Below, one piece after another: positions 1 to 64,000 of a DNA stretch of 64,000 nucleotides. The notes beneath the pieces are model-generated. The model was not told the DNA's origin. It saw nothing but the letters and a program-made list of their open reading frames with translations, and did no database searches. The DNA is from Heliocidaris erythrogramma (taxonomy: Eukaryota > Echinodermata > Echinoidea > Camarodonta > Echinometridae). How positions within the stretch are numbered: the stretch's first letter is position 1; each line of letters starts with the position of its first letter. The stretch is from contig CM046864.1 in assembly GCA_025617745.1 (NCBI GenBank), positions 30,421,162 through 30,485,161 on the forward strand, read 5' to 3'. The position numbers were made by a program, and so were the translations under genes.

Positions 1-1409
1 TGAATTCAATTATAAAGAAATATTGAGTAAAATCAAAAGACTTTTGGGATGGTGGAAACAAAGAGACCTTACCATCATGGGGAAAATACATTTACTTAAA
101 ACATATGCACTGTCCAAATTGAATTATGTATCTTCGTCATCTGTAGTCCCGAAATGGCTATTTGCGGACATTCAAAAAATCTGTTTTGACTTTGTCTGGA
201 AGGGCAAAGATCGCATTAAAAGAGCTATAATGTATCAGGATTATAAAGATGGTGGCTTGAGGATGGTTAATTTTGAATTGTTTGTAAAAACTCAGAGGGT
301 AATGTGGTTGAAAAGACTTTTGTATGGAGAACGAAATATGAGTTGGAAAGTATATTTTGACTACAGTTTCAGGTCAGTAGGGGGTAGAAGTATCTTTCTT
401 TGCAACTATGATTCAAAAAAACTAACACTTAAGTCACCTTTGTTTTATTTAGAAATGTCAAAGGCCTGGCAAGATTTATACAACTGTAGAAATTTTGAAG
501 GAAAAATTAACCCAGTCATCTTTAATAACAAAGACTTCTTATTGCAAGGGAAAATGGCATTTAATGCAGACCTATACAGGCGAAAGGTTTACCATTTGTA
601 ACAATTGTTTGATAAAGAATCAATAAGACCAATCACTTATTTCCAAAGTTTGGGTTTAAACAGTGAAAATATTGCATACATCTGGAGCCTTTGTGATTCT
701 ATTTTGAAAAGTAACAAATATGATGGAACCTCAAGCAATTGGTACGAAGTGGATATGAATGATTATAATATATTTTGAAAAATTTTTGGACAAATTATTA
801 CTTTAAAAGAGGTGCAATCCAGGAAAATTTACTCACACTTCGTGTCTAATCTACAAAATTCATATTGTTTAGAAATCAGAGATGGCCACCAGAAATTTGA
901 CTTCTCTGAAAAAAGTATGAGGGATATTCTTCTAAGACCTAGAATCTCAACACTTATAGGAAATCTTAGAGAATTTCAATACAAATTACTCCATGGGGCG
1001 GTTTATACTAAGGAACAGCTGTTAAAATTTGGTTTTGTTGTTGATAATTTATGTTCCTTTTGTAATCAAAGCTCAGAAACTTATTCACACTTATTTTGGA
1101 ATTGCGCCAAAATTAAATCCTTATGGCAGGATATGATTGAGTATTTTAAGATAGAAGAACTTAGAAATGCAGATTGGCAAGATACATGTGGGTATAGAAG
1201 GAACTTGCCACAGAATCAAATAATGTAATACAGTTATTTTCATAACCAAGTTTATGATATATAAGGCAAGGTCACAATCAACAACACCGTCGCTGGCAGA
1301 ACTTAAGAAAATATTAATCACATATCGGGAGGAAGAAAATCATATTGCCATTAAAAGAAATAAATCGGGATGGCATTCGCTGAAATGGGAATGTCTGAAT
1401 ACAACGTAA
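1..1409 (+). pseudogene. L1/Tx1-type LINE ORF2, C-terminal part, broken
   Basis: The reading frame enters from the left window edge, so the endonuclease and catalytic core are outside. What is visible is the region after the RT palm of L1/Tx1 LINEs: a W..R.LT..GKI segment near bases 50-90, FVWKGK..IKR near 195-225 and GGLRM near 250. A C-x2-C-x8-H-x4-C zinc finger follows at about 1050-1110, then a basic IYKAR...ELKK...tail typical of this clade. The copy is dead: TAA at 599-601, TGA at 776-778, and a frameshift between 1224 and 1254, after which the frame is open to TAA 1407-1409. The family assignment is from motif recognition; the product would be a reverse transcriptase for target-primed insertion. 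Confidence 0.85.
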
Positions 1410-1542
1410 ATTTTGTTTTATCCTCTCCGCCCCCTACGTTTTTTGTGTGTTTGGTTCTTCCTCTTACTAAAATACGATCCCAGAACAGACGCGACGGCTC
1501 TTCTCCATTCACAGTGTCAGCGAAGTCTTCCTGAATGCGAGC

Positions 1543-1640
1543 AGTGTGTGTGCGTTCGTGTGTGGAGGTGGGTGGATGTGTGTGCGGGTGTGTGTGTGAG
1601 GTGTGGGTGTGTAGGTGGGTGTGTGTGTAAGTGAATGTCT
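1543..1640 (+). repeat. TG/GGTG-rich simple repeat
   Basis: Imperfect (TG)n mixed with GGTGGG and GCGGGTG words on the plus strand. A second simple tract of four TTTTTG units follows at 1753-1780. Long open frames across it are composition artefacts. Confidence 0.85.
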
Positions 1641-1946
1641 GGTTTTTAGGGAAGTAAGTGTGGGTGGGAGGGATGAAGGTGTTCACGCAGTGGTAGTTCC
1701 AGAGGGAATGGGGAGGTAGGGGCATGTGTTGGTAGGGAGGGGGTCCTTGTCGTTTGTTTTTGTTTTTGTTTTTGTTTTTGAATAATAGATTCCGTAAAAT
1801 TATGATTTGTTCACTTTGTTTGGATATATATCATCACACTAATATGTTTAATTATTATATAATCATGTATGGAATAATTTCAGTTCAGTTACAGCATTAG
1901 AAACGCTCATTTATTAATTTTGATTTTACAATCCAGAGGGAGAATA

Positions 1947-2621
1947 TGTGACCCGACGCCTCAAAACCTACAATAAGTCGCCAAAATTATTTTTCTTGTT
2001 TTATACATTTTCTGAAAGTAGAGATTCCCAGCTTTCCAATGGTATATCACTTGCCTAGTTTACTCAACGATAACACCTTTAAATATCACATTTAGAATCA
2101 GTATGTAACCAGCAATCAATAACTCCTATTCAGAGAAAATGGCCATTTAAGTTCGGAACAAAAGAGTGCTAAACCTTCGCTCTCTGTGTGCGCCCAAGTA
2201 AAACAGGTTACTCAAATGGCCAGAGCAATTGGTATGAAGGGGTTATCAGACTGGGCTGAATTTTGGCACGCTGCTCCAGGAGGCCCTATACATTACTCAC
2301 TCCAAAAATCAAGTTAATACCTTTAGAGGTAAAATAGTAATTTGGCATGAATGAAATGAATTGAATGAAAGTATTACAAAAGCTCTCCAAACATTCATTA
2401 GCTCGACAGGTGAAAAAAAGGAGTCATTTTAAAATGCTCCCAAAACATATTTCTAAGTCGAATTACGACTCACAAACTTGAGACATGATAGAATGATAAT
2501 GAAACTACCCATTTCTATTAAAAACAGAAAATCGACTGATCCAAACAAATTTACTATTTTGGGCTGTTTGCTACGTTGTGATCCGTGCGACTTATTGTAT
2601 GTTTTGAGGCGGCGGGTCACA
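1947..2621. mobile_element. MITE-A, complete copy, TA-flanked
   Basis: Terminal inverted repeats of about 34 bp start TGTGACCCG and include CCTCAAAAC and TACAATAAGTCGC, with about 3 mismatches between the arms. The element is flanked by TA at 1945-1946 and 2622-2623, as expected for Tc1/mariner-type movement. It is 675 bp with no coding capacity. A partial copy in the opposite orientation lies at 29094-29318, which confirms it is a dispersed family. Confidence 0.85.
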
Positions 2622-2758
2622 TATTTTCCATGATAATTATATAAGTGATGATAAAATATTTTATTTGTTTATATTGTTAGAACATTCAAGAGAATATGTT
2701 GATTGTATAATTTGTGTTTCATGGAATCGTCAATAAAGATCATTGAAAAAAAAAAAAA

Positions 2759-4689
2759 AGGTGGGTGGGTGTGTTGGCAGGGAAAGGGGGGGGGGGGGGG
2801 CTTACAGCGGACCACGTGGTGCACTGGTCTTGTTTTCCTTGTCTCTCTCTATCATTATCATTACTAATACCCAAGAGTTACCTCTCAGTCTGAGTGATTA
2901 CCTCCTTGTATATCACAATTTTGTTCATACAGTAGTTTTGTTTGAGATAGGTAGAGACTACAACAGAATTGTGGTTATTTGGTTGAGCAGCAGCTGGGGG
3001 AGGCAGATGGTCTTAGGATTGTTCGGTGTTTGATGCTGGGTTTTCGCCCTATATTTGATTATTGAGAAGTACTTTTTTGCCACTTATCTCTGCAACTATC
3101 TAATTTTAGTTATGCCTTTTTTAAATTTTTTTTTTATTTTTTCAACTTTTTTTTTTTTATATATATATATACATATATTTTTCTTTTTTTTCTTTATTTT
3201 GCTTCAATCATTTGAATCGTATATGTGTTGTAATTTGACTCGATTTTTGTTTAATAAATACACAAATAAAAAAAAATGTAAAAAATATCTTTCCCTTATT
3301 TTTCGCTTCATCTTTACTCCTATCCGTCCTTTCGTCTCTCTTTATTTTCTTCTTTCTCTTTTCTTTCCTTCCTTGCTCATGTTATTCTTTGTTTTGGGCT
3401 TTATTCATCTTTCTTGTTGTCTTCTCTTATGCTCTTTTTTGTTCTGATCTTCCTTTGTTCTTCTCTTTCTGTATTTTGATCATTCTTGGATCTTCTCTTT
3501 CTGTCTTTCCATATATTGTTCTTTGTTCCCTTTCTTTCTCTTCTCTTGCTGTCTTTCCCTCATAAATGTTATTATTTGTTTTATCCTTCCACCATTTATG
3601 TTTTCAGTATTTTTTTCTTATTTCTTCTTTTGCATTTTGTATTTATATTTGTTTATATTTCCCTTCTAGTTTTCTCCAGAAGGGTGCGGTTTTTCGAGAA
3701 AAAAAATGCAAAATGAGATCTAGGATGCGTTCATAGGCGCCAGAAGTTAGGGGTGGGGCGATCGCCCCCAACAAAAAGGTGGGGGCAAAATGCATTTTCG
3801 ACCCCCCTGTAAGTGCATAATTTTGGGAGGGGCTGAAGTTTATTGCCCGAATTTTAAGTTTCCCTTTTCTATGTATGAGCGAGCGAAGCTGCAAGAGAGG
3901 ACAAAATTCGACACTGTCTTTTGTAGTGAAAATGCACAAAAATTACATTCCAGTATTAAACTAAATATGAGGATATTGGAGCACCTCGCTGCCCGTAATG
4001 AGGTTATAGTCGAGCCTATATTGCCCTTCTCAAAATCCTCAAGGGGCTGCAGCAATTCGTACGCCTATATCCCCTCCAAGTTATCTACGGTATTTTACAA
4101 GCGAGGGAGAAAAGCGTTTTTTTTTTTTTTAAGCTGCAAAAACGTCATTTCTTATTCGATGTACCAAGGAAAATTCGCAAAAGACCAGTGCGATCTAGGC
4201 CAAGATCCAAATATTGAACATTGATAAAAGTCCTTTTTCTCACTTCTTTCTCAAATGGGGGCACAACACTGACGGAACAAGTGAGAAATAATCAAGGAAT
4301 TTAGGAAGGCCACCGAAAAGTCATATTTCTTTCAAATCTATTCAGAACATTTGAAAATGCGATTTTATATGCTTTAACATAATTATAATGGGGCAAAATA
4401 TTGAAAAACAAAACAAAAACAGGGGCGTAACTAGTAAAAATAATCAGATGGGGAAAATAATGAAAGAGGAGAAAAGAGACAAAGATGGGGCAGAGGAAAA
4501 GGAAGAGAAAATAAGACAATAATTGGACCCCTTTTTTTGTTTTGTTCAAGCGGACCCTGCTCGCCAGCCCCCCCCCCCCCCCCCCCCCCCCCTAACAAGG
4601 GCCTGTGCATCATGGATTTTCTATGTTTGTTTTCAACTTAACTCAATTCTATCAAATTTATTCCCATTTCTTCATACTGGAAAGAGCAT
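2759..4689. other. No gene seen: low-complexity and dispersed-repeat DNA
   Basis: Contains a G run near 2785-2798, T-rich sequence with a short (AT)n at 3120-3200, and a CTTT-rich tract at 3290-3680. A GGGGCGATCGCCCCC-type dispersed repeat lies near 3750-3830 and a 25-base C run at 4568-4592. The reading frames here (for example 3055-3447 and 3790-4224) have low-complexity products and no recognisable domain. Confidence 0.6.
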
Positions 4690-6882
4690 ATTGGTTGTTG
4701 TATGTAAACAACCATATGACCAACAGATTATACAGTTTCCTACCCGTAAAGATGCAATCCTGGACAAAGTTTTCACCAACTCAGCTAGCCTCTTAAACCC
4801 ACCAAGTAGGCTCGCCCCCCCCCCCCCCCCCCTTGGAAACAGCGACCATTGCTCTATCTTATTGAAGCCAATTCATGAACTAGTTAGAAAGAACCAAAGT
4901 ATTATGCTTACCCGCCCTCTCAAAGACTCTTCCATTAGAGAATTTGGTCAATGGATTGTTAACCATGCTTGGGATGATGAATATTCTCAGTTGTCAAGCA
5001 ATGATGCTATCAGTGTTTTCAATAGTGTACTGAATAGTGCTTACATAGAGCATTATCCCCTATCTAAGTCTGTGCTCAACAATAAAGACAAACCTTGGAT
5101 GACATGTAAAATCAAGCAACTCTTAAAGGATAGGGACAAGGCTCATCAAAAGAATGGCCATACTAAATGGGCTTCTTTGCGTAATCAGGTACAATCAGAA
5201 ACCGGTAAAGCTAATGCTAATTATTACAACCAAACTATACCGGATTTGAAGAGTTGCCAACCAGCGAAGTGGCATAAACATTAAGAAACTATGTAAACTA
5301 GGTAATAAGAGAGTTGCTATACCCGGTGCTGACAACGATCCAGTTGGTACAGCATCAGCCATCAATACCCACTTTGCGACAGTATGCAATCAATTACCAC
5401 CTCTAGATCTTAACTTACTCCCGGCATACCTACCTGCGAATTCCCCTCCACCTACCATCTATCGCGGGCAAATTTTTGTCTGTTCTGAGAAAACTAAAAA
5501 CCAATAAATCAGTTCATCGTAATGACTTACCTACTCGCCTAGTCAAGGAGTTTGCTGTGGAACTCGCAGAACCTTTGACATACCTTTTCAATAAATGCTT
5601 ACTGGAAGGCATTTTCCCAAAGGACTGGAAAACATCGTCCATCACTCCCGTACCGAAGGACAAAGAAATAAGCTCTTTCGTCCAGCTAAGGCCTACATCT
5701 CTCACCCCGTTGTTCTCGAGAGTACTTGAATCATTTATCGCAAAGTGGGTAGTGGAGGATATATCGAACCATGTTCATAAGAAACAGTTTGGGAATGTCA
5801 AGGGTTGTTCAACTACACACTACCGTGTCTACTTGCTCAAGATTGTGTTGGAAGGCCTTGATAAACCTGGTCATTATGCCTATCTTACTACCATTGACTT
5901 TACCAAGGCGTTTGATAGGGTAAATCATTCAGTTGTAGTCAAGAAACTCATCCTGTTAGGTGTACGCAGATCGATCATCCCAATTATTTGCAGCTTCCTA
6001 ACTGCACGCACTCAGAGCACCAAAGTCTGTAATTACTACTCTCCCCTACTAGAGGTATCCTGTGGAGTACCACAGGGTACCAAGTTGGGTCCGGTTTTGT
6101 TTCTGATTCTTGTTAATGATGATGTGAATGATTGCGAGAATCGATGGAAATACGTTGATGATTTAACACTTGGAGAAATTGTGAAGCGTAATGCTGAACC
6201 TACATTGCAATCTGTATTAGATCGTCTTTCAGTATGGTGTAATGATAATGACGTGCTCCCCAAACCATCCAAATGTAACCTCATGACCATATCATTTTTA
6301 AGGAACTTAAACCCCAGGACCGACTTCCAGCTTAACTCAACCCAACTCAATGTCGTTCAAAATCTCAAACTACTCGGAATCACAATTCAGAATGATCTAA
6401 AATGGAACTTACACATCTCAGATATTGTGTCAAAAGCATCCAGAAGATTGTGCACACTATGTATCCTTAGGAAATCTAAGGTAAGCCTGGTGGATATGGT
6501 AACTGTCTACACTACGTACATAAGACCCATACTCGAATATTGTTCCCCTGTTTGGCACACCTCAATTACCCTAAATGAGAATAATAAATTGGAATTTGTT
6601 CAAAAGCGGGCCCTCAAAATAATTGTAGGCTATAACGTGACTTATGCCAATGCCCTTGCCATAACTAAACTCACTACTCTATCTGATAGAAGAGATTCCC
6701 TTTTGCTAAGCTTTGGACAAAAAATCAAAAACTCTGATCACCACAAACACCTTCTTCCCGTCCCTAGATGTAATCCAAATTTAAGACAGCTTCGTAACAT
6801 GACTGGCTTCCCTACAATTAAATGCAGTACAGAACGATATCGAAAATCCACCATCCCTCACCTTGCCAGAATCGTGAAATAA
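4690..6882 (+). pseudogene. LINE-B: broken endonuclease-RT ORF with YVDD active site
   Basis: 5'-truncated non-LTR retrotransposon. The C-terminal end of the APE endonuclease is recognisable by the FPTR.DAILD and LGNSDH motifs near 4740-4845. They are separated by a run of about 18 C (4815-4832) that has expanded inside the coding sequence. The RT domain is open from 5476 to 6882: DFTKAFDRVNH near 5895, GVPQG near 6065, YVDD at 6151-6162, and the C-terminal KRALKII...R..L region. Frame changes near 5265 and near 5470 break it. It lies among the Jockey/CR1-like LINEs, but I cannot name the clade. It cannot make a full-length protein. Confidence 0.85.
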
Positions 6883-7295
6883 ACTCCCCCCCCCCACGCT
6901 TTGCATCCCAAACATTGTCACTTCTCAGATTCCATACCTAGATCATGTAATGACTCATTTTACATGGTTATGGCTTTCTAACTTGGTTATATTTATGTAT
7001 TGCTCCCAAATCTTCTCCTTTCTATCTATCTCCTTCCTTCTTTCTCTTCCCTTTTCTTTCCTATTCTTTACTTTTTCTTTCTTTCTCTCACTTTTCACAC
7101 TTGTTATCTTATTATTTGTGTAGCGTAAATCTTAGTATTTTCGTTTTGCTTCCAATTATGTATCTTGTTATATATTTGATGCGATTCTAATGTATATATG
7201 CACATATATATCTGATTGTAAATTGACCCCTTCAGCCCCTGTGCTGCTGGTCAATCATCATATACCATAAAAAATAAATAAAATAAATAAATTAA
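6883..7295 (+). mobile_element. 3' UTR and AAATA-repeat tail of LINE-B
   Basis: Non-coding DNA after the LINE-B stop, with a CT-rich stretch at 7010-7095. It ends in (AAATA)n/(AAAT)n at about 7267-7293, the microsatellite-like 3' tail common in CR1/L2-type LINEs. Confidence 0.65.
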
Positions 7296-7560
7296 GTCCT
7301 TTAATTCTTATCTTGTATATAAATGACTTTCATAGATCATCAAATTTATTGACTTTTATTATGTATGCAGATGACACTAATCTATTTTTTTCGCATAAAA
7401 GCCTAGAAACTATATGTAATGTGATTAATTCTGAACTGGATTCAGTTGCAAAATGGATTAAGGCTAACAAGTTATCACTGAATCAACAAATTCCCATAGA
7501 TAATACAAATACAGAAGGTAATTGAAACAAAATTTCTAGGCACTATAATATTTAAACCCC
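7291..7560 (+). pseudogene. Fragment of a CR1/L2-type LINE reverse transcriptase
   Basis: Short open stretch containing YINDF...FIMYADDTNLF and then AKWIKANKLSLN, the palm and downstream region of CR1/L2 RTs. It is closely similar in wording to LINE-D and LINE-E in this window. The frame stops at 7523-7525, and the KFLG motif follows in disturbed sequence. It is truncated on both sides and abuts the LINE-B tail. Confidence 0.75.
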
Positions 7561-8493
7561 CCTAGAAAAACGCAATCATAATATGTCCAGACCCACACAG
7601 TATGTTCCTATAGCACAGGACTGCTTTTTATGGTCTCCATTGCGTTAGTAGATGCCAGGAAAACATCACTTACGAGGGTTCAAAATAGCGAAAAAATCGG
7701 CTCGCCGCTACGCGGCTTGTGGACATTGGCGGGTCCAGGGGGGCACTTCCGGCCCGTGCCCCCCTTTTGGAAGAAAAGTATGCATTTTGACCATAGACGA
7801 CCCGCCATTTTCTCGATTGTGCCCTCCCCCCCCCCCCTTTTAGAATGAAGACCTTTTTTTTTTTTTTTTTTTTTTGTTGCTTGTCAGGGAATTATGGAGG
7901 GAAACTGGAACCCCCATAACCCCCCCCCCCCCCCCCCCTCCACTGAGCGAATGTTGCAGGTCTGGTGAAATTTTTTTTCTCCAAAAGTTGGGTCAACCCC
8001 CCCCCCCCCCTGGAAAAAAGCTAGATCCGCCCCTACCCCCTTCCTCACCCCCTGTCACTTTGTCCTTCTTTCTTGTTCTGTCTTTTTTAAAGTTTACTCC
8101 TTTCCATTGTGACTATTCCAAGCTTTTTGTGTTCACATTATTTTTCAATGCTTTCTCTTTTAGTTTTTTATGTACTAGTTTTTTACGTACTATATTCATG
8201 ATTTTTCTTTTGCTAGGGAACAGCGCTTCTACAAGCTGTGCTTCTATGCTGGTCTCTGTTTTCATTCTAATTTTCATAAAATTAATCTAATGTTGTATTC
8301 ACTATTGTTACTTTTTTTTTCTTAGTTAATGCACTTTACTTTGCTTGTAATGATCAAAAACGTTTCTGCACTAAGTTGTGTTGTCAATTATATTGTATAT
8401 TGTTGATTACATAATACATATTGTTATATACATCTACTAATATGTGAAATAAAATCTAAAATCTGAAAAAAATCAAAAATCTGAATCTGAAAT
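7561..8493. other. No gene seen: homopolymer-rich dispersed repeats
   Basis: Holds a short repeat whose ends read GGCGGGTCCAGGGGGG (near 7728) and CTAGATCCGCCCCT (ending near 8034). These resemble the CAGGGGCGGATCCAGG termini of the hAT-like element at 26897-27098. Within it is a 'gcttgtcag-gaattatggagggaaa' segment (about 7880-7910), also present near 23625 and, inverted, near 53030 and 55970. Poly(T) at 7853-7875 and three poly(C) runs break up the sequence. 8040-8490 is T-rich without recognised content. Confidence 0.6.
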
Positions 8494-8607
8494 CCTCTCC
8501 GAGGGACTTGGGGTTAATGCCTTACCAAAGGACACGAGTGCATTCCTGGTTTCAAACCCGCATCCTTCAGTTACGACGCCACTGTTCGACCACTGAGCTA
8601 TCTCGCC
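8494..8607 (-). mobile_element. tRNA-derived SINE fragment
   Basis: Read on the minus strand it begins GGCGAGATAGCTCAGTGG, a good tRNA A box. A GGGTTTGAAACC B box follows about 50 bases later, then GTCCTTTGGTAAGGCATTAA. The last motif recurs in the SINE at 39288-39515. This is the RNA polymerase III promoter head of a tRNA-derived SINE; the 3' body is short or lost. Confidence 0.75.
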
Positions 8608-8899
8608 TTTCTCTGATTATGGACATGATAGTGGCGATACCTACTATACAGCACCCTCCCCCCCCCCCCCCCCCCCCCGCCACCCGCACATAGGCTATTC
8701 CATTTATGAATTACTTTGACGAAAATTGTCAGTACTATGTGCTTGTACCGTGGCAAGATGGGTCGAATGGCGCAACGTGGTCGGACTGATGAACGCGCGA
8801 AGCGTGCAAATTTGGTGATGAGCACTCTTTGCGTGCTCCGATCCCCGGGGGGGGGGGGGGGGTGAGTGCAGGGAGGGGGAGTTTTCCACATAGAGTTGT

Positions 8900-9420
8900 T
8901 AGGGTTATGTGACGCTATGGTTTTCCCCCTCCCGCGCGAAGTGCGAAAGCTCTGACGTTTTATAGCAAATCTGGGATAAAGATAATGGCTCGTCGCAATA
9001 CTGCACTGTATGTAACAGGGGTGGGGGCATGGAGGGGGGGTCCCTTTCCGCGCAAAGCTCTGACATTTTTTTAGCAAATTTGAGAGAAAGATAAAGAAAG
9101 ATAAAGGCTCGTAGAAAACAATTCTTTTTAGGCGGAAAGTTATAGGCATAGTTCGACGCCCAGACTGCTTTACAATTTGTCCCCTTCCCACGCGAAACGC
9201 GAAACCTGTGACGTTTTATAGCAAATTTAAGAATAAGATAGCGGCTCGTATATGTAGCACCGTCTTTTAGGCGGAAAGTTGGTTCGACACCCTGACTGCT
9301 TTCAATTATTGGACGCAATGCTGCACCGTATGTATCAGGGGTGGATGCATGGATGGGGAGTTACTTCTCCCTTCCCGCGGGAAGCGCGAAAACTGTTATC
9401 AAATTTCGTAGCGCCTTGTT
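8900..9420. repeat. Degenerate 130-200 bp tandem repeats
   Basis: A core of CGCGAA.GCGAAA followed by CTCTGACGTTTTATAGCAAAT and 'gataaaggctcgt' occurs at about 8935, 9048, 9190 and (partly) 9382. It alternates with 'gtatgtaacaggggtggggcatgg' and 'ttttaggcggaaagtt' blocks. Unit order is scrambled, so this is an old, rearranged array. The preceding 8620-8900 has only a C run (8657-8678) and a G run (near 8848). Confidence 0.6.
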
Positions 9421-9689
9421 AGGCTTTTATCTTTCTCTTCCTCCGCTTCTCCCGCTTTTTCGCTATCGCCTTTTTTTAAGGGGCTGAATAGGGGGGGGGG
9501 GGGGATGCCCCCCTTTGCCCGGGGTGTATTTGTTTCATCGCCCCTCCCCGTATTGCTTCGACACAGCCGTGGGGTGTCTCCCATCCAATATTATCATTTT
9601 TGTTTGCTAAATAAATTCTTTCATATTTGAGTGTTCATTGAACAATGAAAATCATAATTACAATATTTTACAAATAATCCTAACCTCTT

Positions 9690-10145
9690 CTTCGATTATG
9701 AATAGCTACCCTTTTCTTCGATTATGAATAGCGACCCTCTTATTTGATTATGAATAGCGACCCTTATGAATATTGACCTTTATGAATAACGACCCTCTTT
9801 TTCTATTATGAATAGCGACCCTCTTTTTCGATTATGAGTAGCGCCCCTTATGATTAACGACCCCGATTTGGTATTATGAATATCTGTGTTATGTATAACG
9901 ACCCTCATGACTTATTATGAATAGCGGCCCTTATGAGTAATGACCCTTTTCTTCGATTATGAATAGCAACCCTCTTCTCCTATTATAAATAGCAATCCTT
10001 ATGAATAATGCTACTGATGAGTTTATGAATAGTGACCCCCTTTTCGCTTTATGAATAGCGACCCTACAGGTATAGGAAATTACACGTTATGATTAGCGGT
10101 CCTTATGAGCCACTGGTCCTTATGACTAGCGGTCCTTATGACTAG
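9690..10145 (+). repeat. Minisatellite, core TATGAATAGCGACCCT
   Basis: About 20 imperfect copies of a 'ttatgaatagcgaccct' word separated by variable spacers ('cttttcgat', 'cttat' and similar), giving a period that wanders between roughly 17 and 30 bp. Core positions mutate to AATAACGACC or GATTAGCGGTCC. No coding potential. Confidence 0.85.
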
Positions 10146-10146
10146 C

Positions 10147-10503
10147 GAGGTTATCCCTTATAAGTTACCTGTCAATAATAATCGTTTTTATCGGGATTTA
10201 GGGAATGATGATTTATGTACGTTATGTTCATTGAAGGATGTTAGAGGTGGATTCCAATATTTATTTGTATCTTTTTTTAGCAAAGAAAGATATAAATATT
10301 TTACAAGACCGTCTGCTTACACAATACGTAGATTATTCAGTACAGATACAACTTGCCATTTGAAAAAGATTGTTAAAAGGGAAGTCCAGTCCAAAAATTA
10401 CTTGGTTTTTAATAGAAGAAGAAAAATCATACCAACAGATCAAAAAAAGTTTGAGGAAAATCGGACAAATAATAAGAAAGTTATGAATTTTTTAGTGGCA
10501 TGA
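10147..10503 (+). pseudogene. C-terminal fragment of a retrotransposon ORF
   Basis: The frame contains LPVNNNRF, DLCTLC and then a YLFV..FF..ERYKYF region. This matches the C-terminal zinc-finger tail seen in many invertebrate retroelements, where a short basic segment precedes C-x2-C, then H...C. Here the first C pair is kept but the expected His and last Cys are replaced, so the finger is dead. No RT domain precedes it; the minisatellite runs right up to its 5' side. Confidence 0.5.
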
Positions 10504-10547
10504 AAAACTGGAAAAACAATGAAAATCACTAGACAAATTGACAACCA

Positions 10548-10993
10548 AGTCATGAGTTTGTGATGTCATAGGTACACAACTCACCAGCTATTCTGTTGAT
10601 ATTCATAATACAAATTTTATTTTTTTGTCCAAGAATATGATTTCCTCATGACTTGAACCAACTTACATTTATAGGAATTTGTTTATGTATGTATACACTA
10701 ATACAGAGTAAATAATTTTCTGTAAAAATCATGATTATGAATATTTTATACAATATTCATAAAAAATGAGTGATTATTGAAATGTAATATTTGGAAAAAA
10801 TATTAATGTTTTGAAGTTCTTGAAATATTTTGTAAAGGTTTATACATGCAAAAACATAATACTGTAGATGTAACTTGGTTCAAGTTATGTGAAAACTCAT
10901 ATTCTTGGAAAAAATTTGAGAATTTGTTTTATGAACACAAACAAAAGAATTGGTGAGTTGTGTACCTATGCCATCACAAACCAATGACTGAGT
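10548..10993. mobile_element. MITE with long (about 120 bp) inverted ends
   Basis: The left arm carries TTTGTGATGTCATAGGTACA and CAACTCACCA, then AAGAATATGA and CTTGAACCAA. The same words return inverted between about 10870 and 10985. The middle is AT-rich and non-coding. The right end runs to within a few bases of the assembly gap, so the outer boundary and target duplication cannot be read. Confidence 0.7.
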
Positions 10994-10999
10994 GGCCAA

Positions 11000-11499
11000 N
11001 NNNNNNNNNNNNNNNNNNNNNNNNNNNNNNNNNNNNNNNNNNNNNNNNNNNNNNNNNNNNNNNNNNNNNNNNNNNNNNNNNNNNNNNNNNNNNNNNNNNN
11101 NNNNNNNNNNNNNNNNNNNNNNNNNNNNNNNNNNNNNNNNNNNNNNNNNNNNNNNNNNNNNNNNNNNNNNNNNNNNNNNNNNNNNNNNNNNNNNNNNNNN
11201 NNNNNNNNNNNNNNNNNNNNNNNNNNNNNNNNNNNNNNNNNNNNNNNNNNNNNNNNNNNNNNNNNNNNNNNNNNNNNNNNNNNNNNNNNNNNNNNNNNNN
11301 NNNNNNNNNNNNNNNNNNNNNNNNNNNNNNNNNNNNNNNNNNNNNNNNNNNNNNNNNNNNNNNNNNNNNNNNNNNNNNNNNNNNNNNNNNNNNNNNNNNN
11401 NNNNNNNNNNNNNNNNNNNNNNNNNNNNNNNNNNNNNNNNNNNNNNNNNNNNNNNNNNNNNNNNNNNNNNNNNNNNNNNNNNNNNNNNNNNNNNNNNNN
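11000..11499. other. Assembly gap of exactly 500 N
   Basis: 500 consecutive N. The round number suggests a nominal scaffold gap rather than a measured distance. Confidence 0.99.
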
Positions 11500-11809
11500 A
11501 AGGCAGTGATGCGCTTGATTAGTTTGAACAGTGGAATAGCCCAATAACATTGAATTTCATATCAATAAGAATCCTTTCTATGAGGGATGAAATTATACAA
11601 ATTATGCTAAAGGTCAAACTCATAAATAGGTAAATGATCTATTCAGGATATAAGTAGAACATCTATATTTTTGAAATATTTTATATATACTGTATGTATT
11701 TATAAAGAATCTACCAAAAGAGTCTTTGAAGTCTATCGCCTTTCATTTTCTTTCTTTCTGTTTTTTAATATCATTATACTATCATATACATGTACTTCCT
11801 TTATTGAAT

Positions 11810-12325
11810 TATTTCGAAATATTAGCATGGAAAAACATAAATACCTAGGACACTGCTTTTAAAAAGGCTGGAAAATATGACATGTACGAAGCGAAATTAT
11901 ACAAGTCTACCCATACATAAACGATTAATAGTTACTACAGAAAATATACAATGAGCATAAAATTCGCTCTCATGTCCTAATATATTTCAGAAAGACTATA
12001 GCTTTACACTGATCACAATATTCAGTAAATGTATTTGTATGTTTGCATTATATGGTATCATCTATCATGTCTTTATTAATTTACTGAGTACTCATGCTGT
12101 CATTTTTTTCCAGTACTAGAGTGTATAAGCTACGAAATATTGCTAATAAACAAGAACTGCATTTTAGAGTCCCTTTTCAAGTGTTTTCCACGCATCCTCC
12201 ATATTCCTGGCGGTTAGCTCAATATTGAAATAATCGTGTTTTTGTTGCGGGTGCCGATCTTTATGCCACGGCTTTCGATCAACAATGCCGATGCCTAACT
12301 TGTGCAAAAGTATACCGCAGTATAC
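11810..12325. repeat. Tandem duplication, copy 1 (516 bp)
   Basis: Aligns base for base with 12326-12843 apart from about a dozen substitutions and a 2-bp A-run difference, so about 2-3% divergence. It covers the 3' flank and the last 54 codons of the galactosyltransferase gene. Bases 11500-11809, between the gap and this copy, show nothing recognisable. Confidence 0.9.
12164..12325 (-). pseudogene. Duplicated 3' end of the galactosyltransferase gene
   Basis: 54 codons, including the stop (12164-12166), of the gene at 12682-13794, orphaned by the tandem duplication. The only difference from the parent in this stretch is a synonymous A/G change in a Lys codon. It has no start, transmembrane segment or DxD motif and cannot make an enzyme alone. 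It could act as an alternative 3' end only if transcription read through, or it may be a haplotype assembly artefact. Confidence 0.85.
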
Positions 12326-12843
12326 TATTTCGAAATATTAGCATGGAAAAAAACATAAATACCTAGGACACTGCTTTTAAAAAGGCTGGAGAATATGACA
12401 TGTACGAAGCTAAATTAGACAAGTCTAGCCATACATAAACGATAAATAGTTACTATAGAAAATATACAAAGAGCATAAAATTCGCTCTCATGTCCTAATA
12501 TATTTCAGAAAGACTATAGCATTACACTGATCACAATATTCAGTAAATGTATTTGTATGTTTGCATTATATGGTATCATCTATCATGTCTATATTAGTTT
12601 ACTGAGTACTCATGCTGTCATTTTTTTCCAGTACTAGAGTGTATAAGCTACAAAATATTGCTAATAAACAAGAACTGCATTTTAGAGTCCCTTTTCAAGT
12701 GTTTTCCACGCATCCTCCATATTCCTGGCGGTTAGCTCAATATTGAAATAATCGTGCTTTTGTTGCGGGTGCCGATCTTTATGCCACGGCTTTCGATCAA
12801 CAATGCCGATGCCTAACTTGTGCAAAAGTATACCGCAGTATAC
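12326..12843. repeat. Tandem duplication, copy 2 (518 bp)
   Basis: Second unit of the duplication, continuous with the intact gene. The junction is abrupt: copy 1 stops after 'gcagtatac' at 12325 and 'tatttcgaaat' restarts at 12326. In copy 2 'gcagtatac' is followed by the normal coding sequence. Confidence 0.9.
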
Positions 12844-13794
12844 GTCGTCAAATGGTACCTTAGCCGGCGTTTCTTTGGATATCAGATACAGTTTTTCGAC
12901 AACATCATGCGATAAAACGTATCCATGCCCTAATGGAAAGGGTGGATAAAACGTATCTGGGTATTGGTCCTTGGGCATGTACCATTTACTCGTTTCAAAC
13001 CGTTGCGGGGCCCACCCTGTAGCCAGCCTGCCGAGCACGAACTGAGAACGGTCCTTAGGAAGTAAAGCTTCCAGGTCCTTGATGAGGGTTACCACGTCGA
13101 CCATGACATCGTCATCTACTGACATCATGAATTCCATGTTTATGCAGTAGTTTAAAATCCACTTAAATCCCATGATAAGCTTCACTGTGAGATTGTAATA
13201 TTGATCGCGAAAGTTTACCAGCAGGATATCTCCATGAGTCTGAGCTTCTTGCCTGATATTAGCCCTCGTATCTTGTTCTTCCGAATCTCCAATGATAAAG
13301 AGAAACCTGGCGGACACATTATACCTGCTCGCTCCAGTCACATATGTCTTTCTGGCAGTATCCCTGCGCCCAGTATTACCTGGTGCTGACTTGATTAAAG
13401 CAAGTAACGTGATATTATTGTTTCCATTCTTGCATGTATCGACAGGATTGATTAGGAATTCAAATATATCCAGCTTAGCGCCTGATTCCCAGTGAACATG
13501 TTTCTGCCATCTGCTCAGAGTCCGTGTGGAATTTTGTTCCGACTGAATTTGCACCGTGGATTTGTTTCCAAGTGTGCTGACCATTTGTTCTGTCACTGCT
13601 AAAAAACGGCTTGGAGTCCTATTTCTGATTAAATTTGAGTTGTCGATTGTTGATAATCGAACGGACCTGTTGCTGACACAGTAGAAGAGTTGAATAATGG
13701 TGATAGGACCGCCAACCACACAAATCAAACAAAATGTCTTCACCAAAAATCCCTTCGATGCCGTGCCTTTCATGGTGTTAAATGTATTTCGCAT
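12682..13794 (-). CDS. Beta-1,3-galactosyltransferase-like enzyme (GT31)
   Basis: Intronless 370-residue type II Golgi membrane protein of glycosyltransferase family 31, which moves galactose or a related sugar from a UDP-sugar to a glycan acceptor. I start at the first ATG (13792-13794); the frame is open a further 21 codons upstream but without an ATG. A second ATG 7 codons in is also possible. One hydrophobic anchor lies at about residues 17-39. The lumenal domain has the family R-x4-R-x-T block (RRDTARKTY, about 143-151; the usual W is Y), FLFIIG, YNLT.K near 201, the metal-binding DDD (about 227-229), and FDDVYCG (about 315-321) where the family usually has EDVY.G. Several N-x-S/T sites are present. 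Length and motif order are normal, so it looks functional. The exact sugar and acceptor cannot be told. Confidence 0.9.
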   Translation of the reverse strand: MRNTFNTMKGTASKGFLVKTFCLICVVGGPITIIQLFYCVSNRSVRLSTIDNSNLIRNRTPSRFLAVTEQMVSTLGNKSTVQIQSEQNSTRTLSRWQKHVHWESGAKLDIFEFLINPVDTCKNGNNNITLLALIKSAPGNTGRRDTARKTYVTGASRYNVSARFLFIIGDSEEQDTRANIRQEAQTHGDILLVNFRDQYYNLTVKLIMGFKWILNYCINMEFMMSVDDDVMVDVVTLIKDLEALLPKDRSQFVLGRLATGWAPQRFETSKWYMPKDQYPDTFYPPFPLGHGYVLSHDVVEKLYLISKETPAKVPFDDVYCGILLHKLGIGIVDRKPWHKDRHPQQKHDYFNIELTARNMEDAWKTLEKGL

Positions 13795-14479
13795 TGATGG
13801 CTCGTTATGGACGTTCACGATGTATAATATCCAATATCCAATATCGCGGTGCCGCAAAGGGGCGATGAAAAGATTGCATGAACATAATCATGCCACAAGA
13901 TGGCAGTTTAACATTATAACACTATGGCGTAGTGTATTCTTTCTTCCTTTCTCCATCTACTTTTCAAAAAAAAAATATATGTAGAAGAAACCTTTAAAAA
14001 CCAGAAACAATATGACCAAATTAATCCCTTCAGTATTCCGAACTAACACAAAACACATTATATACACTGCAAGATGGGATAATGCATTATACATGCATTA
14101 TCATATAAATTGGCCTGTAGGCCTCCATTAAACACAATGCATGTATAAATATAGTTAGGTACACAGACGGCTCCTCATGGGACATAGCGTTCACTCTTTT
14201 TCAACATGGATTCCTATGTAAAATTTAACGCTGAAACGATGGCATTGACTGATTTTTGATAAAAAATGCTCAAAGTGCCCATATTCTATGTTTTAATTGC
14301 CCGCCATTGTTTTTATGTATTTTAGAGCTAACCTTAGGGCTGGAAACGTTCGTTTGGTGTTGACAACCCACTATAAACAGTAATGGTAATCGTCAACCCC
14401 CACCAAATATGTCAGGGGCGCGGCCTTTGTTCATGGGTCCAAAGGACCAGCTACTCACTGGAGTCGAAAAGAATGCATT
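13795..14479. other. Upstream flank of the galactosyltransferase gene, nothing recognised
   Basis: AT-rich, no conserved open frame. A CT-rich stretch lies at 13938-13965. I see no clear TATA box or initiator that I would defend as the promoter. Confidence 0.5.
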
Positions 14480-14590
14480 AGATGCTTTTCTCGAGGTTGC
14501 CATGCCATGCTAAAGCCGGGTAATAATATGCAGACCTTTAGGGATAACAGTATTTAGTACTGATGAGGCTATCCTCGGTAAACAAGACAT

Positions 14591-14621
<31 letters not shown>

Positions 14622-14640
14622 TTTAACCGGGTTCATCGTG
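14480..14640 (+). mobile_element. SINE 3' fragment with ATT repeat tail
   Basis: The sequence from 'gttgccatgcca' through 'gctaaagccgggtaataat' and 'gaggctatcctcggtaaacaagacat' matches, with many substitutions, the SINE body at 53660-53790. It ends in (ATT)n from 14591. The tRNA head is missing. 14641-14941, after it, shows only another short ATT run (14779-14795). Confidence 0.6.
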
Positions 14641-14941
14641 TAAAATAAAGTTGATTTCAGGTTTTGTTACATACCTGCGTGATAATAATCTGATGAGTGC
14701 AGGTCGAAAAGCGTCGTTATAATATTATGTATCTTTTTCGTGCAATATTGGAATTTTGTAGTACCAGGAAATTTTTTGATTATTATTATTATTAAAGAAA
14801 CTCAGTAAATGGCTATTTTTATATCAAAATACAATGGTACATTGTTGGGATGAAAATATAGGTCGTTATATTATAGGCCAAATATGTGTAAGGTGACCAA
14901 ATTATGATTTCAAAGGGCCAAATGTAACATAACTTTTGTGA

Positions 14942-17939
14942 CCCCCTTTTTACTCAATCCTGTGAAGATATTCAACCCTCTCAACCAATTTTACCTCCTA
15001 TCCCTGAAGTTAGAATACAGAATATTGTTGATGAAAGCACTTTATATGAATCATTTAATGATACTTTTAATGGTAAAGGGTTGCATCTTGTTCATTTGAA
15101 TGTTAGATCAATTCTGTTTAAAATACCTGAACTACGACTCCTTCTCTCCCAAAATAGAATCTCTGTAATTGCAATCACTGAAACGTGGTTAAACTCTTCC
15201 GCTAACGATGAAGAAGTTTGTATCGATGGATATTGTATTTTAAGACGAGACCATGTAGGAGAACATGGTGGTGGAGTCTGTCTTTATATTAGAAATGATA
15301 TTGCATTTAACGTACGAGAAGATCTTACACAAAATGATATTGAATCGTTATGGATTGACATTCTATTACCCCATACAAAACCCATTACTCTAGGTGTTGT
15401 GTACAGACCCCCTACAGATCATTGTTTTATTGAATATCTCGCTGACACCTTGGATAAATTAACAAAAGATGATGAGGTTAGAATTTTAGGGGACATGAAT
15501 ATCTGCCTTTTGCAGCAGTCTTCATTATAAAAAAAATACAAGAATATTTTGAATTTAAATGGTTTGAGTCAACTTATAACTAAACCCACTGGAACAACAT
15601 CGGCCACTTCATCATTAATAGACCATGTAATCAGCAGTAAAGAAGAAAATATTTGTCAAAGTGGTATTATTGAAATTGGCCTAAGTGATCATTTTTTAAC
15701 CTACTGCTCTAGGAAGCTAATAAGACCTGTATTCAGACAGCATAGAAATATAATTATTCGGTGTATGAGAAACTATTGTATAGATGATTTTAATAATGTT
15801 TTATCTTGAGTCAATTGGTCTGACATATTAGAATGTAAAGAAGTAAATACTGCGTGGTCAATTTTCAAAAATATTTTCATGTCTATAGTTGATAAATGTG
15901 CTCCATTAAAACAAGTAAGAATTAAGCAAAGAACCGATAAGTGGATGAATGCTGAAATTATTTCGTTAATAAGACAAAGAAATATAGCTTTTAAAAGAAT
16001 GAAAAAGGATCGTGGTAATTTAGAATTAGAAAAGAAATATAAACTTTTACGTAATTTGGTGCAAAGAAAAGTGAGACAGGCTAAAGATGAATACTTCCAA
16101 AATCAAATTGATGAGCATAAAAATGATTCTAAAAAGTTGTGGAAGAATCTGAAAGATTTAGGTTGTAAAAACAAACAAAAGAATATTAAAGAGAATGTTA
16201 TTAATATCCAAGGGGAGTTATGTCATGATAATATGAGGATAGCGAACGAATTTAACAATTATTTCACAACTGTGGCAGAAAAATTAGCTAGTAATCTGCC
16301 AGATTTCAACGCAAATGAATTTGGAACGGACAGTGTTAAATTACAAAAATTATACGACACTAAGGGTGTGTCGAAAGGTTGTTTTTTTTTTTCTCCTGTC
16401 AAAGGAAAGTTTGTTTTAGATGAATTAAATAAGTTGAAAATATCAAAAAGTACCGGGCTTGACTTGGTACCTGCCAGATTTTTGAAGGATGGAGCTAAAT
16501 ATTTGTATAAACCTTTAACTTACATTATTAACTTATCTATCTCAACTTCCACCTTCCCTGATGAAATGAAAATTGCAAAAGTAACACCCCTTTATAAAAA
16601 GAAAGATAAAACTAATGTTAGCAATTATAGACCGATTAGCGTTTTAAGTATAGTCTCGAAGGTCCTAGAGAAATGTGTGTATGCCCAATTAGAGAACTAC
16701 TTTAAAGAAAACAAAATAATAAACGAATTTCAATCTGGTTTTAGAAATGGTTATTCCACTGAAACTTGTCTTATTCACCTGTTAGATTTTGTCAGGAACG
16801 AAATTTCCCAAGGACGTTTTGTCGGGATGGTTCTTCTTGACTTGCAAAAAGCCTTCGATACCGTTAACCATAATATACTGTTAAGTAAATTAGAAGTACT
16901 GGGTTTAAATTCTGCATGTGTGCAATGGTTTAGGTCTTACTTGACCAATCGTCATCAAGTTGTCTCGTTGCAAAATGTACTCTCCGATTCTATGCCCATA
17001 AGATGCGGAGTTCCCCAGGGGAGCATATTAGGTCCTATTCTTTTCATGTGCTACATTAATGATATGTGTGTTTGTGTCAACGACAGTAAATTACTTTTAC
17101 ATGCAGATGATAGTGTGTTACTATATTCTGGTACTGATCCTAAGCTGATCGGGGAAAAACTTAGCTTAGAATTATCAAACTGTGTGAATTGGATAGCAAA
17201 TAAGCTTAGCTTACATATTGGTAAAACCGAAAGTCTTTTGTTTTGTTCACGGGGGAGGCTGAAGTATACTGATGATTTCAATATAAGTTATAACAATCAA
17301 CTCATTAAGAGACAGGATTCTGTGAAGTATTTAGGACTAAATATAGCTAGTGATCTTTCTTGCTCAAGTTTGGTTGACAGTATTGTCAAAAAAGCTAATG
17401 CTCATCTAAAATTCTTGTATCGTTTTCAAAATTGCATGAACTTAAAATCAAGACGCATTTTAAGTTTTTCCTTAATACAATGTTTATTTGATTATGCTAA
17501 TGCCGCATGGTACTGCAGTCTAGGCAAGGTGGATCAAAACAAGTTAAAAATAATTCAAAATAAGATTGTAAGATTTATCAATCACTTACCACCAAGAACA
17601 CATATTGGGAAGAGTGAACTTGAAACAGCTGGTCTTCTTCATGTAAACCTTAGATCACAACAACTTTTAATTCACCATGTACATAATATTTTTTACTCTA
17701 ATGCAGATCACTATATTTCTAATAATTTTACTCGCTCTTCAAGTGTTCATGGGCATGACACTAGAAATAGTCCATTTAATTTCGTAGTGCCTAAACGGAA
17801 AGGTAAAATTGGAAATTCCTTTTATTTTAACGGTATTCTCTTCTGGAATTCCCTCCCAAATCATGTTAAGTCAGTTAAGAATTTTTTACATTTTAAAAGG
17901 GTATTGAAGCATCATCTGAAAAATGTGTCTACTCCATAA
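14942..17939 (+). pseudogene. LINE-C: near-complete endonuclease-RT ORF with two stops
   Basis: One frame runs about 1000 codons and is interrupted only by TAA 15528-15530 and TGA 15807-15809. APE endonuclease: HLNVRS (15090), ITETWL (about 15174), GVVYRPP, GDMN in place of the usual GDFN (about 15491), SDHF. RT: LDLQKAFDTVNH near 16842, GVPQGSILGP near 17010, HADD at 17100-17111 where F/YADD is normal, KYLGL, and the C-terminal WNSLP..V domain. It is CR1/L2-like by motif wording. An upstream in-frame stop near 14925 shows the 5' end is truncated. It is the best preserved LINE here but not active as sequenced. Confidence 0.88.
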
Positions 17940-18342
17940 CTATATTTCTCCTCTCCTTTTTGTAGCTCAGATGGTTTTTTTCCTATAGTATATGACTTAT
18001 GTAACCAACGTTTATTATCGATAGTTTCATTATGATTTTCTGTATATATTTTTTTTTCCGTTGAGTAAGTCTTGTTTTCACATTTATGTAATCTTCGCCT
18101 ACTTTATAAAAATGTTATGTTTTATTTTGCTACTTTGGTACATTCTTATTACTTGTCGTACATGTACGATAGTCTTGTAGCCGTACTAATGTGTTTTCTT
18201 AGTGTATTTTTTAATCAGTTATTTAGGTAAATACCCCGTAGGAAATAAGCCATTACGGCTTTCATGGGCTATCCTGTCATGGTACCTGGTTATGTTTGTA
18301 TTGCAATATACCTGACGAATAAAATCAAATCAAATCAAATCA
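17940..18342 (+). mobile_element. 3' UTR and AAATC-repeat tail of LINE-C
   Basis: AT-rich trailer ending 'acgaataaaatcaaatcaaatcaaatcata'. The pentamer-repeat tail at about 18319-18341 marks the LINE 3' terminus, as in CR1/L2 elements. A C run follows at 18457-18473. Confidence 0.75.
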
Positions 18343-18576
18343 TAAGTGGTTATCGAGCATTAAACTCTAGTGGCATGACATATTTTCTTTCTGAAGATAT
18401 TATTTTGAAATGTGTTCTACAAATAGTATTTATAGTCCACGGGCAAGTAACCAACCCCCCCCCCCCCCCCCCTTCGGCACAATTTTAAATCATCTTTTTT
18501 ATGTTAGCCAGGACCCTCAGCTATCAGGATCTGCTTGTTTCTCATTAAGTTGGTGGTGGGTGTGGCCAACAGGGCC

Positions 18577-18590
18577 GTTACCATGGTAAC
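18577..18590. promoter_or_regulatory. RFX X-box-like site 1
   Basis: GTTACCATGGTAAC, a perfect palindrome matching the X-box consensus GTNRCC-N(0-3)-RGYAAC bound by RFX transcription factors. The surrounding 18 bases (18575-18592) are also perfectly palindromic. Binding is inferred. Confidence 0.5.
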
Positions 18591-18746
18591 GGATCAAGAA
18601 AATGAATTTTAGGAAAAGTCATATAATTGCAATTCACGAATCTAAAAATACTTGGTAAGCATCCTAATATATGTATTTTAAGGTGCCCAGTCGATTGCAA
18701 CCATATTCAGAGTAATTTAATGTCAAGATCATGTCCAAAAATAGCC

Positions 18747-18760
18747 GTTACTATGGAAAC
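18747..18760. promoter_or_regulatory. RFX X-box-like site 2
   Basis: GTTACTATGGAAAC, one half-site degraded relative to site 1, at the equivalent place in the next repeat subunit. Confidence 0.35.
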
Positions 18761-18867
18761 GGTACCATAAAAAGGAGGGTATTTTGGACAACTTTTTAAC
18801 TTATAAATATGAAATAGCCAAAAAGGTGTCTGCACAAGCCTAAAGTATGTTTTTTCGGTTTATGCAC

Positions 18868-19349
18868 GCTTGGGCTAAAACCACTTGGTCTAATTTCCAG
18901 ATGGGCTACCTTCATTCGGGCTAAACCCTTTTGGTCCACTCTTCATTTGGTCTAATTTGCACTTGGTCTAATAACCAGAAGGTCTAATGACCACTTGGGC
19001 TAATTATCACTTGGTCTAATTACCATTTGGTCTAATTACCATTTCGTCTACTTTATTTTGTTGTCACTTGGTCTACTACCAGTTCGTCTAATGTCAGTTT
19101 GTCTAATTCCCAGTCAGTCTAAAACTAGTTGGTCTACAGGCATTTCGTCTAAAATCCACTTGGTCTAGTATCCATTTGGTCTACATGGCATTTATATGGT
19201 CTAATGTGCACTTGGTCTAACTTTCATTTAGTCCATTTTCCATTTAGTCTAATTGTCAGTTGGTCTAAATGCCAATTTGTCTAAACATCACTTTGTCTAA
19301 TTATCACTAAGGCTAATTGCCTGTTGGGCTATTCCCTTTTCGTCTACGC
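18868..19349 (+). repeat. Degenerate minisatellite, core TTGGTCTAATT (left arm)
   Basis: Around 27 copies of a word such as CACTTGGTCTAATTAC, spaced 15-20 bp, with cores drifting to TTCGTCTAC, TTGGGCTAA and TTTGTCTAAA. The same word returns inverted at 21195-21686, so the two form very long inverted repeats. Confidence 0.9.
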
Positions 19350-21194
19350 ACCTACCATAACACTGTGCGTCATTTTGTTGGCCGTCCCTGTAAGAAAAAA
19401 AATCAGCTTAATGTAAGTCAATTAGGCCTACCAAGGTTTGAAAAAGTTTTGAAAGCTATCAAAACATATTATGATATGGAAAAGTATATATCAAAGATAA
19501 ATCTTAAAGACGATAAGTTTGAGGAAAAAATGTTTTCATTTCACCAAATGTTTCTGAGAGTCTACGTTCTCTTTGCCTGTTTTGTATGTAATACATTATT
19601 ATACACAACGTGTATTTTGTCAAACTATCCTTACACCGCTGTGCGGCTGCATATTTTGTTATATTATGGTAAGTATTTACATGATAAATCATGGGGGGAA
19701 AATATATATAAATATATGTACGATCATTTGTAAGAATTGTTATATTGATGATGAATAAAAGAACTCTGTAGAAGGGTAAAAATATAATTGAATTAAAAGA
19801 AAATGCTGCTCGGTCGCTTCGCTTCCTCGCATGACATAATTTGACTCGGGGAGGGGGGGGGGGGGGCGCAAATTCACTCTTTGCCCATGGCGTCATAATA
19901 CCTATATACGCTACTGCCTTAAAAGAAGGAAAAGAAGGCAGTGAACAAGACTAAAAAGCGGCATTTTTGTGGGCAGCAGGAGACACTTTTTGGGTGCTTG
20001 AAAAGGGGGGGGGGGGGGGTGATTGTGCACTCCGCCAACGAGCGAGTTAATTTACGTTTTAGATGAACAAATAATAATAATGATGAGGATAAGGATAATA
20101 ATAATAATAATGATAATAATAATAATAATAATAATAGTTGCATACTCTTCTTTTTCTTTCTTCTTCTCCTTCTTTTGTCGTTTTTCTTCTCTCTCTCTTA
20201 GGTCACTTGAAAATTCATAGGGGGCAACCGCCCCTGCCCCGTCCCCCTGTAGCGCCGCCCCTGAAAATAGCAGTTTGCACAGCTCAAAAGAATCAGAGAA
20301 GCTTAATGGGAGAATATTTAGTTCTTGATATGACAACAGTGTGACACCTTTGAGCAGGAACTTAGCCAGAGCTGGGGACACAGTGCCCAAAAGTTTAATA
20401 ATATTGCAGCAATTAATATATCCCCGCCCGAAGATTGCTCGCTACGCTCCTCGCACTCACTTATTGTAACTCATGGCAGTAACATAAAGTCCTATCTATC
20501 TCTTTTATTGAGAGATTATGCTTGAAATTAAACGCTTTTGCGGCATCTTCGTCATGAAATCAATATAATGCAAGCATCATGTATGACCTTCAACAAGAAC
20601 ATAATATTTTTTGATCGGTCGTTTGCAAGTTAGGAGTAAGGCAGAATTGCATATTATGTAAAGATTAGAAAATATATCCTTAACATTTAATGCGTGTTAA
20701 GTACAATGTAGGGGTACAGCTACGTGTCAAAACGCCATTTTCCCCATTCTTGTCTTCACCCTTTTTAATTAAGTTCCCCCTTTTCCAAAAATACCCTGGC
20801 ACCGCTCCTAGCTTTTAATGACTACTTGCACAAACAATTTTGTACATCGGATACCAAATAAGAACCATGAATAACAGATTATCAACCCAACAAACATTAT
20901 TTGAAGTGCAATATACAAAATCAGGTTCTTCTACTTAAGTCATGAAAGGAAGAGAAGACATATAGGATTTTTTAATTACTAAAAAATAATACTAAATAAT
21001 TGAGTTTAATAAATTAAATAATTAATACATGTATATAAAATGTAGGGATTGACTTGATATAAGCAGCAGCAAGGTGAATAACTGTTTTAATGCACAGTTA
21101 CGTATAGATGACTTCTTTGAAGTTTCATTTTTTAAAGTTTCATTTCCCTTTCCTTTCTCAATTTGCTACTAAATGGCCAGAAGAATAAATAGTA
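19350..21194. other. Interior between the inverted arrays, no gene recognised
   Basis: An open frame at 19317-19733 has a hydrophobic, AT-biased product without known motifs and starts inside the left array, so I do not call it. Also present are G runs at 19853-19866 and near 20006, (AAT)n at 20070-20135, a CT-rich stretch to 20200, and a CCGCCCCTG dispersed-repeat end at about 20254. 20400-21190 shows nothing. Confidence 0.55.
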
Positions 21195-21686
21195 ATTAGA
21201 CCAAATGGTCATTAGACTATATGAAAATTAGACCAAATGATAAGTAGCCTAACTGGTTTTTAGACAAATTGGATATTAGACCAAATGGTCATTAGACCAT
21301 ATGACAGTTAGACTAAATGATAAGTAGCCCAACTGGTTATTAGACTAAATGGAATTGGACCAAATGATAGGTAGACCATATGGTATTAGCCAAAGTAGGT
21401 GTAGCCCAAATGGATAAGAGACCATGTGGCTTGTAGACAAAATGACTGTTAGACTATTTGGAAATAGACGAAGTGAAAATTAGCCGAAGTGAAAATTAGC
21501 CCAAATGGGTTTTAGACTAAATGGGGTTAGCCAAACTGTGTATTAGACGAATTGGTTATTAGGCCAAATGGAAATTAGACGAAATGGTAAGTAGACAAAC
21601 TGGTTGTAGACAAAATGAAGTTAGACCACGTGGAGTTCGACGAACTGATGATTAGACCAAGTGGTGTTAGACCAAGCGATAGTGTA
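21195..21686 (-). repeat. Degenerate minisatellite, core AATTAGACCAA (right arm)
   Basis: Inverted counterpart of the left array: repeated ATTAGACCAAATGGT words with variants such as GTAGCCCAAATGG and TTAGACGAAATGG, at 15-20 bp spacing. Confidence 0.9.
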
Positions 21687-21866
21687 CCGTTTTTTTCTAT
21701 TAGCTAGGACCCTCAGCTATCATAATCTGCCTATTTCATGTACATCTTTGTAAATCAATAGCTATAAAATAAATGGTAAGTATCCCAGGATGTGTATACC
21801 AAGCTGCCTGCTAGATTTCAATCACAATCTGAGCCATTTACAGTCATGGGCGTGTCAAAAAAGGCC

Positions 21867-21880
21867 GTTGCCATGGAAAC
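21867..21880. promoter_or_regulatory. RFX X-box-like site 3
   Basis: GTTGCCATGGAAAC fits the X-box consensus with one weakened half. It is in the first subunit of the right copy. Confidence 0.45.
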
Positions 21881-22053
21881 GGTCCAACAAAAAGCTGTTA
21901 TATGTTAAAAAAAAATATAACTAACGATTACAAAATAGAAAGAAAATAAAAAAATATATATCGTAAGTATCCCAGGATGTGTATATCATGCTGCCTGATA
22001 GATTGCAATCACAATCTGAGCCATTTAAAGTCCTGGGCGTGTCAAAAAAGGCC

Positions 22054-22066
22054 GTTGCATGGAAAC
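22054..22066. promoter_or_regulatory. RFX X-box-like site 4, damaged
   Basis: GTTGCATGGAAAC, the same site with one C deleted, in the second subunit of the right copy. Confidence 0.25.
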
Positions 22067-22154
22067 GGACCAACAAAAAGCTGTTGTATGTGAAAAAAAC
22101 ACTATAACTAACCATTACAACATAGAAAGAAAGAAAAAAAATGTCTGCACAGTC

Positions 22155-22279
22155 TTTGAGAATGTTTTTATATTTAATACACAACTGAACCGGCTCCATC
22201 CCGCGCTAAAATTCACATGTGAAATTGAACTGTCCAATACGCTCCCATTTCTCGACGTTCTCGTGGAGAGAATTCACGT
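22155..22279 (+). pseudogene. Penelope-like RT fragment (5' piece)
   Basis: Short frame with LNRLHPALKFT and LPFLDVLVER, a conserved block of Penelope-like element reverse transcriptases just before the TSVYRKPTF block. It breaks off at 22279. The next expected block resumes at 28294, so this is the left half of an element split by inserted DNA. It is 5'-truncated by the X-box repeat. Confidence 0.8.
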
Positions 22280-22638
22280 ATGATCGTATGCGCCCACGGT
22301 ACGCGCGCAGACATTTTCTTTGTGACGTAGGTATTTAACGTTTGTAAACAATAGCTAATTAATTAATTAAGCAAAGAAAATTTAACCTCAATTCAATTTA
22401 TGACCAATCACAAAAAAGAATAGAAATTATGCATTTGCCGTCCCCTACTATGAATATTCATATGTTGAACTTACAAGTAGTTTTATTAAATTCTTCGGGT
22501 AAGAAAATGTCATAATATCGAATATTCCCAAGGTATGATTTCTTCACAAAATCGCTAAATTTTTTATTAAAATATATGGTTTTGGGAAAGATTATGTATT
22601 TTTTTTGGTGAATTTTTTGTGTAAATAATATTTTTCAG

Positions 22639-24799
22639 ATATATGAACGAGGATATAGACATCATTAACATAACAAAGGATTTCATCTTAGAGTTTTTCC
22701 TGAAACCGGACGAGCTCTCGACCATGGGGAATTCAGAGGTAATTTTTCATTTTTTTTACGGTAAAACAACGACCCATTGAAGATTTTGATGTCATATCAC
22801 GTATATTAATCAACACAAGTTAGATTTTGTATATTATGATAGTCTGAAGTTATGTGATTTTGATGCAATCGTGTTCAGTTTTTTATTCTGATATTATTTT
22901 GGAGATGTCGAATTAAGTTCGATTATGGGAGCCGCTGAATTCTATTTCCAGCGGTGCGACGTACGCTCCTCCGCCGTGGTTGTCGGCCTCGCAATCCAGT
23001 CCCACCATGTTACGCAAGGCTCGCTTGGGAGCTGCTTTGGTCGTTTTGACTCGACGTTGTGTCTCATGCAAACGATTTGTGCTCTCTATAGTCTTATAGA
23101 ATAGATCTAGGCATATTTAGATTTTATGTAATGATCCTCATGACATACTTGTGTGATTTATTTTAGCCTTACCTTTAATACAGTCGTCAATGTCGGGGGG
23201 GGGGGGGGGTGGTCATGACTTAAAATTAAACTAAGTAAACTCTCTAGACTTAGCAATTTAAAAAAATGATTTCTGTAATGTTGCTTGTTGGATCCTTTTA
23301 CTTTCTTGAGAGTACAGTGGATTGTAGGGAGGTAATTATTAAGCCATTGTTATTTTGCTTTTCATTTCTAGACTAGAAATTGAGTCTATCACAGTATCAG
23401 GGGTGATGGGGTGGGGGGGGGGGGGGGGAGAGGGGCTTGTTCCGAAAGGGTGGGTAGCGTCGCGTCACTTTGACTTGAACGCCACCATTAATTGGTCCAA
23501 AGCCCCCTCCTCCCAGGTTTTGCTGAAAGGGTGCGTTGGGAGCATCTCATTGACTGGAAAGGCACCATTCGTCCAAAGTGCCCCCTTTTACTATGTTTAA
23601 GAAACTGATAACCTTGTTTGTTTCTTTGCTTGTCAGAGAATTATGGGAGGAAACCTGCTGGACCCCATAAAATCTGATAACACCCCCCCCCCCCCAACCG
23701 AGTGATTTTTTGGAGGATCTCCCTCCAAAATAGACAGCCCTGCAATTTTGTGTCCCCCCCCCCTTTTTACAAAATCCTTGATCCACCCCTGATTAATGAT
23801 AATAGTCAGGGGCAGATCCAGGGGGGCGCGAATCAATATGCCCCCCCCCCCTTTCAAGACCCAACTGGCATACCCTAAGTACACAAAAAAATGCCTCCTT
23901 GTGTACAAATGTTCGAGACTGAGTTCGAGATCGAGTCTTTCGGATGGTGACGTTAAAGGTCGGTCCCAGGCGTAAATAATCATATCTGATTGATGGACAG
24001 CCCTGCATTTTTGTGCCCCCCTTTTTTTTTTTTTACAAAATCCTTGATTCTTTCAAGACCCAACTGGCATACCTTAAGTACACAAAAAATGTCTCCTTGT
24101 GTACAAAATTTGTGAAATTTCCTTATCATTTTCCATATTTAAAGGCAGTCTTCAGTTAATAACATCACAGTATTTCTTATCTTATCTTTCTCTACAGGTC
24201 TATGATTTAGAAAACATCGGGCTAAACCATGAAAACTATTATATTTTTACAAGACATCTGGCATAATGGAGGACAGATGGGGCCATCAAGAAAATATCAA
24301 GATCTTCAGATGACCACAAGGCCAGGAGAACTTCAGCCTGTAAATTTGGTGAGTAGTTTATTTTTCCTTTGGTATTGTAGATTATTTTTTGAGACCAAGT
24401 AAAATAGAAAACAGGAAAGTGAAATAATAGAAAATAGATGATTTGTGTTGGGTGATTAATAATTATTTTAGTCAGGTTACACTCAGGTATATAACTTGAG
24501 AAATGACCCAGTCTTAATGAATAATGATTTTAAAGTATGATCTAGTGAATATTCAGGATAGATATTCTTTCATGATAGACAGGGGCTGGGGTGCTCACTC
24601 AGTTGAGATTTTAATTTGCTTTTTTTTTTCTTTCTGTCATATTTTGCAGGAGGCAGCCCATTCTGCAGAACTCTCCAAAGCTTCCTCTTGGTTGAACTTA
24701 AAACAAATGGCAGCAGATATCTTTGGCTTGCTTTATCACTAGGACTAGGAGATGACCAAAAAGGCATTATTCTGTGATCCTGGTTCAACAAGAAAGCAA
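22639..24799 (+). other. Three candidate spliced exons of an unknown transcript
   Basis: Exon A 22639-22738 (acceptor tttttcag, donor gag|gtaatt), exon B 24198-24348 (acceptor tctacag, donor ttg|gtgagt) and exon C 24650-24799 (acceptor attttgcag, donor caa|gtatgt) are each bounded by good splice signals. Exon A has an ATG at 22643 and joins exon B in phase, giving a short peptide that ends at TAA 24264-24266. Reading past that stop, B joins C in a frame that stays open until near the end of C. I recognise no domain. It could be a decayed coding gene, a non-coding RNA, or chance splice sites. Confidence 0.3.
23600..23791 (+). repeat. Dispersed repeat with poly(C) core, ending TTGATCCACCCCTG
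   Basis: Contains 'gcttgtcagagaattatggg', as near 7885 and inverted in 53000-53070 and 55960-56010. Two C runs follow, then an end resembling the hAT-like terminus CAGGGGYGGATC. A further copy starts at 23807 (CAGGGGCAGATCCAGG). The left boundary is not clear. Confidence 0.5.
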
Positions 24800-26896
24800 G
24801 TATGTGTTAATTCGCATTCTCCTTCATCGTTTATCCGAATTATCCTGTTAGCTTGAAAGGATATTTTTGATAGCGCAGACATTACCTTTATTGACATTCT
24901 TAATTTCTTACCATAGAGAAACCCATGTGGTGTTTGAAATACATTGTTCATGTAGTAAAGAAAATGAGATGTACACACACAGTAGTATCATATAAAACAT
25001 GTGGATTTGGAAACAACAAAGAACTCATAAATCATAAGTTACTGCCCTAAAAATGAGCCATAATGGACTTATATTCATCAAAATATTAATACCTAGGGGT
25101 AGCCCTAGAATTTTGTAACGGGGGGGGGGGGGGGGGTCCAGTTCCTTAAGCATAATTCATGTATGTCCTTACTCTCTACCGTAGGAATGACAGGATTTTT
25201 TTGCGAGATTTGTTGAGTGTAAAAAGTTATAGAGAATATGACCATTCTTTTTTACATTTGCTATGCAATGCAAGTGAATAATCCTTGCTTTTATATTTTT
25301 ATTCTAATACCCACGATGCAAGAGGATGTGAGATTTGGATAGATAGAACATGCAAGATTAGGATGAATTATTCTAAGATAACTGCCTCAATGATGCCATT
25401 TTCAGAAGGCCACTTCAAGCAGCAAATTTTGGTGTTTAACAATTATACATGTATGATCTTAACTTGCACAAGACTTTATTCCTGATTGTTTTGATGATAC
25501 ATGTATATTATTACATCTGATTAATAAATACCAGGACAAAAATAATTATCATTGCTAACAGATAAAGGGGAGGAGGTGGTTTGTCACCAGAAGGAGTTCG
25601 CGCTTGTACATGTCGTGTACCACAAGCACAGAAGTGATGTTCGAAGAAAAAAAATTAAAGTACATGATACATGTATGTACAAAGCAGTGTAAATTGGTGA
25701 ATATGTGTAATAAACTATTTCTCAGTTGAAACTTATCTGAAACATATGGATGCAATAATTGTTTTTGTTCAAGTGAATGTATTTTATGGACGGTATCAGT
25801 GGAAAAGTTATGCATGGTTTAATATTGTATATTTATAATTTTGAGGATGACTTTGGAATTCCTTGATCACTGTCTTTATTTTTCATTTTTGTTTTTAAAG
25901 TTCTTTGCACCTTTTTTTTTTTGGGGGGGGGGGGATATGGCCAAGTGGTGTCAATTAAAAGGTGTAGCACATTATCATTCGCAGGTTTGAAAATGAGTGA
26001 ATGCCACTATTTTGCAGACTTCCAAGAAAATTTTCGACTAAGCAATGACCACTTTGTGTGTAAGCTACGTTAAATTAGGCTCTATGACAGATACCTGATT
26101 TTTTGCTTGTTGAATGTATATTCACAGAAAGTACCCTATTTTCACGGAATCAGGCTTAAGCTATTTGAGTCCCTGGTTTCTTTCAGAAAGATATGACCCC
26201 ACCTTATGGTGTTTTTCTCTCCCTTTCAAAAAGAGATATAGACACTACTAGGTTGCTCTTTTTCCTTTTTCAAGTAGTGTTCATTAATACAGTCATGTAC
26301 ATGTACCTGAAAATTTACAATTTTATCAAAAATTTACACTTGTGCATATACAATTTTTTTTTAAATTGATACATGTACCACTGGGGGGGGGGGGGGGTAA
26401 TAATGTCTTAATGATGAGAAACCAGAGTGGCTGTGTTGGAGACAAGAGGGCCAAAATATTAAGTCTCGCTGATCCCGTTCCATCTAGCTTTCACTGTCTG
26501 GAAGGTGCTCCAACATGTTAGACCGAGAGCTTTGAATAGTTTCTTTTATCGACAGATTTGTTCCACTGACTGCCTGGGGAAGGTTGAGAGATGTCGGTTC
26601 TAATAAACAATTATCCATACTAGACAGTTATTTCTTGCAACATATATCACATGCTCAGGAGACTTTTGTCATTGTGCATCGCACCTGTCATTTCTGCCAA
26701 ACTTTTGCTATCCCATATCATTAACGAGTCCAAACTCTTGATTAAAAGAGATGCTCTGGAATTTCAGCTGCAATGCATAGTGTAAATTCTACTGATACAC
26801 AGTTTACATATACACACATATTTTGGGGCCACTTATTTTCAAAAAGTGAAATCTAAATATTCAGAGCAATGTTTTGAGAATATATGTAACTCAGTA
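24800..26896. other. No gene seen
   Basis: AT-rich with G runs at about 25122-25137, 25922-25934 and 26383-26397. Open frames such as 25285-25485 and 25555-25815 are short and unrecognisable. Confidence 0.55.
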
Positions 26897-27098
26897 CAGT
26901 GGTGGTTTCAGGGGGAAGAAAAGTTCGCATTTTGACAATAAAAGATCCGCCCTTTTTGTCGACCCCCCCCCCCCCCTCCCCTCCTAATGAGCGACTTTTC
27001 GAGAAGCTGGCAAGACAAAAAAAATACGGGTCTACCTTTTCAAAAAGTTGACAAACCTGCATTTGTGTGCCCCCCCCCCCATCCTGGGTCCGCCCCTG
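26897..27098. mobile_element. hAT-type MITE (202 bp)
   Basis: Left end CAGTGGTGGTTTCAGGGGG and right end reading inward CAGGGGCGGACCCAGG form degenerate TIRs. Eight flanking bases are ACTCAGTA on the left (26889-26896) and ACTGGGTA on the right (27099-27106), 6 of 8 identical. An 8-bp target duplication is a hallmark of hAT transposons. Poly(C) runs at about 26964 and 27071 are internal. Confidence 0.65.
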
Positions 27099-28293
27099 AC
27101 TGGGTACATGTACATGTATTCAAAGAAATGTCCAAAAAAAAATTTTAACATCAACTGTTTGCCAGAGCATGGAGTCGTAAAAACCATCCCAAAGGAAAGC
27201 TACAAATATGTTGGAAAAAATAGTACTAAAAGTAAAATGGCCTTTTTATTTTGACTGAAGTTTTGTATTGTACCCCCTCCCCCAACATGCCGACGTCCAC
27301 AAAATGGTTAGGGTAAGGGTATAATTAAAAGGATAACATAATCCTACAGAGGCCAACAAGACGAATGACATAGGTTGTAACTTGTACTCTTCTCAAGTGC
27401 ACAAATTTGATGATCTAATTCTGACCGATTTTGTGGACTTTCAGTCAGTCATGGCAGTTTCACTTTGTTACTTAGATTAGAATAGATCTACTGACTGTAC
27501 GGTTGTGAGTCTAAATTAAATATCTTTCATGTCTTTTTTTGGACTTTGATTTTGATTTGATAAATTACAGCCTTATTTCTGTCTCAATTAAAATGGACTG
27601 ACCTAATGTATTCCCGTCTGACTTATTAAACTGACCCCATTGCATTGGAAATGACACTCAGTCACAAGGAAAGTAGCACAGCCCAATCAACCACACACGA
27701 AATACAATATATGGGGCCTGTGATAACGCGTAAAACTATACAAAATAAAGGCGCACTCGATGAAGCTGGGCCCCAGAAGGTCATTTTGAAAGGCGTAAAA
27801 TCTTTTCAAAAAAAAACTCTAAGATGGTCAGATGTGCTATGTATTTGTCAGAAAAGTATTCATAACTAACATTTACCTCGAACCATAAAAAAATTCCGCA
27901 GAATACAGAGAAATGGTAAATCTAGGGGAACTTTTTTGATGCAAAAATCACGATCGTGATTGCCTGTAGCATCACTCACACAAACCCGGAAGTGTTGACG
28001 GTCAAATTAAATGCATGCCGATATTTTGTTTCGTTGATATGACTGTTATTATTTCTTGTACTGATAGGAGATATGGGTGGTATCTGATTTTTATTTAAAG
28101 AAGAGTTTGGAAACCACTCTGGGATTTCCTACATGACGTATTCGTTGGGTGATGACGTTTGATGAGTCATGCCATCGAGCTGAAAATTGATAACGGTAGA
28201 ATTTTAAAAGCCCCGCGGAAGTGAGCCCTCTTTTGTCTATGGAGCGACAGCGTCAAACCCACCGAATGCGCGATTGCCCATTGAAACGTGAAT
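27099..28293. other. No gene seen
   Basis: No motif-bearing frame. A 'atcacgatcgtgat' palindrome lies near 27946-27959. The last 300 bases are less AT-rich, up to the Penelope junction. Confidence 0.5.
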
Positions 28294-29086
28294 ACGTGAG
28301 AAGTGATGGGAAATTTATCACCTCCGTCTACCGCAAGCCCACATTCACGGGGCAATACATGAGATGGGACTCGTACAGTGCAACTTCATACAAGACTGGG
28401 CTCATTAGAAACTTAGTGTGCCGCGCCCTTAGGATTTGCTCTGAGTGCAAATTAGCTTCCGAAATCGCGAAAATCAAAACTATTCTCCTTGACAATGGTT
28501 ACCCTGAGCATGTTATACCAGATTTGGACCTGCCAAATGCCCCGTGTATCTCAACTTCCCTGGAGGGGTAAGGTATCTGACAAATACGCCAGTCAGATCA
28601 AACACGCAGTGTCACGCTGCTATTACGCGGTTTCGACACGCATTGTGTTTTCTACACACAGGATGCTACCGTCAACTAGCAAGGATGTACTACCCACCCC
28701 CACTTGAGTTTACCAATTTCAGTGCCGGTGCGATGCCAGGTACGTGGGCCGTACTTCTCAGCGGTTGGCTGATCGCATTAACCAACACGTCCCCTCCACT
28801 ATTCGGAACCGTACAACCAATCAGCGCACGCAGCCCGTCCGTGCCTGCAAATCTGAAGTGCACGCTAACAGACCAAAGATAGCCAAATGCGATTCAGCGA
28901 TTGGTCTCCACTTGCTGAACAGTGCAGCTTGGCACAAAGCTATGCCGACGATCAATTCTCAATTATGTCCCGGGCCAGAAGCTCAGCGCAATCGCACGAA
29001 CCCTTCTGTGCAGACAAAAGGAGTTCGTCCAAGCTTTGCGATTGTTCTGAAATTACAGCGTCTGGGTTGCGTCCGGGTTCATCGAG
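28294..29086 (+). pseudogene. Penelope-like element: end of RT, linker and GIY-YIG endonuclease
   Basis: Resumes with DGKFITSVYRKPTFTGQY and IGLIR-like LIRNLVCRALRIC, then NGYP, the C-terminal RT of Penelope-like elements. After a frameshift near 28550 comes KVSDKYASQIK...STHRMLPS..KDVLP. Then a CRCDARYVGRTSQRL.DRI.QH block follows (about 28728-28790), the core of the GIY-YIG nuclease that cuts target DNA for these retroelements. Frameshifts near 28550 and 28705 disable it. It ends where MITE-A sequence begins. Confidence 0.85.
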
Positions 29087-29093
29087 TATAATA

Positions 29094-29318
29094 TGTGACC
29101 CGCCGCCTCAAAACCTACAATAAGTCGCACGGACCACAACGTAGCAAACAGCCCAAAATAGTAAATTTGCTTGGATCAGTCGATTTTCTGTTTTTGATAG
29201 AAATGGGTAGTTTCATTATCATTCTATCATGTCTCAAGTTCGTGAGTCGTAATTCGACTTAGAAATATGTTTTTGTGGCATTTTAAAAACCCACTCTTTT
29301 TTTCACCTGTCGAGCTAA
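29094..29318. mobile_element. MITE-A, half copy
   Basis: Begins TGTGACCCGCCGCCTCAAAAC after TA (29092-29093). It runs collinear with the reverse complement of 2400-2621 up to 'cacctgtcgagcta', where the similarity ends. The other half is missing. 29319-29624 shows nothing else. Confidence 0.85.
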
Positions 29319-29624
29319 AAAATCGAAATCGCCGAAATTTGTAATTTGTAATTCCATTTAACACGTTAAGCGTTCAAATTAGCAACTGAATTTCATCTAA
29401 TGGTCATCATGTTATGATAATTTAGTAATTTTAACATTTGCTTGTGAATTTATTACACGAATACTCAAAGAATATAATTATGTAGATATACATTTTGTTT
29501 TTTCATAATGTGCTTTACATTTGCTTTACATGTTAGGCAATGCATTTCTTTGATTTCACATTTGTTTTCATTGGGTAAGGGTTATTATGTTTGACATTTG
29601 CATTTGAGTCCGGATCATAAGGGT

Positions 29625-30695
29625 TCAGCCATCTATTTCCTGGTGGTCAAGACATCTGGGGATGTAAGTCTGGGTGTGTCTGTACCAGCGCATACACTTG
29701 TCTTGGGTGATGGCGTCGATGTTCCGCCTTGCCACTTGCTGCACAAGACGTGTTCGCCATTCCTGCATCGTCACGCCCGCTTCTTATGCAGCTGCCCTGT
29801 CCCCTACCCGCTGCTGCCACTCAGCACGAGCCAAGTCTCGTTTGACGGCCGCCTTAAAGGCGGAGTGTGCCATCTCGGTGCAGTTGAGAAACGGCGAGTA
29901 CGGGGGCAGGAGTTTCAAGCTGATCCGGGGGTCAACGTCAGCTGGGAGCTGGGCACGAACGTGTGGCCGGGCATTGTCGTAAATCAAGAAAAATGGCCTC
30001 GTCTGCCGGGAACATGTTGGCGCATCCTCGAACGATTCCCTCGCCGTCGTCTCGCTGTCGTCTCACTGGACACGGTGTGGTGGACGAGGACCACCTCTCC
30101 AGATACTGCAAATGTGATGTTGCAGTTTTTTCCACGCTGACGGTTCACGAACAGGGGTACCCCTGGCAGCTCTCCCAAAAGACCTCCTGGTCCAAATGTT
30201 ATAGCCGCACTCATCGATGTATACACAATGACTGACGCCCCCTTAGGCCATGAACCACTGTACGTACTCTTGGCGCTTTTCCATAGTTATAGGGGCATTT
30301 CTGGCATCAGGAACGTCTTCGGCCAGTTTGAGGGTTATCAGCATCCCATCATGTGCCCTGGAGATAGATGTCACGGAAACGGCGGGCTTCTGGGGCAGGG
30401 AGGCTTCTAAGTCGTGCTTCATTTGCAAAAGAGTTGCTAAGGGATTGGCACCAATTATTTGCTGAAGACGGGCTCGTATGTCCACGTTAACCTTCACGTT
30501 GTTTGTCCCCCCTCTTCGCAATTTGTGACGTCTACCTGCCCTTAGGTAGGTAGCTACTGTGGATCTTGCAGTGCTCCTGTTGATACCCAGGGTGTCCGCA
30601 AGTTGCAGGTAATCTGCCTGATGTCCCTCAAATGCGTCGATAAGTCTCTCCCTATCTTCGTTTGAAATTCGCCTATATCTGACGCGCGGCTCCAT
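29625..30695 (-). pseudogene. Tc1/mariner-superfamily transposase, inactivated
   Basis: About 357 codons from ATG 30693-30695 to TGA 29625-29627, a normal length for the family. N-terminal helix-turn-helix region: RERLIDAFEGHQADY...LADTLGINRSTARS. DDE core: first Asp in YIDECGYNIWTRRS (near 30200), second in YDNARPH (near 29980), third residue Glu in PPYSPFLNCTE, 33 residues after the second Asp. Damage: in-frame TAA at 30243-30245, and frameshifts near 30165 and between 30110 and 29985. The C-terminus RRNIDAI...CYRH-like RWYRHTQ..IPRCL is kept in another frame. I could not identify its TIRs. Confidence 0.85.
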
Positions 30696-31000
30696 GATTA
30701 TGCGACAAAGGTAGATAGAGATGTGAAACAAAAGTGCACTGAACGATTACCTATGTTGCAATGGAAGACTTCTATATACTTGAAGTCTATAGACTTGAAG
30801 AAGAAGACTTGCTTCATACTACCTGTAACAGCAGTTAATGTGCATCACAAAAGACGTTATTTTAAACATTTAATTTCTAAAACATAAGTTAGAATGCACA
30901 TGCGTGATATGCACATGCGAATTTGAATGAACGCATTACGAATTCGAATGCCCACGTACGAATTTGAATGATCGAAAAGGCGCTTCCCGGCGGCGAATTT

Positions 31001-31388
31001 TTTTTTTCCTGTACCTTCGGGGCTATCCAATCTGAATATTCATGAAAGAGACTACAAGTATCGGACTTGTATTTTCTTACTCAGTTTCACCTTATTTTTA
31101 AATCAGCAAAAGAAAATTTCGTAATATATTCCTCTGCCGAGATTCGAACTTGCGGTCATTTCATCAACAGCGCACCAGATTATCCGACTGCGCCACACAG
31201 AACAGCTGTTCAACGGCCTTGCTCGTTTTATCATAATTATCCCTACAGTTCGTTTTCATGAATATTCATGCTGACTAGTCTTGACGGAATAAACCGTATT
31301 ACTCGTCATGCGCATGCGTACTCTCATCTCTAAGACCCAAGTCATTAATATTCATATTGAATAGCCCCAAAGGTACAGGAAAAAATAA
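31001..31388. mobile_element. TIR-bounded element with a tRNA-like centre
   Basis: Inverted ends of about 43 bp with 4 mismatches: TTTTTCCTGTACCTTCGGGG on the left, and CCCCAAAGGTACAGGAAAAA on the right. The flanks share GCTTCCCGGCG, which may be target duplication or simply part of the surrounding array. The middle holds the tRNA-like sequence below. Confidence 0.7.
31131..31202 (-). other. tRNA-like sequence (degenerate)
   Basis: On the minus strand TGGCGCAGTCGG serves as an A box and AGTTCGAATCT as a B box, and the outer bases pair at 6 of 7 positions. No good anticodon stem can be drawn, so it is a tRNA pseudogene or SINE-like promoter rather than a working tRNA. Confidence 0.5.
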
Positions 31389-32584
31389 AAATGCTTCCCG
31401 GCGAGGTTGCGAATTTGAATGCCCTCGACGGGCATTTTAAATTGAAAGATGTTAATGCTAAATTACTTCACCGAAGTGCGAATTTGAACGACTAACTTCA
31501 TGGTGCGGATTTATTTTTCGAATTTGAATGATTTCTTTATTAAATTGAATGGCGAACTTGCGAAAATGACCGCAAAAACCTATAACATTATTGACTTACT
31601 TTTCTCTAATTTATGGTCTAACAAGTTTACACAATAATTGGAGTGATGTAGACTTGTATTACTTGAATATACAAGCTATTATGGAATGGAACTGAGTAAT
31701 GAAAAGGAAGCCTAACCGCGCATTACAAAACAATTTATTTCAAAGTAAATTAATTAAAAGTCCAAATACCTTAAACATGCTAAATTGAATGGGATTATTA
31801 TTATTATTCGAATGCCCACGTGCGAATTTGAATGCTGGCAGAGACGCTTTCCGGCATGGTGGCGAATTTGAATGCTCCCAACCGAATTTTTATTTTGAAT
31901 GAGAAAAGTGTTAAAGACCTCAGCCTGACCCAAAACAACCACATATTGACGTAAAGTTTAGTAAACAAAGAATATAATTACCCTGGTTATTCATAAATTT
32001 TCGTCTCCGTTTATCCATAAAAAATAAAAAAGATAATTTTTTTGGTCCGCCCCCTCCCTATGGCGTAACACTGCAGGGGGTCGCTAGACGTGTGACGACA
32101 TGTCATGTATACAGCTCCGAGTGCGTCTACACGATATGTCGTCATCAAATTTTCACCCCCCGCAAAGTAGCGTTGCTCAGAGACGGGGCCCAAACCACCG
32201 GGGCTCAACATTCGGGACGCTGTTACTCATTCCACAGGAAACGGAATCTCATGAAGTTGGTTTCAATTTGTTCAGAAAATATATAGTTCCCCGTGGATGA
32301 ATAAAAGGTATATTTCAAAATTCGGTCAGGATGAGGTCTTTAAATTATTTGATCTAAGTGCGAATTTGAATGACCGAAATACCAAGTTGAACGATGAATT
32401 TTACGGGGCATTTTTTTTTTGCTAATCTGATATCAAATTGAATGAAAAAAGTCCGAAATTGACCGCAAAAACCTATAATATGAAGAAGGGTAACAGGTGA
32501 GTAATTAAGTTTGATATTTGGAATTTACCCCCACAACCCCATCATATTCTCGAATATTCGACAATGCAGTGCGAATTACGTTTA

Positions 32585-33410
32585 TTGATGCAGGTCCAGA
32601 GTTGTCATTATTTTCAAAATATCTTATTTCATTTATTCTCTTTAAACCTAATGCATGGGAGCCTAACCACTTCGTTTGAAATAGCCTGGAATAAATGAGT
32701 TAACACAATGGTCTTTGAATATCACATTTTCCCACATCATGTATCGCAGTGTTATTTTTGTGGTTATTAGCAGATAATGGTAAGGATCTGCATAGGCTTT
32801 GTGTTTGACTGACGTACCTTAACGCTATTCAGTAAAACACGTTATTTCATTTTGAAACGTGCCCAAGGTACCTCTTTATTCAGAACGTTGGCATCAAAAT
32901 ACATAAGAATACAAACTTATGATTTTGTCAAAACACACACAAACACTGATTACCATCAACACACTAGGAGCAAGGTTAACTATAATGATATTTTGTGTTT
33001 GACCAGCATAGCTTAATGTTTGCAGCGTACACAAAATACAATGTGCAGCCCGTTCTCATTTTTTCTTCTTTATTTTCATCTTCCTACCAACACAGCCCTC
33101 AATATAATTGAATAGGTAAATTTTCAATTGATGGTTCACATCTTCTTTTGCTATTCAGATGCCCTAAGAACAGGCGGAAACGTAATTTGTTCATAGTGTC
33201 AGGCCGCTTGGGTGTGCTGGTCCAACTTATTTCAAGGACTTGCTTCATTGCTTGCTCAAACGAATAAATAACACCACTGAGAATCTAAATACAATAGCAT
33301 ACAAACAAAAATCACCTCAAATGTAACTATGGCATCTGTGCTTTTTAAATTGAATTTTAACATAATTATTTCCTTGGGGGTGTTGTTTCTTCAGAGCAAT
33401 ACTATTAAAA
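32585..33410 (+). repeat. Local segmental triplication, unit 1
   Basis: Shares an ordered set of landmarks with units 2 and 3: 'gtttgactgacgtacctt', 'aaaacacacacaaa', 'gcagcccgttctcat', 'gccctcaatataattgaatagg', 'ttgctcaaacgaataaata'. Divergence is high and no frame is conserved. Confidence 0.8.
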
Positions 33411-33555
33411 AAATGCACAGGCGTAGCAAGGATTTTTCAATAGGGGGAGGGGGCAGACGACATTGGTGTAAAATGCTATAAATACTTTCTTTCCTGGATC
33501 GATGAAAACCGTTGGCGAAATCATTAGACTTCCAATCTCAGCAACTCATTGCAAT

Positions 33556-34960
33556 AAAAAAATCATACAATTCTAGAATATTTGTCATTATATAGTGCTA
33601 TTAACGTTAATGCTTTTACAAGTCCAGTGCTATCATTTCCAGTCAAACTTGTCTCATTGTCTTTCTTTAAACCTGATACACTGGAGCCTATCCATCATTT
33701 CGTCTGAAATATTAAGCACACGGTCTTTTAATAAAATCATATTTTCCCCATATCGTGTATCGCAGAATCATATCTGTGGGTGTTCGCAGATAATGGTTAG
33801 GATCTGAATGGGCTTTGTGTTTGACTGACGTACCTTTACACTTTTCATAAAAAAAGAATGTATTCCTTTATCACAAGCGTTGGAATCGAACTACATGAAT
33901 ACGAAATCACATTTTTGCCAAAACACACACAAAGACTGATCAGCATACCAATAGCGAGGTCAACTATAATAATATACTAAGTGTTTGACTAGCATAGCGT
34001 AACGTTGCAGCGTACACAGAATCAAAGAATACAGTAGGCAGCCCGTTCTCATATTTTTCTTTCATCTTGCTACCAAACAAGCCCTCAATATAATTGAATA
34101 GGTGCATTTGCATGTCATGAGTCACCTCCTCTTTTGCTATTCATAAGCCTCATGAATAGACGAAAACGTGATTTGTTAATAGTGAGGGGGTGCTAGTCCA
34201 ACTAATTTCAAGGAAATTTAAAGATTACCCTTCCCTTCTTTTTTTTTCTTTTCTCGCCCCCCCCCCCTTTTAGCTCCTTCTTTTTTGTCTTCTTTTTCTT
34301 TTCTTTTCTTTTTTTTTTTTGGGGGGGGGGGAGGTGTTATCTGTTTTCTTTTCTTTTTGTTTTGGTTGAATATATCAATTATCATGTATTTATTTTACAT
34401 CATTAACCCAAAGCCGGATTTCTTATCAACAAAGACTTTTTAACAAACGAAAAGTAAGATTTTTCCCTCAACATGATATATTTGTATCTAACTTGTATGT
34501 CAAGGATGTAGAAGTGCACAATAGCTCTATAATACAACAACAACAGAAAAATGTTGGAGTAAATATGAGCTTCCAACCCCTCCAGTTTATCCCATTTTAC
34601 CCAATGCGCAAATTCATGTATTTAGCCACTGAGTTGGGTCGAACTTGTGGGTTTGGCTCAATCAGTATCTTCTTTCATTACAAGTATGCCATTTATTCAT
34701 TTATTTATCTATTTGTTATTTATACCAACTAGAGGCCTGGAATTTACATGAACATTGCAGGAGAGATCAGGAGAATTAAAATGGCAGCTAGGATTCATTG
34801 CTTGCTCAAAAAAATAAATAATACCACTGATAATCTAAATGCAATATCATATCATGCGAAAAAAAATCACCTCAAATGTAAGTATGGCATATGCCCTTTT
34901 TTCATTCAATTTTAACCTGATTATATCCTCTGGGTTGTTGATTGTTTAGACCAATACTAA
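33556..34960 (+). repeat. Local segmental triplication, unit 2
   Basis: Same landmarks as unit 1, plus a downstream part ('tatcaattatcatg', 'cttccaacccctccagtttatcccattttaccc', 'ggtttggctcaatcagtatctt') shared with unit 3. A CT-rich/poly(C)/poly(G) patch occupies 34230-34335. 34961-35207 shows nothing recognised. Confidence 0.8.
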
Positions 34961-35207
34961 ATGCATACACTTTCATTTGTTATGATTTTTATAGCCAACT
35001 CATATGCAATAATTCAACCTTGTGAGATGATTTTAGTTATTTGGGAGATTTTACTTTTTATATTTTATTATAAAGCCTTTTTTTGTATATAACGTGCAAA
35101 GTGTGAACAATAGCCAGCCAAAACACCAAGGATCGAGAAGGCTAATCAATGGTTCACTGCAACTCATTAAAAAATATATATAAAAAGCAATTTAATGAAT
35201 AATATTT

Positions 35208-35432
35208 GGCAATAGGTAAAACATTAAAGTCATGAAATGCGATTTGCCAAAAGAAATCTATGCACACGCCTTTTAAAAGAATTTACTCCTGTACAGGAAG
35301 GCGTTCCAACTACATGATATTGGGCAATATGTAAAACATTAAAGTCATGAAATGCGATTTGCCAAAAGAAATCTATGCACACGCCTTTTAAAAGAATTTA
35401 GTCTGCAGGAAGGCGTTCCAACTACATGATTT
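35208..35432. repeat. Tandem duplication, about 115 bp unit
   Basis: The block beginning 'ggcaatatgtaaaacattaaag' and ending 'ggcgttccaactacatgat' occurs at 35208-35322 and 35323-35432, nearly identical. It overlaps the 3' end of the LINE fragment. Confidence 0.9.
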
Positions 35433-35800
35433 GGGAGACTGTTCCAAACCATTGAAGCCGTGTGAATGAAGCTTCTGTCCAATTGATGAGTTTTTGCAGT
35501 GGGTAATAGAACAGCGTGGACAGGAGAAGGTACACTAGCTCTGGTCACTCGTCTCCTTTCTAGAGGCGGAGGGAGCATTTCATTTAAGTCTTTTGGGCAC
35601 TGTTCTGTGTGCATTTTGTAGAATACATAAGCACCTGCAACTTGGCGACCGTGAGTTAAACTATGGATAAATCTTGAAGGGCAGTGGGTTCATCAACACC
35701 AATGACCTTGAGTGCTTTTTTCCGAATGTTGTCTAACATACTAAGTATGGTAGAGGAGGCATTTATCCAGCATAAAGATGCATATTCCATTATTTTTCAA
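35345..35800 (-). pseudogene. LINE RT C-terminal fragment
   Basis: Minus-strand frame with RRVTRAS, SFIHTASMVWNSLPNHV and FKRRVHRFL, the C-terminal domain of CR1/L2/Jockey-type LINE ORFs. The upstream part (ASSTILSML..IRKKALKVIG) continues in another frame at about 35640-35800. Only the tail of the ORF remains. The following 35801-36448 contains nothing recognised. Confidence 0.75.
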
Positions 35801-36448
35801 TTTTCAAGCCTATATTTCATCAAAGTCCTTTGATTTCTTTCCTTAAAAGCGTCATATATATTTCTCCCGATTATCCCTTAATCAGTCAATCTAATCGAAT
35901 CCCCTTCACTTCCCTCCAAATCTTCACTTCTTTCCCTCATCTCTAATCCAATCTAATCAGCACTAATCCAATGAATTCATGTCAGATTTGACCATATCCT
36001 TGACCATTCTTTTGTTATGATTACTCATTCAGGTTCACTGTGGATTTTGTTCATAATTTTTATAAATTAGGAAAACTGTTCATTTGTTTTTAATCTTTAA
36101 AACGAAGAGAATCAAAAACGTGATAATGGAATTTACACTCTGGTGTGGATTTTCAACACTGGCCGTCATAAAATGCATAAAGTTCCCAGTCTTTGCTTCA
36201 TTGCCATGGTAAAACCTGATGGAGTATGCCAATCCTACGTTTTCTGGGTTAAGAAAACCATTGGCGACATGACTAGAATTCTAATGAAGCCACTTCATGG
36301 TATATTGGTGGCCCTCTTTAATTTTCAAGAGCCGCAATGAAATACATTATTTGAGCTCAGGGCCAATTAAAACCATTGGTGACATCATTAGATCTCAGCA
36401 CCTCTTTGCAAATGGCAGCCATCAATCTCTATGGATTGGAAGCCAAGT

Positions 36449-36760
36449 GTTTAGTTTTAGTTTAGTTTAGTTTAGTTTATTTCCACATAAAATAAATCAA
36501 AATACAAATCATACATTTTGGAATACATTATGGAATAATAGAAATCGGTTACATAATTCAAGGACAGATATGTCACATTAATGAAAGAATTTGAAAATAA
36601 TGAGAGTACATGCAATTCAAAGATTTACGTTCATGTATATACAGTGGAGGGTACTAAAGTAAAGCTAGGCTTGTGGATAGGCCCCAGTGTGGAACGGGAT
36701 GGAACAAGTCTGCAATGTAGAACTCTTCAGAAATATATGCAGGAGGGTAACATTTTAAAT
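36449..36760 (-). mobile_element. Probable LINE 3' end with TTTAG repeat
   Basis: (TTTAG)4-5 at 36455-36478 next to an AT-rich trailer. Read on the minus strand this is '...aaataaactaaactaaac', the kind of pentamer tail that ends CR1/L2 LINEs here. No coding part is attached. Confidence 0.4.
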
Positions 36761-37470
36761 TAAAAAAAAATCATACAATTCTAGAATGTTTGTCATTACA
36801 GTGCTAATAACGTTAATGCTGATACAAGTTCAGTGCTGTCATTTCCAGTCAAAGATGTATTATCATCTTTCTTTAAATCTGATACACTGGAGCCGATCCA
36901 TCATCTGAAATAAATAAGTAAACACACGGCCTTTGAAACTCATATTTTCCCCATATTATGTATCGTGGAATTATTTTTGCTTGTGTTCGCAGATAACTGT
37001 TAGGATCTGAATAGGCTTTGTGTTTGACTGACGTACCTTTACACTTTTCATAGAAAAAGAACAATTTTGCATAAACACACACAAAGACTGATCAGCATAC
37101 CAATGGGCAGCCCGTTCTCATCTTTTCATTTTATTTCATCTTCCTTGTACCAACAAAGCCCTCAATATAATTGAATAGGTGCGATTTCAATTCATGAGTT
37201 ACCTCCTCTTTTGCTATTCATAAGCCTCATGAATAGACGAAAACGTGTTTGTCTTTTTTTTAACAGTGTCAGGCCGATAGGGGGTGCTAGTCCAACTAAT
37301 TTCAAGGAAATTTATAGCTCGCCCTCCCTTTTTTTTCTTCTTCTTGTCCCTCCCCTCTTCTTTTTCATTTCCTGTCTACTTCTTCTTTTACTTCTTCTTT
37401 CTCCTTTTTTCCCTTTTTATAATCATTATTTTATATTTGTCTATTTATGTATATATATATATATATATAT

Positions 37471-37699
37471 ATGTGAAAGAAATGAGAGAATAATGGTTGC
37501 GTAGCTTAAATCAAAGTTCCCCAGAGCTGTCCTCCCTTTTTGAAATTTTTGCAAAGGCTGAAAAAATGTCTCCGCCGGGAATCGAACCCGGGTCGTTGGC
37601 TTAGAACGCCAATGCCTTAACCACTAGACCACGGAGACGGGTTAGTGGTTTCGGCGACACCAGATTCAATTGACCGACATTCTCCCATTTCTTTCACAT
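37471..37699. mobile_element. 229-bp TIR element carrying a tRNA gene
   Basis: ATGTGAAAGAAATGAGAGAAT at 37471-37491 is repeated inverted at 37679-37699 with one mismatch in 21 bp. The arms sit directly after an (AT)n run. Inside is the tRNA-Arg gene. Whether the TIRs move the tRNA or arose around it cannot be judged from one copy. Confidence 0.6.
37568..37638 (-). tRNA. tRNA-Arg (anticodon TCT)
   Basis: 71-nt perfect cloverleaf on the minus strand: acceptor GTCTCCG/CGGAGAC (7 bp), D stem GTCT/AGGC, anticodon stem TTGGC/GCCAA with loop GTTCTAA, 4-nt variable loop, T stem CCGGG/CCCGG with loop TTCGATT. Anticodon TCT reads AGA (Arg). A and B boxes are intact and a T6 RNA polymerase III terminator follows the 3' end. 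No CCA is encoded, as expected for a eukaryotic nuclear gene. Confidence 0.93.
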
Positions 37700-37791
37700 T
37701 TGTATTTATTTCCACGAGATTTGCCAAAGCTGTTTTATGTGTTATTTCCTTACACAATTATTTCCTTACACAATTATATATATATATATAT

Positions 37792-38734
37792 ACTGTCTTA
37801 GATTGCGTGGAGAGTCTCTATGTGAGACGTTCACTATTTGCGTTATCTGCAATGCTCGCTGCTCGCAGTTTGAGCACTCTGGTGACTCCACTATGCAATT
37901 CTTCCCCACAATGTGTAACCGCACAACAAGGGTCCCAAGTCCTTGTGTTGCCATAAATCCATTATGGTAATAGCCGGGAGGGCGCATTGTTATACATAAT
38001 TTGTATTAACGCTCGCTGCACATGCAGTTTGAGCACTGTCTTAGATTGCGTGGAGAGTCTCTATGTGAGACGTTCACTATTTGCGTTATATGCAATGCTC
38101 GCTGCTCGCAGTTTGAGCACTCTGGTGACTCCACTATGCAATTCTTCCCCACAATGTGTAACCGCACAACAAGGGTCCCAAGTCCTTGTGTTGCCATAAA
38201 TCCATTATGGTAATAGCCGGGAGGGCGCATTGTTATACATAATTTGTATTAACGCTCGCTGCACATGCAGTTTGAGCACTGTCTTCGATTGCGTGGAGAG
38301 TCTCTATGTGAGACGTTCACTATTTGCGTTATATGCAATGCTCGCTGCTCGCAGTTTGAGCACTCTGGAGACTCCACTATGCAATTCTTCCCCACAATGT
38401 GTAACCGCACAACAAGGGTCCCAAGTCCTTGTGTTGCCATAAATCCATTATGGTAATAGCCGGGAGGGCGCATTGTTATACATAATTTGTATTAACGCTC
38501 GCTGCACATGCAGTTTGAGCACTGTCTTAGATTGCGTGGAGAGTCTCTATGTGAGACGTTCACTATTTGCGTTATATGCAATGCTCACTGCTCGCAGTTT
38601 GAGCACTCTGGTGACTCCACTATGCAATTCTTCCCCACAATGTGTAACCGCACAACAAGGGTCCCAAGTCCTTGTGTTGCCATAAATCCATTATGGTAAT
38701 AGCCGGGAGGGCGCATTGTTATACATAATTTGTA
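37792..38734. repeat. 243-bp satellite, about 3.9 copies
   Basis: Units start ACTGTCTTAGATTGCGTGG at 37792, 38035, 38278 and 38521. Copies differ at only a few positions. Each unit contains two related half-motifs (GCAGTTTGAGCACTCTGG and GCAGTTTGAGCACTGTC), so it arose from an older internal duplication. (AT)n borders both ends. Short open frames repeat with the unit and are not genes. Confidence 0.95.
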
Positions 38735-38759
38735 TATATATATATATATATATATACAA

Positions 38760-38888
38760 TGAATGAATTCCAACTTTTTTATTTTAACCAAATTTTCGAT
38801 CCTCACGGATCTTCCTCAGGGTAATGAACAAAGTGAAATGTGCATGTGAAGCTCTGCTCAGAACAAGTTGACAATGTATATAATTATG

Positions 38889-38905
<17 letters not shown>
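38760..38905 (-). mobile_element. Possible Penelope-type terminal fragment with hammerhead-like core
   Basis: On the minus strand, 38794-38819 contains CTGAGGA, one A, a 5-bp stem GATCC/GGATC closed by GTGA, then GAAA. This is the conserved core layout of hammerhead ribozymes, which Penelope-like elements carry in their terminal repeats. The extra A and the lack of clear stems I and III argue against activity. Confidence 0.3.
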
Positions 38906-38920
<15 letters not shown>

Positions 38921-39287
38921 TTTGGGGGGGGTGTCTGTTTGCTTGTATTGTTGTTGTTTTTTTTTGGGGGGGGGTGAAGATATCAATTATGATGATAGTT
39001 TATTTTACATCACTAACACAAAGATTGATTTCTCATCAACAAAGACCTCTTAACAAAGGAAGGGTAAGATTTGCCCTTAACGTGATCTAGTTTTATCTAA
39101 CTTGTACGTTAAGGATGTACAAATGTGTACAAGAGCTATATAATACACCAACAACAACAACAAACATTCTGTTACTAGCAGATAGCGGAGAGAATATGAG
39201 CTTCCAACCTGGCTGCAGTTTATCCCATTTTACCCTACGTTCCTGACAATGTGCAAAACTATTTAGGCACTGAGCTGTTAGACCACA

Positions 39288-39515
39288 GAGGTGTCGTGGT
39301 CTAGTGAATACGTCACCGGACTGTGGATCTCATGGTTCGTGGTTCGAGTCCCGCCGCGGCACTAATGTCCTTTGGCAAGACATTAATCTACTTTTGCCAC
39401 TCTCCACCCAGGTAGCTGGGCTTAAAGCCAGGGTAATAATACTACTTCGGAGCTTAGAAACATTGTATGTATTAAGCGCAATATAAAAGTTATGTAGATG
39501 TATATGTATGTATTA
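39288..39515 (+). mobile_element. tRNA-derived SINE
   Basis: tRNA head with A box TGGTCTAGTGAATACG and B box GGTTCGAGTCCC, then GTCCTTTGGCAAGACATTAA, 'ctccacccaggtagctgggcttaaagccagggtaataat' and a 3' end 'tgtatgtattaagcgcaatataaaag'. It is the most complete SINE here and shares its body with 8494-8607, 14480-14640 and 53590-53790. Confidence 0.85.
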
Positions 39516-39815
39516 TTACTATTATTGGGTCAAACTTTTGGGTTTGGCTCAATCAATATCTTGTCTCATTACGAGTGTGCCATTTTATGTTGTTTTTTGT
39601 ACTAATGCCAAACATAGGACATTGCAGGAGAGGACAGGAGAATTAAAAGACAGGTAGCATTCCTTTCTTGCTCAAACAAATAAATGATAATCTAAATGCA
39701 ATAAACACACCACGCATAAAATTCGCCTGTAATTTAAGTGTGGTATCTGTTCCTTTTTAATTCACTTTCAACCTAATCATTTCCTCGGGGTGTTGTTTAT
39801 TTAGACCATTAGGAC

Positions 39816-40474
39816 ACTCAGATAATATATAGCAATAGGACACCAACAATACAAAACAAGCAAAATGCAAATTATACAAAGTGAGGGAGTTGTCCTCATT
39901 TACGTCGCCGTCGATTGATTATATCGCCAATTTGAGATTCACATACAGTACATCTAGTAATGTAAGTTTCAAACCTAATAAATTGCCTATTACTTGAGTA
40001 ATATCTTCAGAATTTCGCTAACATGTTTAACTGATTTTACCGTTTTCACTTTATCTAAGAGTGGAATACCCATGCACTCGTCTATCAGAAGAAGGATATG
40101 TGTACTACACTACAACACAATAATCTATAGCAATAGGACACGTTAGTTTTATATGACAAAACTAGAATCTCACCTACCATCACGTTGTCTGGGCAAAGTA
40201 CCTCTTTTATGGAAAAGAATCATTCCATAAATTGGGTAAAACATGAATTTTCAAGCATGGTCTCTTTTTATTTGCTAAGACTTAAGGTTATTTGGCTTTG
40301 TGTTGCCTCATCACAGTGATCGGGGAAACCTACGGGAAGCCAGTGGCACACGAGGCGTCACTTTGCTGACGTAGCACCGCGTTAGCCACTGGTTGTTCTT
40401 TGGTGCGCCACATGGTGTTCACATCGTACAGCACATACCAGTCCCGCAAAATGAACAGTGCAAACTTTCTATTA
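39816..40474. other. No gene seen
   Basis: AT-rich; the only structure noticed is a loose inverted pair 'agccagtggc' / 'gccactggtt' at about 40337-40394. Confidence 0.5.
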
Positions 40475-41000
40475 AATTAGTTTGTTTGTTTGTTTGTTTG
40501 AATTTATTTTCTTCTGCAATCATATAAGAGCATACAATAACAGGGAAAATATAACAATGCATTCACATAAAATGAAAAGAACATAACGTGATCAAAATAT
40601 ACATATTGATAATAATATAATTACATTTCAGTTTATAAATTATAAATTATTCAACGCATTGACGTTCAGAGAGCAGAAGACGGACTGCCATTATAAACTT
40701 AAGTTTGAAAACATGACAGCCCAAATAAATCAGTGTAATATACGTAGAAGCAGAATGGAGGTCAAATAAATAAGGGAATTATTCAGACGAAATATACGCA
40801 TATCTAGATTTTTGTATAGTGTGTACATGAATGAAAGTGATAAAATGACGGTGAAAATGAAAAAATGAAAATGATGTCTGTTGATGAATAATGAGTTGAT
40901 GAAATGTATCAGTCTGGACTTCGGTGAATTTGGTAACTAAAGATCATTTGATTTATCAGAACATGGACTATTGATTTAAAGTGTGGTTTAACCTTTGTAA
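40475..41000 (-). mobile_element. LINE-D 3' UTR with CAAA-repeat tail
   Basis: Lies immediately downstream of the LINE-D stop on the minus strand and ends in (CAAA)n (plus strand TTTG repeats at 40479-40502). Its length of about 525 bp matches the equivalent trailer of LINE-E. Confidence 0.7.
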
Positions 41001-43952
41001 CTAATTTGAACTATTATACTCTATTAGCAAACTTGTTTTAACTTGAGCCTTAAATGCAAAAAGATTTTGACAAGATTTTAAAGAGTTTGGAAGTGAATTC
41101 CACAAATCTGGGCCATGGTGTCGAATTGTCTTATGTGCAAAAAATAGCCTAGGATTTACCAAATGATAATTTAGGGAGTTACAGGTGGGATATGAGTGAA
41201 CATTCGTAATAAGTGTGAAGAAATCATTGAATGTATCCGGTAGTAGGTTATTTCTGTATTTGAACATAAAAAGTAAGCTTTGGAGTGAATTAATATCAAA
41301 GACTTTTAATGTTTTGAAATGACTAAAAATGGGATTTGTATGAGCTAAATAGTGAGAGCCAGAACAGATTCTGAGAGCTTTCTTTTGTAATATGTAAATC
41401 GGGTAAATATTTGTTTTAGCGTTAGCCCATATTAAATTACAGTAAGTAATATATGGCAATATAAGAGTATTATATAACATAAAAAGAGTATTTTTCGGAA
41501 GATAATTTTTAGTTTTATAAAGTATACCAATATTTTTAGCGATAGAAGTTTTTATGTGGGTTAACTGATGATTCCAATTCAAGTTTTCATCTATGAAAAC
41601 ACCTAGAAATTTAGTATATCGTTTTCTTTCTAAGGGCATATTGTCAATTGATATTGCTAAAGGAAAATCAAACATACGATTATTGGCATGTTTGAAATAA
41701 ATAAAATTAGTCTTTTGTATGTTGAGAGACAATTTGTTACATTTGAACCAGGTTGATACTTTGGGCAATTCTTGATTGAGAAAGTGGATCAGGGTATTTA
41801 AGTTAACATGAGAATAGAAAATATTGGTATCGTCAGCATACAAAATGAAGGATAATAAGGAGGATGTGTTACTTATGTCATTAATATATAGTAAAAAAAG
41901 GAGGGGCCTAATATTGAACATTGTGGGACACCGCATTGAATTGATAAAGGAGTGGATGACGTACCATTAAATACTACATATTGTTTCCTATCCGATAAAT
42001 AATCGTGGAACCAAGATAGCGTTACACCTCGAATTCCATATGTCTGAAGTTTTGTTAATAAGATGTCCTGATCAAGAGTATCAAATGCCTTAGAAAGGTC
42101 CATAAAAATTTCTATAACATGTTTTTATTGGCAATTGCCTCAGTTACTTTATCAAAAAATTGTACTAGAGCTAAGTCAGTTGAATATTGTTTCCTAAAAC
42201 CAAATTGATTATTATTAAGGAGCTTATGATTGTTCAAAAATTTATAAAGTCTTTTGTGAAAATTATTTTCATGAATTTTGGATATACTCGGAAGAATGGA
42301 AATGGGTCTGTAACTGCTTATTAGGTGGGGGTCTTCTTTTTTGTAAACTGGATTAACTTTTGCAATTTTAAGAGATCTTGGGACAATACCCGTCGCGATT
42401 GAAAGATTAAAAACATGGGTTAGTGGAGAAGCAATAGTGTATATAATTTGTTTAAGAAGAAATGTGCTTATTCTGTCGTGGCCCTTAGATTTACTTGAAT
42501 TGAGTTCTTTTGTTATGTTAATTATTTCGGTAGGATTAGTCGGGTTGAGAAAGAGAGATGATGGAATCGGTTCAGGAAGAAATTCAGTGAAATCTTTATT
42601 TTGCCTTTCAAAATTCTTTGCAAGATTGGGACCAAGATTTACAAAATATGAATTAAATGAGTTTGCTGTGTCATCAGGGTGAATGATATTGTCATTCAAA
42701 GTAAAATTTTCTTTGGGTAACTGTTGTGGCTTCTTGCCCATTAAATTTTTGATAATGTCCCATGTAGCTTTCATATTCGATTTAGCTTGGTTTAATTTTT
42801 CAGAATAATGCATTTTTTTAGAGGTTCGAATTATATCAATTAATTTATTTCTGTATTTCTTATATTTATAACAGTTATGGCTATTTGGGTTGGTTAGGTA
42901 AATTTTGTAAAGTTTATTTCTCGTATGTATTGATTTCAAAATTGCTTTTGTTATCCAGGGTTTTTTACTCCGTTTACGGCTTCTCTTAGAAGTGACTAAG
43001 GGGAAATTTTTATCATAATAAAATTGCAATTTGTTGTTAAAGATTTCGTATGCAATATTTGCGTTTTGCTGAGAGTGCACACTCGACCAATCTTCGGTGG
43101 CAAGATCATTCTTAAAAGATTCGATATTTTCTTTTGTCTCCTTACGAAAAGTTGTTGGATTGTTCCGATCATCATTCGAAATATTATTTTGACATATAAT
43201 AAAAATTGGAAGATGATCTGAAATCTCTGAATATAGGAGGCCGCTAGTTATATCTGTATCGTAAATGTTAGAAAATATATTGTCAACTAAAGTCGAGGAA
43301 TGAGTATCAATTCTTGTAGGCTTTGTGATATGTGGGTAGCAAGCGTTTGAATAGGCTACTTGAAGAAACTGTTCACAATTATTATTTTGAGTTAGTAAAT
43401 CAATATTGAAATCACCCATAAAATACAATCTTTTGTTTTCTGGCAATAAAGTATCAAACATAGATTCTAAATCCCCGTAAAATGAATCGATTTGGCTGTT
43501 CGGGGGTCTATATATTAAACCAATGATAATATTCTTCTCTTTTGGATTTTTAATTCAATAAATAGTGTTTTACTTTCCTTGAGAGATAAATCATGACGGA
43601 TTATAAATTGTAATTGTTCTTGAATATAAAGGGCAACACCACCACCTCTCTTTCCTATGCGATCGTTTCTAATCATCTGGTAATTTTGTTAGTTAAATAA
43701 ATCAGGTGAAACAGAATGCAGCCAAGTTTCAGTGACACCAATGACCGAGAAAGGAAAATTATTAAGAGAAGATAAAAATGTTTCAAAATTTTCAAAATTT
43801 TTATTCAAACTTCGAGAGTTTATATGGAGTAAGCTAAAGGTTTTAGACGCACGGTTGAAACTAGAAGTGAATTCCTGAGGTGTATAATAATTGCTATTAA
43901 AGATGAAATCATTTAAATCAAAGTTTGGTTGCAGGTTAGCGTCGGGATCCAT
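41001..43952 (-). pseudogene. LINE-D: CR1/L2-type endonuclease-RT ORF, broken
   Basis: Runs from ATG 43950-43952 to a stop at 41001-41003. APE endonuclease: LLHINSRSL and VTETWL in the first frame, GDFNIDLL and SDHLP after a frame break between 43690 and 43460. RT: YRPIS, FGFRKQYSTDLAL, then a break near 42110, MDLSKAFDTLD, GVPQ.SILGP, a break near 41900, FILYADDTN and KFLGV. The C-terminal WNSLPNSLK domain is complete. Three frameshifts make it inactive. Sequence wording is close to LINE-E, so both belong to one family. Confidence 0.88.
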
Positions 43953-43970
43953 AATTTTGTATGCGTAATG

Positions 43971-46124
43971 TTAAAAACTGAATTTTGAAGTCACTGAGTG
44001 TAAAATGATTTTGAAGGAAAGTGAAATGAAAGGTGGCAGATGAAGGAGTGGGATGACAGAATGAGATGAAACGTGAAATGAAGGATGAACACAAATCATA
44101 CAAAAAAAATCTTATTCTTGATCATAGCTACAAAACATACAAGGAGCATCTCTACCATTAGGCTACTTAATGGAACATTAAGTTCATCGGCTGAGAATGA
44201 GATTGAGCCGAAAGCCCCTCCCATTCCCAGCCAATGACTTGTATTTGTACATTGAAGTAATACTAACATTTGTTTTAAAAGATAAAAAGGATAAATTTTC
44301 AGGCACATTAAAGTTTGCATGTACAACACTAGATTCATTATATAGAAAATAACTCAACCCTGAGAATTCTTTATCTTTTAAGATTTAACATAATATATAA
44401 CACAAGACGGCAGCCACGACCAAACCATTCAAACCAGAACAATGGGACTTGCGTACATATTCCACCGTTCCGGTCCAAATAGTCCAACTCCCGGCCGCAC
44501 CACCATACACTATCAAATTCCAGATTCCATGAATGCACTTTGATTATTTTAAGTGTAAACATGTAGACCAACACTTAATGTAAATCATATACAGTTGTAA
44601 ACACTGCATTATAGACCGAAAGTGAATTGAAGTGAAATTGAATTGAAATTGAACTGAAACAAAAACAAAACTTTTTTTTCTTTTCTGTTTTACTTTTCTT
44701 TTTAGAAAGATAAAAAACTCAGAGTTTGTCATTTCATTAATGACTACTTATAACATACATATTTAAACATAAAACAGACTTTGTATACTAATTGATTAGC
44801 TCTCAACATGCCAACGTCGCCAACTGTCACCACTTACATGTAGTGCATATAAAGTCCATTGATCTCTATGGCATGTTACATGTAAGAGTTAAGCTACAAT
44901 GCAGCCATGTTTGCTACTTCCATAAGACAAAATAATAAATATATTACATGTATACTTTGGTCGTTATTTGTTTTATATGAAATTGATGTACCTGAATATT
45001 AACATTAGAATATATATATATACATGTATTTTTTTACTATAAATATATGGTAAATCATAAAAGAAATATCATCATGCGTAACTTTTGAGAGAGACTGTAG
45101 GAATATACAGTGTACATTGTTATTAAACATCTGTAGTTTACTAATGATAATTATACAATAATATAACACCAATAAAAATGGGTAAACTCAGGGTCTCTAT
45201 TAAAAACTTCAAGTCTGATGTGTATGGTTAAACTTAGATAACCAAGGCAGAACTCAATTGTTCTTAAAGTTATTGTATGATTTTTTTTGTTTTGTATGAT
45301 CTTTTAAAAAAAAATATCATAGCCTTTGTGGCATGCACTTTCAACTTTTATCAGAAGAAAGTCTGTAATAATTCATACATCATCAGTAGGTCAAACCCGT
45401 CGATTATTACACGTCCTGCAACAATAGTAGGCCAAACCCATGGATGATGATTGATCTATTTTTCATATCATTTAAAAATATGTATTGTTATTTATATCTT
45501 TTCTTATTCTTATCAAAACTGAATCAAAATATTTCATCTATATATCAAATTTATGCAAATGGAGCAATGTATCCCACATCCGTGACTGATCAATCGAGAT
45601 GTACAAAGAGTTATCAACTCCTTCAGTCAAAATAATAGTGACATATACATGTGTACATACATATTACCATTATGAACTTGGGATTGCAAAAACATACCAA
45701 TAACCGATATGCAGATTCCATCATCAAATAAAAAAAACTTGATGATTTAATGATTTATGTAGCAAGCTGCATGTATGAGTAGGAACCTGTCACCTGTCAC
45801 AGTCTTAAGTTCATCCATGGACTAAAATACCTTTTTACCATTCTGATATCAGATAAATAACATTTACTAATCCCTTCATGAATGGTGATAAATAGTGCCT
45901 CAATGTCTTAATTGTTATGACAGACATTGAATTAGTTGTATTGAGGAATAAATAACCTAACATTTAAGGGACGATGTTACATGTAAATGCAAACACTGCC
46001 TTCTTTAGAAATGCCTCAGCCTTTGAGGCATGCACTTTTAAAGTGGCGCAAGTGTCAAAGGATTGATTGACACAATCGAAATGATGCCTAATGTGAACGG
46101 GCATTACGTAGAAACCATATTGTT
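43971..46124. other. No gene seen (about 2.1 kb)
   Basis: AT-rich. Open frames at 44096-44732 and 45444-45635 lack motifs. Short (AT)n at 45010-45020. I see no repeat family shared with the rest of the window. Confidence 0.55.
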
Positions 46125-46640
46125 TATTATTATTATTTATTATTTATTTATTTATTTGTGCATGCTTCATGAATCATATTTACAATCACATAATAATACA
46201 AAGTATTACACAGTAATATTGTTTCATATTGAAACATACAGAGGTTTGGCAAAATAAGCTATAAGCTTGAGAGGTATTGCCACACCTGCATACTTAAAAC
46301 AAACAATATAAACGGGTAAAACCATTATAATAAAATAAACATAAATCAAAACGAACCTTAAAATGGTAAACGAGATAATAAGAAAAACAAAAGATGGAAA
46401 GAAAAAAAAAAGAACACATGAAAAGAATATGGAAATATACAAAAGAAAAGAACCCCTATATATAGTTAGTAATATAAGTTATAAAGATATAGATTTACAT
46501 GTACACCCAGAGAAATTCACAACGCTTGTAAGAATCTATATAAAGTGAGAATATACCCAGAACTGATGGATACAGAAACAGCACTAGTTACATATGTGAG
46601 ATAAGCATGCATTTAACACTGCTTTTGAAGGAGTGTATTG

Positions 46641-47474
46641 TCAATAAGTTACGAGTTTCATTTGGTAATGAGTTTCATTTGGTAATGAGTTCCAAACATC
46701 TGGGCCATAATGCCGTACAGATTTATGTGCTAACACTGTGCGGGGGTTGGATAAATGAATGTTTGCTGATTGTCTAGTCCGATAAGGATGAATTTCGTCA
46801 TTTCTTTGGAACATTGAACAAAAGGTCGCAGGCAAGAGCTTGGTGTTATAACGATACATAAATGTTGACATTTGAAGGAAATTAATGTCACAGACTGGCA
46901 GAGTTTTCAGTTTAATAAACAGGGGATGTGTGTGGTCAAGGTAACCAGCACCAGCACATATTCGAATTGCTTTCTTTTGTAGCATGAGAATATTATCGGT
47001 TGTACCCTTGGATGTAGCCCAAAGGATATTACAATAGGAAATATATGGTAGAATAAGAGTGTTATATAAAGTAAATAATGTTCTGGGGGGTACAATATAC
47101 CTAACCCTATATAAAATACCAATGCCACGAGAAATCGGTGTCCTTATGTGCTGCAAGTGATCTCCCCAGTTGAGTTTTTCATTTATCAGAACACCGAGGA
47201 ACTTCGTACATGTTTTCTGCTCTAATAGGACATCATCAAGTTTGATGGAAAGATTTTGCTGACATGATTTTTTACCCTTGAAATGAATAAAATTAGTTTT
47301 TTGCAGGTTGAGAGACAGCATATTACTTCGAAACCAATTCGCTATTTTTGGCAGTTCCGAGTTAACTCGGTTTTCTAGTAAATTTATGTCTCGATGAGAA
47401 AGGAATACACTCGTATCATCAGCAAATAAAATGTAATTCAACAAAGTGGATACATTACATAAGTCATTAATATA
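46641..47474 (-). pseudogene. LINE-E RT, C-terminal part
   Basis: Begins right at the Tc1 insertion with YINDLCNVSTLL, then FADDTSVFL, NLQKTNFIHFK, TKFLGVLI and the C-terminal RHYGPDVWNSLP. The final codons contain an 18-bp tandem duplication (NETHYQMKL..), so the natural C-terminus is altered. It joins in sense with 49158 onward if the Tc1 element is removed. Confidence 0.85.
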
Positions 47475-49157
47475 CACTGTTGGTCATAATGGTAGCATAA
47501 TTTTTTTTCTACCTTTCGTACAACAATATGAGTAATTTTTTTGCAAAATATAGCTTATATCTTCACCGATTTTATTGATAAATCTGTTCTCAACATATGA
47601 AATAAAAAATATAAGACAAAAATTAATTCATACAAACTTTATACACTGGTTTAAACCACTTTTGACAAACACAATCATCCAGACCTTGGATTCCTTGAAA
47701 AAATGTATCGTTTTTGGTAAATGTTTAACCATGATAATTTTATCGTGAAAAATAAAATCTTGGGATCTTTTGATGATTGAAGGGAAGTGTTCCTCTTTTT
47801 AATCTTATTGGGTCACTTAGTACCTGGTATGGCCACCTCTGGCACGCACCAGTGCCTCCACACGCCGTGGCATACTGTCCACAAGGTTGTTGATGGTGTT
47901 CAAGGACAGTGCATCCCACTCTTCGGTCAGTGCCTGGGCTAACTCCTGCACATTTTGAGGATGATTGTTTCTCTCATTGATGGCACGGCCCAATACATCC
48001 CAGGCGTGCCCAATGGGGGTTCATGTCGGGGGAACAGGCAGGCCAAGGCATCTGCTGCACGTCCTCTGCGTCAAGGAATTCCCTCACCAGACGTGCCCTA
48101 TGTGATCGAGCGTTGTCGTCTTGGAGCTGAAAGTTATTGCCATATACTCTTCTCGCGTATAGAAGACAATGGCGTTCCAGGATATCGCGGTACACGACGG
48201 CGTTGACTTTTCCTTCAGGTGCAGCCAATGGTGTTTTTCTGCCATAATGTATTCCGACCCATACCTCACTGAGCCTCCATCTGCTTGATTGGTTTCCTGG
48301 ACAAAGTCATTACGGAGGTTCTCGCCCCACAATCGTCGAACCCTCTGCCTCCCATCGGTGCGGTCAAGGATGTACCGGCTTTCATCAGTGAAGATTACAT
48401 GGCGCCAGTGACCAAGCTGCCATCTCCTGTGCCTCCTAGCCCACTGGAGCCGAGCAACCCGGTGGCGAACAGTGAGATGTGGAACCTTGGTCATTCGCCG
48501 AGCTCTGTAGCCATGTTGGACAAGTCTCCTGTTGACGGTTTCCCGTGAAACGTTCACTCCGAAGTGCCTCCTCCACAAGTGGCAAAGACGACTCGCTGGC
48601 ATTCTCCGGTTCCTACGGCACATGTTCAGCAGTTGACGGCCATCCCGTGCGGATGTTCATCGTGGTCGACCTGTAGATCTCTCTGGACTCAAAGTAATCG
48701 CCTCTCGATGTCTTCTGAGGATGCGGCACACACAACTCTGCGATAGTCCAAGAATATCTGCAATCTGGGCCTGTGTCCGTCCATTCCGTCGGAGTGCAAG
48801 GACCCTCTGACGAATTGCAAGTGCCGTTGGGCGAGGCATAGTGTAAGGAATCAATGTACCAAATTTGGTAGGAATTGATCAAGCTAACTCTGAAAACGGG
48901 CTGTTAACACACGTAGGCTTTCTGCACGAAATGGACAGCAAAACAACAGCAGAAAGGAGGCTCTGCCTTTCATAGCACCAAACAGCAATAAGGCCACGTT
49001 ATGGAATGTTCCACTTGACCGACTTTTACCTCGACAATACAAAATCATTATGTAATCAATGAACCTGGTCAATATTATCTATTTAGGCTTTTAAATATGA
49101 TTAAATCAACGGATGACTATGAAAATACGAATTATGCTAACATTATGACCAACAGTG
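47475..49157 (-). mobile_element. Complete Tc1-family transposon (1683 bp)
   Basis: TIRs CACTGTTGGTCATAATG, about 24 bp with one or two mismatches, at 47475 and ending 49157. TA flanks both ends (47473-47474, 49158-49159). It sits inside the LINE-E coding sequence and carries one transposase gene on the minus strand. It is younger than LINE-E. Confidence 0.95.
47817..48839 (-). pseudogene. Tc1-family DD34E transposase, inactive
   Basis: About 340 codons from ATG 48837-48839 to TAA 47817-47819, the standard Tc1 length. The N-terminal paired HTH shows ALRRNGRTQAQIADILGLSQS and a GRP hook before the second HTH. First catalytic Asp is in FTDESR (near 48385), second in DDNARSH (near 48110). The expected third residue lies 34 residues after the second Asp, in the NPIEHAW motif. 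Here that codon reads GGG (Gly) instead of Glu and an extra C shifts the frame. Other frameshifts lie near 48640-48660 and 48240. Cut-and-paste activity is lost. Confidence 0.9.
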
Positions 49158-50480
49158 TATATAAGAAAAAGCAGTGGCCCTAGTATGGAACCTTCAGGCA
49201 CCCCACATCTTAAAGGTGATATATCAGAATTGACAAAATTATAACAGGTGTATTGCCTCCTCTGTGAAAGGTAGCTGGAGAACCAATCTAAAGCAATGCC
49301 TCTTACCCCATAGTATTCAAGTTTATATAAGAGTATGGAATGATCAAGTGTGTCAAAAGCTTTGCTCAGATCCATGAACACACCTATAGTGTGTTCCCGA
49401 GTTACCAAGGCTCCAGAAACAAAGTCATAAAATCTCACCAACGCAAGGTCAGTAGAGTGAGACTTTCTAAATCCAAACTGGTTAGGATTAAGTAATTTGT
49501 TTTTGTCAAGAAAGCCGGTGAGTCTATTATAAACAATTCTCTCTAGGATTTTTGAGAAGCTAGGTAGAATTGATATTGGTCTGTAGTTATTAATACTAGA
49601 AGTGCTATCTCTCTTATGAACAGGGATAACCTTTGCCAGTTTGAAATGACAAGGAAACACACCAGATGAGAGAGAAAGGTTACAAATGTGCACCAAAGGT
49701 ATCAAGATCGAACCAATAATTTGCTTTAGAAAAGCTGAACTAATTTCATCATGACCCAAAGCCCTACTATTCCTAAGCGAAGAAACAATATTTAATATTT
49801 CAAAATAATCTGTTGGCTTAAGGAAAAGTGACACCTGGGTCTTCCCGTGATTTAGAAGATGGTCCTTGAAATTCATGCCGGTGGAATTTATTTTCTTTGC
49901 TTGATTTGGGCCTATATTCACAAAATAATTGTTGAATGCATTAGCAATATCTTCAATATTGGATATTTCATTACCATTATGGACAATTTTTTTGGCAGAT
50001 TCCGCCTTGCGTCGCTTGCACAATAAATCCTTAACAATTCTCCAAGTAGATGACATGTTGCCTTTAACATTTTCAAATTGTTTTGAGTAGTAAAGACATC
50101 GTGATGATCTAATGATCGACGTCAACTTATTACGATATTTCTTATATTTATCTTTATTTTCTTGAGAAGGTTTCTTAACGCTTCTTTTATATAAAATATT
50201 CCTTCTTTTGATAGATTGAATGATCCCTTTTGTTATCCACGGATGTTTACCAGATTTCTTAATAGATGATTTCACCAAAGGAATCAGTTTATCAAAGTGA
50301 CGGTAAAATGTACTTCTAAACAGATCATAGGCTTTTTCAACATCGTTACATCCCAGTACATCATGCCAGTCCTCTGACAGAAAAGCTTAATTTAGATGAG
50401 AAATGTTTTCTTCAGTAAAATTTCGTTTCATACGTTGTATGCGGTAGTAAATCGTAGAGAACAGAAATTTATACCGTCTC
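49158..50480 (-). pseudogene. LINE-E RT, N-terminal part
   Basis: Open from about 50390 down to the Tc1 junction: HPWITKGI, YRNKLTSIIR, NNYFVNIG, YRPISILPSFSKILE, FGFRKSHSTDLALV, FMDLSKAFDTLDH, GVPEGSILGPLLF (Q to E in the usual GVPQG). A TAA near 50385 interrupts the sequence further upstream. The product would be the fingers and palm of a CR1/L2 reverse transcriptase. Confidence 0.88.
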
Positions 50481-51695
50481 ATTTTTTTTTTGCAGTGAAT
50501 GTATTTGTTTAAGAGTAGAAGTGTATAGGCCTACTATAAATAGTCTCATACTTCGGATGAGTTGATTTTCCCTTTGCTCCTAAATCATGTTGTATGACAA
50601 CAATGATGAACAGCTATCGCATTATGCTTTAATAAGGATAACGATCAATTTCATTTTTTACCCTCGGTGTTTGGGGTACCAGGATGCTACGCTTAAAGCT
50701 ACTCCGTAATTTCGTGATGGTAGGCATGTTCGTAAGCTGCCTGAATGTTACATTGAAGTTAGGATTACCAGGCAAGTAAAATGCAGGCCTGCACATTTTT
50801 TGTCAAATGTATAGGAACTGTTAGAAAAGGAGAAATGCACAGCCAGCACCAGTGTTTACAAATTGATTTAGAAGTTTGATAAAAATGCGGAGGCCGGGGA
50901 TAATATGTTTATATTTGTCACAAATTCTACTAAAGAAAACTAAGGCTACATTCTTGCAACTTCCAACTTTCATGAGTTATTTTGAATCATTATCCGTGTC
51001 AAACATCAGAGCTGTGGTTTTACAAAATTATATTCCCGTCGTCTTTCTTGCAAACCTGGTAAAGAGGGCAATATTTCTTATATCACCCTCTTTCACAAAA
51101 GCCTATTGACTTTACGGGTTGCAATACAAGGCAATATAGGCTTGAATTGCCTGGTGGCGCTGCGCGCAGTTTGTTGTTGTTCACAGTTGCTGGCTAGGCT
51201 AGTGCAGTGGGGAAATTGATTGACACGTTTTTACAAAAAGGGATTAAATGGTGCTTTTGGGATACATTTTATGATAATGTTACGACTTGTATGCTCTAGA
51301 TGTCTGAAGTGTATAATAATAACAACATTGACTGGCTCCTACTTTCGGGAGATACGACTCGGGCAATATGAATTTATTTCAGGGTTATTTCATATCCCCT
51401 CAAGGCCAGTCAATATTATATAGTTATAAAGTTGTTAACACTCTATTATATTAGTTGATCTAATGATATTACCTAATACCATAATCCATTCTCCCGATGA
51501 ATGAGCAGATCAAAGGACGAAGACAGAATTCCCTTGCAAGAAAGTTGAAGTTGAAAGAGCTATCCAAAATCAAAGTCAGTCAAGGCCTGTGGAATAATCT
51601 TTCTGGTGATCATAAAGAGAAGGGAAGCTCTTCGTTGTCAAACCAAATTAATAAGGTAAGACATAGCTCAAACATTGGTAGGACAGCAATTGACA
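50481..51695. other. No gene seen
   Basis: Short unrecognised frames only (50876-51109, 51220-51423, 51497-51754). The last is basic and open for 85 codons but runs into the start of the direct repeat. Confidence 0.5.
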
Positions 51696-53484
51696 CCTTT
51701 AAGTATTTCTGCAAGCTATTCATTTACAACTTAACACACGTTGCTCAATGGTAGTAGCATTGTAAGTTTTACTGTCTTTCATATCATTGACACCAAATAT
51801 GAATGTATGGGATTATTAACATATTTTAATTAATAATATATCTGACGCTGATTCATTGCATCGAACTACTCAAAGCGTTTAACTGAGTAACGACTGACTG
51901 TCGATTACTATGATTCAAAAAGCAAAAAAACACAGCAATCAGAAAAATGCAATACAGAGAAAGGGAACATTTCATTCTTATCTTGAACACATTTGCACAT
52001 TTGACAGCATGCAAGTTAAGTATGATTTTCCTTCGAGCCATGTAATTTTCGACAGATTCTAATGACAAACGATTATTGCAGAAGTGGTGGAGAATAGTCC
52101 TAGTATCACTGTAACTTACACCTGATTTGTTTTTCATGTACCAAATAAAATTAGAACCATTGTTAGAAAGTGATGTGTATAAAATACAACGCATACATTT
52201 CCACATGCCTTCTTCAGTGACGACTAAAACCGGACTGTCTCAGACAGTGCTGCCAATAGCTTGAGCCATACTGCGCTGAAGATCTACGCAACGCCAGCAG
52301 GCAGGCCGAGTATTATTTAAAGCATGCACATAGCAAGATAATTATTATCACTGAAAAAAGCGACCCACTATAGGAATTCCGTCATGGTGCCACTTTATAT
52401 ATTTGTATACATGTATATATATATATTTATATATGTTTTTATATTATTCTTTCATCATTCAGTTATCCATGTAGCAAGTAGGTCGAAAGAGAGAAAACAA
52501 AGAAATATAACGTGGGGGGGGGGGGGGGGGGGTTCGACGTTTATTATACCCTCACTTTCAATTGCAGAATTATCTGTTAGTGGTACGAATTGAAGACGAC
52601 GACTTGTCAGATCAATAGCGTCCCAGAAAAAAAAACCCAAACCGAGATTTATCGACTTTAATCATAATTATCTTAATCACTGGTATGATTAATAAATGAC
52701 ACATAATTTTTTTTTTTATTTTTTATTTTTTTTTTTATGTGTAAAGCTTGAATCCTCTTCTTTCATTTGATACCACTCCTATGATACGTGCTTCAGGCAT
52801 GAGTGAATAAAGACAATAAGCAGGGCTAAAAAGTCGTTTGGCCAACGATATCTGAATTTTAAAGAGATAATCACATTTTTAGAATGTTCATATTTTGCCC
52901 TTTCATCATGATACCTCAGTCTGAAAAAAAGAAGCCAGGGATAAAAAACCCTGTTGGATATGTGTGTGTGTGTGTGTGTGTGGGGGGGGGGGGGGTTATG
53001 GGGGTCTACTTTCCCTCCATAATTTTCTGACAAGCAAAAAAAATATTTTCGTTCTAAAAGGGGGGGGGGGTACAGATCGAGATTATTGATTTCATTTTTG
53101 TACATATAGGCCAGGACCGAAATAGAACCCTTTCACACTCACTTCGTTAGAGCGCTCTAACTAAGAACCGTTCTTCAGGAGCGGTTCCCAGGTGAGTATT
53201 CACATTCTCTGCTGGACCGCTCCGTTAGACCGCTCGAGAGGAACGGTTCTTGAAGAAGCTTTGTTTGCTTTCACACTCGCGCATTTGTTTATGTCTCAAA
53301 TCGCCCAACGAGTCAAAGTGGTCTTGTTGCTATGGCAGCTCAGGTAACCGGGTCATTTTTTTTTCGCGCGGAAATCAACCCGTATACTGCCTGCCTGATG
53401 CATTTATCTCTATTTTTGTCCAAGGCTTTTTTTTTCTTTATTTTTCTTTGTTTTCATCATTCTATCGTCTTTTCTTTCTTTAGG
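51696..53484. repeat. 1.8-kb direct repeat, copy 1
   Basis: Nearly identical to 54656-56424 (a few percent divergence plus length changes in homopolymers). It contains a minus-strand frame, (AT)n near 52410-52435, a G run 52515-52532, (TG)n 52959-52981 followed by a G run, and an inverted 'attatggagggaaa' repeat copy. The end of MITE-C (CTTTCACACTCACTTCG) starts at 53130 and a T-rich tract closes the copy. Confidence 0.93.
51853..52331 (-). pseudogene. Unidentified frame in direct repeat copy 1
   Basis: Corresponds to 54813-55289 but has a TGA (near 52240) where copy 2 has CGA. No domain recognised. Differences between the two copies are mostly amino-acid changing, which suggests no selection on the protein. 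The first ATG lies inside the frame; the open stretch before it starts at GTG. Confidence 0.35.
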
Positions 53485-53589
53485 ACATGCTCGAGGTGGA
53501 GCCTAAGCTTTCATGGCTATTACGTGTTGAATCAGATTTCTTATGTTCTCAGTATTCCTGCTATTGAGCTCTATATATCGTCCTTTGGA

Positions 53590-53790
53590 AAGATATTAAT
53601 CTACATTTTCCACACTCCACCCGGGTGAAGTTAATGGGTACCTGGTAGGAAGAAATTACTTGAATTCCTTATCATGGTCGCCGGGCTAAAGTCGGGGTAA
53701 TAGTTATGATTGCATGACCCTCGCGGAGAACACTATTAATACCGGTGAGCCTATACCCTGGGTAAAGAAGACACGTTGCCATTATTATAA
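53590..53790 (+). mobile_element. SINE 3' body fragment
   Basis: From 'gtcctttggaaagatattaatctac' through 'ccacccgggtgaag', 'gccgggctaaagtcggggtaatag' and 'gagcctataccctgggtaaagaagac'. It is the same family as 39288-39515 and 14480-14640. The tRNA head is absent. Confidence 0.7.
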
Positions 53791-54054
53791 CTATTATAAT
53801 ATGAAGAAGTTACATTTCTAGCTATGAAATCTTAACAGTCATTGTAACAGTTGTATATTTTCTTGTAATGTATAGCCTTTTGGTCTACTATTTTCCATTT
53901 CAAGTTTACATTTCCATTTCCCATTTTAATTTTCGATTGATTAGCGAATTAGATGAGGAACGGTGAAATTATCTTGTTAAAACTATGTTGAATATCAACG
54001 ACGAAAAAAAAGAGAGGGAAAATACAAGAAATTGTGAAAGATTCCTGGAGACAG

Positions 54055-54655
54055 CGGCGGCGCTCGGGGGGCACATTGCCCCCCACATTTTCAAGTACCC
54101 CACATGTGCCCCTTTTTATCTATGAAAAGTGCCCCTTTTCATAGCTGATAAGTGCCCCCTTTCCTTCGTATAGTGCCTCTTTTTCTTTCTAATAAGTGCT
54201 ATTTTTACCTTCTGACCATTGCCCCTTTAACCTCCGACATTACCACCCCTTATGAAATCTAATAATTGCCCCTTTTTCGTCGAATTAGTGCCCATTTCCC
54301 GTTCTAATAGTGCAATTTTTCATTCTGATAAGTGCCCCTTTTCCTTCGTATAACTCTGCCCCTTCTTCTTTCTGATAAATGCCCTTTTCACCTTCTGATA
54401 AGTGCCCCCTTTAACTTCATACATTACTGCCCCTTTTGAAATATGTGCATTTTGTTTTTCGTCTGATTAGTGCCCATTTTCCGTTCAAATAGTACAATTT
54501 TCCCTTCTTATAATTGCCCTTTTTCACCTCTGATAAGTGATTCTTTTTCTTCGTATGACTGCCCCTTCTTCTTTCCAATAAGTTCCCTTTTCACATTCTA
54601 ATAAGTGCCCCTTTTAAGCTGAAATAAGTGTCCCCTTTGAAATCCGACAAGTGTC
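54055..54655 (+). repeat. Minisatellite, core AAGTGCCCCTTTT
   Basis: About 24 degenerate copies of 'tctgataagtgccccttttc' with variable spacers, period roughly 20-30 bp. It runs directly into direct-repeat copy 2 at 54656. Confidence 0.88.
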
Positions 54656-55902
54656 CCTTTAAGTATTTCTGCAAGCTATTCATTTACAACTTAACACACG
54701 TTGCTCAATGGTAGTAGCATTGTAAGTTTTACTGTCTTTCATATCATTGGCACCAAATATGAATGTATGGGATTATTAACATATTTTAATTAATAATATA
54801 TCTGACGCTGATTCATTGCATCGAACTACTCAAAGCGTTTAACTGAGTAACGACTGACTGTCGATTACTATGATTCAAAAAGCAAAAAAACACAGCAATC
54901 AGAAAAATGCAATACAGAGAAGGGGAACATCTCATTCTTATCTTGAACACATTTGCCCATTTGACAGCATGCAAGTTAAGTATGATTTTCCTTCGAGCCA
55001 TGTAATTTTCGACAGATTCTAATGACAAACGATTATCACAGAAGTGGTGGAGAATAGTCCTAGTATCACTGCAACTTACACCTGATTTGTTTTTCATGTA
55101 CCAAATAAAATTAGAACCATTGTTAGAAAGTGATGTGTATAAAATACAATGCATACATTTCCACATGCCTTCTTCAGTGACAACTAAAACCGGACTGTCT
55201 CGAACAGTGCTGCCAATAGCTTGAGCCATACCGCGCTGAAGATCTACGCAACGCCAGCAGGCAGGCCGAGTATTATTTAAAGCATGCACATAGCAAGATA
55301 ATTATTATCACTGAAAAAAGCGACCCACTATAGGAATTCCGTCATGGTGCCACTTTATATATTTATATACATGTATATATATATATATATTTATATATGT
55401 TTATATATTATTCTTTCATCATTCAGTTATCCATGTAGCAAGTAGGTCGAAAGAGAGAAAACAAAGCAATATAACGTGGGGGGGGGGGGGGGGGGTTCGA
55501 CGTTTATTATACCCTCACTTTCAATTGCAGAATTATCTGTTAGTGGTACGAATTGAAGACGACGACTTGTCAGATCAATAGCGTCCCAGAAAAAAAAAAC
55601 CCAAACCGAGATTTATCGAGTTTAATCATAATTATCTTAATCACTGGTATGATTAATAAATGACACATATGTGTAAAGCTTGAATCCTCTTCTTTCATTT
55701 GATACCACTCATATGATACGTGCTTCAGGCATGAGTGAATAAAGACAATACGCAGGGCTACCAAAAAGTCGTTTGGCCAACGATATCTGAATTTGAAAGA
55801 GATAATCACATTTTTAGAATGTTCATATTTTGCCCTTTCATCATGATACCTCAGTCGGAAAAAATGAGCCAGGGATAAAAAAACCCTGTTGGATATGTGT
55901 GT

Positions 55903-55933
<31 letters not shown>

Positions 55934-56424
55934 GTTATGGGGGTCTACTTTCCCTCCATAATTTTCTGACAAGCAAAAAAAATATTTTCGTTCTAAAAGG
56001 GGGGGGGGGTACAGATCGAGATTATTGATTTCATTTTTGTACATATAGGCCAGGACCGAAATAGAACCCTTTCACACTCACTTCGTTAGAGCGCTCTAAC
56101 TAAGAACCGTTCTTCAGGAGCGGTTCCCAGGTGAGTATTCACATTCTCTGCTGGACCGCTCCGTTAGACCGCTCGAGAGGAACGGTTCTTGAAGAAGCTT
56201 TGTTTGCTTTCACACTCGCGCATTTGTTTATGTCTCAAATCGCCCAACGAGTCAAAAACATGGTCTTGTTGCTATGGCAGCTCAGGTAACCGGGTCATTT
56301 TTTTTTCGCGCGGAAATCAACCCGTATACTGCCTGCCTGAGGCATTTATCTCTATTTTTGTCCAAGGCTTTTTTTTTCTTTATTTTTCTTTGTTTTCATC
56401 ATTCTGTCGTCTTTTTTTTTTTAG
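54656..56424. repeat. 1.8-kb direct repeat, copy 2
   Basis: Collinear with copy 1 from 'cctttaagtatttctgcaagc' to a T-rich 'ttagg'. It lacks a T-rich insertion that copy 1 has near 52705-52738. MITE-C end sequence starts at 56069. Beyond 56424 the sequence is the T-rich array rather than the copy-1 continuation. Confidence 0.93.
54813..55289 (-). CDS. Hypothetical frame in direct repeat copy 2
   Basis: 158 codons open, the first being GTG; the first ATG is about 20 codons in. It has five Cys in the first half, a WRC..L motif and a hydrophobic stretch (SLYCIFLIAVFFCFL) near the C-terminus that could be a membrane segment. No known family recognised. Copy 1 carries a stop, so I rate this as repeat-internal sequence rather than a proven gene. 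Confidence 0.2.
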   Translation of the reverse strand: MHALNNTRPACWRCVDLQRGMAQAIGSTVRDSPVLVVTEEGMWKCMHCILYTSLSNNGSNFIWYMKNKSGVSCSDTRTILHHFCDNRLSLESVENYMARRKIILNLHAVKWANVFKIRMRCSPSLYCIFLIAVFFCFLNHSNRQSVVTQLNALSSSMQ

Positions 56425-56463
56425 GTTTCTTATGTTTTTCTTTGTTTTTAATCATTTTATCAT

Positions 56464-56636
56464 TGTTACGGGCCGCTGCCTGCCCGTATCCCAGGTTCCC
56501 TGCCTGATATTTAAGTAGACAGCACAACAGATAACTCTGGAAAACCGGTTATAAGTTAATAAAACTCCATGTTGAATCTCCTCTTGGTCTCGATCGTCAC
56601 AATCGATCTCGACCTATTGAACTCGCCCTCATCACA
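56464..56636 (-). repeat. 3' LTR (173 bp)
   Basis: On the minus strand it begins TGTGATGAGG and ends CGTAACA, the expected TG...CA ends. Its part away from U3 is nearly identical to 62083-62217. Confidence 0.85.
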
Positions 56637-56645
56637 CTCCCCTCC
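56637..56645 (-). other. Polypurine tract
   Basis: GGAGGGGAG on the minus strand, directly before the 3' LTR. This is the plus-strand primer site used in reverse transcription. Confidence 0.75.
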
Positions 56646-58036
56646 ATAAAAACATACTTTGGAGTGTAATGAAGAAAGTATGTACATAAAATCCCGTACA
56701 ACAAAGAAACTGTATAAACGAACACGTTATAACTTCATTACACCGTATAGAACCTTATACGAAAATATACATTTTTCGTCCCGGTTAGTAAAATTCTATC
56801 TATCGATCCCTTTAGAATGAATCGATTCAAATACAGTCGTTTTCAGCAATAATGTGAACTAAATATAATGCAAAACGCATAGAAACGACTGTAGAGCATC
56901 TAAACACAGCATTGGCTTGGTAGCTGATCCTAAAAATTGCACAAGCATCATTATAAATGCAGAAATTGTGTTCTAGAGTTAAACATGTAATAGCATAGAG
57001 TGAACACAATTCCATGTCTTTAAACTTAATGAATTAGCATGTAAATTTGCTAGGAGACATATAAAAGCAATCAACTTGATATATAACTGCGGTATTGCTC
57101 AGAATCCTCCCTTGATGCAAGTAATGTAAGAATTATTACAAAAGTAAATACATGTACAACAAAATAAAATCGCATAGAAGTTAAGACATCAAATGGGTTT
57201 TCAGTACATGTACCATTATGTACATGCATATACCATTACTGATGCCCCTTTGCAATTTTAAGCAAAATATCTTTTCTTACAATCCAACAATCAATAAACA
57301 ACCTTCAGCAATATTAGACCTGGCTGAAAAATAGGACAACAATGATCATCACAATATATATGATCTATAAAAGTTTCCACCATTAATGCAAACGTGTACA
57401 CATTGAAAACAAAGATATTTTAGTTGGTTAGGCACATAAATTGTCCACTCTGTTTAACACATGAATTCCACAGACCAAAAATATGAGAAAATTCATATCT
57501 TTTTTGTAATTCTCAAAACAGACAAAAATCCATTTCATTCCACACTTCCTGTAGTTAATAACAACATGCAGCATAGTTTGCATAAGACATAAATTGAATT
57601 TATATAATGTATTTCCTGTTTTAACTTTGACAAACATGCATAAACAAAAGGAGAAATCATTTGTTTCTCTCTTCCTATCCCTTCATAATTGTGCCAACGG
57701 AGTTTAACACCAAAATACTGTCATGCATGTTCCTTTTTCAAAACAAAAAACAGTTATCATTTCATGTACAAAAATACATTGTACAAAATATATCTGGAAG
57801 GTAAACATGAGAAAAACATAAACTTTACACTGAGTCCAATAAGTCTCTGTTTGCAATAGTTTGTGATTATCAAAGAATCACTCCAAGTTCAAAGTTCTGG
57901 TTTTCTTCTTCACGTGCAATTCCAATTTATTCACAAAAAATGTTCAACTGTCCAAGCACATGTAGATTATTTCACACTAGGGTAGTTCACTCTCCCATAG
58001 GATTGTTGAAATGTTTAGTACAATTCTGTCCAAAGA
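56646..58036 (-). other. LTR-element interior without integrase
   Basis: About 1.4 kb where the integrase should be. It is AT-rich, without HHCC or DDE motifs, and no frame exceeds 70 codons. It is either a long 3' non-coding region after an internal deletion or foreign DNA. Confidence 0.55.
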
Positions 58037-59244
58037 TTACACGCGAGATAAAGCGTCTGCAATAACATTGTCCTTTCCTGGCACATGTCGAATGTCCAAG
58101 CTGTACTCTTGTAGCAGCAAACTCCATCGTCTCAGTCTTTGGTTTTTGTTTTTCATTTTGTTGACAAATGTCAGGGGGTTATGGTCAGTTAGTACCCTGA
58201 CTGGATGTTGAGATCCACTGACGTACACGTCAAAATGTCCAAGTCCATGTATCAAGGCTAGTGTTTCCTTCTCAACAGTAGAATAGTTCTTCTGACTTGC
58301 ACAAAATTTCTTTGAGGCCTTTCACACTCACTTCTGGACCGCTCCAAGTTAGAGCGCTCCAGAGGAACGGTTCTTGAAGAACGCTTCGTTTGCTTTCACA
58401 CTCACCGCATTTTTTTATGTCTCGAATCGCTCAACGAGTCAAAGTGGTCTTGTTGCTATGGCAGCTCAGATCAGCGGCTCAAATTTTTCGCGCGGAATTT
58501 CAAACCGTATAATGCGCTGTGCCGCTGCCCGGTCGGTCTGTCGTATCAATGTATCAAATCACCCATTGATTTCCCGCGCCACACACACTCACTTCCGGTT
58601 GAAGTAAGCTTTAGGATCGCTTTGCTTTCACACTGACACGTTGGAGCGCTCTAACGAGGAACCGTTCCTCAAGACCACCTCGCGAGGTGGTCTTCTGGAG
58701 CGTTCCAGAAGTACGCTTCCTGGACCACTTGAGCATTCACACTCACCTGGGAACCGCTCCAGAGGAACCGTTCTTAGTTAGAGCGCTCTAACGAAGTGAG
58801 TGTGAAAGGGCTCTATGAGAAGAATGATATGGGACGGTCGACTCCATCTGCATCCTTTTGAGTCAACACGGCACCAGCATCCACATCACTCGCATCCACC
58901 ACGAGGCCGAATGGCTGGTTGAAATCCGGAGCCATCAGTACAGGGTTGACTAGCATCATTGAGTCCGATGCTCCTAGCAACGGACGGCCAAAGGGGATTG
59001 GTTGTTGGTTGGAGCCGGCGTCTTCACACAGGGGGTGAGGTGAAGGTCCCATCTTGTCTAAGAACACCTGGGCCTCTCCTGCCGGATCCTCATTCCACCT
59101 CTGTAGGGGTCCTGCCGCTGCCTCAGCAGAGAATGGCTTGACTCCGCCACATTCAACAATGCCTATATGACCAGGAAATTGCCTCTCACTACCTGTGAAA
59201 TCCTCTGTCATATTATTCACTGCTAACTGTGCAGCAGACAACTG
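58037..59244 (-). pseudogene. Gypsy-type RT remnant and RNase H
   Basis: RNase H is recognisable: VLMAPDFNQPFGLVVDASDVDAGAVL near 58900, then, after MITE-C (58318-58809), NYSTVEKETLALI, LTDHNPLTFV and VPGKDNVIADALSRV ending near 58037. Between 59244 and 58950 the RT thumb/connection sequence is scrambled by frameshifts (SAAQLAVN, FPGHIG, ECGGVKPFSAEA). No complete polymerase can be made. Confidence 0.85.
58318..58809. mobile_element. MITE-C inside the RNase H region
   Basis: 492 bp with ends CCTTTCACACTCACTTC and GAAGTGAGTGTGAAAGG and several internal 'gagcgctctaac' / 'gaaccgttctt' inverted motifs. Removing it restores continuity of the RNase H motifs. If the ends are trimmed by one base, GGC flanks both sides, a possible 3-bp target duplication. 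Related end sequence is found at 53130 and 56069. Confidence 0.8.
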
Positions 59245-61214
59245 TTAAAACAACATCACCTTCCTCTCAAGATGCTTCTCACATGTGTTAGGATTAGTCA
59301 CAAAATTATCAAGATAGGCTACACATCCTTTCAAACCGGTAACTAACTCATTCACCATCCTCGATAACATCGTTGGATCCTCTTTCATACTCAACGATAA
59401 TGGTTTTGATTTTTCCTCAAACTGGGCAAGATTAACAGAATTTGACTTCAAATTGAACCCTGGATTCTGAACATCAACATTCAAATCGACATCCAACTCA
59501 CAGTCATCACTCTTAGTCTTAGTCTCAGGCTCTATGTGATCTGTCATACTTCTCTCTCGGCACGTCTCATTGTTCTCTTGATCATCAACCACGGAAACGA
59601 CTACATCAGCCGCTCTTACAACAGGGCTTTCACTCACCACAGGACCCGACATTGAAACTTTGTCTCCTGCAAGATCATTTCCCAAAATAATCGAGACACC
59701 CAGACCCTGTACCGGAAGTGACTTCTGCACTCCAAAGATTACTTCTCCCGAGACCAGATCAGAACACAAATCAACAACATGAAGGGGTACTTGAACAAAT
59801 CCACCCACTCCCTCCAACAACACACTAGAGTCTGTAGAAGAAGATTCACCAAAAGGCAGTACACTATCAAGGATCAAAGACTGAGCTGCACCAGTATCTC
59901 TAAGAATCTTGACCTTTCTGGCATATTCACATCCCACCAAAGACACATATCCAACTGATATGTACGGTTCATACTGCGCTTGAACCTTCGCAAAGTCAAC
60001 TGACTTTATTCTATTGTGCCGAGCACCACACACACAACTTTTCCTAGATTGCATGACATGATTCACCAATCCCATCGGTTGTGCATTTTCTTTTTCCTTT
60101 TTCGCTTTGAGAACAGGACAACTAGACTTGAAATGCCCTACTTTCTTGCAGTAATAGCAACTCTTGTCACTGTTCGCAGTCTCTCCCTCAGACCCACTCT
60201 TGTCATCCTCACTCTCTGTCAGATCTTGTTTCCTACCGTTTTTCTGACCATGACCATGGCTTTTACGGAAACTACCGCGAGTATTCTGTGCACCAGACCT
60301 AGAATTTCTTTGACTATGAGTAAGAACATACTCATCGGCGAGACTTGCCGCCTTACCCAAATCTGACACCCTTAGTTCCTCCAGGTGTGAACGCACCTCC
60401 TGAGGCAATGACCTCTTAAATTCCTCCAGGAGTATCAACTCACGCAGCTCCTTGAATTCCGTAACTTCAAGCGACTGACACCATCGGTCAAACTGAATTT
60501 CTTTTGTTTTCGCAAATTCCCTATGCGACTGTGATTCAACTTTTAGTGAATTTCTAAACTTTTGACGATACGCTTCCGGAACGAGCGCGTAGGCATGCAA
60601 ATAGCATTTTTCACCGTGTCATAATGATACACTTCTTCATTAGACAAAGCCGAATATGCATCACGAGCTTTACCTTTCAGTTGCGACTGTAACAAGTGTG
60701 ACCATATTTTCTCACGCGGCCAATCCAAACTCTGAGCAACTTTCTCAAAATGGAGAAAATACCTCTCCACATCTGTTTCCTCAAACACTGGAACCATCCG
60801 AACATGCTTTGAAACGTCAAAACGAGGCTGACCCTGCCTAACCTGTTCTCTCTCATCAGCACTTGCTCGCTCCCTTTGCAACACCACTTGTTCTCGCTGC
60901 AACTGAACTCTTGCTATCTCAAGCTCAAGTTCTCGTATGCGTATTTGGTCTGAAACCGACCTATAAGTAGACTGAGAATCTACCGGGGACTGAGAACGTG
61001 GAGGAGTCTGTTCCGCCTCCTCAAAAGGCAACACCTCTTCCTCTATCAGAAATTCAAGAACTGAATTCAATATGCTGGATTTCAGCATATACTGTTTTAC
61101 ACCAGGAACTTCATAGTGAGCTGCTTAAGCCAACAAATCACTCTTCCTCAAAGAGCGCAATTGCTCTGCAGATGGACCTCTTACAAATTCGCCTACCGAA
61201 AATTCATCAGCCAT
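59245..61214 (-). pseudogene. Gypsy-type gag-protease, fused to an RT stub
   Basis: Starts at ATG 61212-61214. A TAA at 61125-61127 interrupts codon 30, then the frame is open to about 60600, where a frameshift moves to the frame that runs to 59245. In order: a coiled-coil-like RELELEIARVQLQRE segment, the capsid region (FEETDVERYFLHFEKVA...WSHLLQSQLKGKA), a zinc knuckle C-x2-C-x4-H-x4-C (near 60150), and an aspartic protease with RDTGAAQS (near 59895). Then, after an internal deletion, comes a short RT stub with AYLDN where Y.DD should be (near 59310). The protein would package RNA and process the polyprotein; it is inactive here. Confidence 0.85.
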
Positions 61215-62063
61215 CATGCACAACCTAGTCATTCAACAAAACCAAGAAAAACTAGACACTTGGCCGCTATACACACATGTGACACAACCAAAACCCTTCC
61301 AAACCGAAGGAACCCAGTATCTAAAATATGAAAGAAACAAACCTGACTGCTATACACACAGCCCGACCTAAGCCAAACTGAGAAACCTATAGTCTACACA
61401 ATATACGGTGAAACTAGCGTAGAACCTGGCCCTTGGCTGTTATACACACAACCAACCAGAAACAACCTAGATTTTTCAATTCCCGAAAAAGCTATCATCC
61501 ATGGCTGTCATAAACCCCAGCCACAAAATTCCACTAAACCAAGTGAAAAAATATCTTTGACGTCACTACCTCATTCACGGCCCGTGCGAGAATTCTACCA
61601 CACCGGGAGATAAGCCGCACCACCATACACAACGTGCTATACACACACGCCGCATCAAGTCAAAAGTACCAACGGAAAAAAAATAACCCACGTTGAGCTC
61701 ATATACCGTCTCAACGTTTATCACCATTCAGTACAATCATGAACCAAGACTCAGAGGCAAACAACCAGCAAATAACAGACTGAAAAGTCCAACAAACAGT
61801 CTTGCAAACTGTAAAATACCGAAACACAAGCAAAAAACTCTGTTTCAAGCACACAAGCGCGAGCTAGTGAGTAGTGCAACACCGTGCAAACCACAGGGCA
61901 TGGTCAGCGACCAGCAACAAACACACATACACACAACACACATTACGCTACCGCAGCGAATGCAAGACGACGAAGATCGACCACGACGGGAAATCTCAAC
62001 AACATACTTACAAAAACCGGCCAAAAACACACCATTGTCTACAGGAAAACAACCAGTAGACTG
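61215..62063 (-). other. Leader of the LTR element
   Basis: About 850 bp between PBS and gag. Plus-strand frames over 61693-62156 are antisense and lack motifs. Confidence 0.55.
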
Positions 62064-62079
62064 CCGACACAAGCCCCCA
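62064..62079 (-). other. Primer binding site, tRNA-Pro-like
   Basis: TGGGGGCTTGTGTCGG on the minus strand, 3 bases inside the 5' LTR. The first nine bases match the tRNA-Pro-type PBS (TGGGGGCTCG...) well known from retroelements. Confidence 0.6.
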
Positions 62080-62082
62080 TTT

Positions 62083-62217
62083 TGTTACGGGCCGCTCCCT
62101 GCCCGTATCCCAGGTTCCCTGCCTTATATTTAAGTAGACAGCACAACAACAGATAACTCTGGAAAACCGGTTATAAGTTAATAAAACTCCATGTTGAATC
62201 TCCTCTTGGTCTCGATC
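62083..62217 (-). repeat. 5' LTR, truncated
   Basis: Matches 56464-56595 with one 3-bp insertion and few substitutions, then is cut off after 'ctcgatc'. About 41 bp of the U3 end are missing where the T-rich array begins. Confidence 0.85.
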
Positions 62218-64000
62218 CTTGTTTCCTTTTGCTTTTTCTTTGTTTTTATCATTCTATCTTTCTATATTTCCTTGTTTCCTTTTGCTTTTCTTTGTTTTTA
62301 TCATTCTATCGTTTTATCTTTCTATCTTTCCTTGTTTTCCTTTGTTTTTCTTTATTTTTATCATTGTTTCATTTTCTCTTCTATCTTTCCTTTTTTTTTC
62401 TTTGTTTTCATAATTCTGTCGTCATTTCTTTCTTTAGATTTCTTATGTTTTTCTTTGTTTTTGATCATTTTATCATTCTATATTTCCTTGTTTCCTTTTG
62501 CTTTTCTTTGTTTTTATCATTCTATCGTTTATCTTTCTATCTTTCCTTGTTTTCTTTTGTTTTTATCATTCTATCGTTTTATCTTTCTATCTTTCCTTGT
62601 TTTCTTTCTTATTCTTTGTTTTCATCATCTTATCGTCTTTTTTTCTTCAGATTTATGTTTTTCTTTGTTTTTATTATTCTATCGTTTTATATTTCTATCT
62701 TTCCTTGTTTTCTTTTTTTTTTCTTTGTTTTCATCATCCTATCTTATTTTTTTCTTCAGATTTATGTTTTTCTTTGTTTTTATTATTCTATCGTTTTATA
62801 TTTCTATCTTTCCTTGTTTTCTTTTTTTTTTCTTTGTTTTCATCATCCTATCTTATTTTTTTCTTCAGATTTATGTTTTTCTTTGTTTTTATCATTCTAT
62901 CGTTTTATCTTTCTATCTTTCCTTGTTTTCTTTCTTATTCTTTGTTTTCATCATCTTATCGTCTTTTTTTCTTCAGATTTATGTTTTTCTTTGTTTTTAT
63001 TATTCTTCCATTTTCTCTTCTATCTTTCCTTTTTTTTTCTTTGTTTTCATAATTCAGTCGTCTTTTCTTTCTTTAGATTTCTTATATGTTTCTTTATTTT
63101 TTATCATTCTATCGTTTTATCTTTCTATCTTTCCTCGTTTTTTCTTCTGCTGTTCTTTGTTTTCATCATCCTATTGTCTTTCCTTTCTTTATATTTCTTA
63201 TGTTGTTTTTTTCATTCTTTTGTTTTATCTTTTTATCTTTCCTTGTTTTCCTTTGTTGCTCTTTGTTTTTATCATTCTATCATTTTCTCTCCTATCTTTC
63301 CTTCTTTCTTTTGTTTTTATTTGTTTTTTCATTGTTCTATCTTACCATCTTTCCTTGTTTTCTTTTGTTTTTCTTTGGTTTATCATTTTTATCATTTTCT
63401 CTCCTATCTTTCCTTCTTTCTTTTGTTTTTATTTGTTTTTCCATTGTTCTATCTTTCTATCTTTCCTTGTTTTCTTTTTTTTTCTTTGTTTTCATCATCC
63501 TATCTTATTTTTTTCTTCAGATTTATGTTTTTCTTTGTTTTTATCATTCTATCGTTTTATCTTTCTATCTTTCCTCGTTTTTTCTTCTGCTGTTCTTTGT
63601 TTTCATCATCCTATTGTCTTTCTTTTCTTTATATTTCTTATGTTGTTTTTTTCATTCTTTTGTTTTATCTTTTTATCTTTCCTTGTTTTCCTTTGTTGCT
63701 CTTTGTTTTTATCATTCTATCATTTTCTCTCCTATCTTTCCTTCTTTCTTTTGTGTTTATTTGTTTTTTTCATTGTTCTATCTTACCATCTTTCCTTGTT
63801 TTCTTTTGTTTTTCTTTGGTTTATCATTTTTATCATTTTCTCTCCTATCTTTCCTTCTTTCTTTTGTTTGTATTTGTTTTTCCATTGTTCTATCTTTCTA
63901 TCTTTCCTTGTTTTCTTTTGTTTTTCTTTGTTTTTATCATTCTATCATTTTCTCTTCAATTCTTTCCATGTTTTCCTTTGTTTTTATCATTCTGTCATTT
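62218..64000 (+). repeat. T-rich hierarchical tandem array
   Basis: Built from words such as 'tctttgtttttatcattctatcg' and 'tatctttctatctttccttgtttt'. A 109-bp higher-order period is visible at 62648, 62757 and 62866, and a 440-bp period between about 63131 and 63571. It runs off the window. The same sequence precedes the LTR element (about 56365-56463). Long open frames of Phe/Leu/Ser are composition artefacts. Confidence 0.9.

Follow-up and report, generated by a model that had tools for sequence, protein, structure and literature searches.

The question raised by this locus is whether two arrays of one short word, which face each other in opposite orientation within the 64,000-nucleotide stretch of DNA analyzed here (the window), are the arms of a transposable element of the fold-back type and, if so, where that element ends, what it landed in and which enzyme moves it. 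Knowledge of fold-back elements goes back to 1980 for flies and to 1983 for sea urchins, as dated by the citations in one account (PMC4079207). The window was placed on contig C12 of a genome of 1.064 Gb in 26 contigs, and sequence comparisons across this genome make it very probable that the window contains a member of a large, non-autonomous family of fold-back DNA transposons of the cut-and-paste type, probably in a sea urchin. This kind of element is long known, and the window copy is ordinary in kind and well supported.

The two facing inverted arrays described in the initial annotation were both recovered. The left arm (18867–19351, plus strand) is made of 30 units of a word of the TTGGTCTAATTACCA type, and the right arm (21192–21678, minus strand) of 31 units of the same word inverted, with the units in both being mostly 15–16 bp. 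When up to three mismatches are allowed, the word occurs 41 times in the window and 36 of these occurrences lie inside the two arms, whereas 100 shuffles gave 10.8 occurrences per window on average and never more than 19. No other array of at least four units was found in the window, nor was any array found when the window was read backwards as a control. The two arms are also predicted to pair with each other, as folding one against the other gave a single-strand pairing energy of −201.9 kcal/mol, the corresponding values being −52.5 kcal/mol (sd 5.5) for the mean of 60 dinucleotide shuffles and −24.9 kcal/mol for the wrong orientation. The arrays, their orientation, their folding and the different middles described below thus all bear out the proposed fold-back architecture, in which long convergent inverted arms of short tandem repeats surround a variable middle.

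Such pairs are frequent elsewhere in the genome. With at most one mismatch, the word is found genome-wide 2362 + 2429 times (58 + 69 in the reversed control). For contig C1, 28 exact-word places were listed, and 20 stretches of 10 kb surrounding the first 22 of these were fetched. At 17 of these 20 sites a plus array is followed by a minus array, so that neither single arrays nor random orientations predominate. These convergent elements range from 1.5 to 4.4 kb in length, and one of them (L028) has three arrays rather than two, the third being short. At the three non-convergent sites there are either two minus arrays (L013) or one array (L017 and L025). L013 and L017 match an arm together with the middle and, from this resemblance, look like truncated copies of the common class, while L025 matches the word arrays only and is an unplaced remnant. 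The word arrays are absent from 19 loci that were picked independently of the word (L033–L051; 58,917 bases). Two word units in succession were not found in a scan of viral contigs. One of four strings of 10–13 letters from the word is present in 37 open papers, and none of the 20 of these that were listed was on sea urchins as judged by its title.

The ends of the element were set by comparing the 18 convergent elements (17 fetched plus the window copy) with each other and by relatives of the window site that lack the element. On this basis the window contains a complete, non-autonomous fold-back element of 2832 bp (18857–21688, plus strand). The arrays lie where the initial annotation had put them, but the true ends are some 10 bp past each array. 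What the elements have in common starts 10 bp before each array is reached, with GGTTTATGCA at one end and GGTACACCGT at the other. In the window, the left terminal motif, GGTTTATGCA, is at 18857–18866 (plus strand), outside the array, and the right terminal motif, which reads inward as GGTACACTAT where the class consensus is GGTACACCGT, is at 21679–21688 (minus strand). The left motif is exact in 12 of the 14 elements that share the middle of the window copy (class 1), the exceptions being L010, with one change, and L027, with a one-base deletion. Both ends begin with GG in 12 of the 14 as well, the exceptions here being L023, in which one end starts with AG, and L027, with its one-base deletion. 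These common ends recur across unrelated flanks among the 18 elements, and the left end joined to the first word (GGTTTATGCACGCTTGG, at most two mismatches) occurs 577 times in the genome, the reversed control giving 32. Two elements with other middles, L015 and L016, end in GGTTTATTGC and GGTAAATTGC, and a third, L028, has GGTTTATTGC and a right end without the GG motif. Since L015 and L016 have both end types and L028 has the first, the two types are kept distinct across classes. The remaining element with another middle, L009, carries neither.

Just outside these ends the window element is flanked by a target-site duplication, with a left copy, GTTTTTTC, at 18849–18856 and a right copy, GTTTTTTTC, at 21689–21697 (both plus strand), the latter being one T longer. 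Flanks were compared by a script that takes the bases just outside each element at lengths of 7–10 with shifts of one base. The match score was at least 7 in 15 of the 18 elements, the window included, and at most 6 in 306 mismatched flank pairs that served as a control. When GG was taken as the start of each end, inspection by eye gave a duplication of exactly 8 bp in nine elements, in four of which (L018, L021, L023 and L027) a ninth base could be counted, and one of exactly 9 bp in three. It is imperfect in L019, L026 and the window element, where the two copies differ by the one T, and a duplication was not seen in the other three of the 18 elements, L009, L015 and L028.

An immobile origin, with two minisatellites lying side by side by chance or one of them being duplicated in inverted orientation, would agree with the gain and loss of whole units (15, 16 or 32 bp) that is seen in the arms between copies. 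Given the convergent pairs at 17 of 20 sites, the common ends, the 8–9 bp duplications and the site relatives without the element, such an origin is extremely improbable, and chance minisatellites are rejected on account of the site relatives that are empty and the mismatched-flank control. Nor does either arm seem to have been copied recently from the other in inverted form, because the unit-by-unit register between them is weak, with an unrotated score of 164 and a best rotation of 170, where 300 shuffles of the unit order gave a mean of 143 (sd 10.6) and a maximum of 178. The likeness between arms is about 70% within one element and also 70% between different elements, and this equality, together with the whole-unit changes, indicates that the arms are old, separately inherited arrays.

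The direct repeats on the outer flanks are present, as the initial annotation had reported, although its explanation of them as target-site duplications or recombination products did not hold, the real duplication being the one of 8–9 bp. By alignment, these repeats are successive units of a tandem repeat into which the element landed. The target DNA to the left of the insertion (18490–18856, plus strand), which is outside the element, is a unit of a tandem repeat family (A) of about 357 bp, and that to the right (21689–22182, plus strand) is the next unit or units. A genome search with this repeat gave 1333 first-look candidates, and the 40 that were scored include A-A tandems. In L035 and L037 the alignment crosses the insertion point into the next repeat unit without interruption, and nothing in L035–L039 matched the element sequence. 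In L033 and L034, which are close relatives of the occupied site, the BLAST pieces likewise pass from one repeat unit into the next. Their identity to the window is 97% in the left flank and 94–95% in the right, with the element absent, where the matches to the element that are shown amount to just 66–70 bases of AAT-type simple repeat.

These relatives also decide whether the whole block at 18.5–22.2 kb, including the outer direct repeats, could be one LTR-like unit, as might be thought from the way in which the outer repeats abut the element on both sides and from the four near-identical copies of flank plus element on contig C12. The outer repeat is, however, a tandem family of its own that is found without the element in L033–L039, which leaves this reading with a vanishingly small probability. 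Moreover, the block is not always present as one unit, as L033 and L034 hold both flanks and no element, and by these two loci the LTR-like whole block is ruled out. In the other copies on C12 (L029, L031 and L032) the window flank is matched at 99% or more and the element at 98.6–99.1% within the approximately 1.5 kb that these loci reach, and their middles are 99–100% alike. These copies probably exist because the occupied block was copied after the insertion. The approximately 357-bp repeat itself contains perfect or near-perfect palindromes of the CCGTTACCATGGTAACGG type, at 18575–18592 and near 18745, 21865 and 22052, which resemble RFX X-box sites.

Between the arms is a middle segment (19352–21191, with no strand assigned) that is common to the class 1 elements, among which it varies by deletions and insertions. 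When it was searched against the genome, 1282 first-look candidates were obtained and 40 of these were scored. That inverted pairs of this word should also enclose different interiors proved to be the case, as the middle of the window copy is found in 14 of the 18 elements and other middles in four (L009, L015, L016 and L028), of which those of L015 and L028 are partly alike. The interior had been described as lacking a transposase and this agrees with what was found, since no transposase is recognized in the middle segment and none was seen by eye among the listed frames of the 18 elements (up to four of at least 80 codons per element). The element appears to make no protein of its own.

The arms and the middle have not diverged to the same extent. 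Over 91 class 1 pairs, which are not independent of each other, mean divergence is 3.7% for the left arm, 6.7% for the right arm and 8.4% for the middle, and the middle diverges more than the left arm in 88 of the 91 and more than the right arm in 71 of the 91. The comparison of arm with middle is somewhat biased, because the sites were picked by an exact 15-bp word of the arms, which favors arms that are well kept. Among the pairs shown individually, L022 and L026 have right arms with shorter alignments and lower identity, and this probably raises the value for the right arm. Arms that are less diverged than the middle are what is expected if an enzyme needs them, and their constancy may reflect such a requirement in transposition.

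Other repeats were observed in the window. A word array of the TTATGAATAGCGACCC type, with periods of 16–84, is at 9684–10147 and has no inverted partner in the self-comparison of the window, and about 440 bases at 10548–10989 have 74% identity to their own reverse complement. A tandem duplication of approximately 517 bp (11810–12843, 97% alike) is near a run of 500 Ns (11000–11499), and a young tandem array with a 243-bp unit (3.9 copies, 99% alike) is at 37792–38735. Two direct copies of 1.8 kb (51696–53484 and 54656–56425) are 96% alike and have between them an array of a 23-bp word (about 54106–54650), with more pieces of the same sequence at 58321–58816, and a long pyrimidine-rich array with periods of 108 and 440 (62216–64000) runs off the end of the window.

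Besides Tm1 of nematodes (see below), the closest parallel known to us is provided by the TU elements of Strongylocentrotus purpuratus, reportedly described by Liebermann and colleagues in 1983 and by Hoffman-Liebermann and colleagues in 1985. These are said to be fold-back elements in which the arms have an outer domain of tandem units of about 15 bp, to generate 8-bp duplications, and to fall into classes, one with a common middle that varies by deletions and insertions and another with many different middles. The family analyzed here has units of 15–16 bp, an exact 8-bp duplication in nine elements, one class with a shared middle (14 of 18) together with heterogeneous middles (4 of 18), and also a sea urchin as its host, as far as can be told from a match to the bindin family in the genome (E 2.1e-68) that has a second, exon-like bindin match in its vicinity. 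Bindin is a sperm protein of sea urchins and their close kin. No bindin match was found in 14 control genomes, and these are no test against other animals, since those that gave MULE or Merlin matches were prokaryotes. A difference from TU is that no inner arm domain was noticed here. The window element is probably of the TU type or closely related to it. Among the open papers listed in searches for TU or fold-back elements, none dealt with TU.

Fold-back elements of other animals share the plan of this family to different degrees. Galileo of Drosophila, which belongs to the P superfamily, has 7-bp duplications and no 16-bp word, and both of these features are unlike those of the window family. 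Its arms resemble those described here in being long and internally repetitive. The repeats of these Galileo arms hold transposase binding sites, as given in the part of the source available (PMC4079207). Tetris of Drosophila virilis, in the same partial account, is likewise an apparently non-autonomous fold-back element with duplications of similar length (8–10 bp) and a modular middle, and it differs in having units of about 220 bp and in feeding satellite DNA (PMC4079207). Tm1 of the nematode Meloidogyne is a Mutator/Phantom fold-back family with many copies that lack coding potential and, so far as the accessible portion of its description goes, it has asymmetric short ends outside the arms, duplications of 8–10 bp and units of 13–15 bp, where those here are 15–16 bp (PMC3169594). 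Tm1 has a different word, the two arms of one Tm1 element are on average 93% alike compared with about 70% here, and transposase-coding copies exist in Tm1 (PMC3169594, as far as available), whereas none was found among the elements examined here.

How might such an element move? A transposase that is made elsewhere, and so acts in trans, would recognize the ends of the element. Each word unit would be a putative binding site for this enzyme, such that the arms serve as landing platforms with multiple sites, and the element would be excised and then reinserted by means of a staggered cut of 8–9 bp. A transposase gene and these arms in one element were not found among the elements and loci examined. 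As to the superfamily of the enzyme, a MULE (Mutator superfamily, Phantom-like) comes close to an even chance while falling short of it, Merlin (IS1595-type) is a possible candidate with a lower claim, and another superfamily altogether is unlikely. The anatomy of the element slightly favors MULE.

A MULE transposase is what has been proposed for Tm1, which, in the accessible part of that report, has the same layout as the window element, with asymmetric end motifs of 7 bp outside arms of 13–15 bp units and duplications of 8–10 bp, and with inward ends (CGGTTAA and GGGTAGG, the latter complemented from the printed motif) that are close to the GGTTTA and GGTACA found here (PMC3169594). The genome also contains 31 MULE matches. 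However, no word array is present at any of the nine of these that were taken as loci (L040–L048), eight of which show just approximately 1.5 kb beside the match, and none of seven matches has a listed exact word or end less than 10 kb away. This proximity check covered C1–C5 and the exact matches listed there, with words listed into C3 and ends into C5, and it omits two MULE matches on C5 that are past the listed part. In addition, exact 8-bp duplications outnumber those of 9 bp here (nine elements to three, by eye), while those of Tm1 are mostly 9 bp. The mark of Phantom is a FLYWCH finger, and Pfam calls no such finger in the frames of L041, L043, L045 and L047, nor in L048. One of these loci (L048:1035–3596) contains an open MULE transposase frame of 853 amino acids with a sub-threshold match to a PHD finger at its end. 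Three other MULE matches have the same score as L048, and two of them share the same open frame of 861 codons.

Merlin elements are described, in the part of the source available, as having terminal 5′-GG and duplications of 8 or 9 bp (PMC8101967), both of which fit the elements analyzed here. The genome has 52 matches to the catalytic domain of Merlin, 20 of them in stop-free frames of at least 350 codons. At the best Merlin match (L049), an open reading frame of the Merlin type is preceded by a small inverted-repeat element (43–310) that starts with GGTTTATGCA, identical to the left end of the window element. By eye, however, this small element has no target duplication and its likeness stops after the first 10 bp, and its start may be due to chance. 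As with MULE, no word array was found at the three loci taken from the 52 matches (L049–L051), where the sequence of eleven of the 12 transposase loci (L040–L051) extends just approximately 1.5 kb past the match, the 19 Merlin matches on C1–C5 all lie more than 10 kb from any exact word or end that was listed, and the genome's own Merlin elements did not have their ends located. A fold-back family that is mobilized by Merlin, with approximately 30 binding sites per arm and distinct ends (GGTTTAT.. and GGTA..) kept across classes with unrelated middles, must be considered rather doubtful.

As far as the available parts of the sources extend, fold-back elements have been credited to two superfamilies, Mutator and P. 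The Merlin reading, if true, would add a third to these and would identify the enzyme behind TU-like elements. To our knowledge, the enzyme that moves the fold-back elements of sea urchins has not been named. The genome analyzed here supplies exact ends, hundreds of matching ends, copies of the target without the element and more than one class of element, and the copies examined suggest that arms made of arrays can vary less than the interior they enclose. To address the question of the enzyme, one can now look for a coding copy that has these ends.
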